Below are positions 1 to 64,000 of a DNA stretch of 64,000 nucleotides, in pieces (within the stretch, counting starts at the first letter, position 1; every line of letters begins with the position of its first letter). The notes beneath the pieces were generated by a model that had not been told where the DNA came from, made no database searches, and was given only the letters and a program-made list of their open reading frames with translations. Both the position numbers and the translations under genes were made by a program. Source of the DNA: Mycobacterium sp. UM_CSW. GTDB taxonomy: Bacteria > Actinomycetota > Actinomycetes > Mycobacteriales > Mycobacteriaceae. Location: NCBI RefSeq assembly GCF_000455205.1, contig NZ_AUWQ01000031.1, positions 1 to 64,000 of the forward strand, read 5' to 3'.

Positions 1-891
1 GCCACCGCCGCCGAACAGCGCCGAGAGCGCGATTCGCTGGGCATGCCCGGTGTCCTGGTACTCATCCAGCAGCACCACCCGGTACCGGTTCCGCAGCTCC
101 TCACCCACCTGTGGGAAGGCCACCGCCAGCCGCGCGGCCGACGCCATTTGCATGCCGAAGTCCATCGCCTTCGCGGCGTGCATCCGCTCGTGCAGCGCGT
201 CGAGCAGCGGCACCAGCTCGGCGCGCTCGGTCTGGGTGGCCAGCAGCCGCAGCAGCCACTGGCTGGGCCCCCGGTCGCGCTGGTAGGGGCCGGCCGGCAG
301 CGCGTGGATCAGCCGTTCCAGCTCAACGTGGGTGTCGCGGAGCTGGTCGGTGTCGACGAGGTGCTCGGCCAGCTGTCCCCACAACCGCAGCACCATCGAG
401 GTGACCGCGGCCGGTGTCTTGTCGGTGCGCAGCTCCCCGCGGTACCCGCTGACGACGTCGAAGGCCAGCTGCCACAGCTCGGTCTCGCCAAGCAGCCGGG
501 TGTCCGGCTCGACCGGCAGCAGCAGGCCGTGGTCGCGCAGCAGCGAGCCGGCGAAGGCGTGGTAGGTGCTGACCGTCGGGCTGCCTTCCGGGTCGAGGGT
601 CGCGCCGAGGCCGATGCCGGCCAGCCGGGCCAGCCGGGAGCGGACCCGGCGCAGCAGCTGGCCGGAGGCCTTGCGGGTGAACGTCAACCCGAGCACCTGG
701 CCGGGTGCGGCGTAGCCGTTGGCGACCAGCCACACCACCCGCGCCGCCATCGTCTCGGTCTTACCGGCGCCGGCCCCCGCGATGACGACCAGCGGCCCCG
801 GCGGCGCGGCGATGACGGCGGCCTGCTCGTCGGTGGGCGGGAAAAGGCCCAGCGCACAAGCCAATTCGGCCGGGGTGTAGCGCGGGCTCAC
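1..891 (-). CDS. adnB: AdnB subunit of the AdnAB helicase-nuclease (5' part only)
   Basis: Partial gene; 297 N-terminal residues are present and the 3' end lies beyond the window edge. The protein opens MSPRYTPAELACALG and has a Walker A (AGAGAGKT, residues 38-45), a UvrD-type motif Ia (LGLTFTRKASGQL) and a Walker B of the DEYQ type (LLDEYQDT, Asp276-Glu277). This fits the superfamily 1 motor of mycobacterial AdnB (Rv3201c), which partners AdnA in resecting double-strand breaks. The GTG start overlaps the adnA stop (GTGA), so translation is probably coupled and subunit output balanced. The RecB-type nuclease domain expected at the C terminus cannot be seen here. Confidence 0.93.
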   Translation of the reverse strand, partial: MSPRYTPAELACALGLFPPTDEQAAVIAAPPGPLVVIAGAGAGKTETMAARVVWLVANGYAAPGQVLGLTFTRKASGQLLRRVRSRLARLAGIGLGATLDPEGSPTVSTYHAFAGSLLRDHGLLLPVEPDTRLLGETELWQLAFDVVSGYRGELRTDKTPAAVTSMVLRLWGQLAEHLVDTDQLRDTHVELERLIHALPAGPYQRDRGPSQWLLRLLATQTERAELVPLLDALHERMHAAKAMDFGMQMASAARLAVAFPQVGEELRNRYRVVLLDEYQDTGHAQRIALSALFGGGG

Positions 892-3800
892 GACGCCGCC
901 CCGTCGACGTGGGCGGGGCAGCACCGCCGGATCGGGCAGTGCGTGCAGCCGTCGTTGCGCCGGGCGATGAACTGCGGCCCAGCCGTCGCGTCGGCGGCCC
1001 GCCGGACCAGGTCGCGCCATTCGTCGCGGGCCGCCGCGGTCAGCGGATCCTGCTCGCGCACAGTGGCGCCGCCGGCCCCCGTCTTGCCGACGTAGACCAG
1101 CCGCGCGCCGCCCGGCTCTTCGCCCGCGTCGATCATGCCCTCGGCCACCGCCAGCTGATACATCGCCAGCTGCGCGTGTTGTTGGGCGTCGTCCTTGCTG
1201 ACGGGCGACTTGCCGGTCTTGATGTCGACGATCACCAGCCGGCCGGCCGCGTCGCGCTCCAGCCGGTCGACCTGCCCGCGCAGCCGGATCTCGCCGCCGT
1301 CAGCGCGCGGCTGCGTCAGGGTCCCGTCGAGGCCCACCTCGACGCCGACCTCGGTCAGCTCGCCGCGGGTCTGCGCCCGCCACGCGACGAACGCTTCGAC
1401 CATGGCGCGGTGGCGGGCCAGCTCGTTGGCCGAATGCCACCGCGCCTCGAATGGCAGGTGTTGCCACGCGCGGTCCAGCTCGGCGAGCAGTTCCGATTCC
1501 GTTTTGGCCGGTTCGGCGATCAGCGCGTGCAGCACCGAGCCGATGGTGGAGCGCAGGTCCCGCGCGTCGGTTCCGCCGTGCCGCTCGGCCAGCCAACGCA
1601 GCGGGCAGTCGCTGAGCGTCTGCAGGGTCGACGGCGTCAGCGTGACAGGGTCGGCGGCGGCGCGTAACGGTTCGGTGGTGCTGACCGGGATAAGGCCGTG
1701 CCAGCCGGCCGGGTCGGCGCCGGGCACGCCGGCTTTGGCCAGCCGAGCCAATTGCGTTGCCGCGCAACGGCGCGCGGCATCGTCCACGGCTCCGTCGGGC
1801 GCGCACACGACGCCACGCAGCCGGCCGACCAGCGCCGCCGCGGACAACACTCGGGGCGCCGAGACCGGTTGTGCCGCAACGGGATCCCCGTCGGACCACT
1901 GCGCGATTTCGGAGAAGAACGCCGAGGGCAGCGCGGCGTCCCCGTCCGTCCCGTCCGTGTCGCTGTCCACCGCCGTCACCAGCAGCCGGCGGCGCGCCCG
2001 GCCCATGGCCGCCACCAGCAGCCTGCGCTCCTCGGCCAGCAGCGGAGCGCGCACCGAGGCGTCCCCGGTGACGCCGTCGAGCGCGTCGAGCAGCCGTTGC
2101 GTGTTCAGCACGCCGCCGCGCGGAACGGTGTTGGGCCACAACCCTTCCTGCAGGCCGGCGATGATCACGAAATCCCATTCGTGTCCCAGCGCGGCGTGGG
2201 CGCTGAGCACCCTGACCTGCTCCGCCTGCGACACCGGCTCGGGGTTGGCGCCGGGCAGCTGCAGCGCGGCGACGTGCTCGACGAGCCCGCGCAGCGACGC
2301 GCCGGGCGTGCGGGACACGTACTGGTCGGTGACGTCGAACAAGGCGGTGACGGCCTCGAGGTCCCTGGTGGCCTGGGCGCCGGCGGGGCCGCCGCGCTCG
2401 CTGGCCGACAGCCAGCGGCGCTGCAGGCCGGACCGATGCCAGGCGGCCCAGAGGGTGTAGCGCGGGTCTTGGCCCTCGCCGTGGCAGCGCGCGGCCGCGT
2501 CCAGGACGGCCCGCACCCGACCCAGCGCGCGGGCGTGCGGCCCGGGCAGGGGCGCGTCGGCCTGCAGGGCCGCGACGAGAAGGTCGCCGAGGTCGTCAGG
2601 CGCACGATCGGCGTTGGCGCGCCGCAGGGTTCGGCGCAGTTGCCGCAGCGACACCGGGTCGACGCGGCCGATGGGTCCGGCCAGCAACGCCAACGCCTGC
2701 TCACCGTTGAGCCCGTCCGCGGTGGCCGCCAGCGCCGTGAGCAGCGCACGCGCCGCCGGCTCGTCCGACAGCGGTCCGCTTGACGCGGGGGCGGCCACGG
2801 GGACGCCGGCGGCGGCCAGGGCGCGCGGCAACCGCGCCCCGGCGCGGGGCACCGACCGCACGATGACGGCCATCTGCGACCACGGAATCCCGTCGATCAG
2901 GTGGGCACGCCGCAACGCGTCGGCGATCAGGGCCGCCTCCGCATGCGCCGACGCGGCCAGTCGGGCGGTGACGGATCCCTCGTCGGGCCCGACGCCCTCG
3001 ATGCACCTGCCCGCGCCGCCGCCGGGCAACCGGCGCGCGATGCCGCTGACGGCGCGTGCGACGGCGGGCGCGCAGCGATGGGATGCCGCGAGCGTCACCG
3101 ACGGTGAATCGTCGGTCAACAGCCCCGACGCCTCGCCGCCCCGGAAGCCGAACACCGCCTGGTTGGGATCACCGGCGACCAACGTCACCTCGGTGCCGGC
3201 GGCCAGCACCCGAACCAGGCGGGCGGCCTGCGGGTCGAGCTGCTGGGCGTCGTCGATCAGCAGGACGCGCACCCGGGCACGTTCGGCCGCCAGCAATTCC
3301 GGGTCGACGGCAAACGCCTCCAACGCGGCCCCGACCAACTCGGCGGCGCCGAGCGCCGGCGAGGTCGCCTGCGGCGCCGCCGTCCCGACCGCCGCGCGCA
3401 GTAGCATCACCTGCTCGTACTGCCGCGCGAATTGGCCCGCGGCGGCCCATTCGCCACGCCCGCGCAGACGTCCCAGCCGCTCCAATTCCTGCGGGTCGAC
3501 GCCCCGTTCGGCGCAGCGCGCCAACAGGTTTCGCAGCTCGGTGGCGAAGCCGGCGGTGGCCAGCGCGGGCCGCAGGTGGGACGGCCACGCGCTCGCCGCC
3601 CGGGGCCCGTCTTCGAGGTCGCCGGCCAGCAGTTCGCGGATGATGGCGTCCTGTTCGGCGCTGGTGAGCAGCCGCGGCGGCGGATCGCCGGCGCGCTCGG
3701 CGGCCCGGCGCAACACCGCGTACGCGTAGCTGTGCACGGTGCGGACCAGCGGCTCGCGCACCGCGGCACGGCCCGCGGCATTACTTGATCGCAGCAGCGC

Positions 3801-4013
3801 CGTCGTCAACGCGCTGCGCGCCCGCGGCCCCATCCGCCCGGAACCGGTAAGCAGCAGAACCGATTCCGGATCGACACCCGCGCCGATCTGGGCGATCGCG
3901 GCGTCGACCAACAGGCTGCTCTTGCCGGTGCCGGGCCCGCCCAGGACACGCACCCGTCCGCGCAGGCCGGGCGCCAGCACAGCGCGGGCCTCGTCGTCCC
4001 AGGTGTATGACAT
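888..4013 (-). CDS. adnA: AdnA subunit of the AdnAB helicase-nuclease
   Basis: 1041 residues from the ATG at 4013; an in-frame ATG at 4025 would add four. The N-terminal half is a UvrD-like motor with Walker A GGPGTGKSS (residues 25-33) and a DDAQ-type Walker B (LLIDDAQQLD). The C-terminal part is a RecB-family nuclease: GQVDRLE and VDIKTGK give the catalytic Asp and Lys, and a cysteine upstream (LSDCPLRW) plus the terminal CTHCPIRRCC cluster look like the iron-sulphur ligands of AddB/AdnA nucleases. Established family role: with AdnB it unwinds and degrades DNA ends for recombination. It is followed immediately by adnB with a 4-nt overlap. Length is close to that of the H37Rv homologue Rv3202c. 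Confidence 0.94.
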   Translation of the reverse strand: MSYTWDDEARAVLAPGLRGRVRVLGGPGTGKSSLLVDAAIAQIGAGVDPESVLLLTGSGRMGPRARSALTTALLRSSNAAGRAAVREPLVRTVHSYAYAVLRRAAERAGDPPPRLLTSAEQDAIIRELLAGDLEDGPRAASAWPSHLRPALATAGFATELRNLLARCAERGVDPQELERLGRLRGRGEWAAAGQFARQYEQVMLLRAAVGTAAPQATSPALGAAELVGAALEAFAVDPELLAAERARVRVLLIDDAQQLDPQAARLVRVLAAGTEVTLVAGDPNQAVFGFRGGEASGLLTDDSPSVTLAASHRCAPAVARAVSGIARRLPGGGAGRCIEGVGPDEGSVTARLAASAHAEAALIADALRRAHLIDGIPWSQMAVIVRSVPRAGARLPRALAAAGVPVAAPASSGPLSDEPAARALLTALAATADGLNGEQALALLAGPIGRVDPVSLRQLRRTLRRANADRAPDDLGDLLVAALQADAPLPGPHARALGRVRAVLDAAARCHGEGQDPRYTLWAAWHRSGLQRRWLSASERGGPAGAQATRDLEAVTALFDVTDQYVSRTPGASLRGLVEHVAALQLPGANPEPVSQAEQVRVLSAHAALGHEWDFVIIAGLQEGLWPNTVPRGGVLNTQRLLDALDGVTGDASVRAPLLAEERRLLVAAMGRARRRLLVTAVDSDTDGTDGDAALPSAFFSEIAQWSDGDPVAAQPVSAPRVLSAAALVGRLRGVVCAPDGAVDDAARRCAATQLARLAKAGVPGADPAGWHGLIPVSTTEPLRAAADPVTLTPSTLQTLSDCPLRWLAERHGGTDARDLRSTIGSVLHALIAEPAKTESELLAELDRAWQHLPFEARWHSANELARHRAMVEAFVAWRAQTRGELTEVGVEVGLDGTLTQPRADGGEIRLRGQVDRLERDAAGRLVIVDIKTGKSPVSKDDAQQHAQLAMYQLAVAEGMIDAGEEPGGARLVYVGKTGAGGATVREQDPLTAAARDEWRDLVRRAADATAGPQFIARRNDGCTHCPIRRCCPAHVDGAAS

Positions 4014-4089
4014 GGCTGCATGCAATCACGAGGGTCTGACAGCTTCCGGGATACTGGACCCGAGAAACCGAAACGCGAGGAGGGGATGG

Positions 4090-4287
4090 ATGAGCAACGG
4101 TCCCGATGACGTGGTGCCCGAGGCGGACGCGGCCGAACAGCGCCTGCCCCTCGACCCGGAGGAGGAGGCCGGCCTGGACACGGCCTACCTCGACGCCGCC
4201 GCAGATCGCGATGCCAACGAGGCGGACGTCATCGAGCAGGCGTACATCGTCCCGGTCGACGACGACTGGGACGACTCCGCCGGGTGA
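4090..4287 (+). CDS. small acidic conserved hypothetical protein
   Basis: 65 residues starting MSNGPDDVVPEAD. It is strongly acidic throughout (long Asp/Glu runs, for example DDDWDD near the C terminus) with almost no basic residues, no signal peptide and no membrane segment. The start is supported by a purine-rich GGAGGGG-type ribosome site just upstream (about 4079-4085). The stop overlaps the GTG of lipV (GTGA), so the two are almost certainly co-transcribed and coupled. It lies divergently from adnA, with 76 bases between the starts. I do not recognise a domain. An acidic partner or DNA-mimic role would be speculation. Confidence 0.72.
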   Translation: MSNGPDDVVPEADAAEQRLPLDPEEEAGLDTAYLDAAADRDANEADVIEQAYIVPVDDDWDDSAG

Positions 4288-5081
4288 CCGCCGACCTGCA
4301 CGTCCACCGTTACGGCCCGGGTGGTCCGGTGCGGATGCTTGCCCTGCACGGGCTGACCGGTTACGGCGGGCGCTGGCAACATCTGGCCGGCTATCTGCCC
4401 GAAATCGCAATCGCCGCACCGGATTTGCTCGGCCACGGTCGATCGTCCTGGGCGGCGCCGTGGACCATCGACGCCAACGTCTCGGCGCTTGCAGCGTTGC
4501 TCGACGACGCAGCCGCCTCTAAAGGAGGGGCGCCGGTGCTGGTGGTCGGGCACTCGTTCGGCGGGGCACTGGCGCTGCAATTGGCCGCGGCTCACCCGGA
4601 CCGGGTGGCGGCGCTGCTGCTGCTCGACCCGGCGGTCGGGCTGGACGGTGGCTGGATGCGCGACATCGCGGAGGCGATGTTCTCCTCCCCCGACTACCGC
4701 GGCGCCAGGGAGGCCCGCATGGAGAAGTCCGTCGGGTCCTGGTCGGACGTGGACCCCGCCTGGCTCGACACCGAGATCGACGAGCACCTGATCGAGCTGC
4801 CCAACGGGCGTTACGGCTGGCGCGTCAGCATGCCGGCCATGATGTCGTACTGGAGCGAGCTGGCCCGGGAGGCCGCGCTGCCGCGGGTCGGAACGGCGAC
4901 GACGCTCGTGCGGGCCAAGCAGACGTCGCCACCGTACGTCAGCGACGAGTTGATCGAAGGACTGCACGGGCGTCTCGGCCCCGATTTTCGGTTGCTGGAT
5001 TTCGACTGCGATCACATGGTGTCGCATTCCCGGCCCACCGAGGTCGCGGCGTTGATCCGCGAGCTGCTGAAAGACCACTGA
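4284..5081 (+). CDS. lipV: alpha/beta-hydrolase, LipV-like esterase
   Basis: 265 residues. The nucleophile elbow is GHSFGG with Ser91, and the oxyanion region near the N terminus is LHGLTGYGGRW. The catalytic His is probably in CDHMVSHSR near the C terminus. H37Rv LipV (Rv3203) is a characterised esterase of similar size, and this gene occupies the same position between the adnA region and the alkyltransferase-like gene. The GTG start overlaps the preceding small acidic gene, and the next gene starts 2 bases after the stop, so a three-gene unit is likely. No signal peptide is visible, so a cytoplasmic or membrane-peripheral enzyme is expected. Natural substrate unknown. Confidence 0.88.
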   Translation: MTADLHVHRYGPGGPVRMLALHGLTGYGGRWQHLAGYLPEIAIAAPDLLGHGRSSWAAPWTIDANVSALAALLDDAAASKGGAPVLVVGHSFGGALALQLAAAHPDRVAALLLLDPAVGLDGGWMRDIAEAMFSSPDYRGAREARMEKSVGSWSDVDPAWLDTEIDEHLIELPNGRYGWRVSMPAMMSYWSELAREAALPRVGTATTLVRAKQTSPPYVSDELIEGLHGRLGPDFRLLDFDCDHMVSHSRPTEVAALIRELLKDH

Positions 5082-5083
5082 CC

Positions 5084-5392
5084 GTGGCGCCGGTGACCGA
5101 CGAGCAGGTCGAGCGGGTGCGTGCGCTGGTCGCGGCGATCCCCTCCGGGCGGGTCGCCACCTACGGCGACATCGCCTCTGTCGCAGGGCTTTCCAGCCCC
5201 CGTATCGTCGGGTGGGTGATGCGGACCGACTCCTCGGACCTGCCCTGGCACCGGGTGATCACCGCGTCCGGGCGCCCCGCGCGGCACCTGACCACCCGAC
5301 AGCTGGAGCTGCTGCGCGCCGAAGGTGTGCTGGCCGTCGACGGCAAGATCGCGCTGGCCGAGGTCCGCTACGAGTTCCCGCGCGGGAGTTAG
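5084..5392 (+). CDS. alkyltransferase-like protein (ATL), DNA-base damage sensor
   Basis: 102 residues from a GTG start. It matches the DNA-binding C-terminal domain of O6-alkylguanine-DNA alkyltransferase: a helix-turn-helix region with GRVATYGDIA, then LPWHRVITASG where true transferases have PCHRV. The acceptor cysteine is replaced by tryptophan, the hallmark of ATL proteins. ATLs bind O6-alkylguanine without repairing it and are thought to hand lesions to nucleotide excision repair. Nothing in the sequence suggests a methyltransferase that modifies DNA, although the H37Rv homologue (Rv3204) has been labelled so. The gene follows lipV by 2 bases. Confidence 0.92.
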   Translation: MAPVTDEQVERVRALVAAIPSGRVATYGDIASVAGLSSPRIVGWVMRTDSSDLPWHRVITASGRPARHLTTRQLELLRAEGVLAVDGKIALAEVRYEFPRGS

Positions 5393-5410
5393 CGGCGACT
5401 GGGCCGTCCA

Positions 5411-5500
5411 GTGTGCATTCACGGCTTTGAGTGTGAGTCCACGGTGCAGATTTCGCGGATCTACCGCCGCCCACATGCACTCAAAGCCGTGGGTTCACAC
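5411..5500. repeat. long inverted repeat between convergent genes
   Basis: The arms CACGGCTTTGAGTG (5420-5433) and CACTCAAAGCCGTG (5478-5491) are perfect complements. The match extends imperfectly to 5411 and 5500 (about 22 of 25 positions). A third copy of the GTGTGA-TCCACGG half lies at 5431-5444 inside the loop. It sits between the ATL gene and the convergent gene ending at 5519, so it could serve as a bidirectional terminator. The internal extra copy looks more like a small repetitive element. Confidence 0.75.
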
Positions 5501-5518
5501 TCAAGCGTGTGACTAAGG

Positions 5519-6373
5519 CTAGAGCACCAGCCGGACCAGGGCCGCCGTGCGGGCCAGGCCCGGGAACGCCTCGGCCGTCGACCGCGGGTGCAGCGCATGC
5601 ACCGCCAAGCGAAACATCAAGGCCCGCAACAACATCTGCGGCCACTCGGGCAGCGCGTTCCAGCGTTCGATGAGCCCGTCGTCGGCCTCGCCCCAGGACA
5701 GCGCGTCGACAACGACGACACCCGCCGCCCACGAGGCGGGCCGCCAGTAAGGGGTGATGTCGGTGATGCCCGGCGCCGCGGTTCCGATGAAAAGCACTGT
5801 GCCGTAAAGGTCTCCGTGGACCAGCTGGTTGGGACTCTTGGTCGGCTTGCGCAGCGTGGCGAGCTGGTTGATGAGCTCGACCGACTTCTCGGCGTCCGAC
5901 GACGGCGGTGCCGTGCGCGCGCCCGGCGGCACCGACGCGAGCGGCCGTTCTTCCCACGCGGCCCGGTCGGCGGCGATGAAGACGTCGACGTCGCCCCACG
6001 GCGCGGTCGGGCCCTGGGTCAGGAAGCGGGGGCGTTCCAGCTTGCCGGTCGCCTCGTGCAGGCGCACCGCCGCCGAGACGACCTCGTCATGCCGCGGCTC
6101 GGGCGTCCCCGCAACGAAGGTGTCGGCCCGCCACCCGGACACCACGTAGCGCCCGTCGGTGGAGCGAACCGGCCGGGCCAGCCGGACGCCGTCGACGAAC
6201 AATGTCTCGCGCACCCGGGCCGACCAGGCCGCGCGGGCGTGGTCGGCGACGATCGACAGCACGACCTCGCCGCACCGCCAGCCGCCTTCCCAGCTTGCCC
6301 CCAGCGGGATTGGCTTCACGCCCGTCAAACCAAACGCCGCCAGCACATGCTCCGGCGGTGGCTCGACTGTCAC
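5519..6373 (-). CDS. phosphotransferase-fold conserved protein (TIGR02569-like)
   Basis: 284 residues from GTG (MTVEPPPEHVLAAFG). The fold resembles aminoglycoside/choline-type phosphotransferases: LVHGDLYGTVLF recalls the catalytic HGD loop and GITDITPYW recalls the metal-binding loop. In the actinobacterial family recalled here (Rv3205c, TIGR02569) the motifs are degenerate: the HGD loop lacks the usual Asn and the second Asp motif is DITP. Enzymatic activity is therefore uncertain. It lies downstream of moeZ on the same strand with 36 bases between them, so it may share its transcript. Confidence 0.8.
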   Translation of the reverse strand: MTVEPPPEHVLAAFGLTGVKPIPLGASWEGGWRCGEVVLSIVADHARAAWSARVRETLFVDGVRLARPVRSTDGRYVVSGWRADTFVAGTPEPRHDEVVSAAVRLHEATGKLERPRFLTQGPTAPWGDVDVFIAADRAAWEERPLASVPPGARTAPPSSDAEKSVELINQLATLRKPTKSPNQLVHGDLYGTVLFIGTAAPGITDITPYWRPASWAAGVVVVDALSWGEADDGLIERWNALPEWPQMLLRALMFRLAVHALHPRSTAEAFPGLARTAALVRLVL

Positions 6374-6409
6374 ACCGGTAGCGTAATGGAGCCGATCGGC
6401 GGTATCGGG

Positions 6410-7591
6410 TCAGTACATCACCATGTCGGGCTGCATCTGTTGGGCCCACGCCACGATGCCGCCCTGTAAATGCACCGCGTCCGAGAATCCGGCTTTCTTC
6501 ACCGCGGCCAGCGCCTCGGCCGAGCGCACGCCGGTCTTGCAGTACAGCACGGCCTTGCGGTCGTGAGGCAGCTGCGCCAGGCCCTCACCGGAGCTGATCA
6601 GCGACTTCGGGATCAGCTGGGCGCCGTCGATGTGGTTGATGTCCCACTCCACCGGCTCGCGAACGTCGATCAGGGCCAACTTGGTGCCGGAGTCCAGCAA
6701 CGCGCGCAACTCTTGCGGGGTGATGGCCGATCCGCCGGCGGTGACGTCCGCGGGCGCCCCGCCGCAGAACTCCTCGTAATCGGCGAGCCCGGTGATCCCG
6801 GGCGCCGTCGGGTCCTTGCGGATGCGGATCGTGCGGTAGCTCATCTCCAGCGCGTCGTAGATCATCAGCCGGCCCAGCAGCGACTCGCCGATCCCGGTGA
6901 TCAGCTTGATCGCCTCGGTGCCCATCACCGACGCGATGGACGCGCAGATGATGCCCAGCACCCCGCCCTCGGCGCAGGACGGGACCAGCCCGGGCGGCGG
7001 CGGCTCCGGATAGAGGTCGCGGTAGTTCAGGCCCCTGCCGTCGGGGGCGTCCTCCCAGAACACCGACACCTGGCCCTCAAAGCGATAGATCGACCCCCAC
7101 ACGTGTGGCTTGCCGGCCAGCACCGCCGCGTCGTTGACCAGATACCGGGTGGCGAAGTTGTCGGCGCCGTCCAGGATCAGGTCGTACTGGCGGAACAGGT
7201 CGACCGCGTTGCGCGGCTCCAGCCGGAACTCGTGCAACCGCACGTCGACCAACGGGTTGATGGCGGCGATCGATTCGCGCGCCGACTGGGCCTTCGACCG
7301 CCCGACGTCGGCGACGCCGTGGATGATCTGGCGCTGCAGGTTGGACTCGTCCACGACGTCGAAGTCGACGATGCCGATGGTGCCCACGCCCGCCGCGGCC
7401 AGGTAGAGCAACGCGGGAGCGCCGAGCCCGCCGGCGCCGATCACCAGCACCCGGGCGTTCTTCAGCCGCTTCTGACCGTCGACGCCCAGGTCGGGAATGA
7501 TCAAGTGGCGGCTGTAGCGGGCCACCTCGTCGCGGCTCAACTGGGCTGCGGGCTCGACCAGCGGCGGCAGTGACGTCTCGGATGTCGACAC
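6410..7591 (-). CDS. moeZ: MoeZ/MoeB adenylyltransferase-sulfurtransferase
   Basis: 393 residues from the GTG at 7591, chosen because GAGGAG lies 7 bases upstream and the product opens STSETSLPPLVEPA as in mycobacterial MoeZ. The N-terminal E1-like domain has the nucleotide loop GAGGLGAPALLYLAAAG and ARYSRHLIIPDLG. The C-terminal rhodanese domain carries the persulfide cysteine in LYCKTGVRSAEA (about Cys351). The family adenylates the C-terminal glycine of small sulfur carriers (CysO, MoaD-type) and loads sulfur on them, serving cysteine and molybdopterin synthesis. Homologue of Rv3206c. Confidence 0.95.
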   Translation of the reverse strand: MSTSETSLPPLVEPAAQLSRDEVARYSRHLIIPDLGVDGQKRLKNARVLVIGAGGLGAPALLYLAAAGVGTIGIVDFDVVDESNLQRQIIHGVADVGRSKAQSARESIAAINPLVDVRLHEFRLEPRNAVDLFRQYDLILDGADNFATRYLVNDAAVLAGKPHVWGSIYRFEGQVSVFWEDAPDGRGLNYRDLYPEPPPPGLVPSCAEGGVLGIICASIASVMGTEAIKLITGIGESLLGRLMIYDALEMSYRTIRIRKDPTAPGITGLADYEEFCGGAPADVTAGGSAITPQELRALLDSGTKLALIDVREPVEWDINHIDGAQLIPKSLISSGEGLAQLPHDRKAVLYCKTGVRSAEALAAVKKAGFSDAVHLQGGIVAWAQQMQPDMVMY

Positions 7592-7691
7592 CGGACAACT
7601 CCTCGGTAGCTTCTCTTTTCCATCACAGCAGTTGGGCCAAGCAACGGCAAACAAGCACGGTCGCTTCCCGGCCGGACTCCCGCGAACGCCG

Positions 7692-7743
7692 CGCTGGCGT
7701 GACGCTCGAGGCCGAGGGTCACGCTGGCGTGACGCTCGAGGCC
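7692..7743. repeat. 22-bp direct repeat, two copies, 30-bp period
   Basis: CGCTGGCGTGACGCTCGAGG followed by CC occurs at 7692-7713 and again, identical, at 7722-7743. It lies between moeZ and the 3' end of the DUF3152 gene. It has no inverted-repeat structure of note. It may be a short tandem (VNTR-like) element, since the 8 bases between copies are GAGGGTCA. Confidence 0.8.
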
Positions 7744-7747
7744 CGAG

Positions 7748-9890
<2,143 letters not shown>

Positions 9891-10109
9891 GGTGGCCCCT
9901 TCCGTTCGTATCAATGGCGTTGAAGTCGTCAGACGTGTCAGCAGCAGGCTAGTGGACGCGCCTTCACCGCATGTCTCCCCGGCCCCCCGGTTCGCGGTAA
10001 GCGAACCGCGGCCCGACCGAAGATAACGATTCGCTCCCAGCTCGGCCAACATGGCGTTCGTCGACCAGTCGCCCATAGTCACATCGGTAACATCGGCACC
10101 ATCAGAAAC

Positions 10110-10805
10110 ATGCTCACCGATCGTCTCGGCCCGGTTTACGACTACCCCGACGACGACTACGACGGAGCCGACACCGAGGACCTGGGCGGCTACGGCGACC
10201 TCGCCTGGCCGGCCGACACCCGCTGGCGCCCCGCCGCCGCGATCCTGGGTGCGGTGGTGGCCCTGGGCGCCGTCGCGACCGCCGTCATCATCAACAGCGG
10301 CGACAGCGCGTCGACGAAGGCGACCGTCGGGGCGCCGCAGCCCCGGACTTTGACCTCCGCGCCGCCCGCACCCAGAACTCCGGTCGCCCAGCCCAGCCCG
10401 TCGCCGACCACATTGCCGCCCGAGACGGTGACCACCCTGGCCCCACCGCCGAGCGCGTCCACCACCACGCTGCCGACGCCGACGCCGACCGCGGCGCCGC
10501 CCCCGACGGACGCACCGCCGCCGGTCGTGCTGAACCCGCGCACCGTGATCTACAGCGTCACCGGCACGAAACAGCTGCTTGACCTGGTCAACGTGGTGTA
10601 CACCGACGCCCGCGGCTACCCGCAAACGGAGTTCAACGTGTCGCTTCCTTGGTCGAAGGTGGTCGTTTTGAACCCGGGTGTGACGACGGAGTCGGTGGTC
10701 GCGACCAGCTTCATGGGCCGGCTCAATTGCGCGATCGTCAACGCCGCCGGTCAGCCGGTGGTGTCGTCGGCCAACAACGGCGTGATGGCGACCTGCACCC
10801 GCTAG
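10110..10805 (+). CDS. MmpS-like membrane protein with Thr/Pro-rich linker
   Basis: 231 residues. An acidic cytoplasmic N terminus (YDYPDDDYDGAD) is followed by one transmembrane helix (about residues 46-66, AAAILGAVVALGAVATAVII). Next comes a long Pro/Thr/Ala-rich linker (about 70-145), and last a C-terminal beta-rich domain (VIYSVTGTKQLLDLVNVVYT) resembling the periplasmic domain of MmpS proteins. MmpS proteins support MmpL lipid exporters, but no mmpL lies nearby. Homologue of Rv3209. No strong ribosome site precedes the ATG, so the start is slightly uncertain. The 219 bases upstream (9891-10109) show no further gene. Confidence 0.85.
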   Translation: MLTDRLGPVYDYPDDDYDGADTEDLGGYGDLAWPADTRWRPAAAILGAVVALGAVATAVIINSGDSASTKATVGAPQPRTLTSAPPAPRTPVAQPSPSPTTLPPETVTTLAPPPSASTTTLPTPTPTAAPPPTDAPPPVVLNPRTVIYSVTGTKQLLDLVNVVYTDARGYPQTEFNVSLPWSKVVVLNPGVTTESVVATSFMGRLNCAIVNAAGQPVVSSANNGVMATCTR

Positions 10806-10806
10806 A

Positions 10807-11526
10807 TCAGCTCAGGCCGAGTTCGCGCATCCGCCGGTCGTGCGTCTGCTGCAGGCGGTCGAAGAACGCGCTGAGCTGACCCAGGCCGCCGGGGCCGGAC
10901 ACCACCAGGTCGACGAGCTCGTCGTGCTCGGCCAGCACGTACTGGGCCTGGGTGATCGCCTCTCCGAAGAGCCGGCGGGACCACAGCGCCAGCCGGCTGC
11001 GTTGCTTGCCGCTGGACGTCACCGCGGCCCGCACCTCGGCGACGACGAACTGCGAGTGCCCGGTTTCCGACAGCGCCGCCCGCACCACGTCGGCGATCTC
11101 GTCGGGCAGCCCGTCGGCGATCTCCAGGTACAGGTCGGCGGCCAGCGCGTCGCCTACGTAGGTCTTCACCAGCGCTTCCAGCCAGGTGCTGGGCATGGTC
11201 AATCGGTGGTAGTTCTCCAGCGCCGAGACGTACTTCGCCATCGCCGACACCACGTCGACCCCGCGGCGTTCCAACGCGTCGCGCAGCAGCTCGTAGTGCT
11301 GCATCTCGGCGGCGGCCATGCTCGCCATCGAGATCCGTCCCCGCAGGTCGGGGGCCATCCGCGCCTCGTCGGTGAGCCGGTAGAAGGCGGCGACCTCGCC
11401 GTAGGCCAGCACCGCGAACAACTCGTTGACGCCAGGGTGATCCGCCGACAGCCGGGAGGCGGGCGAATCGTCCACCTGATCGGCTTCCAGGTCGGCTCCG
11501 GAGGGCCCGGAAAGGGGCGGGGTCAT
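10807..11526 (-). CDS. ferritin-like fold protein (Rv3210c family)
   Basis: 239 residues. A four-helix bundle is suggested by the spaced carboxylate/His pattern AAEMQHYELL and LSETGHSQFVV, as in ferritin-like and MiaE-type di-iron proteins. An earlier Glu (GEVAAFY) would complete the first ligand set. No signal peptide. It ends 1 base from the convergent MmpS-like gene and starts divergently from rhlE. Specific activity is unknown; a tRNA hydroxylase role cannot be claimed from the sequence. Confidence 0.8.
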   Translation of the reverse strand: MTPPLSGPSGADLEADQVDDSPASRLSADHPGVNELFAVLAYGEVAAFYRLTDEARMAPDLRGRISMASMAAAEMQHYELLRDALERRGVDVVSAMAKYVSALENYHRLTMPSTWLEALVKTYVGDALAADLYLEIADGLPDEIADVVRAALSETGHSQFVVAEVRAAVTSSGKQRSRLALWSRRLFGEAITQAQYVLAEHDELVDLVVSGPGGLGQLSAFFDRLQQTHDRRMRELGLS

Positions 11527-11773
11527 GGCAACACTCTAGTCGGCGGGTTTAGCACCAAATGGGCGCCAGCTTTCGACCAGCTATCATGGACGCAGGTATT
11601 GGCTGAATTTTTATCGCCGCCAGTATCTGCGAAATGTGCGTGCACAGCTGGCCCAGGATCTTCGGGCCGCGACTCGGCGACGTATTCGTAGTCGGAACTC
11701 GTGCGCGCGTGACCGCGACAGAGAACACCGACACAACAGGCGAATAACGTCACCGAAAGGCTTTCACCCGCGT

Positions 11774-13291
11774 ATGACCGCACCCACCAGCACAACTGAA
11801 CTCACCTTTGCCAAACTCGGCGTCCGCGACGAAATCGTCCGCGCACTGTCGGAAAAGTGCATCGAGAGCCCGTTTGCCATCCAAGAACTGACCCTGCCGC
11901 TGGCCCTCGCCGGCGACGACGTGATCGGCCAGGCCCGCACCGGCATGGGCAAGACCCTCGCGTTCGGCGTGCCGCTGCTGCAGCGCATCACCGCCGGCGT
12001 CGGCGTCCGGCCGCTCAACGGCACGCCCCGCGCGCTGGTCGTGGTGCCCACCCGCGAGCTCTGCCTGCAGGTGACCGAGGACCTCGCGGCCGCCGCGAAA
12101 TACCTGACCGCAGACGACGACCGCCGGCTCTCCGTGGTGTCGATCTACGGGGGACGGGCCTACGAGCCGCAAATCGAGGCGCTGCAGACCGGCGCCGACG
12201 TTGTGGTCGGCACCCCCGGCCGGCTGCTCGACTTGGCCCAGCAGGGCCACCTGCAGCTGGGCGGGCTGTCCATGCTGGTGCTCGACGAGGCCGACGAGAT
12301 GCTCGACCTGGGCTTCCTGCCCGACATCGAGCGCATCCTGCGGCAAATCCCCGAAGACCGGCAATCGATGCTCTTCTCGGCGACCATGCCGGGCCCGATC
12401 ATCACGCTGGCCCGCACGTTCATGAACCAGCCGACCCACATCCGCGCGGAGGCGCCGCACTCGGCGGCCACGCACGACACCACCGAGCAGTTCGTCTACC
12501 GGGCCCACGCGCTGGACAAGGTGGAGCTGGTCAGCCGTGTGCTGCAGGCCGAGAGCCGCGGCGCGACGATGATCTTCACCCGCACCAAGCGCACCGCGCA
12601 GAAGGTCGCCGACGAACTGGCCGAGCGAGGGTTCAAGGTCGGCGCCGTGCACGGCGACCTGGGCCAGATCGCGCGGGAGAAGGCGCTCAAGGCGTTCCGC
12701 ACCGGCGACATCGACGTGCTCGTCGCCACCGACGTGGCCGCCCGCGGCATCGACATCGACGACGTCACCCACGTCATCAACTACCAGATCCCCGAGGACG
12801 AACAGGCCTACGTGCACCGGATCGGCCGCACCGGGCGCGCCGGCAAGACCGGGGTCGCCGTCACCCTGGTGGACTGGGACGAGCTGCCCCGCTGGACGAT
12901 GATCGACAAAGCCCTGGGTCTGGAGACCCCGGACCCCGCCGAGACCTACTCCAGCTCGCCGCACCTCTACGACGAGCTGGGCATCCCAACCGAGGCGGGC
13001 GGCACGGTCGGCTCGCCCCGCAAGTCACCGGTCAAGCGCCGCGAGACCGAACGCGACGGCCGCCAGGGGTCGGAAAAGGCGGAGAAGTCCGGCCGCTCGC
13101 GCTCCGGCGCGCGGCGACGGCGCACCCGCGGCGGTCAGCCCGTCACGGCACACCCCGCCGCCACCAACGGCGAAGCCCCGGCGGAGACGACGTCCGGCGC
13201 GCCCACCGGCACCTCCGGGAGCAGCCGGCGCCGCCGCCGGCGCCGCAAGCCCGCCGACACCCCAAGCACCGCAGCCGCCGCAGCCAACTGA
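11774..13291 (+). CDS. rhlE: DEAD-box RNA helicase RhlE
   Basis: 505 residues from ATG (MTAPTSTTELTFAKLGV). All helicase motifs are present in order: Q-motif (FAIQELTLPLALAG), Walker A ARTGMGKT, PTRELCLQ, TPGR, DEAD, SAT, ATDVAARGIDI and HRIGRTGRAG. The C-terminal 100 residues are low-complexity and basic (RRRRRRRKP), typical of RNA-binding tails. Role: ATP-dependent RNA remodelling in ribosome assembly, RNA decay and cold adaptation. The 247 bases upstream (11527-11773) carry no gene and probably form the promoter and a leader. Homologue of Rv3211. Confidence 0.96.
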   Translation: MTAPTSTTELTFAKLGVRDEIVRALSEKCIESPFAIQELTLPLALAGDDVIGQARTGMGKTLAFGVPLLQRITAGVGVRPLNGTPRALVVVPTRELCLQVTEDLAAAAKYLTADDDRRLSVVSIYGGRAYEPQIEALQTGADVVVGTPGRLLDLAQQGHLQLGGLSMLVLDEADEMLDLGFLPDIERILRQIPEDRQSMLFSATMPGPIITLARTFMNQPTHIRAEAPHSAATHDTTEQFVYRAHALDKVELVSRVLQAESRGATMIFTRTKRTAQKVADELAERGFKVGAVHGDLGQIAREKALKAFRTGDIDVLVATDVAARGIDIDDVTHVINYQIPEDEQAYVHRIGRTGRAGKTGVAVTLVDWDELPRWTMIDKALGLETPDPAETYSSSPHLYDELGIPTEAGGTVGSPRKSPVKRRETERDGRQGSEKAEKSGRSRSGARRRRTRGGQPVTAHPAATNGEAPAETTSGAPTGTSGSSRRRRRRRKPADTPSTAAAAAN

Positions 13292-13306
13292 GGCCCGCGC
13301 CGCCGC

Positions 13307-14521
13307 ATGGTCAAACCGGAGCGCCGCACGAGGGGCGACATGTTGGCCGCGGCGGCGATCGTGATCGTCGTCGCCCTCGTGGCGGCGCTGATCTGGTGGA
13401 CCAGCGACGCACGGGCGACCGTCAGCCGCCCCGCCGCCACCCCGGCGCCGGCCCCGACGCCCGCCCGCGAAGTCCCGGCCACCCTGAAGCAGCTGTGGAC
13501 CGCGCGAAGCCCCGGCACCACCGCGCCCGTCGTGGTCAGCGGGACGATCGCCACCGCGGACGGCCGCGAGGTCGACGGGCGCGACCCGGGCACGGGCCAG
13601 TCCCGCTGGAGCTACGCGCGCGACACGGACCTGTGCGGGCTGTCCTGGGTCTACCACTACGCCGTCGCCGTTTATAAGGACGACCGCGGGTGCGGGCAGG
13701 TCAGCACGCTCGACGGCGCCACGGGCCGGCGCGGCGCCGCGCGCAGCGGCTACGCCGACCCGAGCGTGCGCCTTTCCTCCGACGGCACCACGGTGTTGTC
13801 GACCGGCGACACCCGGCTCGAGCTGTGGCGCTCCGACATGGTCCGAATGCTGGCCTACGGCGAGACCGACGCCCGGGTGAAGCCGTCGGCGCGCGGGCTG
13901 CACTCGGGGTGCCGGCTGATCTCGGCGGCGGCCAGCTCGTCGGCAGTGTCGGTGCTAGAGAGCTGCGCCCAGCAGGCCGACCTGCGGCTGGTCCTGCTGC
14001 GCCCCGGCAAGGAAGACGACGAACCCCAGCAACATGTCGTGGCAGAACCCGGGATCGGGGCGAATTCGGGCGCCCGGGTGCTGACCGTCTGGGAGAACAA
14101 CACCGCGGTGTACCTGCCGTCCCCGCAACCCAGGGTCGAGGTCGTCGACGACACCGGCACGACCGTGGCGAGCACGCTGCTGGCCAAGCCGCCGACGAAA
14201 TCGGCGGCGGTGTCGCAGACGGGCAACCTGGTCACCTGGTGGACCGGCGATTCGTTGATGGTGTTCGAGGCGAGCAACCTGACCCTGCGCTACACGATCG
14301 CCGCGGGCGAGACGACCGCGCCGCTGGGCCCGGGCGTCATGATGGCCGGCCGGCTGCTGGTGCCGGTCACCGGGGCGATCGGCGTCTACGACCCGCTCAG
14401 CGGCGCGAACGAGCGCTACATCCCGGTGAATCGCGCGCCCAGCGCCGCCGCGGTCGTCCCGGCCGCTTCGGGATCGCGGGTGTTCGAGCAGCGCGGCGAC
14501 ACCGTGGTGGCGCTGGGCTGA
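13307..14521 (+). CDS. membrane-anchored PQQ-like beta-propeller protein
   Basis: 404 residues. A short basic N terminus is followed by one transmembrane helix (about residues 14-32, AAAIVIVVALVAALIWW), an Ala/Pro linker and an extracytoplasmic domain of repeated beta blades (for example TLDGATGRRGA and GTTVLSTGDTRLELW). Five or so cysteines may form disulphides. The blades resemble PQQ/WD-like propellers without an obvious cofactor site. It follows rhlE by 15 bases on the same strand. Homologue of Rv3212; function not established to my knowledge. Confidence 0.87.
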   Translation: MVKPERRTRGDMLAAAAIVIVVALVAALIWWTSDARATVSRPAATPAPAPTPAREVPATLKQLWTARSPGTTAPVVVSGTIATADGREVDGRDPGTGQSRWSYARDTDLCGLSWVYHYAVAVYKDDRGCGQVSTLDGATGRRGAARSGYADPSVRLSSDGTTVLSTGDTRLELWRSDMVRMLAYGETDARVKPSARGLHSGCRLISAAASSSAVSVLESCAQQADLRLVLLRPGKEDDEPQQHVVAEPGIGANSGARVLTVWENNTAVYLPSPQPRVEVVDDTGTTVASTLLAKPPTKSAAVSQTGNLVTWWTGDSLMVFEASNLTLRYTIAAGETTAPLGPGVMMAGRLLVPVTGAIGVYDPLSGANERYIPVNRAPSAAAVVPAASGSRVFEQRGDTVVALG

Positions 14522-14547
14522 GCCCGGCCGTCGCGTGTGAATCCTGG

Positions 14548-14561
14548 GCGGCGACACGCCG
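14548..14561. terminator. GC-rich hairpin after the propeller gene
   Basis: GCGGCGACACGCCG forms a 5-bp stem with an ACA loop. It lies 27 bases after the stop at 14521 and is convergent with parA. The identical 14-mer recurs at 43414-43427 after rsgA. It has no U-tract, as is usual for mycobacterial terminator candidates. Confidence 0.4.
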
Positions 14562-14570
14562 AGCGGCCGC

Positions 14571-14610
14571 GCCGTCAGCTCACACGGAAAGCCGTCAGCT
14601 CACACGGAAA
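14571..14610. repeat. 20-bp perfect tandem duplication
   Basis: GCCGTCAGCTCACACGGAAA occurs at 14571-14590 and again at 14591-14610. A partial third copy (GCCGTCA) runs into the 3' end of parA. Directly adjacent copies of this length suggest slippage and possible copy-number variation between strains. Confidence 0.85.
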
Positions 14611-14614
14611 GCCG

Positions 14615-15415
14615 TCAAATCTCGACGGCGAACGTCGGCAGCGGCTTGCCGGTCTTCCAGTGCTTGAGCAACGCCTTCGCCAACTCGGCGTAGGCCACCG
14701 CGCCCTTGTTCTTGCGCCCCGCCATCACCGACGACCCCGAGGCGCTCGCCTCGGCGAACCGCACCGTGCGCGGGATCGGCGGGGCGAGCACCGGCATTTC
14801 GTAGCGGTCGGCGACGTCGAGCAACACGTCGCGGGTGTGGGTGGTGCGGGAGTCGTACAGCGTCGGCAAAGCGCCCAGCAGCCGCAGGTCCGGGTTGGTG
14901 ATCTGCTGGACGTCGGCGACCGTGCGCAGGAATTGACCGACGCCGCGGTGCGCCAGCGTCTCGCACTGCAGCGGCACGATGACCTCGTCGGCCGCCGTCA
15001 GCCCGTTGAGGGTGAGCACGCCCAGCGACGGCGGGCAGTCGATGACGACCACGTCGAACTGGTCGGCGAGCTTGGCCAGCGCGCGTTTGAGCGCGTATTC
15101 GCGGCCGGCCCGCATCAGCAGCATCGCCTCGGCGCCCGCGAGGTCAATGTTGGCCGGCAGCAGCGTCATTCCCTCCATCGTGGTGACCAGCGCGGCGCTC
15201 GGTTCGACCTCACCGAGCAGGACCTCGTGCACCGACACCGGCAGCTTGTCGGGGTCCTGGCCGAGCGAGAAGGTCAGGCAACCCTGCGGATCCAGGTCCA
15301 CGAGCAGCACCCGCCGGCCCTCGTCCGCCATCGCCGCCCCAATCGAGGCGACCGTGGTCGTCTTGGCGACCCCGCCCTTCTGGTTGGCCACCGCCAATAC
15401 CCGGGTCTTACTCAT
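14615..15415 (-). CDS. ParA/Soj-family ATPase
   Basis: 266 residues. A deviant Walker A KGGVAKTT (residues 13-20) with the signature first Lys, a Walker A' (VVVIDCPPSLG) and LLVDLDPQGCLTF identify a ParA/MinD-family ATPase. A good ribosome site (GAGGAGGAG) precedes the ATG. No parB neighbour is present, and the gene lies away from any origin-like sequence. It is therefore a chromosomal orphan ParA (H37Rv Rv3213c) that could position a non-DNA cargo. Confidence 0.92.
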   Translation of the reverse strand: MSKTRVLAVANQKGGVAKTTTVASIGAAMADEGRRVLLVDLDPQGCLTFSLGQDPDKLPVSVHEVLLGEVEPSAALVTTMEGMTLLPANIDLAGAEAMLLMRAGREYALKRALAKLADQFDVVVIDCPPSLGVLTLNGLTAADEVIVPLQCETLAHRGVGQFLRTVADVQQITNPDLRLLGALPTLYDSRTTHTRDVLLDVADRYEMPVLAPPIPRTVRFAEASASGSSVMAGRKNKGAVAYAELAKALLKHWKTGKPLPTFAVEI

Positions 15416-15444
15416 GAGCGCGGCTCCTCCTCATCGCTTCGTCC

Positions 15445-15463
15445 CCCGCAAGCGGGAGGTACC
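15445..15463. repeat. short palindromic element upstream of parA and the phosphatase gene
   Basis: CCCGCAAGCGGG (stem CCCGC/GCGGG, loop AA) is followed by AGGTACC. Similar CCCGCAAGCGGG-AGGTACCCCC stretches are familiar to me from other mycobacterial intergenic regions; this is memory, not a search. It lies in the 197-base divergent region 15416-15612, which holds no gene. Confidence 0.45.
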
Positions 15464-15612
15464 CCCACTGCATCGTCACCGCGCGGTCACGAGCGCCCGC
15501 CCCTCCTTGTTGCCACGGTCACAGTGCCCATCCTGGCATGTTCGGTCGCCATGCGCTCTAAGCAACAACTCCAGAGGGCCACTGGCATTTCCGTCCGGCA
15601 GAATCGGTCGGC

Positions 15613-16220
15613 ATGGGCATCTACAACCACCGGCTGGTGCTGCTCCGCCACGGCGAGACCCCCTGGTCCAAATCCGGCCAGCACACGGGTCGCACCGACC
15701 TCGAGCTCACCGATCACGGCCGGGTCCAGGCCGAGCTCGCCGGCCGCGTTCTCAGCGAACTGAACCTCACCGACCCGCTGGTGGTCAGCAGCCCGCGCAT
15801 CCGCGCGCTGACCACCGCCAAGTTGGCGGGCCTCACCGTCGATGAGGTGTCCCCCATGCTCGCCGAATGGGACTACGGCGACTACGAGGGGTTGACGACC
15901 AAGCAGATCCGGGAACTCGACCCCGATTGGCTGGTGTGGACGCACGGATGCCCGGGCGGCGAGAGCGTGGCGCAGGTCAGCGACCGCGCGGACAAGGCCG
16001 TCGAATTTGCGTTGGGGCACATGGGGACGCGTGACGTGGTGTTCGTCGGCCACAGCCACTTCTCCCGCTCGGTGATCACGCGCTGGGTGGAGTTGCCGCT
16101 CGTCGAGGGCAGCCGGTTCTGGATGCTCGCCGGGTCGATCGCCGTGTGCGGGTTCGAGCACGGAGTGCGACAGCTCATGGCGCTCGGGCTGACCGGCCAG
16201 CCGCAGGCGATCGCACCCGG

Positions 16221-16224
<4 letters not shown>
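15613..16224 (+). CDS. gpm2: histidine-phosphatase-superfamily acid phosphatase (Rv3214/Gpm2-like)
   Basis: 203 residues. The phospho-acceptor motif LRHGETPWSKSGQHTG is at the N terminus and the second catalytic His in FVGHSHFSRS. The H37Rv homologue Rv3214, named gpm2 or entD by annotation, behaves as an acid phosphatase rather than a mutase. The insert typical of dPGM is absent and the length is short, which agrees with a phosphatase. The stop overlaps the GTG of entC, so the two are coupled. Confidence 0.9.
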
Positions 16225-17314
<1,090 letters not shown>

Positions 17315-17318
<4 letters not shown>

Positions 17319-17797
17319 CGGAAAACATCCGCCGTGCCATCCCGGCGGACGCCGGCGATATTACCGACATGATTCACGCGCTCGCCGAATTCGAACGTGC
17401 CCCGGAGCAATGTACCGTCACCGAAACGCAAATTTCGACAGCGCTTTTCGGCAATTCACCCATCGTGCACGGGCACGTGGCCGAGGTCGACGGCGAGGTC
17501 GCGGCGATGGCGTTGTGGTTCATGAACTTCTCCACCTGGGACGGGGTGGCGGGCATCTACCTCGAAGACCTGTTCGTGCGGCCCGGTTTTCGCCGCCGCG
17601 GTCTGGCCCGCAAGCTCCTGTCGGCGCTGGCCCGCGAGTGCCTCGACAACGGGTACACCCGGTTGTCGTGGGCGGTGCTGAACTGGAACGTCGACGCGAT
17701 CGCGCTGTACGACGGCGTCGGCGCCGCGCCGCAGCGCGAGTGGACCACCTACCGGCTGTCCGGCCCGCCGTTGGCCGAGCTGGCGGGGCGGCCCTGA
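17315..17797 (+). CDS. GNAT-family N-acetyltransferase
   Basis: 160 residues starting MTENIRRAIPADAGDI with an ATGA overlap with entC. GNAT core: beta4 IYLEDLFVRPGFRRRGLARKL contains the acetyl-CoA loop RxxGxA, followed by LSWAVLNWNVDAIALYDGVG. It looks like diamine or thialysine acetyltransferases (SAT-like), in which NxxAIxLY is conserved; the substrate is inferred, not shown. Third gene of the phosphatase-entC-GNAT unit. Homologue of Rv3216. Its last 49 bases overlap the convergent membrane-protein gene. Confidence 0.88.
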
Positions 17798-18180
17798 TCG
17801 CGGCCGGCGGCCCAGCGCACGGCCGCCGGCGTGAAGAGCAAGACCAACACGCTCAGCGCCACGACGCCCAGCGGAACGCCGAACGCCGGCCGGTGCGAGC
17901 CGACCGCCAGGTACCACGCCACCGGTAGCAACAACAGTTGCGTGAAAACGCCCACCCCGCGGCCCCAGCGCTTGCCGAGCACCAGCGCGCGCCCCGCGGC
18001 AAGCACCACGGCGCCGACGAGGAGAAACCACACCGCCGTGCCCAGCCCGTTGACCACGCGTTGGTCGGCCCCCGCGATTCCCCGAACCACCAGCACCGCC
18101 GCCATGAGCAGCGCCGCCACACCCTCTACCGCGACGATCACCCCCGCCGCGCGGACGGTGGACGGGACGCGCGGGTTCAC
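17749..18180 (-). CDS. four-helix integral membrane protein (Rv3217c family)
   Basis: 143 residues from the GTG at 18180 (MNPRVPSTVRAAGVI), which matches the size I recall for Rv3217c; an ATG at 18204 would add eight. Four hydrophobic helices are visible (VIVAVEGVAALLMAAVLVV, AVWFLLVGAVVLAAG, FTQLLLLPVAWYLAV, FGVPLGVVALSVLVLLF), followed by a short polar tail. No catalytic motif. Convergent overlap of 49 bases with the GNAT gene. Confidence 0.82.
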   Translation of the reverse strand: MNPRVPSTVRAAGVIVAVEGVAALLMAAVLVVRGIAGADQRVVNGLGTAVWFLLVGAVVLAAGRALVLGKRWGRGVGVFTQLLLLPVAWYLAVGSHRPAFGVPLGVVALSVLVLLFTPAAVRWAAGRDQGRPASSANGGPDSR

Positions 18181-18249
18181 AGCGCCAGCGTAGTCACGGG
18201 CCATTACCGCACAGCGCGGCCATAACGGCCCCGCCTAAGCTCGTGGATC

Positions 18250-19215
18250 ATGCGCGCCGTGCTGATCGTGAATCCCACAGCCACGTCCACCACCGCAGCC
18301 GGTCGCGACCTTCTCGCGCACGCGCTCAAGAGCCGCCTGCACCTGACCGTCGAACACACCAGTCACCGGGGTCACGGCACCGAACTCGCGCACAAGGCGG
18401 TCGAGGACGGGGTCGACCTGGTCGTCGTGCACGGCGGCGACGGCACGGTGAGCGGCGTGGTGAACGGCCTGCTGGGCCGCCCCGGCACGGCGCCCTCGGG
18501 GCACGTGCCCGCCCTCGCGGTGGTGCCCGGCGGGTCGGCGAACGTGCTGGCCCGCTCGCTGGGCATTTCGCCCGACCCGGTCGCCGCGACCAACCAGCTC
18601 ATCCAGCTGCTCGACGACTACCGCCGTCATCAGACCTGGCGTCGCATCAGCCTGATCGACTGCGGCGAGCAGTGGGCCGTGATCAACGCCGGGATGGGCG
18701 TCGACGCGGAGGTGGTGGCCGCGGTGGAAAGGCAGCGCGACAAGGGTGTCAAGGTCACCCCGTTGCGCTATTGGCGCGTGGCGATCCCCGTCACCTTGGC
18801 TTTTCGCCGTCGCGAGCCGATCCTGACGGTGGAGCTGGCCGGCCGCGAGCCCGTCAGCGGCGTGCACTTCGCGTGGGTGTCCAACACCAGCCCGTGGACC
18901 TACAGCAACAGCCGCCCGCTGGTCACCAACCCCGGCTGCAGCTTCGAGTCGGGCCTCGGGGTGTTCGCGCTCACCGAGATGAAGGTGTTCCCCACGCTGC
19001 GGCTGGTCAGCCAGCTGCTGGGCAACGGCCCGAAGGGCGAACCGAAACAGCTCATCCGCGACGACAACGCCAGCTGCCTGCGGGTGACCTCGACCGGCGG
19101 CCCGGTGGCGAGCCAGTTCGACGGGGATTACCTCGGCCTGCGCCAGACCATGACTTTCAGGACGGTCCCGGATGCGCTGCCGGTGGTCGCGCCGCCCGGA
19201 AAAAACCACCTCTGA
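18250..19215 (+). CDS. diacylglycerol-kinase-family lipid kinase
   Basis: 321 residues. The DAGK catalytic domain has NPTATSTTAAGRD at the N terminus, the nucleotide motif VVHGGDGTVSGVVNGLLG (about residues 59-76) and AVVPGGSANVLARSLG. The C-terminal domain is beta-rich and has VASQFDGDYLG, as in bacterial YegS/DgkB-type kinases. Probable reaction: ATP-dependent phosphorylation of a diacylglycerol-like or sphingoid lipid. Homologue of Rv3218. The 269 bases that follow carry the whiB1 regulatory region. Confidence 0.9.
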   Translation: MRAVLIVNPTATSTTAAGRDLLAHALKSRLHLTVEHTSHRGHGTELAHKAVEDGVDLVVVHGGDGTVSGVVNGLLGRPGTAPSGHVPALAVVPGGSANVLARSLGISPDPVAATNQLIQLLDDYRRHQTWRRISLIDCGEQWAVINAGMGVDAEVVAAVERQRDKGVKVTPLRYWRVAIPVTLAFRRREPILTVELAGREPVSGVHFAWVSNTSPWTYSNSRPLVTNPGCSFESGLGVFALTEMKVFPTLRLVSQLLGNGPKGEPKQLIRDDNASCLRVTSTGGPVASQFDGDYLGLRQTMTFRTVPDALPVVAPPGKNHL

Positions 19216-19308
19216 GCTGCGGAGACCTGCCAACCGGACGAAAATCACAGGGGAAATCGCGCGGCAGTGTAGTACAACGGACTAAGGGCTCGAATAAGAA
19301 GTCTGTGA

Positions 19309-19324
19309 AGTGAGATAGCCCACG
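19309..19324 (+). promoter_or_regulatory. CRP/Cmr-type binding site upstream of whiB1
   Basis: AGTGAGATAGCCCACG fits the mycobacterial CRP pattern GTGnnAnnnnnCAC. It matches what I recall of the site before H37Rv whiB1, which the cAMP receptor protein Rv3676 binds. A TTGACA hexamer lies 16 bases downstream (19340-19345), and no convincing -10 element was picked by eye. The start codon is at 19485, leaving an untranslated leader of over 100 bases. Confidence 0.6.
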
Positions 19325-19484
19325 AGCTACGCACGACTATTGACATCTGTAGAGCCTGTGAAACGATCGAAAGGTTGCATGCAGAAATTCATGTAGGGGC
19401 GCGGACCCTTTTCTTGTGCACGCTTTAACAGCCGAAGAAAAAGACCGTGCGCCTTGCTGCGCACTCAGTGAGGAGTAACAACTT

Positions 19485-19739
19485 ATGGATTGGCGCCACA
19501 AGGCGGTCTGTCGCGACGAGGACCCGGAGCTGTTCTTCCCGGTAGGGAACAGCGGCCCGGCGCTCGCACAGATCGCTGACGCGAAACTGGTCTGCAATCG
19601 GTGCCAGGTGACCACGGAATGCTTGTCGTGGGCCCTGAACACCGGCCAGGACTCGGGCGTCTGGGGGGGCATGAGCGAAGATGAGCGGCGCGCACTCAAG
19701 CGTCGCAACGCCCGGACGAAGGCACGCAGCGGAGTCTGA
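19485..19739 (+). CDS. whiB1: WhiB1 iron-sulphur transcription factor
   Basis: 84 residues. The four cluster ligands are Cys9, Cys37, Cys40 and Cys46 (CNRCQVTTEC), followed by the G[VI]WGG turn (SGVWGGMSE) and a basic C terminus (KRRNARTKARSG) that contacts DNA. WhiB1 is an essential [4Fe-4S] protein that binds the housekeeping sigma factor region 4 and responds to nitric oxide. Start supported by GAGGAG 8-13 bases upstream. Long leader with a CRP-type site. Homologue of Rv3219. Confidence 0.98.
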   Translation: MDWRHKAVCRDEDPELFFPVGNSGPALAQIADAKLVCNRCQVTTECLSWALNTGQDSGVWGGMSEDERRALKRRNARTKARSGV

Positions 19740-19751
19740 CGCAGTCTGCAT

Positions 19752-19787
19752 ACGGTGCGGCCCCGACGATTGTCGGGGCCGCACCGT
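19752..19787. terminator. strong hairpin between whiB1 and pdtaS
   Basis: A perfect 16-bp stem (19752-19767 with 19772-19787, core GGTGCGGCCCCGAC) closes a four-base loop GATT. It lies 12 bases after the whiB1 stop and 15 before the pdtaS stop, so it can end transcription from both sides. There is no U-run. Confidence 0.85.
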
Positions 19788-19802
19788 TGTGTAGGCGTCC
19801 GT

Positions 19803-21308
19803 CTATATCAACAGTCTTGTTCGCCGCCCGATCGGCACCCGCAGCACCACATCGGTGCCGCGGGCCGGGGCGTGCCGCATCCCTAGCGTGCCGTCCAGCT
19901 CCGCCGACACCAGGGTCCGCACGATCTGCAGGCCCAGGCTGTCGGAGTTGTCCAGGCTGAACCCGTCGGGCAGTCCCCGGCCGTCGTCGTGCACGACAAC
20001 GTCGAGCCAGCGCGCCGAGCGCTCGGCGCGAATGGTGACGGACCCTTCCTGGGCGGCCGGGTCGAAGGCGTGCTCGATCGCGTTCTGGACGAGCTCTGTG
20101 ATCACCATGATCAGGGCCGTCGCGCGGTCGGAGTCCAGCACGCCCAGGTCGCCGACCCGGTTGATGCGGATCGGCCGGTCCACCGACGCCACGTCGTTCA
20201 TGATCGGCAGGATCCGGTCGATGACCTCGTCCAGGTTCACCTGCTCGTCCACCGACATCGACAGCGCGTCGTGCACCAGGGCGATCGACGACACCCGGCG
20301 CACCGACTCGATGAGCGCCTCCCGCCCCTCGGCGTTGGCGGTCCGCCGGGCCTGCAGGCGCAGCAGCGCGGCCACCGTCTGCAGGTTGTTCTTCACCCGG
20401 TGGTGGATCTCGCGGATGGTGGCGTCCTTGGAGATCAGGGCCCGGTCGCGGCGCTTGACCTCGGTGATGTCGCGGATCAGCACCGCGGCACCGGCGCTGG
20501 CGCCGTGCACCACCAGCGGCAGCGTCCGCAGCAACACCGTGGCTCCCCCGGCGTCGATCTCCATCCGCATGCTCCGCCCGCCGGCGAGCAGGTCGAGCAC
20601 GTGCTCGGCCAGCTCCTGCGCCTCGAACGGGTCGGAGATCAGCGGCCGCGTCACCTTGACCAGGTTGCGGCCCTCCAACTCGGCCGTCAGCCCCATCCGG
20701 TGGTACGCCGACAGCGCGTTGGGGCTGGCATAGGCGACGACGCCGTCGACGTCGAGGCGGATGAAGCCGTCGCCGGCCCGGGGGGTCGAGCGCGACATGA
20801 CCACGTCGCCGACGTCGGGGAAGGTGCCCTCGGCGAGCATGTGCATGAGGTCCGTGGCGCACTCCTGGTAGGCGGTCTCCAGCTGGCCGGACGCGCGGAC
20901 GGCGGCTTCCGCGGTTTGGTGCCGGGTCAGCACCGCGACCACGTTGCCGCCGTAGCGCACGGGGGACGCCTCGACGTGCGGGCCGGGCAGCTCCGACGAA
21001 TGTTGTTGGCCCGCAGGGTGTTCCTGCACGACGACGGCGCCGGTGTCGAAAGCCTCGGCGACGAGCGACAGCCGGTCGGCGGGGACGACGCTGCCCACGG
21101 CGTCGGTGAGCAGCACCGTGGGCGCGGTGTTCGGGCGGCACTGCGCCACGCATACCAGCACGCCGTCGTCGCGGCGAACCCACATCAGGTAGTCGGCGAA
21201 CGACAGGTCGGCCAGCAGCTGCCACTCCCCCACCACCGCGTGCAGGTGGTCCACCGCGTTGCCCGGCAGCATCGTGTGTTCGGCGAGCAGATCACCGAGC
21301 GTGGACAT
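19803..21308 (-). CDS. pdtaS: PdtaS cytosolic sensor histidine kinase
   Basis: 501 residues, no membrane span. An N-terminal GAF-like domain (about 1-150) is followed by a PAS domain (about 165-285). Next is a HisKA_2 dimerisation domain with the phospho-acceptor in IREIHHRVKNNLQT (about His303). The last is an HATPase domain with ELVQNAIEHAF, VVHDDGRGLP and SLGLQIVRTLV. PdtaS constitutively phosphorylates the antiterminator PdtaR (encoded elsewhere) and is inhibited by metals and NO. Homologue of Rv3220c. Confidence 0.96.
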   Translation of the reverse strand: MSTLGDLLAEHTMLPGNAVDHLHAVVGEWQLLADLSFADYLMWVRRDDGVLVCVAQCRPNTAPTVLLTDAVGSVVPADRLSLVAEAFDTGAVVVQEHPAGQQHSSELPGPHVEASPVRYGGNVVAVLTRHQTAEAAVRASGQLETAYQECATDLMHMLAEGTFPDVGDVVMSRSTPRAGDGFIRLDVDGVVAYASPNALSAYHRMGLTAELEGRNLVKVTRPLISDPFEAQELAEHVLDLLAGGRSMRMEIDAGGATVLLRTLPLVVHGASAGAAVLIRDITEVKRRDRALISKDATIREIHHRVKNNLQTVAALLRLQARRTANAEGREALIESVRRVSSIALVHDALSMSVDEQVNLDEVIDRILPIMNDVASVDRPIRINRVGDLGVLDSDRATALIMVITELVQNAIEHAFDPAAQEGSVTIRAERSARWLDVVVHDDGRGLPDGFSLDNSDSLGLQIVRTLVSAELDGTLGMRHAPARGTDVVLRVPIGRRTRLLI

Positions 21309-21357
21309 CCATCACCCCCGCGTCGATTCCCGGCGGCAGATACGAACGGCCCAACGG

Positions 21358-21573
21358 CTAGCTGATGACGGCGATAAGGTCGCCCGCCTGAATGACGTCG
21401 CCCACCGACACGCTCACCTTGCTGACGGTGCCGTCGACTTCGGCCAAAACCGGGATCTCCATCTTCATCGACTCCAGCAGCACCACCGTGTCGCCCTTGC
21501 CGATCTGGTCACCCTCGCTGACAACGACCTCGAGCACGCTGGCCACGATCTCGGCGCGAACATCCTCCGCCAT
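21358..21573 (-). CDS. biotinyl/lipoyl-attachment domain protein (TB7.3-like)
   Basis: 71 residues from the ATG at 21573 (MAEDVRAEIVASV). The choice is supported by GGGGTGA upstream and by the known 71-residue size of TB7.3 (Rv3221c). The biotin site is ESMKMEIP. The protein is a stand-alone carboxyl-carrier domain, normally biotinylated on Lys of MKM. No carboxylase subunit lies nearby, so its partner is distant or unknown. Confidence 0.94.
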   Translation of the reverse strand: MAEDVRAEIVASVLEVVVSEGDQIGKGDTVVLLESMKMEIPVLAEVDGTVSKVSVSVGDVIQAGDLIAVIS

Positions 21574-21739
21574 CTTCACCCCACTCATCCTGGCCGTTGG
21601 TGCATGCCGACTGCTGGTCTGTCGAGCTCATGTATATCGAACCACAGGACCGGCCGGGACCGCGGCACGCGGGGCGTGAGACAATGTGAGGCAAGCTAAC
21701 GGGTGCGCGGCGCCCGACCAATCACGGAGGTTCGAAGAG

Positions 21740-21814
21740 ATGGCCAAGCGTGGCCGGAAGAAGCGCGACCGCAAGTACAGCAAGGCCAACCACGGCAAGC
21801 GGCCCAACTCCTGA
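21740..21814 (+). CDS. 24-residue mycobacterial ribosomal protein bL37
   Basis: Encodes MAKRGRKKRDRKYSKANHGK followed by RPNS and a TGA. GGAGG lies 9 bases upstream of the ATG, an ideal ribosome site. The sequence is almost identical to the 24-residue protein bL37 found in cryo-EM structures of the mycobacterial 50S subunit, where it fills a pocket in 23S rRNA near the exit side. More than half the residues are Lys, Arg or His. It sits between the TB7.3 gene (divergent) and rshA (convergent, 8 bases from its stop). Genes this short are often missed by annotation. Confidence 0.92.
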   Translation: MAKRGRKKRDRKYSKANHGKRPNS

Positions 21815-21822
21815 CGGAGTAG

Positions 21823-22125
21823 CTACTCCACGCCGCGGATGATGGTGGTCCGGCGGATTTCCAGCCGGAGGCGTTCCTTGAGGCCCTCGGGGGCCTTCTC
21901 GCCCGTGCACTTGGTCGCGATCAGCGCCTTGAGCCGCTCCTCGATGCCGTAATGCTGGAAGCATCCGGGGCACGCCTCGAGGTGCTGGCGCAGCCGCTCC
22001 TTCGCCTCGGGCGTGCACTCGCCGTCGAGCAGAGTCCATACCTCGGCGATCACTTCGGCGCAGCCCAGGCCGTGGGAATGGCTGTCATCGGCGCGGGGCT
22101 CGGCAGGGCCGGCAGACTCGCTCAT
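21823..22125 (-). CDS. rshA: RshA anti-sigma factor of SigH
   Basis: 100 residues from ATG, with GAGGAGG upstream and an ATGA overlap with sigH. The zinc anti-sigma signature HxxxCxxC is His48, Cys52, Cys55 ([10 protein letters not shown]); a further Cys22 and Cys37 precede it. RshA binds SigH in the reduced state and releases it on oxidation or phosphorylation. Co-transcribed with sigH. Homologue of Rv3221A. Confidence 0.95.
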
Positions 22126-22772
22126 GACGGCACCTCCTCGTGCGCATGTTGGCCGCGGTTGAATCCGCGCTCCTTGGCCACGTCGGCCAAGAGACCGCGC
22201 AGCTGACGTCTGCCGCGGTGCAGCCGAGACATTACCGTCCCGATCGGCGTGTCCATGATCTCGGCGATTTCCTTGTACGGGAAACCCTCGACGTCGGCGT
22301 AGTAGACCGCCATCCGGAACTCCTCCGGCAACGCCTGCAGCGCCTCTTTGATCTCGTTGTCGGGCAGCGCCTCGAGCGCCTCGACCTCCGCCGAACGCAG
22401 GCCGGTCGAGGAGTGCTCGGCGTTGGACGCCAACTGCCAGTCGGTGATCTCCTCGGTCGGGTACTCGGCGGGCTGGCGCTGCCGCTTGCGGTAGCTGTTG
22501 ATGTAGGTGTTGGTCAGGATCCGGTACAGCCAGGCCTTGAGGTTGGTGCCGGCCCGGAACGAGCGGAATCCCGCGTAGGCCTTCACCATCGTTTCCTGCA
22601 GCAGGTCCTCGGCGTCGGCGGGGTTGCGCGTCATGCGCAGCGCACCACCGTAGAGCTGGTCCAGCAGCGGAATCGCGTCGCGCTCGAATCGCGCCGTGAG
22701 TTCCTCGTCCGTCTCCTGCGGCGGTGCCGGTTCGGCAGCCCCCGGAGTCGCCTCGCCGTCGGTATCGGCCAT
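22122..22772 (-). CDS. sigH: ECF sigma factor SigH
   Basis: 216 residues from the ATG at 22772 ([15 protein letters not shown]), the same length as H37Rv SigH; the frame stays open upstream to 22901. Region 2: [14 protein letters not shown] and [15 protein letters not shown]. Region 4: [20 protein letters not shown]. SigH directs the thioredoxin, heat and oxidative stress regulon and its own gene. Overlaps rshA by 4 bases. Confidence 0.96.
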
Positions 22773-22992
22773 CTTCAGTAACACGGTCCCTTCTGCAGCG
22801 ATGTCGCCGGCCGGCACCCAGAAAGCCGCCGAGCTCGCAAGCGACCGGGTCAACTGCTCGTCCCGCTGGGCAGCGCCCATTAGGCACGTCGCGGTTGGCA
22901 CCAGACTGCTCCTCCCAATCTAAAGGCTGCCCCTGACAGTGTCCGTTCAGGTCTGTCTGGCGGCTGCATCTGCATCAGAAACCGACTGTTTT

Positions 22993-23020
22993 AACAGCAT
23001 GGGGCAGCCGGCTATTTCCC
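22993..23020 (-). promoter_or_regulatory. candidate SigH-dependent autoregulatory promoter
   Basis: Reading the minus strand, GGGAAATA (23020 down to 23013) is followed after 17 bases by GTT (22995-22993). This resembles the recalled SigH pattern GGGAAYA-N16-20-GTT. It lies about 220 bases upstream of the sigH ATG in the 292-base region 22773-23064, which carries no other gene. Identified by eye. Confidence 0.4.
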
Positions 23021-23064
23021 GGGCGGAATCGGGGGCGGTTCGGGCGTGGCGTTAATGTGACGCC

Positions 23065-23913
23065 ATGTCCCTGAACGGCAAGACCATGTTCATCTCCGGT
23101 GCCAGTCGTGGAATCGGCCTGGCGATCGCCAAACGCGCCGCGCAGGACGGCGCCAATATCGCGCTGATCGCCAAGACCGCCGAGCCGCACCCCAAACTGC
23201 CGGGCACGGTATATACGGCCGCCAAGGAGCTCGAGGACGCGGGCGGGCAGGCCCTGCCGATCGTCGGGGACGTCCGCGACCCGGATTCGGTCGAGGCGGC
23301 GGTGGCCAAGACCGTCGAGCAGTTCGGCGGCATCGACATCTGTGTGAACAACGCGTCGGCGATCAACCTGGGCTCGATCACTGAGGTGCCGATGAAGCGG
23401 TTCGACCTGATGAACGGCATCCAGGTGCGCGGCACGTACGCCGTCTCGCAGGCCTGCCTGGCGCACATGAAAGGCCGGGAGAACCCGCACATCCTGACGC
23501 TGTCGCCGCCGGTGCTGCTCGGCAAGGAGTGGTTGAAGCCGACCGCCTACATGATGGCCAAGTTCGGCATGACGCTGTGCGCGCTGGGCATCGCCGAGGA
23601 GATGCGCGAGGCGGGCATCGCGTCGAACACGCTGTGGCCGCGCACGCTGGTCGCGACGGCCGCGGTGCAGAACCTGCTCGGCGGCGACGAGGCGATGGGC
23701 CGGGCGCGCAAGCCCGAAGTGTATTCCGACGCGGCCTACGTGATCCTCAACAAGCCCGCCCGCGAGTACACCGGCCACATGCTGCTGTGCGAGGACGTGC
23801 TGGTGGAATCCGGCGTCAAGGATCTGTCGGTCTACGACTGCATTCCCGGCTCCAAGCTCGGCGTCGACTTCTGGGTCGACGGCGTCAACCCGCCGGGGTA
23901 CACGGGGCCCTAG
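23065..23913 (+). CDS. short-chain dehydrogenase/reductase (HSDL2-like)
   Basis: 282 residues. Rossmann motif SGASRGIG (residues 11-18), NNAS, and active-site YMMAK. The Ser step appears as TLSPP rather than the usual ISS, as in the HSDL2-like SDR branch. Oxidation or reduction of an acyl or lipid carbonyl is expected; substrate unknown. Homologue of Rv3224. Divergent from sigH. Confidence 0.9.
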   Translation: MSLNGKTMFISGASRGIGLAIAKRAAQDGANIALIAKTAEPHPKLPGTVYTAAKELEDAGGQALPIVGDVRDPDSVEAAVAKTVEQFGGIDICVNNASAINLGSITEVPMKRFDLMNGIQVRGTYAVSQACLAHMKGRENPHILTLSPPVLLGKEWLKPTAYMMAKFGMTLCALGIAEEMREAGIASNTLWPRTLVATAAVQNLLGGDEAMGRARKPEVYSDAAYVILNKPAREYTGHMLLCEDVLVESGVKDLSVYDCIPGSKLGVDFWVDGVNPPGYTGP

Positions 23914-23969
23914 TCGTGATCGCAAGCGCGGCGGAGCCGGGCGCAGCGGGTCACGACCATCAGAAGACC

Positions 23970-24455
23970 GTGGCCGCCGCCGCCACACCGGGCATCGCGG
24001 CGCTCGTCAAAGCCGGTGTGCCGCACGAGGTCGTCAAGTTCGATCACGATCCGCGGGAATCGTCGTTCGGCGTGGAGGCGGTCCAGGCGCTGGGCCGCGC
24101 CGGCGTGGTGCCGGAGCAGATTTACAAGACGCTGATCATCTCCGTGCCCGACGGGCTGGCCGTCGCGATGGTGCCCGCGGCGTCCAGATTGTCGCTCAAG
24201 GCCGCCGCCGCGGCGCTGGGGGTGGCCAGGGCCGAGATGGCCGAACCCGGTGCCGCCCAACGGGCTACGGGATACATCGTCGGCGCGGTGTCGCCGTTCG
24301 GGCAGCGCAAGCGCCTGCCCACGGTCGTCGACGCCGGCGCGCTCGCCTTCGACCGGGTGTACTGCAGCGCCGGCCGTCGCGGCTGGGACGTCGCGGTGGC
24401 GCCTTCCGACCTGATCCGGCTGACTGACGCGGTCACCGCGGACATCCAGGCCTAG
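23970..24455 (+). CDS. ybaK: YbaK/EbsC-type aminoacyl-tRNA deacylase, intact
   Basis: 161 residues from the GTG at 23970 (MAAAATPGIAALVKAG); a GTG at 23916, three bases after the SDR stop, would give 179. The N terminus TPGIAALVKAGVPHEVVKFD, the catalytic-site segment YKTLIISV and the GYIVGAVSPFGQRKRLP loop place it in the Cys-tRNA(Pro) deacylase YbaK family, which hydrolyses mischarged tRNA. In H37Rv the locus is annotated as two pieces, Rv3224A and Rv3224B; here it is a single open frame. Follows the SDR gene closely. Confidence 0.86.
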   Translation: MAAAATPGIAALVKAGVPHEVVKFDHDPRESSFGVEAVQALGRAGVVPEQIYKTLIISVPDGLAVAMVPAASRLSLKAAAAALGVARAEMAEPGAAQRATGYIVGAVSPFGQRKRLPTVVDAGALAFDRVYCSAGRRGWDVAVAPSDLIRLTDAVTADIQA

Positions 24456-24470
24456 GCGCGTTCCGGCTCC

Positions 24471-24528
24471 GCGAACGTAACCGCACCGCGAAAATCCGCG
24501 CCAAATTTCGCAGCCAGGTTACGCTCGC
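24471..24528. terminator. nested inverted repeat between convergent genes
   Basis: The outer arms GCGAACGTAACC (24471-24482) and GGTTACGCTCGC (24517-24528) pair at 11 of 12 positions. An inner stem GCGAAA/TTTCGC lies within. It separates the YbaK gene from the convergent hydrolase gene, so it is a plausible bidirectional terminator. Confidence 0.55.
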
Positions 24529-24548
24529 GCACCAAAGGTGTTCGGGCG

Positions 24549-25403
24549 CTAGGCGCGTGCCCCCGGTTCGTCGAGGAACTTCTCGATGACGGGCGCGAGT
24601 TCGACCGCGTTGTGCACGACGTCGATGTGCCCGCCGGAATGCAGGTGCAGCCGCGAGTGCGGCAGCAACGCGTTCATGATGCGGGCGTTGACCACCGGGA
24701 TGATCGGGTCGTCGGTGCCGGCCACGATCAGCGTCTCCTGCCGCAGCGCGGGCAGGGCGAACAGGCTGGTCCACACCGAGCCGGCGAGCAGCTGGTGCAG
24801 GTAGCCGACCTTGGATCCGGCGTGCAGCTGCCGCACAAACAGCCGCGCCACGTCTTCACCGTGAGCGCGGACGGTACCGCCGTAGAGCTCACTGGCGATG
24901 GCGGCGGCATAGTCGGGATCCGAGAACCTGCGCGGCGTGGCCATTTTCGCCAGCACCGACGGGCGGGCCGGCACCATCAAGACGCCGGTGCCGGTCGCCA
25001 CCAGCACCATCCGCCGGCAGCGGCGCGGGTTCTGGAACGCGAACTGCTGGGCGAGCGCGCCGCCCCAGGACAGCCCCAAAACGTCCACCACGCCGACGCC
25101 CAGCTTCGTCAGCACGCGGCCCAACACCCAGGCCAGGTAGGGAAAGCCGTACGGGAGCAGGGACGTCGGCGATCCCCCGGTCCCGGGCACGTCGAACCTG
25201 ATGACCGTGCACTCCAACCGCTCCACCAGCGGATCGAGCACCTCGAGGCTGGCCCCGATGCCGTTGCACAGCACCAGCGGTACGCCCGTCCCTTGCCGCA
25301 CGTTGACCCGGATCCGCTGGCCGCCCGCGGTGACGTAGCGCTGTTCGCCGATCGTGCTGGGCGTTATCACGCGGAGGCGCCTTTGCGGTGCGCTGCGCTT
25401 CAC
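24549..25403 (-). CDS. alpha/beta-hydrolase, polyhydroxyalkanoate-depolymerase-like
   Basis: 284 residues from a GTG that directly follows the phaC stop (TGAGTG). Nucleophile elbow GLSWGG; oxyanion region LCNGIGASLEV; acid in VAGTDDPIIPV; His in SGGHIDVVH. The GLSWGG box and the NGIGA motif are shared with intracellular medium-chain PHA depolymerases (PhaZ). Context supports this: last gene of an acyl-CoA ligase, PHA synthase, hydrolase unit. It could alternatively act on a lipid ester. Not present at this position in H37Rv as I recall it. Confidence 0.82.
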   Translation of the reverse strand: MKRSAPQRRLRVITPSTIGEQRYVTAGGQRIRVNVRQGTGVPLVLCNGIGASLEVLDPLVERLECTVIRFDVPGTGGSPTSLLPYGFPYLAWVLGRVLTKLGVGVVDVLGLSWGGALAQQFAFQNPRRCRRMVLVATGTGVLMVPARPSVLAKMATPRRFSDPDYAAAIASELYGGTVRAHGEDVARLFVRQLHAGSKVGYLHQLLAGSVWTSLFALPALRQETLIVAGTDDPIIPVVNARIMNALLPHSRLHLHSGGHIDVVHNAVELAPVIEKFLDEPGARA

Positions 25404-27095
25404 TCACTTCTCCATCACGTAGCCGCCGGGGGCCGGCCCGAGCGGCGGGAGGCCTTCTGCCCCAAGGGTTGTCGGTGCGTCGACCTGCGGGCCGCTGCGC
25501 TCGGCGAGCCAGCCGGCGTAGTCCGGCCACCAGGAGTCGCTGGCCTTCTGCGACGACTCCAGCCACTGCTTCGGGTCTTCGGCATCGACGGGACCGGTCC
25601 GGAAGGACGCCTTGGGGTTGCCGGGCGGGTTGACCAACGCGGCGATGTGGCCGCTGGTCGACAGCACAAAGCGGTTGTCCTTGCTGCCCAGCAGCCGCGC
25701 GCTGCGATAGGTGGCCTGCCACGGGCAGATGTGGTCGGCGATGCCCCCGACGACGTACGCGTCGGCGGTGACGTTCCCCAGGTCGACCGGGCTGCCCAGC
25801 ATGGTGAGCGCGCCCGGGGTGACCAGGGCGTTGCGCTGCGCCATCAGGATCATGTCGCGGTGCAACGCGGCGGTCATCCGGGTGGTGTCGGCGTTCCAGA
25901 ACAAGACGTCGAAAGCCGCCGGCTTGCGGCCCTGCACATAGTTGTTCACCCAGTAGCGCCAGACCAGGTCGGTGGGCCGCAGCCAGGCGAACATCTCCGC
26001 CATGTCGCGCCCGTCCAGGTAGCCCTTCCGGCGCGAGACCCGGATCGCCGCCTGGGCCGCGCGGTCGCTCATCATGGCGGCCGCGAAACCGGCCCGAGTC
26101 TCGTCGAGCACGGTGACCGACAGGTTGAGGCCCGCGATCCGGTCGCCCTCTCCGATGTCGGCGAGGTGGGCCGCCGTCATCGCCGCCAGGATGCCACCCG
26201 AGCAGGTGGCCAGCAGGTGGGTGCTGTCGGTCCCGGCGATCTTCTGCACCGCATCCATCGCCTCGACGATCGCGGCGCCGTACGCGTCGAAGCCCCAATC
26301 CCGGTGCCGCTTTTGCGGATTGCGCCACGAAATCGCGAAGACCTGTTGCCCTTGCTGGACGAAGTACTCGATCATGCTGCGCCCGGGGGCGATGTCCATG
26401 ATGTAGAACTTGTTGATCACCGGCGGCACCATCAGCAACGGGATCTCGTTGACCTTCGGCGTTTGCGGCGCGTATTGGATCAGCTCGAACATCGACGTCC
26501 GCAGGACGACCGCCCCCTTCGTGACGGCCACCGTCTCGCCCACCACGAACGCGTCGGGCTCGACCATCGCGGGCACCCTGGGCTTCGAAAGCATGTCCCG
26601 CGCAAAGGCTTTCAGGCCGCGCACGGCGCTAAGCCCGCCGGTGTCGATCATCGCCTTCCAGCCCAGCGGGCTGATCAGCGGGTTGTTGCTCGGGGCCAGG
26701 CCCTCGACGAGGTTGTCGATGACGAACCGCATTCTCTCGTTGTCCCGCCAGTCCAGCTGGGCGTCGGCGAGCAGCCCCTCGGCGGCCTCGCTCGCCGCGA
26801 GGTAGGCCTGCATGATCCGGTGCAGGACCGGGTTGTCCTGCCAGGCGGGGTCGCTGAAGCGCTTGTCGGCCCGGACCGGGACGCGCTCCGAATTGCCCGC
26901 CGCGACGGCGCCGAGCTCACGCGTCAGCGCGCCGACCCGGCCGGCAACGGCGCCGGGTTGCTTGGCGAGGTTGACACCGAAGCGGGTCCAGGTGTCGTCG
27001 GGCATCATCCGGCTGACGAACGGCTTGGTGGCGCTGGTCAGCAGCAGGTCGAGCGGGGCGGCGAGCTCGTCGGGTTTGGTCGTTTGGGTAGTCAT
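25404..27095 (-). CDS. phaC: PhaC-like polyester synthase
   Basis: 563 residues, start MTTQTTKPDELAAPL at 27095, a length typical of class II (medium-chain) PHA synthases. The nucleophile is Cys298 in LLATCSGG, which is the class II GACSGG box with the first Gly changed to Ala. The acid lies in GGIADHICPW and the His in STSGHIAALVNPPGN. The N-terminal domain has PLISPLGWKAMIDTGGLS-type sequence of synthases. Reaction: transfer of 3-hydroxyacyl groups from CoA to a growing polyester. The neighbouring acyl-CoA ligase could supply substrate. Two bases separate it from the ligase gene. Confidence 0.88.
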   Translation of the reverse strand: MTTQTTKPDELAAPLDLLLTSATKPFVSRMMPDDTWTRFGVNLAKQPGAVAGRVGALTRELGAVAAGNSERVPVRADKRFSDPAWQDNPVLHRIMQAYLAASEAAEGLLADAQLDWRDNERMRFVIDNLVEGLAPSNNPLISPLGWKAMIDTGGLSAVRGLKAFARDMLSKPRVPAMVEPDAFVVGETVAVTKGAVVLRTSMFELIQYAPQTPKVNEIPLLMVPPVINKFYIMDIAPGRSMIEYFVQQGQQVFAISWRNPQKRHRDWGFDAYGAAIVEAMDAVQKIAGTDSTHLLATCSGGILAAMTAAHLADIGEGDRIAGLNLSVTVLDETRAGFAAAMMSDRAAQAAIRVSRRKGYLDGRDMAEMFAWLRPTDLVWRYWVNNYVQGRKPAAFDVLFWNADTTRMTAALHRDMILMAQRNALVTPGALTMLGSPVDLGNVTADAYVVGGIADHICPWQATYRSARLLGSKDNRFVLSTSGHIAALVNPPGNPKASFRTGPVDAEDPKQWLESSQKASDSWWPDYAGWLAERSGPQVDAPTTLGAEGLPPLGPAPGGYVMEK

Positions 27096-27097
27096 GG

Positions 27098-28609
27098 CTA
27101 TCGCGTGCTTTCGGTTGTCGGGGCGGTGATTTCGCGTTTGAGGAGCTTGCCGGTCGGCCCCTTGGGCAGCGCGTCGACGAGCCACACCAGGCGCGGGTAC
27201 TTGTACGCGGCCACCCGGGCTTTGACGTAGTCGCGCAACTCTTCCGGCGTCGCGACCGCGCCCTCTTTGAGCGCGACCGCGGCGCCGACGTCCTCGCCGA
27301 GGGAATCGTGCGGGACGCCGATGACGGCGGCCTCGGCCACCGCGGGGTGCTCATAGAGCACCTCCTCGATCTCGCGGGGATAGACGTTGTACCCGCCGCG
27401 GATGATCATGTCCTTGGTGCGGTCGACGATGTAGAAGTAGCCGTCTTCGTCGACGCGCCCGACGTCGCCGGTGTTGAGCCAGCCGTCGGCGGTGACCGCT
27501 GCCCTGGTCGCGTCCGGAAGGTTCCAGTAGCCCTTCATCACGTTGTGGCCGCGGATCTGGATCTCGCCCGTCTCCCCCCGCGGGACCTCGACGCCGTCTG
27601 GCCCGACCACCCGCATCTCGACACCCTCGATCGGGGTGCCGATCGAGCCCGCCTTGCGGGGCCGGTCCGGATGGTTGAACGCGGCCGCCGGGGAACTCTC
27701 GGAAAGCCCGTACCCCTCGAGAACCGTGCATCCGAAAGCCTTTTCGAAGTCGGTGAGGACCTGCAGAGGCAGCGCCGCGCCGCCCGAGACGCAGGTCCGC
27801 AGGCTCCGCGTCGCCCGGGCCGCGGCCTCGTCCGCCACGCTGAGCAACGCCGAATACATGGTCGGCACCCCTTCGAACACCGTGACGGCGTCCCGCTCGA
27901 TCACCTCGAGGGCCTTGGCCGGGTGGAAGCGCGGAATGAGCGTCAGCGTCGCACCGCTGAGGACAGAACCGTTGAGGGCGCACGTCAACCCGAAGACGTG
28001 GAACAGCGGCAGGCAGCCCATCACGACGTCGTCGGGCCCGAGCTTGACCAGCGTCCGGATACTGACCTCGGCGTTGCGGCCGAGGTTGCCGTGGGTCAGC
28101 GTGGCGCCCTTGGGTTTACCCGTGGTCCCGGACGTGTGCAGGATGACGGCGACGTCGTCGTCGTCACGCTGCACCGGGGAGGTTTGGGCGGGCAGGTCGG
28201 CGATGAGGTCCGCCAGCGCGGCGTCGTCGACGATCCAGCAGTGCGCCCCGGCCTCGGCCGCCCCGGCGGTCGCCTCCTCGGCGAAGGCGGGCGTGGCGAA
28301 CATGGCCTTGGCGGCGGTGTTGGACAGGTAGTAGGAGACCTCGCGGGCCTTGAGCAACGGGTTCATGGGGACCGCGACGGCGCCCCGATACATGATGCCG
28401 TAGAACGCGATGGCGAACGCCGGTGTATTGGGCAGCATCACGCCTACCCGGTCGCCCGGCCCGACCCCCGCGCGCTCGAGCAGCGTCGCGACCCGGGCCG
28501 CGGCGGCGTCGAATTCGGCGTAGCTGAACCGCAAGTCGTCGCAGCGCAGCGCCACCCGTTGCGGGTGACGATCTTTCGATGCGACGAGGTTGGCGCTCAA
28601 CGAGGTCAT
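27098..28609 (-). CDS. ANL-family acyl-CoA synthetase (FadD-like)
   Basis: 503 residues. The P-loop is LHTSGTTGKPKGATLTHGN, followed by YGLSESSP, TGD (LNTGDVGRVDEDGYFYIVDR) and the C-terminal catalytic Lys in KGPTGKLLKREI. It activates a fatty acid to acyl-AMP, then acyl-CoA. First gene of the operon with phaC and the hydrolase. The ATG at 28609 faces a PucR regulator across 142 bases that contain a palindrome, suggesting local control. Confidence 0.93.
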   Translation of the reverse strand: MTSLSANLVASKDRHPQRVALRCDDLRFSYAEFDAAAARVATLLERAGVGPGDRVGVMLPNTPAFAIAFYGIMYRGAVAVPMNPLLKAREVSYYLSNTAAKAMFATPAFAEEATAGAAEAGAHCWIVDDAALADLIADLPAQTSPVQRDDDDVAVILHTSGTTGKPKGATLTHGNLGRNAEVSIRTLVKLGPDDVVMGCLPLFHVFGLTCALNGSVLSGATLTLIPRFHPAKALEVIERDAVTVFEGVPTMYSALLSVADEAAARATRSLRTCVSGGAALPLQVLTDFEKAFGCTVLEGYGLSESSPAAAFNHPDRPRKAGSIGTPIEGVEMRVVGPDGVEVPRGETGEIQIRGHNVMKGYWNLPDATRAAVTADGWLNTGDVGRVDEDGYFYIVDRTKDMIIRGGYNVYPREIEEVLYEHPAVAEAAVIGVPHDSLGEDVGAAVALKEGAVATPEELRDYVKARVAAYKYPRLVWLVDALPKGPTGKLLKREITAPTTESTR

Positions 28610-28706
28610 AGGGTGCCTCCGGGACGTGGTTTCCTGCGTGCATCAAGCGTTATCCGGGCGGCCCGGGGGGACAATGTTTGCGGAAACAACGACCGTGCCG
28701 GTTGGC

Positions 28707-28720
28707 TGTGACCGGTCACA
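28707..28720. promoter_or_regulatory. perfect 14-bp palindrome in the fadD/pucR divergent region
   Basis: TGTGACCGGTCACA is a perfect inverted repeat, 31 bases before the pucR ATG and about 98 before fadD. The half-site TGTGA recalls CRP, but the spacer is 4 rather than 6. It is a strong candidate operator for the adjacent PucR protein. Confidence 0.55.
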
Positions 28721-28751
28721 TTCGCCGGCGCCCGGGCATAAGGTTTGCGGT

Positions 28752-29975
28752 ATGGGCGTGGCATCGAAAAGCCGCGGCGTCCGGCCGGGCGCAGCGGTGG
28801 ACCCGCACGTCGTGGAACTGGGCAGGCTCATGCTGGCCCGCGCCCCGGCGTTGGGGACGGCGATGGCCGACCTGCTGTGCCGCGAGATTGCGGCCTACCG
28901 CGACGGCAGCGTCGTCACGAAGGAGCAAGTGGCCGAAAGCTGCGTCGCGAACGTGACGTTCATCTTCGACTCGCTCACCGGCGGCGCCGACGTCGACGTC
29001 TCGCCCGCGGAGCGCACCGGCACCGAGCGCGCGCTCGCCGGTGTGCCGTTGCCGGCGGTGATGACCGCCTACCGCATCGGTTTTCGCTCCGTGTGGGAGG
29101 AGACGCTGTCCGTCGCCCGTGCCGCGGCGATACCTACCGACGCCATCTTGGATGCCACCGCCCGGATCTTCTTCGCGCAGGACACCTTCACCCAGGCGAT
29201 GGCCACCGCCTACCGCCAGCAGCTCACCACGCAGATTCTCGAGCGCGAGGAAGAACGGTCGGCGTTGGTGGAAGCGCTGCTGGCTCACCGGATCACCGAC
29301 AGCCAAAGCCTTTGGGAGGCAGCGGATTTGCTGCGATTACCCACGTCGGGGCCCTACGCCGTGGTGGCGGCCGAGCTGCCCGCGATCGGGAAGCTGGGAT
29401 TGCCGGCGATCGAAAACAAGCTGTCGGCCCGCGACATCCGGTCGGCGTGGCGGCTGCTGCCCGACCTGCAGGTGGGCATCGTCCACCTTCGGGGCCCCGA
29501 ACCGACCGACGGGCTGAACGCCCTCGTCGAGGTGCTCGGCCAGGCCGCAACCGCGCGAGTGGGCATCAGCCCGGCGTTTCAGGAGCTTGCCGACACCAGC
29601 GACGCGCTGCGACTGGCCAGGGTCGCGGTCACCGGCAAGCCCTCCGGCCAATCGCTGGTCTCCCTTTTCGACGACACCCCGCTCGCCGTCGCGGCGGTCA
29701 GCGCGCCCGAAGCGATGGCCAGGATCAAATCGATGGTGCTGTCGCGCGTCGACGAACTGCCCGACGAGGAACGCACCATCCTGATCGACACGTTCCGGGC
29801 CTGGGTCGAGGCGGGCGGCTCGGCCAACGACACCGCGACGAAGATCTTCTGCCACCCCAACACGGTGCGGCACCGGTTGCGCCGCATCGAGGAGCTGACG
29901 AGCCGATCCCTCTCGCGGCCAAGGGATCTCGCCGAGCTGTGCCTGGCCTTCGAGGTCGAGCGGCGACTGCCCTAG
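28752..29975 (+). CDS. PucR/CdaR-type transcriptional regulator
   Basis: 407 residues. A long N-terminal alpha-helical sensor region is followed by a GGDEF-like remnant (about 190-290). The C terminus is a PucR helix-turn-helix: GGSANDTATKIFCHPNTVRH, then RLRRIEELTSRSL. Divergent from the fadD-phaC-hydrolase operon, so it probably regulates it, perhaps as an activator sensing an acyl compound; this is inference. The stop overlaps the convergent HdeD-like gene by 4 bases. Confidence 0.88.
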   Translation: MGVASKSRGVRPGAAVDPHVVELGRLMLARAPALGTAMADLLCREIAAYRDGSVVTKEQVAESCVANVTFIFDSLTGGADVDVSPAERTGTERALAGVPLPAVMTAYRIGFRSVWEETLSVARAAAIPTDAILDATARIFFAQDTFTQAMATAYRQQLTTQILEREEERSALVEALLAHRITDSQSLWEAADLLRLPTSGPYAVVAAELPAIGKLGLPAIENKLSARDIRSAWRLLPDLQVGIVHLRGPEPTDGLNALVEVLGQAATARVGISPAFQELADTSDALRLARVAVTGKPSGQSLVSLFDDTPLAVAAVSAPEAMARIKSMVLSRVDELPDEERTILIDTFRAWVEAGGSANDTATKIFCHPNTVRHRLRRIEELTSRSLSRPRDLAELCLAFEVERRLP

Positions 29976-30553
29976 CCGGTCAACGCCTTCGCCCGGCTGC
30001 GGGTTTGGAACGCCGTGATGACGTCCATGATGCCGATGACTATCAGCCACCACCCGGCCACCAGCGTCAGGACCGCCATCGAATCGATCGGCGAGATGAT
30101 CAGCACGCCGCCGCCGATCACGAGGATCACACCGGAGAGTGCCTGCCAGCCGCGTCCGGGCATGTGGTCGAAGGACAGCGCAGCGACGAGCAGGGTCATC
30201 CCGCGGAACACCCAGCCAATGCCGATCCACAGCGCCAAAAGCCAGATCGCCTCGAATTTGTCGCGGAAGCAGAAGAATCCCAGCACCAGCGATACGACGC
30301 CGGTGAGGAATGCCAGCACTCGCATTGCCGCGCCGGCGTGTGTGCCAAATGCAGCAAACATGTATCCGATTCCGGACACCACCAGGTAGATGCCGAACAG
30401 GACACCCGCCACCAGCAGTGTCTTGCCAGGCCAGACCAGCACGATGACGCCCAGCGCCACGGCGGAGAGGCCGATGAGCAGGAGCAGCTGCCACGCACTG
30501 CGAGCAAGCTGCTGTAACGGACCTTCAAACACGGTCTGATCGGTATTCGTCAT
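29972..30553 (-). CDS. HdeD-family membrane protein
   Basis: 193 residues, MTNTDQTVFEGPLQQ start. Six hydrophobic helices in three pairs (for example LLLIGLSAVALGVIVLVWP and LLVAGVLFGIYLVVSGIGY), with the WPG loop typical of the DUF308/HdeD family. In enteric bacteria HdeD is linked to acid resistance; a role here is unknown. The 260 bases upstream (30554-30813) hold nothing I can identify. Confidence 0.87.
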   Translation of the reverse strand: MTNTDQTVFEGPLQQLARSAWQLLLLIGLSAVALGVIVLVWPGKTLLVAGVLFGIYLVVSGIGYMFAAFGTHAGAAMRVLAFLTGVVSLVLGFFCFRDKFEAIWLLALWIGIGWVFRGMTLLVAALSFDHMPGRGWQALSGVILVIGGGVLIISPIDSMAVLTLVAGWWLIVIGIMDVITAFQTRSRAKALTG

Positions 30554-30813
30554 GACAATATGATTCGCCCCCGTCGGCGTAAAGAAAATGTCTTTGGCAA
30601 CACAATTCGGTATCGCACAATGGCGCGGCCAACACCGCGCAGCGCTCTGTGATAACGGATCGTCCGCGGCGCCCCATTGTCCCCGGAAGACAACAACGCG
30701 TCGCAAGTTCGTCGCTCGGCGACATCCGTGCGGCGCCGCGGCGCCGTTAAGTTCTGCCGCGAATCAGACCGCAACATCTTCGATTCCGCTCAGCGGGGAA
30801 ACGCAGGCACATC

Positions 30814-31008
30814 ATGTTCGAATCAATGCTGGTGATCGCGAGCTACGTGACGGCGGTCTTCGCCCCCGTGCTGATTCCGGTGACCGTCCACGCCGTCCAC
30901 TTCTTCCGCGACCTGCGACCGACCTACCGGCCGATCCGTGCGGTCTCGGCGGTTCGCCTCCCGCGGCTCGCGGTGCCTCGTCGCGTCGCCGCTCCCGCCA
31001 TGGGCTGA
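30814..31008 (+). CDS. possible small membrane protein, 64 residues
   Basis: MFESMLVIASYVTAVFAPVL begins a single predicted membrane helix of about 24 residues, then a basic tail (HFFRDLRPTYRPIRAV, ending PRRVAAPAMG). It stops 4 bases before the end of the convergent pucR-like gene. No strong ribosome site is visible. The topology (hydrophobic helix, Arg-rich tail) is protein-like rather than random, but the frame may be chance. Confidence 0.4.
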   Translation: MFESMLVIASYVTAVFAPVLIPVTVHAVHFFRDLRPTYRPIRAVSAVRLPRLAVPRRVAAPAMG

Positions 31009-31011
31009 CCC

Positions 31012-32406
31012 TCAGGGCTGGCGCAGCACCGCGCTTCCGTACCAGTGGCAGGCGAGCAACGCGACCTCCACGTCGAGCCGGTCGGCGCCGATCTCCCGCC
31101 CGCGCCTCGCGACGGCACGTCCGACCCGGTACTTGACCGAGTTGAAGTGCATGTTCAACTCCTCGGCGGCCAGCTTGTAGCTGGAACCGCAACCCAGAAA
31201 GACACGCAACGTCTCCCGCAGTCGCGCGTCGTTGTCGTTGTCGCTCGCGAGATCGCCGAGCACCGTGGCGACCCAGCCCCGCATCCGTTCGACGTCGCCG
31301 CCCAGTCCCGCCACGACCGACAGCCCCGGATCGGTGGCGGCGACCACCGTCGGAGCCGAAGCGTTCGGCCGCCGCCCGGCCGCCGCGACGCCGCGGGCCT
31401 CCATCGCGTCCCGGTGGGTGCGGCGAAAACCTTCGACGCCGGCTCCGGCCGACCCGAGCGCCACGTTCGGCGAGTCCGGACGGGTGAGCACAAACCGGCG
31501 GATCTTCGTGACCACGTCGGCGGCGTCGATCGGCGCGGCACGGTAGGGCAGCCACCCCCATGCGCAGCTTTGGTCGGCGGCCACGAACAGCGGCCCGGCG
31601 TCGACGGCGGCGGCTTCGCCCAGCTCGCGCAGGAATCGTTGCAGCCTGGCCAGTTCGTCACCCGCGCCGTCCCGCTCCGGGTACCACATGACGAGGCCCA
31701 GGTGGTACCAGCGCAGCGGGTAGCGGATCGCCGTGGTGGCCGCGTCGGCGTCGACGGCCTTGGTGGCGGCCAACACCTCGCGCACCCGCAGGCCGCGCAG
31801 GCTGTTCTGGTTCTCCAGCCACCGCTCGCGTTCGTCTTCGTAGACGGCGACGACCTGTTGGGACATCCAGTCGATGTAGGAGAACATCGCGGCACTCATC
31901 GCCTCGATGACCGCCACCCGCAACCCGTCCGGGATATCGACCTCGCGCAGCTCGGCGAAGATCAGCTCGTTCATCCGGCGCTGGCCGAGCCGGTAGGCGC
32001 GCACCAGCGCGTTGACGGGCACCCCGTGCTGCGCCAATCGGCGGGCATACTCCAGCGCCGCGGTCGGCGCCTCGACGCGCTCGACCGCGATGTCGTAACG
32101 CAACGCGCGCAACATCGTGTCGACGTTTCCCTCGATGCTGGCACCGAGCAGCTCCATGATCCGTGCCTCGCGCGGCAGGTCCGGAATCTGGTTTTCCAGG
32201 GCGCGATGGATCTCCGCCGTCGCGTCGGCCAACCGCCCGTGCAATCGGCCGGCGACCTCGGCGACGCAACCCCTCACTCCGACGACGTCGGCGTCCGGGG
32301 CGTCGACGTGCGATTTCTTCACCTCAATGACGTTAGACGCGACGTTGTCTTCTGGCGATAACTCCGGCGAGCGGTTTTGTCGATCGGCGACTGTGTCCCG
32401 CCGCAC
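31012..32406 (-). CDS. second PucR-family transcriptional regulator
   Basis: 464 residues from GTG at 32406; a GTG at 32325 would leave more promoter room and is possible. N-terminal helical RsbRD-like sensor region (LHGRLADATAEIHRALE), middle domain with WYHLGLVMWYPERD, C-terminal PucR helix-turn-helix LAAEELNMHFNSVKYRVGRA. Divergent from the DUF3556/CrtI-like pair with only 54 bases between starts, hence probably its regulator. Distinct in sequence from the PucR at 28752. Confidence 0.85.
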   Translation of the reverse strand: MRRDTVADRQNRSPELSPEDNVASNVIEVKKSHVDAPDADVVGVRGCVAEVAGRLHGRLADATAEIHRALENQIPDLPREARIMELLGASIEGNVDTMLRALRYDIAVERVEAPTAALEYARRLAQHGVPVNALVRAYRLGQRRMNELIFAELREVDIPDGLRVAVIEAMSAAMFSYIDWMSQQVVAVYEDERERWLENQNSLRGLRVREVLAATKAVDADAATTAIRYPLRWYHLGLVMWYPERDGAGDELARLQRFLRELGEAAAVDAGPLFVAADQSCAWGWLPYRAAPIDAADVVTKIRRFVLTRPDSPNVALGSAGAGVEGFRRTHRDAMEARGVAAAGRRPNASAPTVVAATDPGLSVVAGLGGDVERMRGWVATVLGDLASDNDNDARLRETLRVFLGCGSSYKLAAEELNMHFNSVKYRVGRAVARRGREIGADRLDVEVALLACHWYGSAVLRQP

Positions 32407-32460
32407 ACGGAACCTAGCGTTGCGGCCACGCTTACTCCCGACGCCGAAGGAGCGAAGGAA

Positions 32461-34269
32461 ATGGGATTCACCAAGCCGGCTCTCCCAGCGGTCGACCCGG
32501 ATAGCTTCCTCGGGAAGCCACTGATGGAACGAATGCGGATCCTCGTCCTCGATTGGGCCGAAAACGGCTTCGGCTCACCGAGGATGGTGCACACCATCTA
32601 CCTCCTGAAGTTGGTCGTGTTCTTCGCGATCGGCGGCATCACGGTCGCGACGGCGACCTCGGGGCTGCCCGCCTTCTGGCACGTCACCCAGTGGTGGAAC
32701 CAACCGATCGTCTACCAGAAGGTGATCCTGTGGACGGTGCTGCTGGAAGCCATTGGCGTGGCCGGTTCATGGGGACCGCTGGCCGGCAAGGTCAAGCCGA
32801 TGACCGGCGGCATTCTGTTCTGGGCCCGGCCCGGCACCATCCGGCTGCGCCCGTGGAAGTGGGTGCCGTTCACCGCCGGTGACCGGCGGACCTGGTTCGA
32901 CATCGCGGTGTACCTGGCGCTGCTGGGCAGCCTGGCCGTCGCGCTCCTGTCGCCCGGTGTGCACAGCGATTCGCTGTCAAAGGCGTTGCCCCACAACACT
33001 TCCGGGCTGGTGAACCCTGCGCTGCTGGTCGCGCCGATCGCGCTGCTGGTGCTGATCGGGCTGCGCGACAAAACCATCTTCCTCGGCGCCCGCGGCGAAC
33101 AGTACTTGCCGGCGCTGTTGTTCTTCGCCGCATTGCCGTTCGTCAACATGATCATCGCGTGCAAGATGCTCATCGTGGTGGTGTGGACCGGCGCCGGGTT
33201 CTCGAAATTCGGCAAGCACTTCTCCAACGTCATCCCGCCGATGGTTTCCAACACGATATTCGCCCCCAAATGGGTGCGGCGGGCGCACTATCGCGACTTC
33301 GGGCGCGACATGCGGCCGTCGCGGCTCGCGGACTTCATGGCGCACGTGAACGGCACCACCGTCGAGATCGCCGCCCCACTGGTGCTGTTCTTCTCGACGA
33401 ACAAGTGGCTGACGCTGGCGGCGGCAATGCTGATGGTGGGGTTCCACCTGTTCATCATCTCGACGTTCCCGCTGGCGGTGCCGCTGGAATGGAACGTCGT
33501 GTTCGCGTACACCACGATCTTCCTGTTCCTCGGCTTTCCGAACTGGAACGGGTACGCCCCGTGGGACATGACGCCACCGTGGCTGGCCCTCGTGATTGCC
33601 GCCGCCCTGCTCGTCTACCCGGTGCTAGGCAACATCCGGCCGGACAAGGTGTCCTTCCTGCCGTCGCTGCGTCAGTACGCGGGCAACTGGGCGTCGGCGG
33701 TGTGGACCTTCACACCGGGCGCCGAACAGAAACTGAACCGGGTCACCCGCACCGCGTCCAACCAGATCGACCAGTTCGTCGGGGCCGGCTACGAGCCGAA
33801 GTGGGCGGAGATCACCCTGCAGAAGGTGGCCGCGTGGCGCTGCATGCACAGCCAGGGGCGCGGCCTGTACTCGCTGCTGTTGACCCACCTGCCCGATGTT
33901 GACACCCGCGCCGTGCGCGACGGTGAGTTCATCTGCAACTCTCTGATCGGCTTTAACTTTGGCGACGGTCACCTGCACAATGAAGACTTGATCAGTGCCG
34001 TGCAGAGTCAAGCCGCGTTCGAACCGGGCGAATGTGTCATCGCCTGGGTCGAGTCGGAGGCCTTCGGCAGCGGTGTGCAGCACTACAAGCTGATCGACGC
34101 GGCGCTCGGAGTAGTGGAGCGCGGCACGTGGAAGGTGGCCGACGCGGTCGCCGAGCAGCCCTGGCTGCCCAACGGCCCGATCCCGACCGAGGTCGAATGG
34201 TCGCTGCGCGACGCGGCCGTTGGGTCGCTGCTCGGCTCGGCCGCGGTTAAGGAAAGTGCGCTGGCATGA
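32461..34269 (+). CDS. DUF3556 multi-pass membrane protein
   Basis: 602 residues. About eight to ten hydrophobic segments occupy residues 45-415 (for example LLKLVVFFAIGGITVATA and LLVAPIALLVLIGL). A soluble C-terminal domain of about 190 residues follows (GFNFGDGHLHNEDLISAV). The segment WTGAGFSKFGKHFSNVIPP and several His and Trp in membrane loops look functional. DUF3556 is the family I assign. The start is supported by a GAAGGA stretch upstream. The stop overlaps the next gene (ATGA), so the two work together. Confidence 0.83.
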   Translation: MGFTKPALPAVDPDSFLGKPLMERMRILVLDWAENGFGSPRMVHTIYLLKLVVFFAIGGITVATATSGLPAFWHVTQWWNQPIVYQKVILWTVLLEAIGVAGSWGPLAGKVKPMTGGILFWARPGTIRLRPWKWVPFTAGDRRTWFDIAVYLALLGSLAVALLSPGVHSDSLSKALPHNTSGLVNPALLVAPIALLVLIGLRDKTIFLGARGEQYLPALLFFAALPFVNMIIACKMLIVVVWTGAGFSKFGKHFSNVIPPMVSNTIFAPKWVRRAHYRDFGRDMRPSRLADFMAHVNGTTVEIAAPLVLFFSTNKWLTLAAAMLMVGFHLFIISTFPLAVPLEWNVVFAYTTIFLFLGFPNWNGYAPWDMTPPWLALVIAAALLVYPVLGNIRPDKVSFLPSLRQYAGNWASAVWTFTPGAEQKLNRVTRTASNQIDQFVGAGYEPKWAEITLQKVAAWRCMHSQGRGLYSLLLTHLPDVDTRAVRDGEFICNSLIGFNFGDGHLHNEDLISAVQSQAAFEPGECVIAWVESEAFGSGVQHYKLIDAALGVVERGTWKVADAVAEQPWLPNGPIPTEVEWSLRDAAVGSLLGSAAVKESALA

Positions 34270-35687
34270 CTACCGCAGCGGTGGTGGGGGGCGGGCCCAA
34301 CGGGCTCGCCGCCGCCATCTGCCTGGCCGCCGAGGGCGTGCAGGTCACCCTGCTCGAGGCCGCCGACGAGGTGGGTGGCGGTGCCCGCAGCAGCGAGGCG
34401 ATTTTGCCGGGCCTGCTGCACGACCACTGCTCGGCGATTCACCCGATGGCCGTCGGCTCGCCGTTCCTGAGCCGTTTCGAGTTGGAGCGGTACGGCCTGA
34501 CATGGCGCTGGCCCGCAATCGATTGCGTGCATCCCCTCGACGGCGGCGGCGCCGGCGTCCTGCACCGGTCGGTGGGGCGGACCGCGGCCGGTCTCGGACG
34601 CGACGGATCGCGCTGGCGGCTCGCGTTCGGCTATTCGGCGGCCCGGTTCGACGCGCTGAGCGAGGACATCATGCGGCCCCTGCTGCGGCCGCCGCACCAC
34701 CCGTTGATGCTGGCCCGGTTCGGCGCGCCCACCGTGCTTCCGGGTTCGACGTTCGCCCGCTTCTTCCGCACCGACGAGGGGCGGGCGTTGTTCGGAGGCG
34801 TTGCCGCCCATGCCTTCAGGCCGCTGCACTACCCGATGACGTCGGCCATCGGGATGGGCATCCTGGCCGCCGGTCACCGGTACGGCTGGGCGGTCGCCGA
34901 AGGTGGGTCGCAGGCGATCACCAACGCGATGGTGGCGCTGCTGACCGACCTGGGCGGCAAGATCGAGACCGGCGTCCGGGTCCAGGCGGCGTCGGAGCTG
35001 CCACCGGCGGACGTCACGATGTTCGATCTGGCACCGGAGGCGGTGGCGGGTATTTTGGGCGACCGGCTGCCGCGTCGAGTTTCGCGCGCCTTCACCAGGT
35101 TTCGCCGCGGGCCGGGCGCGTTCAAGGTCGACTTCGCCGTCGAGGGCGGCGTGCCATGGACAAACCCCGATGCCCGCCGGGCGGGCACCGTTCACCTGGC
35201 CGGCACGTACGCCGAACTGGCGGCGACCGAGCGGGACATCCATGCCGGGCGCATGCCCGAGCGGCCGTTCGTGTTGGTGGGCCAGCAGTACCTGGCGGAT
35301 CCGCAACGCTCGGTGGGCAATACGCATCCCGTGTGGAGCTACGCCCACGTGCCCAACGGCTATGCCGGCGACGCGACCGAGGCGATCATCGCCCAGATCG
35401 AGCGCTTCGCACCCGGCTTCCGGGAGCGCATCGTCGGCCAGGCGGTGCGCTCGACGACGCAGATGGCGTCCTACAACGCAAACTATGCCGGCGGCGACAT
35501 CATGACCGGGGCCAAGGACATTCGCCAGTTGACGTTTGGCCCACGAATCACGCTGTCCCCGTATGCCGTTGGCATTCCCGGCATGTACATCTGCTCGGCC
35601 GCCACCCCACCGGGGCCCGGAGCGCACGGAATGTGCGGCGCCAACGCCGCCGCGCAGGCCCTCGGCTACCTGCGCGCCGTCGCCTGA
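34266..35687 (+). CDS. CrtI-like FAD-dependent oxidoreductase
   Basis: 473 residues. N-terminal dinucleotide fold VVGGGPNGLAAAICLAAEG, then EAADEVGGGARSSE, and a C-terminal FAD motif around GIPGMYICSAATPPGPGAHG followed by MCGANAAAQA. This pattern belongs to phytoene-desaturase-like oxidoreductases, a group that also includes RetSat-type enzymes. Translationally coupled to the DUF3556 gene. It probably oxidises or reduces a polyprenyl or other lipid delivered in the membrane; substrate unknown. Confidence 0.86.
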   Translation: MTTAAVVGGGPNGLAAAICLAAEGVQVTLLEAADEVGGGARSSEAILPGLLHDHCSAIHPMAVGSPFLSRFELERYGLTWRWPAIDCVHPLDGGGAGVLHRSVGRTAAGLGRDGSRWRLAFGYSAARFDALSEDIMRPLLRPPHHPLMLARFGAPTVLPGSTFARFFRTDEGRALFGGVAAHAFRPLHYPMTSAIGMGILAAGHRYGWAVAEGGSQAITNAMVALLTDLGGKIETGVRVQAASELPPADVTMFDLAPEAVAGILGDRLPRRVSRAFTRFRRGPGAFKVDFAVEGGVPWTNPDARRAGTVHLAGTYAELAATERDIHAGRMPERPFVLVGQQYLADPQRSVGNTHPVWSYAHVPNGYAGDATEAIIAQIERFAPGFRERIVGQAVRSTTQMASYNANYAGGDIMTGAKDIRQLTFGPRITLSPYAVGIPGMYICSAATPPGPGAHGMCGANAAAQALGYLRAVA

Positions 35688-35826
35688 TCGCCGCCCCGCC
35701 GGACGACCTGTCCCCGGGCGACAAACGCGGCGCCATTCTTCGTCGATCCGCGACGATGGAATCGACGGGCCGAGACCTTAACGTCGTCACGACGTTTCAT
35801 TCCTCTCCCAACGAAGGGACCTCGCC

Positions 35827-36993
35827 ATGGCATCGCCCGGCAAATCGGATTTCGAGCTGTTCAAGCTTCCCGACGAGCACCACGAGCTGCGCGTCGCGTT
35901 GAGGGACATCTGCGAGGCCGAGATCGCGCCGTATGCGGCCGACGTCGACGAGCACGCGCGTTTCCCGGAGGAGGCGCTCAAAGTCCTGAACGACACCGGC
36001 TTTCCGGCGGTCCACGTCCCGGAGGCGTACGGCGGGCCGGGCGCCGACTCGGTCGCCACCTGCATCGTGATCGAAGAGGTTGCCCGCGTGTGCGTCTCGT
36101 CGTCGCTGATCCCCGGGGTCAACAAGCTCGGCACCATCGGGCTGATCCTGAACGGATCGGAGGAACTGAAGCAGCAGGTGCTGTCGACGCTGGCATCGGG
36201 CGACGCGATGGCGTCGTACGCGCTTTCCGAGCGGGAGGCCGGCAGCGACCCGGCGTCGATGCGCACCCGTGCGCGCGCCGCCGGCGACGACTGGGTGCTC
36301 ACCGGCACCAAGTGCTGGATTACCAACGGCGGCAAGTCAACCTGGTACACCGTCATGGCGGTAACAGACCCGGACAAGGGCGCGAACGGGATCTCGGCGT
36401 TCGTCGTGCACAAGGACGATCCCGGCTTCGCCGTCGGCCCCTGCGAACGAAAGATGGGCATCAAGGGCTCACCGACCACCGAACTCTATTTCGAGGACTG
36501 CCGCATCCCGGGCGACCGGATCATCGGCGAGCCCGGCACCGGCCTGAAGACCGCGTTCGCCAGCCTCGACCACACGCGGCCGACGATCGGCGCGCAGGCC
36601 GTCGGCATCGCCCAGGGCGCCCTCGATGCCGCCATCGCGTACACGAAGGAGCGCAAGCAGTTTCGCCGCGCGGTCAGCGACTTCCAGGGCGTGCAGTTCA
36701 TGCTCGCGGACATGGCCATGCGGGTGGAGGCCGCGCGGCTGCTGGTCTACACGGCCGCCGCGCGGGCGGAACGTGGCGAAAAGGGTTTGGGATTCATCTC
36801 ATCGGCCGCCAAGTGCTTCGCCTCCGACGTCGCAATGGAAGTCACCACCAACGCCGTGCAACTGTTCGGCGGCGCGGGCTACACCCGCGATTTCCCGGTC
36901 GAACGGATGATGCGCGACGCCAAGATCACCCAGATCTACGAGGGCACCAACCAGATTCAGCGCGTCGTCATGGCGCGCGCGTTGCTGGCGTGA
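35827..36993 (+). CDS. acyl-CoA dehydrogenase, FadE25-like
   Basis: 388 residues. The sequence follows FadE25 (H37Rv Rv3274c) closely from memory: [66 protein letters not shown], and the catalytic Glu in [11 protein letters not shown]. It catalyses FAD-dependent alpha,beta-dehydrogenation of acyl-CoA. It probably represents a second copy of the fadE25 type, since the standard gene lies elsewhere. RBS AAGGGA precedes the ATG. A 16-bp hairpin lies 20 bases after its stop. Confidence 0.92.
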
Positions 36994-37012
36994 CGCTTGA
37001 TTGGGCGGACCC

Positions 37013-37048
37013 TTGCGCTACTGTAGTCGCTTGACTACAGTAGCGCAA
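37013..37048. promoter_or_regulatory. perfect 16-bp inverted repeat, operator or terminator
   Basis: TTGCGCTACTGTAGTC (37013-37028) and GACTACAGTAGCGCAA (37033-37048) pair perfectly around a four-base loop GCTT. Each arm contains a smaller near-palindrome, CTACTGTAG or CTACAGTAG, which is more typical of a repressor operator than of a terminator. It is 35 bases before the small secreted protein gene and 20 bases after fadE. Confidence 0.6.
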
Positions 37049-37082
37049 TACGGTGCCACCTGAGGCATCACAGGAGGATTCG

Positions 37083-37334
37083 ATGGGTACGTTTGTCAAT
37101 GCGGCCGCCAAGATGGTCGCCGCGAGCGTGCTGGCTTTCGCGGGTTTGATGACGGTCGGCGCCGGCGTCGGCCACGCTGACACCATCCAGACCGAGGGCA
37201 GCTATCCGACCCGGGAGGCCTGCCAGGACGCCGGCCCGGGCGTGAAGGCCTCGACGCCGGGGAACTGGAACAACTTCTGGTGCGTCCCGGACCATACGGC
37301 CGCCGGCCAGTGGCGCTTGGTGTTGAGCAACTGA
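37083..37334 (+). CDS. small secreted protein, 83 residues
   Basis: Start ATG with AGGAGG 8 bases upstream. A signal peptide MGTFVNAAAKMVAASVLAFAG is followed by an AxA site (GHADT), giving a mature protein of about 50 residues. Two cysteines (EACQDAG and WCVPDH) probably form a disulphide, and Trp is frequent (GNWNNFWC, GQWRLVL). Resembles small mycobacterial exported proteins with EACQ/WCxP patterns; no function known. It follows a perfect inverted repeat. Confidence 0.85.
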   Translation: MGTFVNAAAKMVAASVLAFAGLMTVGAGVGHADTIQTEGSYPTREACQDAGPGVKASTPGNWNNFWCVPDHTAAGQWRLVLSN

Positions 37335-37927
37335 CGTCACGCGGCAATTCTCAGGGATCGCCCGGGCGGCTCGTCGTGCTGACCGGGCCGCCCGGAGCCG
37401 GGAAGACGACCGTCGCCGCGCTCCTCGTCCAGCGCCACCCCCTCGCCGTGCACTTGCACGCCGACGACTTTTGGCACTTCATCCGCAGCGGTGCCATCCC
37501 GCCCTACCTTCCGGAGGCACACGGGCAAAACACCGTTGTCATCACGGCGCTTGCGCGCGCGGCAGCCGGGTATGCCGCCGGGGGTTACCGGGTAATCGTG
37601 GACGGCATCGTCGGCCCGTGGTTCATCGAACGCTTTTGCGCCGCCTTGGATCCCGCGCCCGAGCAAATCCACTACGTGATCCTGCGCCCGGACGAGGCGA
37701 CCACCTTGCAGCGCGCGCTGAACCGCGGTCCTGATGCGCTAACCGCCACCGAACCGATCCGGACCATGTATCGCCAATTCACCGACCTCGAACGCTACGA
37801 GCGCCACGTCATCGATACGACGGCCCTCGACCCGACGGCGACCGCCGATCGTATCGAGCAGGCTTTGGACACAGGACAATTCGTCGTCGGCACTACGAAT
37901 ACCGGTAGAAGCCCTCGCCGCTCTTGA
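37310..37927 (+). CDS. P-loop kinase, chloramphenicol-phosphotransferase-like fold
   Basis: 205 residues if the GTG at 37310 is used; GTG 37280 or 37376 are alternatives, and a CTG at 37331 would overlap the previous stop. Walker A TGPPGAGKTT, then HLHADDFWHFI and VIVDGIVGPWF, which fit small-molecule or sugar/antibiotic P-loop kinases. It begins inside the secreted-protein gene and its 3' end overlaps the convergent dehydrogenase gene by 35 bases. Substrate unknown. The first residues should be treated as unresolved. Confidence 0.75.
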   Translation: MALGVEQLTSRGNSQGSPGRLVVLTGPPGAGKTTVAALLVQRHPLAVHLHADDFWHFIRSGAIPPYLPEAHGQNTVVITALARAAAGYAAGGYRVIVDGIVGPWFIERFCAALDPAPEQIHYVILRPDEATTLQRALNRGPDALTATEPIRTMYRQFTDLERYERHVIDTTALDPTATADRIEQALDTGQFVVGTTNTGRSPRRS

Positions 37928-38762
37928 GGCCGAGCTTGCCGGCATCGACGTAGGACTGCAGCAACTCGCGCACGTGCTTCGGTAGGTGCGGAAACTCTTC
38001 GGCGTAATGGTTTTCGATGTCGAGCACCACGTCGAGCCCCACCAGGTCCATCATCTGGAACGGCCCGGCGGGCACGCCCCAGTTGACCCGAAACATCCCG
38101 TCGACGTCCTCTGGCCGGGCCACGCCCTCGGCGACCACAGCCAGCGACTCGCGCTTGATGGCCGCCCAGATCCGGTTGAAGATGAAGCCGGTGGACTCCT
38201 TGCGCGCCTCGAAGGGGAAGACGCCGAATTCCGGCAGCACGGCCAGCAGCGTGTCGAGGAGCCCGCGATCGGTCTGACCGTCGGACATCAGGTCGACCGC
38301 GTTGATCTCCGGTGGCATGTAGAAGTGCACGTTGCATAACCGGGTTTTGTCGCGGACCCCGGCCGCCATCAGGCGCGAGGGGTACGACGAGGAATTCGTG
38401 CCGAAGATGGTGTCGGGAGGCGCCGCTTGATCAATCTGGTCCCAAGTCGCGATCTTGATCTCGAGCTTCTCCGGGACGGATTCGATGACGAGCCAGGCGT
38501 CGGCCAATGCCTCCTCGAGCGATCCCGCGCCGGCCGCGCTGCCCACTTCGCCGAAGCCCCGATCGGCCACTACCTTCGGCACCGTCTCGGTCACGTATTG
38601 CACGGCGGCGGCGCGCTGTTCGGCGCGCGGCGCGAAGATCCGAACGGTGCCGCCGCGGGTGGCGAACATGAGCGCGATGCGCCGGCCCAATGTTCCGGCT
38701 CCGATCACCGCGACCGGGCGGTGCTGGATGTCCTCGAACGTGTACGTGTACGAACCACTCAC
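37893..38762 (-). CDS. 3-hydroxyacyl-CoA dehydrogenase-type NAD-binding protein
   Basis: 289 residues from GTG (MSGSYTYTFEDIQHR). NAD motif VIGAGTLGRRIALMFA; catalytic region VIESVPEKLEIK, TNSSSYP, NVHFYMPPEINAVDL where the usual HFFNP is HFYMP; C-terminal helical domain with GFIFNRIW and GPFQMMDLVG. Probably oxidises 3-hydroxyacyl-CoA or reduces acetoacyl-CoA. Convergent overlap with the P-loop kinase gene. No partner hydratase in the immediate neighbourhood. Confidence 0.88.
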   Translation of the reverse strand: MSGSYTYTFEDIQHRPVAVIGAGTLGRRIALMFATRGGTVRIFAPRAEQRAAAVQYVTETVPKVVADRGFGEVGSAAGAGSLEEALADAWLVIESVPEKLEIKIATWDQIDQAAPPDTIFGTNSSSYPSRLMAAGVRDKTRLCNVHFYMPPEINAVDLMSDGQTDRGLLDTLLAVLPEFGVFPFEARKESTGFIFNRIWAAIKRESLAVVAEGVARPEDVDGMFRVNWGVPAGPFQMMDLVGLDVVLDIENHYAEEFPHLPKHVRELLQSYVDAGKLGLKSGEGFYRYS

Positions 38763-38852
38763 ACGAACACACTAAGCCGCGCCCGCACGCGAAGCTCCGT
38801 CGCCGAAACACAAACGATGCGCCGAGGATTGTCGCGCGAAGACAGCCGATTA

Positions 38853-40250
38853 CTACAGCACGATCCCGGCGGCGTTGCCCAGGATGATCTGCTGGCCCCC
38901 GGGCGGCAGGTAGCCGCCGGTCGGCCCGTAGACGCCGTAGATCGGGTCGGTGGGGCCGGCCCCGGCGTAGATGTCGTTGATCCAGCCCGTGGCCAGGGTG
39001 TACACGGCCGCGGTGTTCCCGGGCGGGGAGAACCGGGTCACCAGCTGGGCGACGAAGTCGACGAGGGGATGGCCGCCGATCATCGAATCGACGTGCGAGC
39101 CGTTGACGAGTTCGACCCCGACGAACTGCCCCGGATACAGGCTGATCAGTTGGTTGGTGGTGGCGCCGAACGCGTTCCACGGCTGGGGCGGCGCGGCCAC
39201 CACGTAGTCGGGAATGTGCAACGCCTGCAGGTTGGCCACCGACGTGGCGAAGGCCGAGGAATCCATCGCGACGCCGTCGAACATGATCACGCCGAGGAGG
39301 TGATTGTTGGCGGTGTTGGTCCCGAGGTCGGCGATGTAGTCGCCGGCGGCGATGGTGGCGAGGCCCCCGCCGGCGGAGTGTCCGGTGAGGATGAAGTCCG
39401 CCGGCAGCGTGCCCTGGTAACCGGCGTGGTTGGCGCTGATGTTCAGCGCCGTCTCGCTGCCGAGGAACAGCGAGGCGACGCCCTGCTGCAGCTGCGGGCC
39501 GCCCAGCCAGGCGCCGAACGGCAACGGCAGCGACGGCACGGTGGGCACCACCACGATGCTGTCGGTTTGCTGGGCCAGCTGCATGGCCAGCGGGTCGTAG
39601 AACCACCCGATCGCCCCGAAGCCGTGCTGCAGGTAGATGACGCCGTTGGCGTGCACGGAGCCGTCGGCCTGGGTCGGGAAGTACCAGTGCGCGGGGGCGG
39701 GCAGGCTGAGCTGACCAAGCGGAATTCCGAAGATCGAGGCTTCACCAAGCGGAATCTGCAGGAAGGAGAACCCGGTCTTGACCCCGGTCACCCCGTTGGT
39801 GGTCGGCGCGGTGGTCACCGCCCCGCCGGTGGGCGTCGTGGCGAGCAGCGACTCGGTTTGACCGGTGCCGGTCGCGCTGGCGAACAGCGGGTGCCCGAGC
39901 AGCCGTTCGATGGGCGACAGGACTCCCAGGCTCTCCACCTGTTGCTCCAGCGACTGCAGCGGCGGCACGTTCGCGGCCTCGGATGCCGCATACGCGGCGC
40001 CGGCCGCGCTCAACGCCCGCACGAACTGGGTCTGCAATGCCATCGTCCGCGCGGTCAGCGTCTGAAACTCTTTGGCGCAGCTGCCGAAAACGTTCGCGAC
40101 GGTCGCCGACACCTCGTCGCCGGCCGCGGCGACGATCCCCGTCGTCGGCGGCGCCGCCCCGGCGGCGGCCCCCTTGACCGCCTCCACGATCCCGGTCAGG
40201 TCCTGCGACGCGTCGACGAGGGCCGCGGGCGCTGCGATCACGTACGACAT
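38853..40250 (-). CDS. PE-family protein with C-terminal alpha/beta-hydrolase domain
   Basis: 465 residues. The N terminus MSYVIAAPAALVDASQDLTG is a PE domain (about 1-95) but lacks a clear downstream PPE partner. A linker to about residue 150 leads to an esterase domain with ILTGHSAGGGLATIAAG (Ser nucleophile), VIYLQHGFGAIGWFYDP (oxyanion) and NGSHVDSMIGGHP (His). PE-hydrolases are exported by ESX-type systems. No ESX genes are in the window. Probably a cell-surface or secreted lipase or esterase. Confidence 0.88.
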   Translation of the reverse strand: MSYVIAAPAALVDASQDLTGIVEAVKGAAAGAAPPTTGIVAAAGDEVSATVANVFGSCAKEFQTLTARTMALQTQFVRALSAAGAAYAASEAANVPPLQSLEQQVESLGVLSPIERLLGHPLFASATGTGQTESLLATTPTGGAVTTAPTTNGVTGVKTGFSFLQIPLGEASIFGIPLGQLSLPAPAHWYFPTQADGSVHANGVIYLQHGFGAIGWFYDPLAMQLAQQTDSIVVVPTVPSLPLPFGAWLGGPQLQQGVASLFLGSETALNISANHAGYQGTLPADFILTGHSAGGGLATIAAGDYIADLGTNTANNHLLGVIMFDGVAMDSSAFATSVANLQALHIPDYVVAAPPQPWNAFGATTNQLISLYPGQFVGVELVNGSHVDSMIGGHPLVDFVAQLVTRFSPPGNTAAVYTLATGWINDIYAGAGPTDPIYGVYGPTGGYLPPGGQQIILGNAAGIVL

Positions 40251-40304
40251 CGGTGGCTCCCATCTCCTGCACCGCCAGGCTCAAGATGGTAGCCAGGTCG
40301 CGGC

Positions 40305-41066
40305 CTACAGGAGCTTCATTTGCTCCGACTGCTCTTCGACCGGATCCAGCAGCTGCGGCCCGTTGTTGCGCACGCTGTTGACCAGCGTCGACACCTCGCG
40401 CATGCGGATGTCCCGCACGTCGGGTGGTCGGGTGAGCAGCTCCTCGTCGATGGGGGCGTCCGGGTCCAGCCAGCGGTCCCAGTCGCGTTCGGGCAGCGCC
40501 AGCGGCATGCGGTCGTGGATCTCGGCGAGTTCGCCCGGCGCGTCGGTGGTGATGATCGTGCAGCTCAACAGCGGCGAACCGTCTTTGGCCGGTTTCCAAA
40601 CCGACCACAACCCCGCCATGAACAGCGGCTCGCCGTCTTCGCGGTACATGAAGAACGGCGTCTTGGCCGACTTCTTGCCGGTGCCGTCGGAATTGACGCG
40701 CCACTCGTAGTAGCCGTCCATCGGGATCAGGCAACGCTTCGACTTGGCGCTCGAGCGAAAGGCGGGCGAGCTGGTCACCTTGTCGGCGCGGGCGTTGATC
40801 AGCAGCGGGCCCTTGCCCTCCGGCGCCCCGTCGGGGCCGGCCTTGACCCACGGCGGGATCAGGCCCCAGCGCATCAGCCGGACCCGCCGCGTGGGGTCGT
40901 CGTCGGGCTCGGTGTGCCGGGTGACGACTGTCGCGATGGTCGCGGTCGGGGCCACGTTGTAGTTGGGCTCGCCCGCGCGTTCAGACGCCCCGGTCGCCTC
41001 GTCGATCGCCTTGATCTTCTCGGCCAGCTTGGCCGGATCGGTCGTCACGGCAAAACGTCCGCACAT
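40305..41066 (-). CDS. SRAP-domain protein (YedK/HMCES type)
   Basis: 253 residues from the ATG at 41066; the first residues MCGRF place the catalytic Cys at position 2 after Met removal. Other SRAP residues: [17 protein letters not shown] and EIHDRMP (His). The family forms a thiazolidine DNA-protein crosslink with abasic sites in single-stranded DNA, shielding them from cleavage. Homologue of Rv3226c. Divergent from aroA with 58 bases between. Confidence 0.94.
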
Positions 41067-41124
41067 AACCTCCATAGTGCTCCGCACCCGATCCCTGAGT
41101 GCCCGGTACGGCAGGATGAAGCAC

Positions 41125-42411
41125 GTGAGCTCATGGACGGCCCCCCAGACGACCGCACCGGTGCACGCGACCGTCACGGTTCCGGGCTCGAAGTCGCAGA
41201 CCAACCGGGCGCTGGTGCTGGCGGGGCTGGCGGCCGCGCAGGGGCAGGGCGCCTCGACCATCACGGGTGCGCTGCGCAGCCGCGACACCGATCTGATGAT
41301 CGGGGCGCTGCGCACCTTGGGCCTGCGCGTCGACGGGCCCGGCTCCGAGCTGACGGTGAGCGGCGCGATCGCCCCGGCGCCCGGCGCGACGGTGGATTGC
41401 GGCCTGGCGGGCACGGTCCTGCGCTTCGTTCCGCCGCTGGCGGCGCTGGCCGATTCGGTCGTCGAGTTCGACGGCGACGAGCAGGCCCGGGCCCGGCCCA
41501 TCGCGCCGCTGCTGGACGCCCTGCGCGGCCTGGGCGTGAAGATCGACGGGAACGGTCTGCCCTTCCGGGTCCACGGCGGCGGGTCCGTCGCGGGCGGCAC
41601 CGTGGCCATCGACGCCTCGGCGTCCTCGCAGTTCGTTTCGGGCCTGCTGTTGTCCGCGGCTTCGTTCACCGACGGCCTGACCGTCCAGCACACCGGGGCG
41701 GCGGTGCCGTCCGCCCCGCACATCGCGATGACGATCGTGATGCTGCGCCAGGCCGGGGTCGACGTCGACGACTCCGTCGCCAACCGATGGCGGGTAGCGG
41801 CCGGCGCGGTCGCGGCCCGGCACTGGGAAGTGGAACCCGACCTGACCAACGCCGTCCCGTTCCTGGCGGCGGCCGTGGTGAGCGGCGGAACGGTGCGCAT
41901 CACCGGCTGGCCGTCGACCAGCGTGCAACCCGCCGGCGACATCCTGAGTGTCCTGGAAAAGATCAATGCCGTGGTGACGCAAACAGATTCGTTTCTCGAG
42001 GTGAGCGGGTCGGCCGATTACGCCGGCTTTGACGTCGACCTGCGCGCGGTCGGGGAGCTGACGCCGTCGGTGGCGGCGCTGGCCGCCCTGGCCACACCGG
42101 GATCGGTGTCACGCCTGTCCGGCATCGCCCATCTGCGCGGCCACGAGACCGACCGGCTGGCCGCGCTGAGCGCCGAGATCAACCGCCTTGGCGGCGACTG
42201 CGCCGAGACGCCCGACGGTCTGGTGATCACCGCGAAACCGCTGCACGCCGGGACCTGGCGCGCCTACGCCGACCACCGGATGGCGATGGCCGGCGCGATC
42301 GTCGGGCTGCGCGTCACCGGGGTGGAGGTGGACGACATCGGCTCGACCGGCAAGACACTGCCGGAGTTCCCACAGCTGTGGGCGCGCATGTTGGAGGGTT
42401 CCGGCGGTTGA
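41125..42411 (+). CDS. aroA: 5-enolpyruvylshikimate-3-phosphate synthase AroA
   Basis: 428 residues from the GTG at 41125; an ATG at 41116 lies almost on top of the ribosome site (CAGGATGA), which favours GTG. Motifs: [17 protein letters not shown] (shikimate-3-phosphate site), [48 protein letters not shown]. It joins phosphoenolpyruvate to shikimate-3-phosphate in aromatic amino acid synthesis. LAGTVLRF is the actinobacterial version of the NAGTATRP glyphosate loop. Homologue of Rv3227. The stop overlaps rsgA. Confidence 0.96.
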
Positions 42412-43388
42412 AGCCCGGCGACTACGACGAGTCCGACGTCAAGGTCCGCTCCGGCAGGGGCTCGCGACCGCGAACGAAGACCCGTCCGGAGCACGCCGAC
42501 GCCGAGGCCGCGATGGTGGTCAGCGTCGACCGCGGACGCTGGGGGTGCGTGCTGGGCGGCCGGCCCGATCGCCGGGTCACGGCCATGCGGGCGCGCGAGC
42601 TGGGCCGCACCCCGATCGTCGTCGGCGACGACGTCGACCTGGTCGGCGACCTGTCCGGGCGCACGGACACCCTGGCCCGCATCGTGCGCCGCGGCGAGCG
42701 GCGAACGGTGTTGCGGCGCACCGCCGATGACACCGATCCCACCGAACGCGTGGTGGTCGCCAACGCCGACCAGCTGCTGATCGTCGTCGCGCTCGCCGAC
42801 CCGCCGCCGCGCACCGGGCTGGTCGACCGGGCGCTGATCGCCGCCTACGCCGGCGGCCTGACGCCGATCCTGTGTCTGACCAAGACCGACCTCGCCCCGC
42901 CGGGGCCGTTCGCCGAGCAGTTCGTGGACCTGGACCTGACGGTGGTCGCCGCCGGAGTCGACGACCCGCTGCTGGCGGTGGCCGGCCTGATCGCCGGGAA
43001 GATCACCGTGCTACTCGGGCATTCCGGCGTTGGCAAGTCGACGCTGGTGAATCGCCTTGTGCCGGAAGCGGACCGGGCCGTCGGCGAGGTCACCGAGATC
43101 GGCCGGGGCCGGCACACGTCCACCCAGTCGGTCGCCCTGCCGCTGGAAGGCTCCGGCTGGGTGATCGACACGCCGGGGATCCGCTCCTTCGGCCTGGCCC
43201 ACATCCGGCCCGACGACGTGCTGGACGCGTTCTCGGACCTGGCCGAGGCGATCGACGACTGCCCGCGGGGCTGCGGACACATGGGGCCGCCGGCCGACCC
43301 GGAATGCGCACTCGACACCCTGTCCGGGCCGGCGGTGCGCCGCGTGGCCGCGGCCCGCCGGCTGCTCGCGGTGCTCAGGGAGACCTGA
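42408..43388 (+). CDS. rsgA: ribosome small-subunit GTPase RsgA
   Basis: 326 residues from a TTG at 42408 ([18 protein letters not shown]), overlapping the aroA stop (TTGA) and preceded by GGAGGG 9 bases upstream; an ATG at 42378 lies inside aroA and is less likely. Circularly permuted GTPase: CLTKTDLA (G4) precedes [12 protein letters not shown] (G1) and DTPGIRSF (G3), with a C-terminal zinc motif [16 protein letters not shown]. It helps 30S maturation. Homologue of Rv3228. Confidence 0.94.
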
Positions 43389-43413
43389 CGGCCTATCGAG
43401 CGCGCGTGTCTGT

Positions 43414-43428
43414 GCGGCGACACGCCGC
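43414..43428. terminator. GC-rich hairpin after rsgA
   Basis: GCGGCGACACGCCGC is a 6-bp stem with ACA loop, 26 bases after the rsgA stop, facing the convergent hxlR gene. It shares 14 bases exactly with the hairpin at 14548-14561. No U-tract. Confidence 0.4.
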
Positions 43429-43467
43429 GAAAGCCGTACGTTTGCGGACCCTCGCTGCTCGCGATGC

Positions 43468-43941
43468 TCAACCAGACTTAGCCAGCCGCATGCCGAGCTC
43501 GCCCGGCGGCACCAGATGCCCCTCGGCGCAGCGGATTTCGACGCTCACCTCGGCGCCGCAGCCTACGTGCGTGAGTCGCAGCCGGTGACGGCCCGGCAGG
43601 TGCCGGCGGCCCCACTCGAACATCGCCCAGACCACCGGCATGAAATCGACGCCAGCCTGGGTCAGCACGTACTCTTCTCGGGCCCGCTGCCCCGGCTCGC
43701 GGTAGGGCCGCCGCTCCAGCAGGCCCAGCTCGACTAGCTCGGCAAGCCGCGCCGACGTGGCCGCCTTCGTGATGCCGACCCGGCGGGCGAAGTCGTCGAA
43801 CCGGGTGGTGCCGTAATACGCCTCGCGCATGATCAGCATCGCGGACTTGGTGCCGACCACCGCCATGGTCTTCTCGATCGCGCACTCACCGACCGGCGAC
43901 CACTTCTCGCGGTCCGCCAGAGCGCCTTGAAGGAATGTCAT
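43468..43941 (-). CDS. HxlR-family transcriptional regulator
   Basis: 157 residues from the ATG at 43941 (MTFLQGALADREKW), decided by a perfect GGAGGTGA 6 bases upstream; a GTG four codons earlier lies within that ribosome site. Winged helix: CAIEKTMAVVGTKSAMLIMR, then FDDFARRVGITKAATSARLA, then LGLLERRPYREPGQR. The C terminus has CGAEV and RCAEGH cysteines, which could bind a metal. Divergent from the thiolase operon across an intergenic region with inverted repeats. Confidence 0.9.
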   Translation of the reverse strand: MTFLQGALADREKWSPVGECAIEKTMAVVGTKSAMLIMREAYYGTTRFDDFARRVGITKAATSARLAELVELGLLERRPYREPGQRAREEYVLTQAGVDFMPVVWAMFEWGRRHLPGRHRLRLTHVGCGAEVSVEIRCAEGHLVPPGELGMRLAKSG

Positions 43942-43973
43942 GTAGATCACCTCCCAGTCTGGGTTGATTTTAG

Positions 43974-43999
43974 TGTACCCAGATGTTTACCTGGGTACA
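43974..43999. promoter_or_regulatory. inverted repeat between hxlR and thiolase genes
   Basis: TGTACCCAG (43974-43982), eight bases, CTGGGTACA (43991-43999) form a perfect dyad. A further partial GTCTGGGTTG lies at 43957-43966. Typical operator geometry for a dimeric winged-helix repressor; the HxlR protein next door is the natural candidate. Confidence 0.6.
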
Positions 44000-44016
44000 G
44001 CTAGCAATACCTAGCT
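43999..44016. promoter_or_regulatory. second inverted repeat upstream of the thiolase gene
   Basis: AGCTAG-CAATAC-CTAGCT is a perfect 6-6-6 dyad that begins where the first dyad ends. It lies 22 bases before the ATG at 44038, so occupancy would block the start region. Confidence 0.45.
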
Positions 44017-44037
44017 ACTAGGCCTCAAGGAGGAGCC

Positions 44038-45219
44038 ATGGTTCAAGGTCGCGACGCCGTCATCGTCGGTGCGGTACGCACCCCGATCGGCAAGGGCAAG
44101 GCCAGCGGCGCGCTGCACGACGTGCTGCCCGCCGACCTGCTGGCGCACAGCCTGCGCGAACTGGTAGCCCGCACGGGCGTCGACCCGGAGCGCATCGACG
44201 ACGTCATCGCCGGTGCCGTCACCCAGGCGGGCGACCAGGCCGTCAACATCGCGCGCAACGCGCTGCTGGGCGCGGGATTCCCGGAGTCGGTTCCCGGCGT
44301 CACCATCGACCGGCAGTGCGGCAGCAGCCAGCAGGCGATCAGTTTCGCCGCGCAGGGCGTGCTGGCCGGCGCCTACGACCTCGTCGTCGCGGGTGGCGTC
44401 GAGTCGATGAGCCGCGTCCCGATGGGTAGCTCGGTGCTGCCCGGCAGCGACCCGTTCGGTCACGACATGGCGCAGCGCTACCCCGACGAGCTTGTCCCGC
44501 AGGGCATCAGCGCCGAGCTGATCGCCGCGAAGTGGGGCTTCTCGCGCACCCAGCTCGACGAGTTCTCCGCCGGCAGCCACGACAAGGCCGCCCGCGCCAC
44601 CAAGGACGGGCTGTTCGACAACGAGCTGATCCCGATCGCGGGGCTGGCCACCGACGAGATCATCCGGCCTGGCACCACGGTCGAGACGCTGGCCGCCCTG
44701 CAGCCCGCGTTCTACAGCGACGCGATGAACGAGCGCTTCCCGCAGATCAAGTGGGAGATCACGCCCGGTAACTCGTCGCCGCTGTCCGACGGCAGCGCCG
44801 CGGTGTTGATCACCACCAGCGAGGTCGCCAAACAACTCGGACTCCGTCCGCTGGCGCGCATCCACACCACCACCGTGGTGGGCTCCGACCCGCTGTACAT
44901 GCTGACCGGGGTCATCCCGGCTACGGAGAAGGTGCTGCGCCGCGCCGGGCTGACGCTGGCCGACATCGACCTGTTCGAGGTGAACGAGGCCTTCGCGCCC
45001 GTCGTCCTCGCCTGGGCGCACGACACCGGGGCCGACCTGGCCAAGACGAACGTCAACGGCGGCGCCATCGCGATCGGCCACCCGCTCGGGGCCAGCGGCG
45101 CGCGCATCATGACCACCCTGGTCAACGCTCTGGAACAGCGCGGCGGACGCTATGGGCTGCAGACGATGTGCGAGGGCGGCGGCATGGCCAACGCCACCAT
45201 CATCGAGCGGTTGGGCTAA
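44038..45219 (+). CDS. acetyl-CoA C-acyltransferase (thiolase)
   Basis: 393 residues. Catalytic Cys94 in DRQCGSSQQA, His348 in GAIAIGHPLGASGAR, Cys378 in TMCEGGGMA, and NEAFAPV. A biosynthetic or degradative thiolase of the FadA type acting on 3-ketoacyl-CoA; chain-length preference cannot be read. AGGAGG precedes the ATG. First gene of a unit with the NmrA-like and DUF302 genes, opposite an HxlR regulator. No partner FadB gene is adjacent. Confidence 0.94.
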   Translation: MVQGRDAVIVGAVRTPIGKGKASGALHDVLPADLLAHSLRELVARTGVDPERIDDVIAGAVTQAGDQAVNIARNALLGAGFPESVPGVTIDRQCGSSQQAISFAAQGVLAGAYDLVVAGGVESMSRVPMGSSVLPGSDPFGHDMAQRYPDELVPQGISAELIAAKWGFSRTQLDEFSAGSHDKAARATKDGLFDNELIPIAGLATDEIIRPGTTVETLAALQPAFYSDAMNERFPQIKWEITPGNSSPLSDGSAAVLITTSEVAKQLGLRPLARIHTTTVVGSDPLYMLTGVIPATEKVLRRAGLTLADIDLFEVNEAFAPVVLAWAHDTGADLAKTNVNGGAIAIGHPLGASGARIMTTLVNALEQRGGRYGLQTMCEGGGMANATIIERLG

Positions 45220-45227
45220 CCGCGGCC

Positions 45228-46121
45228 ATGACAAGGATCCTGGTGACCACCGCCAATGGTGATACCGGCCGTCCGATGGTCGATTGCCTGCTCGACCTCG
45301 GACTGCCGGTCACGGCGATGGTCCGACGGGACGACGACCGCGCCCAACGCCTCCGCGACGCCGGTGCCGAAGTTGTGGTCGGAGACCAGCTCAATCTCGG
45401 TGACGTGCGCGCAGCACTCGACGGCGTGCAGCGCGCCTACTTCAATTTCCCGGTCGGTGAGGGACTCGTTGAAGCGGCGGTGATGTTCGCCCAGGCGGCC
45501 AGAGAGCAAAACCTCGAGCTGATCGTCAACATGAGCCACATTCAGTCGCGACCGCGGGCCCGGAGCAAGGCCACGCAGAATCACTGGCTTTCCGAGCAGG
45601 TATTCGACTGGTCGGGGATTCCGACGACCAATCTGCGGGTCACGTTCTTCATGGAATGGCTGACTTACATCGCCGCGTTGATCCGCGCCGGCCGCTATGT
45701 CATGCCCTTTGACGCCGACAGTCGCTTTGCTCCAATCGCCGCACGAGACATCGCGTTGACCGCCGCGACCATCTTGAGCGATCCGCACGGGCACGGCAGC
45801 CGGACGTACACCCTGACCGGCCCGGTCGAGTACAGCCACCAGGAACTGGCTGCCGAGGTCGGCCGCGTCCTCGGTCGAGAACTCCCGTTCGAAAGCGTAA
45901 CCGCGACAACATTTCTGGACCTTATCGGGATTCCCGACGACACCGCCAAGCTGAGGCACTTCGAGGCTGTGGCGATCGACCAGCGCGAAGGGCGCCTGGC
46001 CGGCATCAGTGATGCGGCCCTCAAGATCATCGGCCGCCCGCTCACCACGGTCGAGGACTTCGTCAACGACCACCGCTCGGCGTTCGAACAAAACCACGAC
46101 AGGGAGGCCGAACATGTCTGA
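45228..46121 (+). CDS. NmrA-like NAD(P)-binding protein
   Basis: 297 residues from ATG 8 bases after the thiolase stop. Nucleotide fold TRILVTTANGDTGRPMVDCL, which fits the GxxGxxG pattern loosely, then VTAMVRRDDDRAQRL with Arg-rich loop favouring NADP. Atypical SDR lacking the YxxxK catalytic pair, as in NmrA and NAD(P)H-sensing proteins or quinone oxidoreductase QorB. Overlaps the DUF302 gene by 8 bases. Confidence 0.87.
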   Translation: MTRILVTTANGDTGRPMVDCLLDLGLPVTAMVRRDDDRAQRLRDAGAEVVVGDQLNLGDVRAALDGVQRAYFNFPVGEGLVEAAVMFAQAAREQNLELIVNMSHIQSRPRARSKATQNHWLSEQVFDWSGIPTTNLRVTFFMEWLTYIAALIRAGRYVMPFDADSRFAPIAARDIALTAATILSDPHGHGSRTYTLTGPVEYSHQELAAEVGRVLGRELPFESVTATTFLDLIGIPDDTAKLRHFEAVAIDQREGRLAGISDAALKIIGRPLTTVEDFVNDHRSAFEQNHDREAEHV

Positions 46122-46614
46122 GCGCACCGAAATCAAGTTCGACGGCATACGGGTCCGCTACGACAGCGCCAAGGGTTTCGACGAGCTGGTCGCTGCGCTG
46201 CTGGCCGACATCGGCGACAAACCGGTACCGATCAACGAGATCGCCCAGGCGCATGACGACTGGGAATCGTATCGGCAGGACGTCGAACAATACGTCGGGC
46301 CAAGCGGATTCATGCTGTTCGGCTTGTTCGACCACGGCGCATGGACCATCAAGGCCGGCATCGACCGCAAGGTGCTGCGGGTCATCCTCGGCAACCCGCT
46401 GATCGCGATCACGATGCTGCGCCACGACGTGACCGCGGGCTTGTTCGCCCCGGTCGAACTGCTGCTGACCGACGAAGGCGAAGGCAGCAGCCTGACCTAC
46501 GTCAAGCCGTCGTCGCTGATGGTTGTCGAGGAAAATCCCGAATTGCTCAGCGCCGCAGAGGCGCTGGACGCGAAGCTGGACGCCCTGGCCAGCAAGGTGG
46601 CCAACGGCGCGTAG
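46114..46614 (+). CDS. DUF302 family protein
   Basis: 166 residues, MSERTEIKFDGIRVRYD, with GGGAGG upstream. The FGLFDHGAWTIKAGI and LGNPLIAITMLRHDVTAGL stretches fit DUF302, a small alpha/beta fold of unknown activity found near oxidoreductases. Overlaps the NmrA-like gene, so it is third in the thiolase operon. The end is 24 bases from the convergent nitrilase gene. Confidence 0.83.
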   Translation: MSERTEIKFDGIRVRYDSAKGFDELVAALLADIGDKPVPINEIAQAHDDWESYRQDVEQYVGPSGFMLFGLFDHGAWTIKAGIDRKVLRVILGNPLIAITMLRHDVTAGLFAPVELLLTDEGEGSSLTYVKPSSLMVVEENPELLSAAEALDAKLDALASKVANGA

Positions 46615-46638
46615 CGCGCCAGATGGCATGGGCCGCGT

Positions 46639-47610
46639 TCAACGAGTGAACATCTCGCGGACGTAGGGCAGCGTCGTCGACAAGTAGTACTGGTGGCCGG
46701 TCTCGAGGTCACGTTCCCATTGGCGATAAACCGCTTCGGGAAACTCGGCGATCCAGAAGCTGTCCGGTACCGCGTCCGGCTCGTCCGATACGGGACCGAG
46801 CGTGACGTCAGCGGTGATAACGCCTTCGCCTTCTTCGCGAGACATCCGCGCGAGAATGCGGCCGTTACCGTCGACGATTTGAGCCTCGCCCAGGTAGCGA
46901 GACGGGTAGCTCTCGCCCGAAGCAGGCCAGGACTGCCCAACGAACCGTCCCGCGTGCGCGGCGTGAACCACCGGCACCCCAAGCATTCTGGCGAATCGGC
47001 TCGGCGCGGCCTTCATGATTTCGAGGCCGAAATCGGCTGCAGGACCATCCGACTGCCCGCTGTCCTTTCCGCCCCACCATCCCGAACCGCCCACCACGAT
47101 GTCGACCTTTCCCTTCAACCGCGCGGCCGTCCTGGATCGGATGAGCTCCCAACAAAGCGCCGCGCCGATATTGCCTTGCGGCGTGTTCAGAACGCCGTCG
47201 TCGTCCCCTCCGATGTAGTAGCAGTTCTCCCAGAACGTCGGGTCATCCTTGTCGTGTCGGTGGCTACTTCCGTCGGGTAGCGCCAGAACAAAGGTGTTAT
47301 AGACGTGGCCGTCGCGCCACGCCAGGAACGACCCGCCGACAATGGCGTTGCCTTCGCGCGCCAAGTCAGAGAGCAACTGGGCCGGCGACCCGTCGATCGC
47401 CCGAGTCGTCGACGCCATGTGCGGGAAGAACGCATTGCCGGAGGCGAATAGCTCCGGCAGGATGACCAAGTTTGCGCCGCGCTCGAAAGCGACCCGGACG
47501 AGGCGTTGCGCCATAGCCAGGTTGGCGTCGACATCCCCCAATTCGGCGAGCATCTGAATCGCCGCGACACGAATCGTCGGCGACGGGGCGGCCGCAATGT
47601 CGTTCGACAT
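46639..47610 (-). CDS. nitrilase-superfamily carbon-nitrogen hydrolase
   Basis: 323 residues from the ATG at 47610 (MSNDIAAAPSPTIRV). The triad is Glu53 (LPELF), Lys121 (HDKDDPTFWEN) and Cys153 (AALCWEL). The protein is cytoplasmic. Members hydrolyse nitriles, amides or N-carbamoyl compounds; the substrate here is unknown. The WEN after the Lys loop is shared with several aliphatic amidase-like branches. Divergent from the gene at 47733. Confidence 0.92.
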   Translation of the reverse strand: MSNDIAAAPSPTIRVAAIQMLAELGDVDANLAMAQRLVRVAFERGANLVILPELFASGNAFFPHMASTTRAIDGSPAQLLSDLAREGNAIVGGSFLAWRDGHVYNTFVLALPDGSSHRHDKDDPTFWENCYYIGGDDDGVLNTPQGNIGAALCWELIRSRTAARLKGKVDIVVGGSGWWGGKDSGQSDGPAADFGLEIMKAAPSRFARMLGVPVVHAAHAGRFVGQSWPASGESYPSRYLGEAQIVDGNGRILARMSREEGEGVITADVTLGPVSDEPDAVPDSFWIAEFPEAVYRQWERDLETGHQYYLSTTLPYVREMFTR

Positions 47611-47732
47611 CGCCCGGATGATACCCGCACGGCGAGCCTCCGACCAGGAAAAAGACCCGCCGGACGCGCGCATCGCAGGAACTGCGGGTGCGGACGCGAC
47701 GTAGAGTACGTGTGGAGCAAGGGAGCACCGCG

Positions 47733-48395
47733 ATGGCTGAAAATGAGCCCACCTCGGGTGGCGGGTCCGGCAACTACAGCAACAGCGCTATTACGGGAGT
47801 GGGCTCCGGAGGACCGCTTCCCCATTCCCGCGAGGAGCAAATACTCGCTGCCAAAATATCGCGGGCCATGTTGTCGGGTCCGCGCCACATCACCAGGGAT
47901 GCCACCGTTGCCGACATGGACGAACAAGGCAACCGCGTGGTGCTTCGCCAGGGAACCAACGACTGGGTGTGCTTCCCGGGTGATGAGAACAAAATCGGCG
48001 ATGTTCCCATGTGCGCCGATCCCAACGGTCTGCAGTGGATGGACGACCTCAAGGCCCGCAAGCCGGCACCGACCAATACCGCTCCCGGGATCATCTACAT
48101 GCTCTGCGGCGCAATGCAGCACAGCAACACCGATCCTTTCGACAAGACCAGTCCCGCCATTCCCATTGGCCCGCACTGGATGATCATCTGGCCCTACAAC
48201 GCGGCGCGCGACGGTCTGCCCAACACCGTGCGCGATGCGGGGGCCTGGGTGATGTTCGATGGAACGCCCTACGCCTATCTGCACATCTGCGGTACGCCCT
48301 GGGCCGGAAACGAGTACACCCCCGACCAGGTCCCCGTGTGGACGATGCGGTACAGCCCACCGGCCGAGCCGCCGGCGAATAACCCTCGCCCGTAA
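47733..48395 (+). CDS. conserved hypothetical protein
   Basis: 220 residues from the ATG at 47733 (MAENEPTSGGGSGNYSN). Gly/Ser-rich N terminus, then LHMGTA-free core with DWVCFPGDENKIGDVPMCAD and a second half HWMIIWPYNAARDGLP, then YAYLHICGTPWAGNEYTP. Cys and Trp are frequent, suggesting a compact domain, possibly metal-binding. No signal peptide. I do not recognise a family. The frame is open upstream to 47688. It precedes a convergent carboxylesterase gene. Confidence 0.7.
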   Translation: MAENEPTSGGGSGNYSNSAITGVGSGGPLPHSREEQILAAKISRAMLSGPRHITRDATVADMDEQGNRVVLRQGTNDWVCFPGDENKIGDVPMCADPNGLQWMDDLKARKPAPTNTAPGIIYMLCGAMQHSNTDPFDKTSPAIPIGPHWMIIWPYNAARDGLPNTVRDAGAWVMFDGTPYAYLHICGTPWAGNEYTPDQVPVWTMRYSPPAEPPANNPRP

Positions 48396-48428
48396 GGGTT
48401 TCCGTCCAGTGGCGTCCCGAGCGGTGTG

Positions 48429-49796
48429 TCAGATTTGAAGCGACGAGCTCCCTAGCCCGGCGATGCCGCCGTGTGCGAAGGCAGCCCAGTAACCGCGCGT
48501 CCTGCGAGCCACATCGGCGTCGATGGGATCGGGTTCGGGGCCAAGCATTGGCGCGTCGGCCCAGCACTCTGGAGAGCCGAAAAGCAGCGGCAGCTCGATG
48601 CAATGGCATGAGCGAAACGGCGCGCCTGGCGGTGACCAGTCCACGCGGAAAGTCGCTGCGGCACCGCCATGTGAAATCCAAGATCTGGCGAGTTCGAGCG
48701 CCGGCCGGCCGAATATCCGCCGGGTCACCACGTCGCCGAGCAGTCGAGCGGCGGCCCGACCCGGTGGGCCAAGGCGCTGGAGTCGTTGCCCTCGCGAGTC
48801 CATGGCGACGAACGCGTCCGCATCATTGCGGGCGTAGCCGACGAGCATCTCAATTCGGGCTGCCGCGTCGGCAAGTTTGCGACTTTCGTCGCGGGCGGAA
48901 GGTAGCGGGTCCATGCCATCGATCGGTGCGAACGGGAACCCGCCGACCAGTCCGAATCGCTGTGCCGTTGTCACAGCGGCGGTTTGAGCGTTGAGAAGCT
49001 GCTCGACGCTGGCCTCGCCCGGGGCCACACCGCCAAGCGCGCCGGTCACCGCTTCTCGCATTGCCGCCGTCATCGCCTCCCTGCCGCTTCGCACACCGAG
49101 CGGGGCACTTTGCAGGATGGCGCGGTGGAACAGACCCGTCGCTTCCTCACTGAGGATCAGTGACAACACCGAATCTCCGCCCGCCGACTGGCCGAAGATC
49201 GTCACTTGCGATGGGTCGCCGCCGAACGCCGCGATGTGCTGCTGGGTCCAACGCAACGCCATGATCTGATCCCGCAGCCCCAAGTTCTCTTCCCCGCCCG
49301 CGTTGGGGTTGAGGTATCCGAAGATGCCGAGCCGGTAGCTGACGGTGACGACGACGACGCGACCCTCCCCGGCCAGCGCATCGGGGTCGTACTTGGGCGC
49401 CTCCCCGCTGCCCGACATGTACGCCCCACCGTGGAACCACACCATCACCGGGAGTCCCTGAGCGCCGGAAGGCGCTGTGACGCTGAGTATCTGACATTGC
49501 TCGCTGACGGCGAGGCCCTCGACCACCGGGCCATTCACGAAATCCAAACGTGACGGCAACTGCGGACACACCGGACCGCGCCTCGTCGCATCGCGCACAT
49601 CGGTATGCCGTGGAGCGGGAACCGGCGCGGAGAATCGTTCGGCGGTCGCGTAGGGAATGCCGTGCGCCCTGATCAGAACGCCGTCATCGTCGACAAGTAG
49701 CGGACCGCAATCCGCGTCAAGGCGTCGTTGCGCCACCAGGTCACCGTACCGATCCGGGAAAAGCCGCATCCGAACCCCCGACGCAATGTCCGTCAT
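48429..49796 (-). CDS. type B carboxylesterase
   Basis: 455 residues. The oxyanion motif VWFHGGAYMSGSG, nucleophile IFGQSAGGDSVL and C-terminal His in CHCIELPLLFG match carboxylesterase/para-nitrobenzyl esterase proteins. LGLRDQIMALRW is the family signature EDCLYLN-substitute region. No signal peptide is evident, so a cytoplasmic esterase. Convergent with the gene ending at 48395 and divergent from the deazaflavin-type reductase gene. Confidence 0.9.
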   Translation of the reverse strand: MTDIASGVRMRLFPDRYGDLVAQRRLDADCGPLLVDDDGVLIRAHGIPYATAERFSAPVPAPRHTDVRDATRRGPVCPQLPSRLDFVNGPVVEGLAVSEQCQILSVTAPSGAQGLPVMVWFHGGAYMSGSGEAPKYDPDALAGEGRVVVVTVSYRLGIFGYLNPNAGGEENLGLRDQIMALRWTQQHIAAFGGDPSQVTIFGQSAGGDSVLSLILSEEATGLFHRAILQSAPLGVRSGREAMTAAMREAVTGALGGVAPGEASVEQLLNAQTAAVTTAQRFGLVGGFPFAPIDGMDPLPSARDESRKLADAAARIEMLVGYARNDADAFVAMDSRGQRLQRLGPPGRAAARLLGDVVTRRIFGRPALELARSWISHGGAAATFRVDWSPPGAPFRSCHCIELPLLFGSPECWADAPMLGPEPDPIDADVARRTRGYWAAFAHGGIAGLGSSSLQI

Positions 49797-49967
49797 GGAC
49801 CACTGCTCGCCGCGGCGTGGAATTTCCAGGGCCTTTGGTCAGTCTCTTCGACAACTGACCACAGAAGGTCTGACAGCGTGACGGCACATGGTTGCACGAT
49901 CGGCCTGGCAAAATCACTCATGGAGGCGCGTCGTGCGGCCTCGTTTCGTTTGCGGGAGGAGTCATCC

Positions 49968-50468
49968 ATGAGCGACGCCGATGCGGCATCAATCCGAGCG
50001 GCGCGCAGTGACTGGGTCAGCGAGCACCTCAAGGCGTACCTGACCTCCGGCGGCACGCGAGGCCACATCATGGATGTGAGTGCGGTCGGGGGACGCGAAC
50101 TGACCACGCACTGCTTGATCAAGGTCGTCGGTCGCAAATCGGGTAAGAGCTATATCAGACCGTTGATCTACGGCAACGTCGGCGGGGAGATCGTGATCGT
50201 CGCATCCAAGGGAGGCGCCGACACGCACCCGGAGTGGTACCTGAATGTCTTACAGAGCAACACGATTGGCGTTCAGATCGCCACCCAGGCATTCGAGGCC
50301 ACGTGGCGGGAGCCCGAAGGCGAGGAACGCCATGAGGTGTGGGCGTACATGGCGCACCTGTATCCGCCCTACCTCGCCTACCAGAAATCAACCAGTCGTC
50401 AGATCCCGCTGGTGATGTTGACACCCGTCCGTGCGATCGACGTCTTCTCCGCGGAGCACTCAGGCTAG
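49968..50468 (+). CDS. deazaflavin-dependent nitroreductase-family protein
   Basis: 166 residues from ATG with GGGAGGAG upstream (MSDADAASIRAARSD). HCLIKVVGRKSGKSYIRPL and VIVASKGGADTHPEWYLN are the F420-binding signature of the DDN/DUF385 family. It probably transfers hydride from reduced coenzyme F420 to an unknown acceptor. Divergent from the carboxylesterase gene. Confidence 0.9.
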   Translation: MSDADAASIRAARSDWVSEHLKAYLTSGGTRGHIMDVSAVGGRELTTHCLIKVVGRKSGKSYIRPLIYGNVGGEIVIVASKGGADTHPEWYLNVLQSNTIGVQIATQAFEATWREPEGEERHEVWAYMAHLYPPYLAYQKSTSRQIPLVMLTPVRAIDVFSAEHSG

Positions 50469-50515
50469 CGGGCGGTCGAGTCGGGCGGATGCCATTAAAC
50501 GTCGTCCGCGGAGCC

Positions 50516-50920
50516 CTAGTGCTGCGTCGAGCGCCCGGAGCGCGACCTCGCCGCCGTGCGCGGCCGCCTCGACGGCCGCGAGCCGGAGCGGCCCTTGGCT
50601 CCAGATCGCGACGCGACGCGCCGGGTCGACCCGCCGTCGGAGCGATGGGTCAGATAATGCACCCCCAAAAGTGTGCCGCCGACGGGCAATAACAGCGGCC
50701 ACTCCACCAGACCGACCGCACCGACCGCGGCCACCGTCAGTGCCGCCGCGGGAATGGACCGGCTTCCGGTGCTCAGGCCGCTTTGGACACCGCCGACCAC
50801 ACCCTGGACACCGCCGACCACTCCATTGACAGCCGCACCGCCGATCGCGCCGGCCGCCGCAACGCTGGCGTCGACCGTGCGACTGGCCGCATGCAGCGTT
50901 CCTCTCAAGACGTCCATCAT
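50516..50920 (-). CDS. small Gly/Ala-rich membrane protein with basic tail
   Basis: 134 residues from the ATG at 50920 (next ATG 50917). N-terminal GAIGGAAVNGVVGGVQGVVG repeat-like stretch, hydrophobic segment AVGAVGLVEWPLLLPVGGTLL, then a strongly basic tail (SRSGAKGRSGSRPSRRPRTA). GGAGGAG precedes the start. Recalls mycobacterial small proteins with GVVGG repeats; function unknown. Confidence 0.65.
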   Translation of the reverse strand: MMDVLRGTLHAASRTVDASVAAAGAIGGAAVNGVVGGVQGVVGGVQSGLSTGSRSIPAAALTVAAVGAVGLVEWPLLLPVGGTLLGVHYLTHRSDGGSTRRVASRSGAKGRSGSRPSRRPRTAARSRSGRSTQH

Positions 50921-51023
50921 TGCTCCTCCATCTGTCTCCAATTCAGCGGCCCTTCAACGGGATTCGGTGCTCGTATGGCGAGCACGATCTGCGGCTGCAC
51001 CCCTAGCGAGCGTTCCGGATTCG

Positions 51024-51245
51024 CTACGCTCCCGACGCCGACTTGGCCAGTTCTTCCCTGGCGCGGCGCTCTACCAGCAGTGGAACGAAATCGCGCAAGG
51101 TGCAGTGGCTAAACCGCCCATAGGTTTGCTCGACTACCTGCGCGACATGTGTGTGCGATAGTTGCGCGTACTTTTGGGCAAGACGACGCTGAACCGCCTC
51201 GATCTGTGCCCGCTCTTCTTGAGGCACACCCGCGACCCCATACAC
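51024..51245 (-). CDS. three-helix bundle dimerisation-domain protein
   Basis: 73 residues from GTG (MYGVAGVPQEERAQI). Helical pattern throughout: ALRRLAQKYAQ-like QRRLAQKYAQLSHTHVAQVV, EQTYGRFSHC, LRDFVPLLVERRARE. Matches the small actinobacterial family annotated as three-helix bundle dimerisation domain (DUF3562-like). Often encoded as isolated short genes. Role unknown. Confidence 0.65.
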   Translation of the reverse strand: MYGVAGVPQEERAQIEAVQRRLAQKYAQLSHTHVAQVVEQTYGRFSHCTLRDFVPLLVERRAREELAKSASGA

Positions 51246-51462
51246 CGAAAGATTTTAACCTGGTAGTCGCCACAAATAAACGCCGCGTTCACTCTCGGTT
51301 GCCGACGGCGAATTGGCGCGGGAGAGCGGATGCGGCTCACAGGCCGGAGAAACACCGCGCGTGCGGAAGGGCAAGGGCGCCAGGCGTTTCCGCGGGGTCA
51401 TTTTGCGAAGTTTTGTCGCCAGAAAGGCGGCGGGTTGCAAATGGGTGGGGGAAGATCGCTCG

Positions 51463-51732
51463 ATGGATAGGCGCCAGGTCGCTCAGGCTTCCGAGTTCGT
51501 CCGAGCCTTGCGCGTCCAGCTAGGCGAGATGACCAGCCAGCTATCTCGGATAGAACGGCTCAATCTGACGGCGAACAACAGCCGAGCGTGCGCACTGCGG
51601 GTCGAAGCGGCCAATCTGCGCCGCGACATCAAAGAAGCACAGTCTCTCGTCGATCGACTCGAACGTCGCTACCTCGAGCGACATGTCGGAAATAGAGTTC
51701 CGCGGGCTGCGCCGAGGCCCGTCAGGGGTTAA
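51463..51732 (+). CDS. small coiled-coil hypothetical protein
   Basis: 89 residues, MDRRQVAQASEFVRALRVQL. Heptad-like Leu/Ile spacing (LGEMTSQLSRIERLNL and LRRDIKEAQSLVDRLERRYL) predicts a helical hairpin or coiled coil, followed by a basic Pro-rich end. GGGGGAAG precedes the start. No similarity recognised. The 217 bases before it (51246-51462) show no other gene. Confidence 0.55.
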   Translation: MDRRQVAQASEFVRALRVQLGEMTSQLSRIERLNLTANNSRACALRVEAANLRRDIKEAQSLVDRLERRYLERHVGNRVPRAAPRPVRG

Positions 51733-51758
51733 GGGCCAAGCCGGACCGCTGGCGCCCC

Positions 51759-52145
51759 TTACGGGGTGCCCTGCCAATGTTTGGCAAGCGGGGTGCCGGA
51801 ATACTTTTCGAGCATTAGACGGGAGAAGGACAGCAACGCACTGCGCGGGCGGTGGTTCACCACGACCTGCCGCGTCTGTCCCGCCGCGTTGAAAGTGACC
51901 CAGACAATTACGTTGGTGCGCACGCCGCGGATCTCGCATGTGTAGTCCTCGACGAAGCCATAGTCGCCAGCGGGCCCGGCGAAGTTGAACTCCTGCTTGT
52001 CGTACACCTCGCGGGCGGTCACCACGATCGAGCGAACGTCTTCCGCGCCGTGGGCGGTGCCGTCCATTGCTGCGGCTTCCAGGGTGACGTCCTCGGCGAG
52101 GTTGTCCAGCCACACCGGGTAATAGGGCTTGCCCAGGTAGGTCAT
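51759..52145 (-). CDS. SnoaL-like / NTF2-fold protein
   Basis: 128 residues, ATG preceded by GAGGGAGA. WLDNLAEDVTLEAAAMDGTAHGAEDVRSIV followed by EDYTCEIRGVRTNVIVWVTF looks like a SnoaL-type cone fold in which residues lining the pocket vary; many such proteins are enzymes or binding proteins. Downstream of, and on the same strand as, the DUF732 gene order region. Confidence 0.6.
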   Translation of the reverse strand: MTYLGKPYYPVWLDNLAEDVTLEAAAMDGTAHGAEDVRSIVVTAREVYDKQEFNFAGPAGDYGFVEDYTCEIRGVRTNVIVWVTFNAAGQTRQVVVNHRPRSALLSFSRLMLEKYSGTPLAKHWQGTP

Positions 52146-52193
52146 GGTGCGTCTCCCTCGGGACCCGGTCAGCCGGCCGGACGCTGCGCTCGA

Positions 52194-52526
52194 TCAGTCA
52201 AACTTGCTCGAGTACTGCGGGCAGTAAACCCCCGTCGCCGCACCCATGATCTTGGCCAGCGAGGTGTCCTGCAACTGCGGGAGCCCCTGTTTCGCATCGG
52301 CGAAGGTCTGCTCGAACGTGAACCCGTGAGCCCAGTCGGTGCAAACGGCATGGCCGATTTGGACCATCGTCTGGTCCGAGCCGCTCGCCCAGGTGATTCC
52401 CTTGTCCTTCAGGGTCTGCAGGTAAGCGTCATCCGACGAATCGGCGTTCGCGATCGCGGCGGTGAAGACCGCGATACCTCCCAGAAAGGCGGCGAGCGGG
52501 GCGGTCAAGCGTGCGGTCTTCTTCAT
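52194..52526 (-). CDS. DUF732 secreted protein
   Basis: 110 residues, GAGGAG before the ATG. Signal peptide with KK then a hydrophobic core (AFLGGIAVFTAAIANA) and an ANA cleavage site. The mature part contains DAYLQTLKDKGITWAS and GHAVCTDWAHG with a second Cys in GVYCPQY, the two-cysteine helical DUF732 pattern common in mycobacteria. Exported; function unknown. Confidence 0.9.
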   Translation of the reverse strand: MKKTARLTAPLAAFLGGIAVFTAAIANADSSDDAYLQTLKDKGITWASGSDQTMVQIGHAVCTDWAHGFTFEQTFADAKQGLPQLQDTSLAKIMGAATGVYCPQYSSKFD

Positions 52527-52597
52527 TTGCTGGCTCCTCAGTCTGGGCGGCAGCAGTTAGATTATCCGGAACCTACCCGCTAGCAAATCGAAACGGA

Positions 52598-53134
52598 TCA
52601 AAGCCACCCGGTGCGCGCGGCGGCGACGGGTTCGGCGGGGGCTGGGGCCAGTTCGCCGTCGCGCACGCCGTCCAGCATTCGCTTGACCGCGGCCACGATC
52701 TCCGGGGCCGTCGCCGCGAGGCCGGCCAGATCGGCCTCGCTGACCTCACCCACGTCGACGCCGGCCCGCTCCAGCACGGCGGCCGGATCGGCCAGTTGGC
52801 CGGCCAGCCAGGACACCGGGTCGGCGGTGAGTTCGGGGACGAAGTTCCGGCGGCCCGGTTCCCAACCGTCGAAACGCGGATGGTGATGGGCCCGGTCGAG
52901 CGTGCCCGGCGGGCTCTCGGTGGACCCGAACAGGTCCACCCGCCACACCGGCCGGCTGAAGGCGATCGGAACGCCGGCGTAGATCGATCCCTGCGGCTCG
53001 CCCCGGTCGACGAGGCGCAGTTCGAGCCTGACTCCCCGTTCCGGCGTCTCCTGACCGGTGAGCGGGCGCGGGTCGACGAAGTACATGTCCCCGACGACGA
53101 CACCGAGGGTTTCGAATCCGAACGCTGCGAACAT
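52598..53134 (-). CDS. conserved hypothetical protein
   Basis: 178 residues from the ATG at 53134, chosen because GGAGG lies 6 bases upstream (a GTG at 53137 is too close). A beta-rich core (GVVVGDMYFVDPRP, LELRLVDRGEPQGSIYAG, AFSRPVWRVDLFGS) with HHHPRFDGWEPGRR is followed by helices and an Ala/Pro end. The HHHPRF and DLF segments hint at metal or ligand binding. No family recognised. Adjacent to, and on the same strand as, desA3 with 42 bases between. Confidence 0.7.
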   Translation of the reverse strand: MFAAFGFETLGVVVGDMYFVDPRPLTGQETPERGVRLELRLVDRGEPQGSIYAGVPIAFSRPVWRVDLFGSTESPPGTLDRAHHHPRFDGWEPGRRNFVPELTADPVSWLAGQLADPAAVLERAGVDVGEVSEADLAGLAATAPEIVAAVKRMLDGVRDGELAPAPAEPVAAARTGWL

Positions 53135-53176
53135 CACGTGCCTCCTAGTCCCGCATCGAGCCTAGGACGCGCGCCG

Positions 53177-54457
53177 TCAGGCGGCCAGGTCGTCCCTGCG
53201 GCCCTGCTTCGCTTCCTTCTTGGCGCGCCGCCAATCCCGCACGGTGGCGATCGCGGTCTTCAGGCCGCGCCGGCGTCCGGTCGCCGGGTCGGTGCCGGCG
53301 AAACCGGGCTCCAATTCGGCGAACATCCGCTCGCTGCGCGTCTCCGGCGCGTTGTCGGCGTCGTCGCGCAGGTACTTGTTCGGCAGCGACAGCTTGGCCA
53401 GCGTGCGCCACGTCTTGGCGTACTGCACCAGGAAAGAGCCCGTGGTGTAAGGCAAGTCGTACTTGTCGCACAGCGCGCGCACCCGGACAGAAATCTCGTG
53501 CAGCCGGTTGCTCGGCAGATCGGGATACAGGTGGTGCTCGATCTGGTGGCACAGGTTGCCGCTCATGAACCGCAGCGCGGGGCCGGCCTCGAAGTTGGCG
53601 CTACCCAGCATCTGGCGCAGGTACCACTGGCCCTTGGTCTCGCCGATCATGTCGGTCTTGGTGAATTTCTCTGCGCCGTCGGGGAAGTGGCCGCAGAAGA
53701 TCACGGCGTTCGCCCAGACGTTGCGGATGATGTTGGCGACCGCGTTGGCCGTCAGCGTGGACCGATAGGTCGCGCCGGGCGACAGCGCGGTCAGCGCCGG
53801 GAACGCGACGTAATCCTTGACGACCTGACGGCCGGCCTTGGCGAGAAACTCGTCGATGCGTTGCCGGGCGTCGTCGTTGTCCATCCGCTTCTTGACGATC
53901 TTGCCCAATTCCACGTGCTGCAGGCCGACGCCCCACTCGAAGAGCAGCGCCAGCATGGTGTTGTAGAACAGGTTCAAGACGTTGAAGCGCTTCCAGCGCT
54001 GATCCCGGGTGACGCGCAGCAAGCCGTAGCCGACGTCGTCGTCCATCCCGAGGATGTTGGTGTACTTGTGGTGCACGAAGTTGTGCGTGTAGCGCCAGTG
54101 CTTGGACGACCCGCTCATGTCCCACTCCCACGTCGAGGAGTGGATCTCCGGGTCGTTCATCCAGTCCCACTGGCCGTGCATGACGTTGTGGCCGATCTCC
54201 ATGTTCTCGACGATCTTGGCCACGCCCAAGGTCACGGTGCCGGCCCACCACGCCGAGCGGCGCGAACTGGCGGCCAGCAGCACGCGGCCGGCCACCTCCA
54301 GCGCACGCTGCGCGGCGATGGTGCGACGGATGTAGCGGGCGTCGCGCGCCCCTCGAGAGTCTTCGATGTCCTGGCGGATGGCATCCAGCTCAACGGCCAG
54401 GCTTTCGATGTCAGCGTCCGTCAGATGGGCGAATACGTCGACGTCTGTGATTGCCAC
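53177..54457 (-). CDS. desA3: stearoyl-CoA delta-9 desaturase DesA3
   Basis: 426 residues. The three His boxes of membrane acyl-CoA desaturases are present: GHNVMHG, HNFVHHK and QIEHHLYP, giving the di-iron site. DesA3 (Rv3229c) inserts the 9,10 double bond of oleoyl-CoA at the membrane, using electrons from the reductase encoded just upstream. Palindromic sites lie 50 bases before its start, separate from those before the reductase gene. Confidence 0.95.
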   Translation of the reverse strand: MAITDVDVFAHLTDADIESLAVELDAIRQDIEDSRGARDARYIRRTIAAQRALEVAGRVLLAASSRRSAWWAGTVTLGVAKIVENMEIGHNVMHGQWDWMNDPEIHSSTWEWDMSGSSKHWRYTHNFVHHKYTNILGMDDDVGYGLLRVTRDQRWKRFNVLNLFYNTMLALLFEWGVGLQHVELGKIVKKRMDNDDARQRIDEFLAKAGRQVVKDYVAFPALTALSPGATYRSTLTANAVANIIRNVWANAVIFCGHFPDGAEKFTKTDMIGETKGQWYLRQMLGSANFEAGPALRFMSGNLCHQIEHHLYPDLPSNRLHEISVRVRALCDKYDLPYTTGSFLVQYAKTWRTLAKLSLPNKYLRDDADNAPETRSERMFAELEPGFAGTDPATGRRRGLKTAIATVRDWRRAKKEAKQGRRDDLAA

Positions 54458-54495
54458 TCGTCGTCATCTCCCTACGGTCGTGTCGTCGGTGCAAT

Positions 54496-54531
54496 ACCTA
54501 CGCTATCGTAACCTACGAATCCGTAGGTTAC
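54496..54531 (-). promoter_or_regulatory. operator-like array upstream of desA3
   Basis: ACCTACG at 54496-54502 and again at 54511-54517 (15-base period). The second forms a perfect 10-bp dyad GTAACCTACG/CGTAGGTTAC (54508-54517 and 54522-54531). The same arrangement stands before the reductase gene at 55763-55793. Repressor unknown. Confidence 0.8.
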
Positions 54532-54544
54532 CTGTGAGTAATCT

Positions 54545-55759
54545 TTAAATGTCGAGCACGCAATCGCCGGACGCGGCCGACACACAGGTCTGAATCCGGG
54601 TTCCGGGCTCGTGTTCGGCGCCGGTTCGCAGATCGCGGACGTGCCCGTCCACCAGGCTTACCACGCAGGACTGGCAGATACCCATCCGGCAGCCGAAGGG
54701 CATCTGCACACCCGCCCCCTCGCCGGCATCCATCAACGGCGTCGCTCCGTCGGCCGCGACGGCGCGCCCGCTGCGCGCGAACGTCACCGTGCCGCCGGCT
54801 CCGGCAGGCGCGGCCTTGGACACGGCGAACCGCTCCAGGTGCAGCCGGTCGCCGATGCCCGCCGCCGACCACACCTTCTGCGCTTGGTTGAGCATGCCCT
54901 CCGGCCCGCAGGCCCAGGTCTGCCGCTCACGCCAGTCCGCGACCTGTTGATCCAGGGCGGCCAGGTCGAGCCGGCCCTGCTTGCGGGTCTCTCGCACCTG
55001 CAAGCGGTAGCCCGGCTGGTTGGCGGCCAGCGCGCCCAGCTCGGCGCGGAACATCACGTCGGATTCGGTGGGCGCCGAATGCAAATGCGTGACGTCACCA
55101 ATCTGGTTGCGGCGCACCAACGTTCGCAGCATCGACATCACCGGCGTTATCCCGGAACCGGCGGTCAGGAACAGGATCGACGACGGCGCCGGGTCCGGCA
55201 GGACGAAGTTGCCCTGGGGCGCGGCCAGCCGCACGATGGTCCCGGGCTCGACGCCGGCCACCAGGTGGGTGGACAGGAAACCCTCGGGCATCGCCTTGAC
55301 GGTGATGGTCACCGTGCGGGGCGAGCCGCTGGTCTCGGCCGGGCTCGAGGTCAGCGAATACGACCGCCACCGCCAGCGCCCGTCGACGAGCAGCCCGATC
55401 CCGATGTACTGGCCGGGCTGATAGTCGAAGCTGAAGCCCCAGCCCGGTTTGATCACCAGGGTCGCGGAATCCTCGGTCTCGCGGCGGACCTCGAGGACGC
55501 GGCCCCGCAGTTCCCGCGCGGACCACAGCGGGTTGGCCAGATGCAGGTAGTCATCGGGCAAAAGCGGCGTCGTGATCCGCGCGGCGAGCTTGCGTAGCGC
55601 GTGCCAGCCGGGGTGCCGCTCGGCGCCGGCCACAACGGGTCGCTTGGTGTCGACGACGTTGCCCCTGATCGATGGGTTACGTCTGCCCAGCGGAAGCTCC
55701 TGCTCACTAGCCGGCGTCTGGCTTACGCCCAACATTGTCGCCGATTCTGTGCGCTCCAC
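54545..55759 (-). CDS. DesA3 partner reductase (FAD/NAD(P)H, 2Fe-2S ferredoxin)
   Basis: 404 residues from GTG at 55759; an ATG at 55735 ([12 protein letters not shown]) gives 396 and leaves more room from the operator. FAD site [16 protein letters not shown](P) site [16 protein letters not shown], ferredoxin domain [20 protein letters not shown] and late Cys (TCVS). It passes NADPH electrons to DesA3; H37Rv homologue is Rv3230c. Confidence 0.92.
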
Positions 55760-55762
55760 GAA

Positions 55763-55793
55763 ACCTACGGTAGCGTAACCTACGGTGTCGTAG
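55763..55793 (-). promoter_or_regulatory. operator-like array upstream of the reductase gene
   Basis: ACCTACG at 55763-55769 and 55778-55784, then CGTAG at 55789-55793. The spacing (15, then 11) equals that at 54496-54531. The palindrome is less perfect (CGTAGCT instead of CGTAGGT). Confidence 0.75.
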
Positions 55794-55821
55794 CTAGTCG
55801 GAATCCGTCACATTCGGCGCG

Positions 55822-56334
55822 TCAGAGCAGGTCAAGCAGGAACGGCAACTCCTGGTTCGCATACCAGGCCAGGTCGTGGTCCAGCGCGTCGCCGACGATC
55901 AGCTCGGCGTCCTCGTCGCCCAGGTCGGCGGCGTCGATGATCTCGATGGCCCGGATGACGTCCGGCTCGGCGGCGGCGTTGTCGACGTAGGCGGCGACGA
56001 CCTGGTCGAGCGTGACGGGGGCGCCGAGGCGCACGACGGCGTCGTCGAGGTCGGGACGGAACTTGGCCTCCTCGACCTCGGCGGCCAACACCGCCCGCCG
56101 GGGCGGCAGGCCGGTGTCGGCTCCCCCGGCGTCCTGGGCCGCGAGCAGTCGCAGCGACGCCAGCGCCGCCTCGCGCAGCGCCACGTCGGCGAGCTCGTCG
56201 TCGTCGCCCTCGGCGTAGGCCTCGCGCAACGTCGGCGTCACCGCGAACGCGGTGCCGTTGACCGGCCAGACGGAGCCCTCGGCGACGAGCCGCTGCAACA
56301 TCTCCAGGGTGGCCGGGATGTAGACCTGGATCAT
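55822..56334 (-). CDS. DUF6912 family protein
   Basis: 170 residues (MIQVYIPATLEMLQRLV). Alternating helices with an acidic character (EGDDDELADV, DLGDEDAELIVGD); no transmembrane segment or catalytic motif. Homologue of Rv3231c. Its ATG overlaps the ppk2 stop by one base (TGATG), so it is coupled to ppk2. Confidence 0.85.
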   Translation of the reverse strand: MIQVYIPATLEMLQRLVAEGSVWPVNGTAFAVTPTLREAYAEGDDDELADVALREAALASLRLLAAQDAGGADTGLPPRRAVLAAEVEEAKFRPDLDDAVVRLGAPVTLDQVVAAYVDNAAAEPDVIRAIEIIDAADLGDEDAELIVGDALDHDLAWYANQELPFLLDLL

Positions 56335-57200
56335 CAGCCCCCGACCAACGTGGCCGCGTAGTCGTCGACGTAGTTCGACAGCTCGCGCGGCGGGCGCTGG
56401 TAGTTCTCAGCCACCACCGGCTCCTTGGGCAGCTTGACCTTGGGCCGGCCCACGTCGTAGTACTCGATCGTGGACAGCAGGTGGGCCATCATGTTCAGCC
56501 GCGCGTGCTTCTTGATGTCGGATTCCACTATGTACCAAGGGCTTACCGGGGTGTCGGTGTGGACCATCATCTCGTCCTTGGCGCGCGAATAGTCCTCCCA
56601 CCGATACAGCGATTCCATGTCCATTGGGCTGAGTTTCCATTGGCGGACAGGGTCATTCAGGCGCGCCCTGAACCGGTGCAGCTGTTCGGCCTCGGACACG
56701 GAGAACCAGTACTTGCGCAACAGGATCCCGTCGTCGATCAGCATCTGCTCGAAGATGGGCGTCTGGCGCAAGAAGAGCACATACTCCTGCGGCGTGCAGA
56801 ATCCCATCACCTTTTCCACGCCAGCCCGGTTGTACCACGACCGATCGAAGAGCACGATTTCGCCCCTGGCGGGCAGGTGCGCGATGTAGCGCTGGTAGTA
56901 CCACTGGCCCCGCTCCCGGTCGCTCGGCGCGGGTAGTGCCGCGATCCGGGCGACACGCGGGTTCAGGTATTCGGTGATGCGTTTGATCGTTCCGCCCTTG
57001 CCGGCCCCGTCCCGGCCCTCGAAAAGGATCACGATGCGCGCGCCGACGTGGCGCGCCCACTCCTGCAACTTCACGAATTCCGTTTGCAGCCGGTATATTT
57101 CGGTTCGGTAGACATCGTCGGAGATTTTGCGCGTGGTAGCGGTGCCCGATTTCTTACCGCTCGCCTTCGCCGACGCCCCGTCATTTATCGCGGTGCTCAC
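56334..57200 (-). CDS. ppk2: polyphosphate kinase 2
   Basis: 288 residues. Walker A FEGRDGAGKGGTIKR, lid and Walker B LFDRSWYNRAGVE, then FEQMLIDDGILLRKYWF, as in class I PPK2 enzymes that use polyphosphate to phosphorylate nucleoside diphosphates such as GDP. Basic N-terminal tail. Coupled to the DUF6912 gene. Homologue of Rv3232c. Confidence 0.95.
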   Translation of the reverse strand: MSTAINDGASAKASGKKSGTATTRKISDDVYRTEIYRLQTEFVKLQEWARHVGARIVILFEGRDGAGKGGTIKRITEYLNPRVARIAALPAPSDRERGQWYYQRYIAHLPARGEIVLFDRSWYNRAGVEKVMGFCTPQEYVLFLRQTPIFEQMLIDDGILLRKYWFSVSEAEQLHRFRARLNDPVRQWKLSPMDMESLYRWEDYSRAKDEMMVHTDTPVSPWYIVESDIKKHARLNMMAHLLSTIEYYDVGRPKVKLPKEPVVAENYQRPPRELSNYVDDYAATLVGG

Positions 57201-57244
57201 AATTACGAATCATAGAACCAGGCACCGATTTTCACCCCGACTAA

Positions 57245-58663
57245 TCAGCGGGAAGCTTCGAGTAATTCCTCGAGGGATTGGGCCAACAGTCCCGGCAGCA
57301 GGTCGACGTCGCTCATCGCCTCGCGGTCGGCGTTGATCCCGAAATACAACATGCCGTTGTAGGACGTCACGCTGATCGCCAGCGCCTGATTGTGCAGCAG
57401 CGGCGGTACGGCGTAGGTCTCCAGCAGCTTGGTGCCGGCGATGTACATCTGCGACTGAGCGCCCGGGGCGTTGGTGATCAAGAGGTTGAATGTCCGCTTG
57501 GAAAAGCTCGGGAAGCCGGTCGCGACTCGGATGCCCATGGCGTGCAGCGTCGGTGGGGCGAAACCCGACAGGGTCACGATGGTCCGGGCGTCCACCAAGC
57601 TGCCGGCGGTCGGGTTGGACTCGGTGGCGTGGGCGATCTGAGACAGCCGCACCACCGGGTTGGCCTCCCCCACCGGCAGATCCACCAAAAACGGCGTGAC
57701 CTGACTGATCGTCTGGCCCGGGCCGGTCGAGTCGAGGTCGTCGTCGGCGTAGACGGACAGCGGCGCCATCGCGCGGATCGTCGCGGTCGGTGACACCGCC
57801 ACGCCGCGGGACAACAGCCAGTTGCCCAGCGCGCCGGCCACGACGGCGAGCACCACGTCGTTGATGTCGCAGTCGTAGCGCGCGCGCACGGCGCGGTAGT
57901 CCTCGAGGTTGCCGCGGGCGACCGTGAACCTGCGGTGCCGCGAAACGGTCGCGTTCAGCGGGCTGCTGGGCGCGGTGCCCCGCGCCACCGCCCGCGCGAT
58001 GTCGACGGCGCGGCGGCCCGCTTCGAGCAGCTCGTCATAGCTCGTGACCAGTCCGGCCACCGAGGACCCGACGGCCTGCAGCTGCGCACCCGGCCTCGCG
58101 ATCCAGTCGCCGATCGCGCCCAAGGCCAACCGCGTGTTACCGGGGTCGCGTTCCGGTATCCAGATGTCTTCGGGGAACGGCGGCGGGCGGCGCGTCCGGT
58201 CGGCGATGACGTGGCCGATCTCCACCGCCGTCATGCCGTTGATCAGCGCCTGATGCGACTTCGTGTACAGCGCGATCCGGTTCTTGGACAGGCCCTCGAC
58301 CAGGTACATCTCCCACAGCGGCCGCGACTTGTCCAGTGGCCGCGCGGCCAGCCGCGCGATCAGCTCGTGCAGCTGCTCGTCGCTGCCCGGGGACGGCAGC
58401 GCCGACCGCCGCACGTGATAGGTGATGTCGAAGTCGTTGTCGTCAAGCCACACCGGCCTGGCCGTGCCGATCAGCACCTCCCGGACCTTCTGCCGGTAAC
58501 GCGGTATCTGGGGCAGTCGCTGTTCGATGGTGGCGAGCAGCGTCTCGTAGCTCAACCCGGCGCGCGGACGCTGCAGGATGGACAACGACCCCACGTACAT
58601 GGGGGTGGCGGTGTTCTCGAGCCGGTAGAAGGACGCGTCCGTGGGGGACAACCGGGTCACCAT
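57245..58663 (-). CDS. tgs3: WS/DGAT-family acyltransferase (Tgs3-like), single intact frame
   Basis: 472 residues from ATG at 58663 (MVTRLSPTDASFYRLE). The WS/DGAT catalytic HHxxxDG motif is degenerate: KSHQALINGMTAVEI has Ser for the first His and Asn for Asp. C-terminal PLSVYADDD and NLLITNAPGAQSQMYIAG match the family. In H37Rv the locus is annotated as two frames (Rv3233c, Rv3234c); here it is continuous. Would make triacylglycerol or wax ester if active. Confidence 0.92.
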   Translation of the reverse strand: MVTRLSPTDASFYRLENTATPMYVGSLSILQRPRAGLSYETLLATIEQRLPQIPRYRQKVREVLIGTARPVWLDDNDFDITYHVRRSALPSPGSDEQLHELIARLAARPLDKSRPLWEMYLVEGLSKNRIALYTKSHQALINGMTAVEIGHVIADRTRRPPPFPEDIWIPERDPGNTRLALGAIGDWIARPGAQLQAVGSSVAGLVTSYDELLEAGRRAVDIARAVARGTAPSSPLNATVSRHRRFTVARGNLEDYRAVRARYDCDINDVVLAVVAGALGNWLLSRGVAVSPTATIRAMAPLSVYADDDLDSTGPGQTISQVTPFLVDLPVGEANPVVRLSQIAHATESNPTAGSLVDARTIVTLSGFAPPTLHAMGIRVATGFPSFSKRTFNLLITNAPGAQSQMYIAGTKLLETYAVPPLLHNQALAISVTSYNGMLYFGINADREAMSDVDLLPGLLAQSLEELLEASR

Positions 58664-58828
58664 TACGGCGCGTCCCTCCTGGTCAATTCGTCCTCGGTTC
58701 CTTGGGTGAACGGGTGTACCCGCCCACGGTAATCGAGCGGATACGCGCCGGATCGAGCTGTGCCATGATGACCACTTACCAGTCCCCGTCTGCCACTCTC
58801 CAGCAGGCCAATCCATGGAGAGTGCGCG

Positions 58829-59332
58829 TTGACCGTTTTCGCCGTGACACCCGTCGTCGACTACGAGCCGCCCAGGCGGGACGTCCCGCAGTGCCGGCAG
58901 CCACCCCATCCGACGCCGCGCCGCCGCGCGCGTGCGCCCCGCCGCCCCCTGGCCGGCCAGCCGGTCAGACCACCGAGACCGTCGGCGCCGATGCGCCAGG
59001 CGGCCGCCTTCGCCGACGCCGCGCTGCGCCGGGTGCTGGAGGTCGTCGACCGCCGCCGTCCCGCGGCGCAGCTGCGCCCGATGCTGGCGCCCGGCCTGGT
59101 GGACTCGGTGGTCGCGATCGGCGCTTCGGCGGCCTGCCGCGCACGCGGGCGTGACGGGACGGCGGTGCTGCGCCGGATGCGGCTGCAGCCCTCCGGGCGC
59201 CGCGACCCCGAGGCCGCGGCCGAGGTCTTCGGGTCCTACAGCCGCGGCGACCGGATCCACGCCATCGCGTGCCGCGTGGAACGGATGCCCTCCAGCGGCC
59301 GCTGGCAGGTGGTGGCCCTGCACATCGGTTAG
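58829..59332 (+). CDS. Rv3235-family (DUF6459-like) protein
   Basis: 167 residues from TTG (MTVFAVTPVVDYEPPRR), preceded by GGAGAG. Basic Pro/Arg-rich first 55 residues, then a conserved domain (FADAALRRVLEVVDRRRPAA, LRRMRLQPSGRRDP, AIACRVERMPSSGRWQVVAL). Pfam groups this C-terminal domain with proteins near secA in actinobacteria; function unknown. It is 7 bases from the convergent antiporter gene. Confidence 0.87.
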   Translation: MTVFAVTPVVDYEPPRRDVPQCRQPPHPTPRRRARAPRRPLAGQPVRPPRPSAPMRQAAAFADAALRRVLEVVDRRRPAAQLRPMLAPGLVDSVVAIGASAACRARGRDGTAVLRRMRLQPSGRRDPEAAAEVFGSYSRGDRIHAIACRVERMPSSGRWQVVALHIG

Positions 59333-59339
59333 TTGGGGG

Positions 59340-60479
59340 CTAGTTGGCGGCGCGACCGCCCGCGTACCGGGCCGCCACCGGGCCCATGATCGCCATGACG
59401 AAGACGTAGGACGTCGCCAGCGCGGCGACGGCGGGGATCGAGGTGCCCACCAGGCCGATGATGATCAGCGAGAACTCGCCCCTGGCGATGAGCGCGGCGC
59501 CCGCGCGCAGCTGCCCGCGCCGCGCCACGCCGTCGCGCCGGGCGGCGAGCATTCCGGTGGCCACCTTCGTGGCCGCGGTGACGGCGGCCAGGGCCAGCGC
59601 CGCCGGGAGCATCGGCAAGAGCTCGTGTGGGTCGACCGAGAGGCCGATCGCGAGGAAGAAGATGGCGGCGAACAGGTCTCGGAGCGGGCCGAGCACCTGG
59701 CGGGCCCGGTCGGCCGTCGCGCCGGTCAGGGTCAGGCCCACCAGGAAGGCGCCGACGGCGGCCGACGCGTGCAGGACCTCCGCCACCGCCGCGACCATGA
59801 GGGTGATGCCCAGGACCCGCAGCAACAGCTGCTCGGAATCGGGGTGTTCGACCAGCCGCCCGACGTGGTGGCCCCAGCGGTAGGAGGCGGCGAACGCGGC
59901 CAGCAGCGCACCGACCGCGGCGGCCATCCCGACGACGGCATGCACCCAGCCCCCACCCGACGCCAGCACCGCGAACAGCGGCAGGTAGGCCGCCATCGCG
60001 AAGTCCTCGAGCACGAGCACCGAGAGCACCGCCGGCGTTTCCCGGTTGCCGAGCCGGCCCAGGTCGACCAGCACGCGCGCGATGACGCCCGACGAAGAGA
60101 TGTAGGTGACCCCGGCCAAAGCCAGGATGGCAACGCCGTCCAACCCCAGCAGCCAGCCGGCCACCGCGCCGGGGGTGGCGTTGAGGACGATGTCGACGCC
60201 GGCGGAGGGCAGGTGGTGCCGCAGGCTGGCCGCGAATTCGGTCGCCGAGAATTCCAGGCCCAGGGTCAGCAGCAACAGCACGATGCCGATGGGCGCGGCC
60301 GTCGCGATGAACTCGCCGGCCGCGGCCACCGGCAGCAGGCCACCCTTGCCCAGCGACAGACCCGCCAACAGGTAGACCGGTATGGGGGACAACGCGAAAC
60401 GCCTTGCCAGGGCGCCCAATACGGCAAGTGTGGCCAGGAGGGCGCCGAGTTGAAACAGCAGCGCCCCCGAAACCTGCAT
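59340..60479 (-). CDS. CPA2-type cation/proton antiporter (KhtU/KefB-like)
   Basis: 379 residues from the ATG at 60479, about eleven to twelve helices. ALARRFALSPIPVYLLAG and LFAAIFFLAIGLSVDP match CPA2 exchangers; GVTYISSSGVIARVL near the ion site. It lacks a C-terminal TrkA-N domain, which the preceding small gene supplies in part. Homologue of Rv3236c. Four bases from that gene. Confidence 0.92.
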   Translation of the reverse strand: MQVSGALLFQLGALLATLAVLGALARRFALSPIPVYLLAGLSLGKGGLLPVAAAGEFIATAAPIGIVLLLLTLGLEFSATEFAASLRHHLPSAGVDIVLNATPGAVAGWLLGLDGVAILALAGVTYISSSGVIARVLVDLGRLGNRETPAVLSVLVLEDFAMAAYLPLFAVLASGGGWVHAVVGMAAAVGALLAAFAASYRWGHHVGRLVEHPDSEQLLLRVLGITLMVAAVAEVLHASAAVGAFLVGLTLTGATADRARQVLGPLRDLFAAIFFLAIGLSVDPHELLPMLPAALALAAVTAATKVATGMLAARRDGVARRGQLRAGAALIARGEFSLIIIGLVGTSIPAVAALATSYVFVMAIMGPVAARYAGGRAAN

Positions 60480-60483
60480 CGGC

Positions 60484-60966
60484 TCAACCCTTGTCGATGA
60501 TGCGCTCGACACCGGCGATGCCGTCTTCGGTGCCGATCACGATCAAAACGTCTCGCGCGCGCAACATTTCGGCCGGGCCGGGCGAGGCGAGCACTTCGTC
60601 GTTGCGTACGATGGCGACGATCGATGCCCCGGTGCGGGTGCGGGCGCGCGTGTCGCCCAGCGGGTGTCCGACGAACGGGCTGCCGGCCACGATGTGGACC
60701 TGTCCCGTCTCGATGCCCGGCAGCCCGCGGGAAAGCTCGGTGAACCGCTCCGCGATGCGCGGTGCGCCCAGGATCTGGGCCACCGCCTCGGCCTCGGCGT
60801 CGGTCAGGTGCAGGACGGGTCTGGCCTGGTCGGGATCGTCGGGGCCATACAGGACGACGTCGAAATCGCCGCCGCGGCGGGCGATGATCCCGATACGGTC
60901 ACCGGTGTGGCTGGTGAATTCGTACCGAAGACCGACCCCGGGCAGCAACACCTCCTTGACATCCAT
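60484..60966 (-). CDS. TrkA-C domain regulatory subunit (KhtT-like)
   Basis: 160 residues from the ATG at 60966, 9 bases after GGAAGG (an ATG at 60975 touches the site). N-terminal domain MDVKEVLLPGVGLRYEF, then a TrkA-C (RCK_C) domain with IETGQVHIVAGSPFVGHPL and GASIVAIVRNDEVLASPGPAE. KhtT gates its KhtU antiporter, in Bacillus through c-di-AMP; the ligand here is inferred. Homologue of Rv3237c. Confidence 0.92.
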   Translation of the reverse strand: MDVKEVLLPGVGLRYEFTSHTGDRIGIIARRGGDFDVVLYGPDDPDQARPVLHLTDAEAEAVAQILGAPRIAERFTELSRGLPGIETGQVHIVAGSPFVGHPLGDTRARTRTGASIVAIVRNDEVLASPGPAEMLRARDVLIVIGTEDGIAGVERIIDKG

Positions 60967-61008
60967 GCCGTCCATCCTTCCAGCAGGACGGGCCCTGCTA
61001 CATCTGAG

Positions 61009-62949
61009 CTACACCTGAATCCGCGCGCCCATGACCACTGTCCGGTCGATGGGCAGGCCGAAGTATTCGGCGGCGTCGGCGGCGATGTAGGCGGTGGCGA
61101 TGAAGAGGCGCTTGCGCCACGGCGCCATGGTCGGCGCGGGGCCGGCCCTCAGCTCCAGCTTCGACAGGAAATACGAGGCCTCGTCGACGGCGATCCGACC
61201 CTCGGTTTGCTTCGGGTCGAGCAGGCGCAGGGCGGCCGGGATGTTGGGCCGTTCCATGTAGCCGAACTTCGCGGTGACGTGCACGACCCCGTCTTCGGCA
61301 TAGCCCAGGGAATCGACCTCGATGCGTTCCTCGTCCACCACCCGCGGCGCCGGGAGCGTCTCGATCGACATGATCACCGAATGCTCGTGCAGCACCCGGT
61401 TGTGTTCGACGTTGGCCCGCATCGCCAGCGGCGCGGTCTCCTTGCCGCGGTTGAGGAACACGGCAGTCCCGGGTGTCCGCACCAGCGGTGGCTTACAGCC
61501 GGCCAGCTGGTCGACGAATTCGCGCAGCGGTCCCTCGGCCCGCGACCGGGCCTGCGTGACCAGCTCCCGGCCCCGCTGCCAGGTGGTCATGACGGTGAAC
61601 GCGGCGGCCGCGATCAGGAGCGGCACCCATGCCCCGTGCACCAGCTTGGTCAGATTTGCCGCCAGGAAGAGCAGGTCCACCGACAACAACGACCCGGCGC
61701 CGACCACGATCAGCCACACGGGCGTGCGCCAGCGCCTGCGGGCGACATAGAAGAAGAGCAGCGTGGTGATGGTGATCGTCCCGGTCACCGCCATCCCGAA
61801 CGCGAAGGCCAGTGCCGCCGAGCTGCGGAACGCGAAAACCAGGATCAGCACCGAGACCATCAGCAAGCCGTTGATCCAGGGCACGTAGATCTGGCCGATC
61901 GTCGACTCAGACGTGTGCACGACCCGCACCCTGGGCAGGTAGCCGAGCTGCGCGGCCTGCGACGCGACCGAGTAGGCGCCGGTGATCACCGCCTGGGAGG
62001 CGATAACGGTCGCGGCCGTCGCCAGCAACACCATCGGCAACCGCGCCCAGCCCGGCGGCAGCAGAAAGAAGGGCGCGTCGACGACGCTCTTGTTGCCCAA
62101 CAGCAGCGCGGCCTGACCGAAATAGCTGAGCACGCACGCCGGCATGACCACGAGCAGCCAGGCCCGGGTGATTGCCGGGCGACCGAAGTGGCCCATGTCG
62201 GCGTACAGCGCCTCGGCGCCCGTCACCGCCAGCACGACCGCGGCAAGCGAGAAAAACGCGACGTCGAAGTGCTCGACCATGAACGTCAGCGCGTAGGTCG
62301 GCGACAGCGCTTCGAGGATCTGCGGGTGCGTGGTGATCCCGGCGACCCCGCACGCGCCGATCGCGGCGAACCACACAACCATCACGGGCCCGAACATGCG
62401 CCCGATGGCGGCGGTACCGCGGCTCTGAAAGGCGAACAGCGCCACGATGATCACCGCGGTGATCGGCACGACCCAGTCACCCAGGCGCGGCTGTATCACC
62501 TTGAGACCCTCGACCGAGGAAATCACGGAGATCGCCGGGGTGATCATGCTGTCGCCGAAGAACAGCGACGCGCCGAAAATGCCGAGCACGGCCAGCGTCG
62601 CCGCCGTGCGACGGCCCCCGGGCCCGCCGAGCCGGCTCACCAGGGTGATGAGCGCCATGATGCCGCCCTCGCCGTCGTTGTCGGCGCGCATCACCAGAGT
62701 GACGTAGGTGAGGGTGACGATGATCATCACCGACCAAAAGACCAGGGACACAACGCCATACAGGTTGGCGGTGGTGATCGGTATCGGGTGTGGGTCGTGG
62801 GGGTCGAAGATCGTCTGGATCGTGTAGATCGGGCTGGTCCCGAGGTCGCCGAACACGACACCGAGCGCGCCTATCACGAGCGACGAGCGGGCCCCGTCGG
62901 TGCCGAAGACGCTGCGAAGCGGCGACGCGGGCTTGGCTTGCGTGGGCAT
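61009..62949 (-). CDS. kup: KUP-type potassium uptake permease
   Basis: 646 residues. The N terminus SLVIGALGVVFGDLGTSPIY is diagnostic of KUP/HAK/KT permeases; about twelve helices to residue 440, then a cytosolic domain. Mediates K+:H+ symport. RBS GGAGG. It is 42 bases upstream of the khtT-like gene, giving a kup-khtT-khtU order. H37Rv has no kup here as I recall. Confidence 0.95.
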   Translation of the reverse strand: MPTQAKPASPLRSVFGTDGARSSLVIGALGVVFGDLGTSPIYTIQTIFDPHDPHPIPITTANLYGVVSLVFWSVMIIVTLTYVTLVMRADNDGEGGIMALITLVSRLGGPGGRRTAATLAVLGIFGASLFFGDSMITPAISVISSVEGLKVIQPRLGDWVVPITAVIIVALFAFQSRGTAAIGRMFGPVMVVWFAAIGACGVAGITTHPQILEALSPTYALTFMVEHFDVAFFSLAAVVLAVTGAEALYADMGHFGRPAITRAWLLVVMPACVLSYFGQAALLLGNKSVVDAPFFLLPPGWARLPMVLLATAATVIASQAVITGAYSVASQAAQLGYLPRVRVVHTSESTIGQIYVPWINGLLMVSVLILVFAFRSSAALAFAFGMAVTGTITITTLLFFYVARRRWRTPVWLIVVGAGSLLSVDLLFLAANLTKLVHGAWVPLLIAAAAFTVMTTWQRGRELVTQARSRAEGPLREFVDQLAGCKPPLVRTPGTAVFLNRGKETAPLAMRANVEHNRVLHEHSVIMSIETLPAPRVVDEERIEVDSLGYAEDGVVHVTAKFGYMERPNIPAALRLLDPKQTEGRIAVDEASYFLSKLELRAGPAPTMAPWRKRLFIATAYIAADAAEYFGLPIDRTVVMGARIQV

Positions 62950-62997
62950 GGCGACGTTCCTCCACCGAGGACTAGCGGGAGGTCGATCCTAAGGCCG

Positions 62998-63504
62998 TCA
63001 ACGGCGGAAGACCACCCAGCGCATCGCGCAGTACATGTACACCGCCTCGCAAACGCCCGCCAGCACTCGCGACAGCTGGTATTGCACCCCGATGGCCGTC
63101 AGCGCGCTGGAGACCCCGAGGATCAGCGCCAGGTAATTGACGACGACCACCGTGACGTAGACGGCGACCTGCTTCCCGACCGGCGCGTGGGACTGAAAGT
63201 TGAAGGTGCGGTTGAACACATAGCTGAGCGCGAAGGCACACGAGTAGGCCACGGTGACGGCGATCGGCACCGGAAGACCGAGCCCGCCGCGCAGGCCCGT
63301 GAGGATCGCCAGATCGATGCCGAACGTGAGCCCGTTGATCAGGCAGAAGCCGAGAAACGTGGGCGCAACGACCGATCCGAGCCCGAACGGAAGCCGATCG
63401 ACCACCACCTCGCACCACTGATGGAATCGGTCCACCCAGCGCGATTGAGCGACCCGCGACCCGGTTTGCACACCGGTACCGTGGCATGTCCAGGTATCCG
63501 GCAC
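62998..63504 (-). CDS. GtrA-like membrane protein
   Basis: 168 residues from GTG at 63504; GTGs at 63471 and 63435 are possible. Four helices with VAPTFLGFCLINGLTFGIDL, AYSCAFALSYVFNRTFNFQS and ending MRWVVFRR, the GtrA pattern. GtrA proteins flip polyprenyl-phosphate sugars for cell-wall glycan decoration. 48 bases upstream of kup on the same strand. Confidence 0.87.
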   Translation of the reverse strand: MPDTWTCHGTGVQTGSRVAQSRWVDRFHQWCEVVVDRLPFGLGSVVAPTFLGFCLINGLTFGIDLAILTGLRGGLGLPVPIAVTVAYSCAFALSYVFNRTFNFQSHAPVGKQVAVYVTVVVVNYLALILGVSSALTAIGVQYQLSRVLAGVCEAVYMYCAMRWVVFRR

Positions 63505-63554
63505 GTGATCAATTGGCCAACGCCGGGCAGAGCCTGCGGCGCTAGTGTTGCCGG

Positions 63555-64000
63555 ATGGACGGAAGCACGCTCAGCGTCGAGCGGGTCATCAAGGCGCCAC
63601 CGGAAGAGATCTTCGCGCTGCTGGCCGATGCCGGCAGGCACGCCAGCTTCGACGGTTCGGAGTCGGTGAATCACGCCTCGCGGCAGTCGGTTCCCTTGTC
63701 GATGGGTTCGAAATTCGGGATGGCGATGAAGGGGCGGAAGGAAACTCTGTTCGTCCCGTACCGCACCACCAACACCGTCATCGAGTACGAGCCCGCCCGC
63801 CGCATCGCCTGGCAGACCAGGTCGATGGGCGGGCTGATCGGCGGCCGCATCTGGCGCTACGAACTAACACCCACCGAGGGGGGGACGCTGGTACGCGAAA
63901 CCTGGGACGTGTCACAGGACAAACAGAAGCGGATGATCACCGCCGGTTCCATGCCCCGGCAGACCCAGGACGGCATGCGCGCCACCCTGGATCGGATCGC
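63555..64000 (+). CDS. SRPBCC-family protein (3' end missing)
   Basis: 148 residues are present; the frame is still open at the window end. MDGSTLSVERVIKAPPEEIF, then FALLADAGRHASFDGS and AWQTRSMGGLIGGRIWRYEL followed by GTLVRETWDVSQ are typical of the START/SRPBCC (polyketide cyclase) fold, which binds hydrophobic ligands. Divergent from the GtrA-like gene with 50 bases between starts. Confidence 0.85.
   Translation, partial: MDGSTLSVERVIKAPPEEIFALLADAGRHASFDGSESVNHASRQSVPLSMGSKFGMAMKGRKETLFVPYRTTNTVIEYEPARRIAWQTRSMGGLIGGRIWRYELTPTEGGTLVRETWDVSQDKQKRMITAGSMPRQTQDGMRATLDRI

Follow-up and report, generated by a model that had tools for sequence, protein, structure and literature searches.

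Each of two adjacent genes in Mycobacterium sp. UM_CSW, the membrane fatty acid desaturase gene desA3 and the gene for its reductase, is preceded by an array of overlapping palindromes built to the same design. We consider it likely that the two arrays serve as operators for a repressor of the TetR family that would control desaturase and reductase together; this repressor is most likely the Rv1019 orthologue. Both arrays lie in a window of 64,000 nucleotides, the whole stretch of DNA analysed here. Mycobacterial membranes are supplied with oleate made by DesA3 together with its reductase, and how this synthesis is controlled has so far been described only in part. A link from Rv1019 to the Rv3230c-Rv3229c operon is already in print, as given in the accessible part of the source; the motif, the separate operators and the wider regulon described below were not found in the open-licence literature that we searched.

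On the minus strand the reductase gene comes first and the desaturase gene follows (Table 1). By protein family and gene order we regard the pair as orthologous to the one named Rv3230c-Rv3229c, fnr1-desA3 or MSMEG_1885-1886 in the available part of PMC9861118. Directly upstream of the reductase gene a small protein is encoded, which has no match in NCBIfam; similar frames were seen by eye at the same place in other genera (e.g., L154, L160).

The sequence-only reading had described each array as two direct repeats and one inverted repeat, arranged with the same geometry in both. Direct reading of the sequence confirmed this geometry exactly, with every element in place and steps of 15 and then 11 bases in both arrays. 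The description of the repeats was corrected, as a fourth half-site, CGTA, had been overlooked in each array. Because this half-site is present, each array consists of two overlapping palindromes, with cores CTACG-N4-CGTAG that start 15 bp apart. A dyad-symmetric tandem site, AACCTACG-N4-CGTAGGTT, with a 15-bp period and located at promoters, has the form of a multi-palindrome operator of the TetR type. Only the desA3 array of the two in the window has a third, degenerate palindrome in the same 15-bp register, and its TAC and GTAA columns are conserved in 78-80 of 80 relatives' loci. A FasR-like element considered upstream of desA3 is better explained as this third palindrome, and an IdeR-like box, considered by eye, was set aside. 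In some other genera overlapping double matches formed triple arrays.

Table 1 Genes, operator elements and predicted promoter elements in the window (positions in nucleotides)
Feature	Position	Strand	Remarks
desA3, membrane fatty acid desaturase	53177-54457	-	PF00487
Desaturase reductase gene, Rv3230c/fnr1-like	54545-55759	-	FAD, NAD and 2Fe-2S domains; start codon provisional
desA3 array, half-sites ACCTACG	54496-54502, 54511-54517		Read directly
desA3 array, inverted half-site CGTAGGT	54522-54528		Read directly
desA3 array, fourth half-site CGTA	54507-54510		
desA3 operator, proximal palindrome core	54498-54511	-	TTACG-ATAG-CGTAG on the minus strand; contains the predicted -10 hexamer
desA3 operator, distal palindrome core	54513-54526	.	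CTACG-AATC-CGTAG; full AACCTACG-N4-CGTAGGTT
desA3 operator, third degenerate palindrome core	54528-54541	.	TTACC-TGTG-AGTAA; 15 bp beyond the distal one
desA3, predicted -10 hexamer TACGAT	54505-54510	-	Predicted from the TAnnnT spacer constraint
Reductase array, half-sites ACCTACG	55763-55769, 55778-55784		Read directly
Reductase array, inverted half-site CGTAGCT	55789-55795		Read directly
Reductase array, fourth half-site CGTA	55774-55777		
Reductase operator, proximal palindrome core	55765-55778	-	TTACG-CTAC-CGTAG on the minus strand; contains the predicted -10 hexamer
Reductase operator, distal palindrome core	55780-55793	.	CTACG-GTGT-CGTAG
Reductase gene, predicted -10 hexamer TACGCT	55772-55777	-	Predicted; read by hand
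Small protein upstream of the reductase gene	55822-56334		

The spacers of the palindromes suggest where the promoters lie. Among arrays scoring at least 15 of 20, the proximal spacer read NTAN in all 77 reductase arrays and in 71 of 79 desA3 arrays; the distal spacer was free, with NTAN in 6/77 and 0/79, respectively. The constraint in the proximal spacer produces TACGNT, a predicted -10 box of the TAnnnT form within the proximal palindrome. The -10 box thus seems to be embedded in the operator, which suggests that each gene has a promoter and is repressed through promoter occlusion. That each gene has its own promoter, as had been proposed from the sequence, is supported by the presence of the -10-like TACGNT at both genes and by separate complementation in M. 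kansasii: the available part of PMC9861118 describes complementation of fnr1 mutants and of desA3 mutants, each with expression from the predicted promoter region of the gene concerned.

The arrays are rare in their own genome. ACCTACG-N(6-10)-ACCTACG occurred twice in the window and was absent from 100 dinucleotide-preserving shuffles. When the genome (6.39 Mb, 186 contigs) was scanned for the complete tandem pattern, allowing three mismatches at most, as the sequence-only reading had suggested, all five rows obtained came from these two arrays and the reversed-pattern control gave 0 matches, showing that the double site is not scattered at random over the 6.39 Mb. When the single palindrome was allowed no more than one mismatch over its 14 letters, one further place was found (C33:42340), immediately upstream of an alpha/beta-hydrolase gene; this gene comes after a katG-like gene (katG by eye). 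Among the listed places with two mismatches, C23:85638 precedes an acyl-CoA dehydrogenase-like frame whose 482 open codons run up to the edge of the piece examined. Stronger sites were found at both gene types in other genomes of the genus (hydrolase, L139 and L148; acyl-CoA dehydrogenase, L138, L144 and L147). Once as many as three mismatches were tolerated, the single pattern did no better than chance in the own genome (173 matches per strand vs 220 for the control).

We then compared relatives, scoring the two palindromes together out of 20 in the 80 reductase-orthologue loci listed, several of which come from one species. A score of at least 16/20 was obtained before desA3 in all 80 loci and before the reductase gene in 76 (the misses being L064, L072, L075 and L076), and nowhere else among the ~676,000 positions of these loci. 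The best-scoring register lay one repeat off in L069 and L071. The claim that one factor acts before both genes is strengthened by this result, because both promoters retain the same architecture in almost every one of the 80 relatives; absence of the motif before these genes in close relatives, which would have spoken against it, was not what we observed. Over wider samples, and among the matches listed, the double pattern with up to two mismatches was present in 140 of 148 genomes of the genus (reversed-pattern control, 29/148) and in 178 of 201 genomes of the family, representing 28 of 31 genera (control, 29/201). Since the reversed control also matches in 29 genomes of each sample, some of the double-pattern matches must be due to chance. 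Chance double matches of 17/20 do occur genome-wide, and all nine weak double matches L346-L354 lacked both a 14/16 palindrome and a listed gene.

Which protein binds the arrays? No regulator gene was consistently found beside the sites in the loci examined, and a regulator gene adjoining the sites was set aside as an explanation, since no TetR gene is consistently adjacent. Single TetR neighbours occurred next to an ABC transporter gene in L159 and in L280, and downstream of one desA3 in L166. A census of TetR proteins in two g3 genomes, G243 and G199 (22 and 15 matches; 30 of the 37 proteins examined), gave pairs with more than 60% identity of four kinds: two that we take to be AcnR-like and AmtR-like, the L218/L219 type, and a neighbour of glmU or mfd, a position that is presumably that of Rv1019. 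The last is most likely the regulator, and we call it Rv1019-type on the basis of the glmU/mfd synteny; in UM_CSW its gene lies outside the window, on another contig (C106:39490-40086).

The distribution of this TetR follows that of the operator. It was present in all 26 genomes that had a double-pattern match and were tested. An array at desA3 or at the reductase gene, in several cases a degenerate one accepted at 16/20, was found in 25 of the 31 desA3 genomes that have the TetR vs none of the six that lack it, the six coming from five genera and including one genome that is 72% complete (Fisher p 4e-4; 4e-3 once the 72%-complete genome and one of the two from g8 are left out; as the genomes are related, p is only a guide). 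Kept outside this table were G148, G163, G167, G177 and G185, in which the TetR is present and the match is not at desA3, and G075, in which the TetR is present and desA3 is broken. Around the desA3 copies that we examined, out to 1.5 kb, no array was detected in six TetR-bearing desA3 genomes: two of them (G332 and G164) are complete, three (G106, G032 and G189) are 91-93% complete, and G025 is 80% complete with less than 1.5 kb available. The TetR was retained without desA3 in seven of 15 g3 genomes tested, six of the seven having no double match, suggesting that it has other jobs. At the promoter of the TetR gene itself and at mfd no site was found in 25 loci of ~3.6 kb each (best, 12/16); a site there would be expected if these genes were themselves direct targets, but an operator at desA3 and the reductase gene does not require one. 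Rv1019 is said, in the available part of a citing text, to act on the neighbouring mfd. It also reportedly regulates the Rv3230c-Rv3229c operon negatively, in the accessible part of the work of Pushparajan et al. (doi 10.1111/febs.16647). As far as that part goes, the known system and ours have in common an orthologous regulator candidate, the same gene pair and negative regulation.

It is unlikely, in our estimation, that another TetR (e.g., the L218/L219 type of the two g3 genomes) is the factor. The palindrome size is generic for TetR proteins, and the census extended to two g3 genomes, with 30 of the 37 matches examined; however, the profile of the Rv1019 type fits that of the operator, including the absence of both from G297 and the presence of both in G278 of the same genus, and independent work, in its accessible part, names Rv1019.

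The solved structures closest to the candidate TetR, 6o6p and 6o6n, carry the title TetR family regulator; they align over nearly the full length (E 1e-23), and the recognition helix, SKPV(L/V)Y(Q/E)HF, is near-identical in the candidate and the FasR structure. Both entries are presumably FasR, on the basis of PMC7382501. FasR, the acyl-CoA-responsive TetR regulator of fas-acpS, might itself bind the arrays, and the CGTAG half that they have in common with the FasR crystal oligonucleotide TACCCGTACGTAGAACTCGCCAGTA points in this direction (PMC7382501, in the part available). In addition, a desaturase-type double site precedes type I fas in one g3 genome (G243; L149, ~5497-5531, also L171). However, a palindrome of at least 13/16 was found only in L171 among 22 fas loci, L182 and L184 reaching 12/16, and the fas promoter of the own genome has no palindrome of 11/16 or better. 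The motif common to the three Mycobacterium fas promoters examined differs in half-site and spacing, and its FasR-type form GTTACCCG-NN-CGTAGAAC is absent from the two arrays. Term searches of the available text of PMC7652896 and PMC5356441 returned no mention of desA3. On these grounds we rejected FasR as the main factor, and consider its binding to the arrays quite improbable. FasR resembles the proposed system in being its closest solved structure, in its acyl-CoA effector and in the CGTAG of its DNA, but, according to the part of PMC7382501 available, differs in being an activator with another operator spacing and another target. The double site in L149 and the weak 12/16 palindrome before fas in L184 (a g16 genome) suggest that fas has been captured into the regulon. 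The three Mycobacterium fas promoters (own genome/L169, L183 and L185) have GTTACCCG-NN-CGTAGAACT...CAGTAACC, which comes near the FasR crystal oligonucleotide.

It is very improbable, we think, that a two-component regulator such as TrcR drives both genes through the arrays: desA3 and Rv3230c are ChIP-Seq targets of TrcR cited in PMC11895460, and CO2 induces both genes according to the available part of the same paper, but dyads with a 4-bp spacer over a predicted -10 box would be more in keeping with a repressor than with an activator of the response-regulator type. MadR, which regulates desA1/desA2, is like the candidate in belonging to the TetR family, responding to acyl-CoA and controlling desaturases, but was rejected for its different motif: its consensus TCTGTGxxxxxxxGT is absent from both arrays as read, and desA3 is not raised by madR deletion in the part of PMC8872791 available.

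Sites of this type occur before a small set of other genes. We examined 114 regions around sites in other genomes (15 extra genus sites, 20 family sites, 55 from 20 genomes in 14 genera, and 24 others) among the matches listed. Of the 116 site clusters scoring at least 14/16, 109 lay at the start of seven gene groups: DesA3 (33), HlyIII with or without cis-prenyltransferase (22), soluble acyl-ACP desaturase (20), the reductase (18), a PlsC-like acyltransferase (11), acyl-CoA dehydrogenase (fadE, 3) and alpha/beta-hydrolase (2). All 65 clusters of 15/16 or 16/16 were assigned to these groups, and the seven outside them all scored 14/16 (L264, L274, L340, L341, L342, L344 and L345). Random positions in the same loci satisfied the gene-group rule in 420 of 5700 cases. 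As the reference proteins were chosen from genes beside the sites, the 109/116 says that few gene groups cover nearly all sites. The 13 loci without a cluster of at least 14 were nine chance loci and four with weaker sites (L138, L149, L150 and L160). In some genomes of the genus (L137, L140, L145 and L146) the site-bearing soluble acyl-ACP desaturase gene and a Rieske-type oxygenase-like gene, recognised by eye, are divergently oriented. L274 and L340, from two g28 genomes, have the same site sequence, AACCTACCCTGCAGTAGGTT, and no listed lipid gene; in L274 it precedes a FAD-dependent dehydrogenase-like frame.

The same switch before a few membrane-lipid genes in mycobacteria and their relatives looks like shared control of membrane unsaturation. 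We tentatively suggest, at somewhat less than even confidence, that an ancient Rv1019-type TetR runs a membrane-unsaturation regulon throughout the family (presumably Mycobacteriaceae in the broad sense) that comprises the desaturase and reductase, the soluble acyl-ACP desaturase, the phospholipid acyltransferase, the cis-prenyltransferase and HlyIII/PAQR. With an operator in most genera of the family, the single reported regulator-target link becomes a testable regulon with base-precise promoter predictions, and the tie between an HlyIII/PAQR gene and desaturation allows a direct test of whether bacterial PAQR proteins take part in membrane homeostasis. In animals PAQR-2/AdipoR2 promote desaturation against membrane rigidity, as described in the available part of the literature; if the family-wide reading is true, bacterial HlyIII would share this physiology and the little-understood HlyIII family would gain a function.

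The mechanism that we think likely is that two dimers, perhaps three at desA3, bind the tandem overlapping palindromes 15 bp apart and cover the -10 box and the stretch just upstream at each promoter, so that RNA polymerase would be blocked. Release, probably by long-chain acyl-CoA, would then switch on desaturase and reductase together; in other species the soluble desaturase, HlyIII/PAQR, cis-prenyltransferase and PlsC-like acyltransferase might be released too, adjusting membrane unsaturation. Acyl-CoA as the ligand is a reasonable guess from the FasR relative. The earlier suggestion that the arrays balance the two enzymes with membrane fluidity or acyl-CoA level is consistent with the site-bearing genes and with FasR as the closest solved relative, its effector part being a guess. 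DesT of Pseudomonas, which controls a desaturase and its reductase, and FabR of enterobacteria are also TetR repressors, and both determine how much unsaturated fatty acid is made; the likeness to the candidate system is one of regulatory role.

In the 3.3-Mb genome G075 a relic, TTACGATAGCGTAG, persists 442 bases ahead of the aligned part of the broken desA3 (L328); as this part begins at residue 127, the relic lies ~60 bases before the expected gene start, which is the distance seen for the proximal palindrome.
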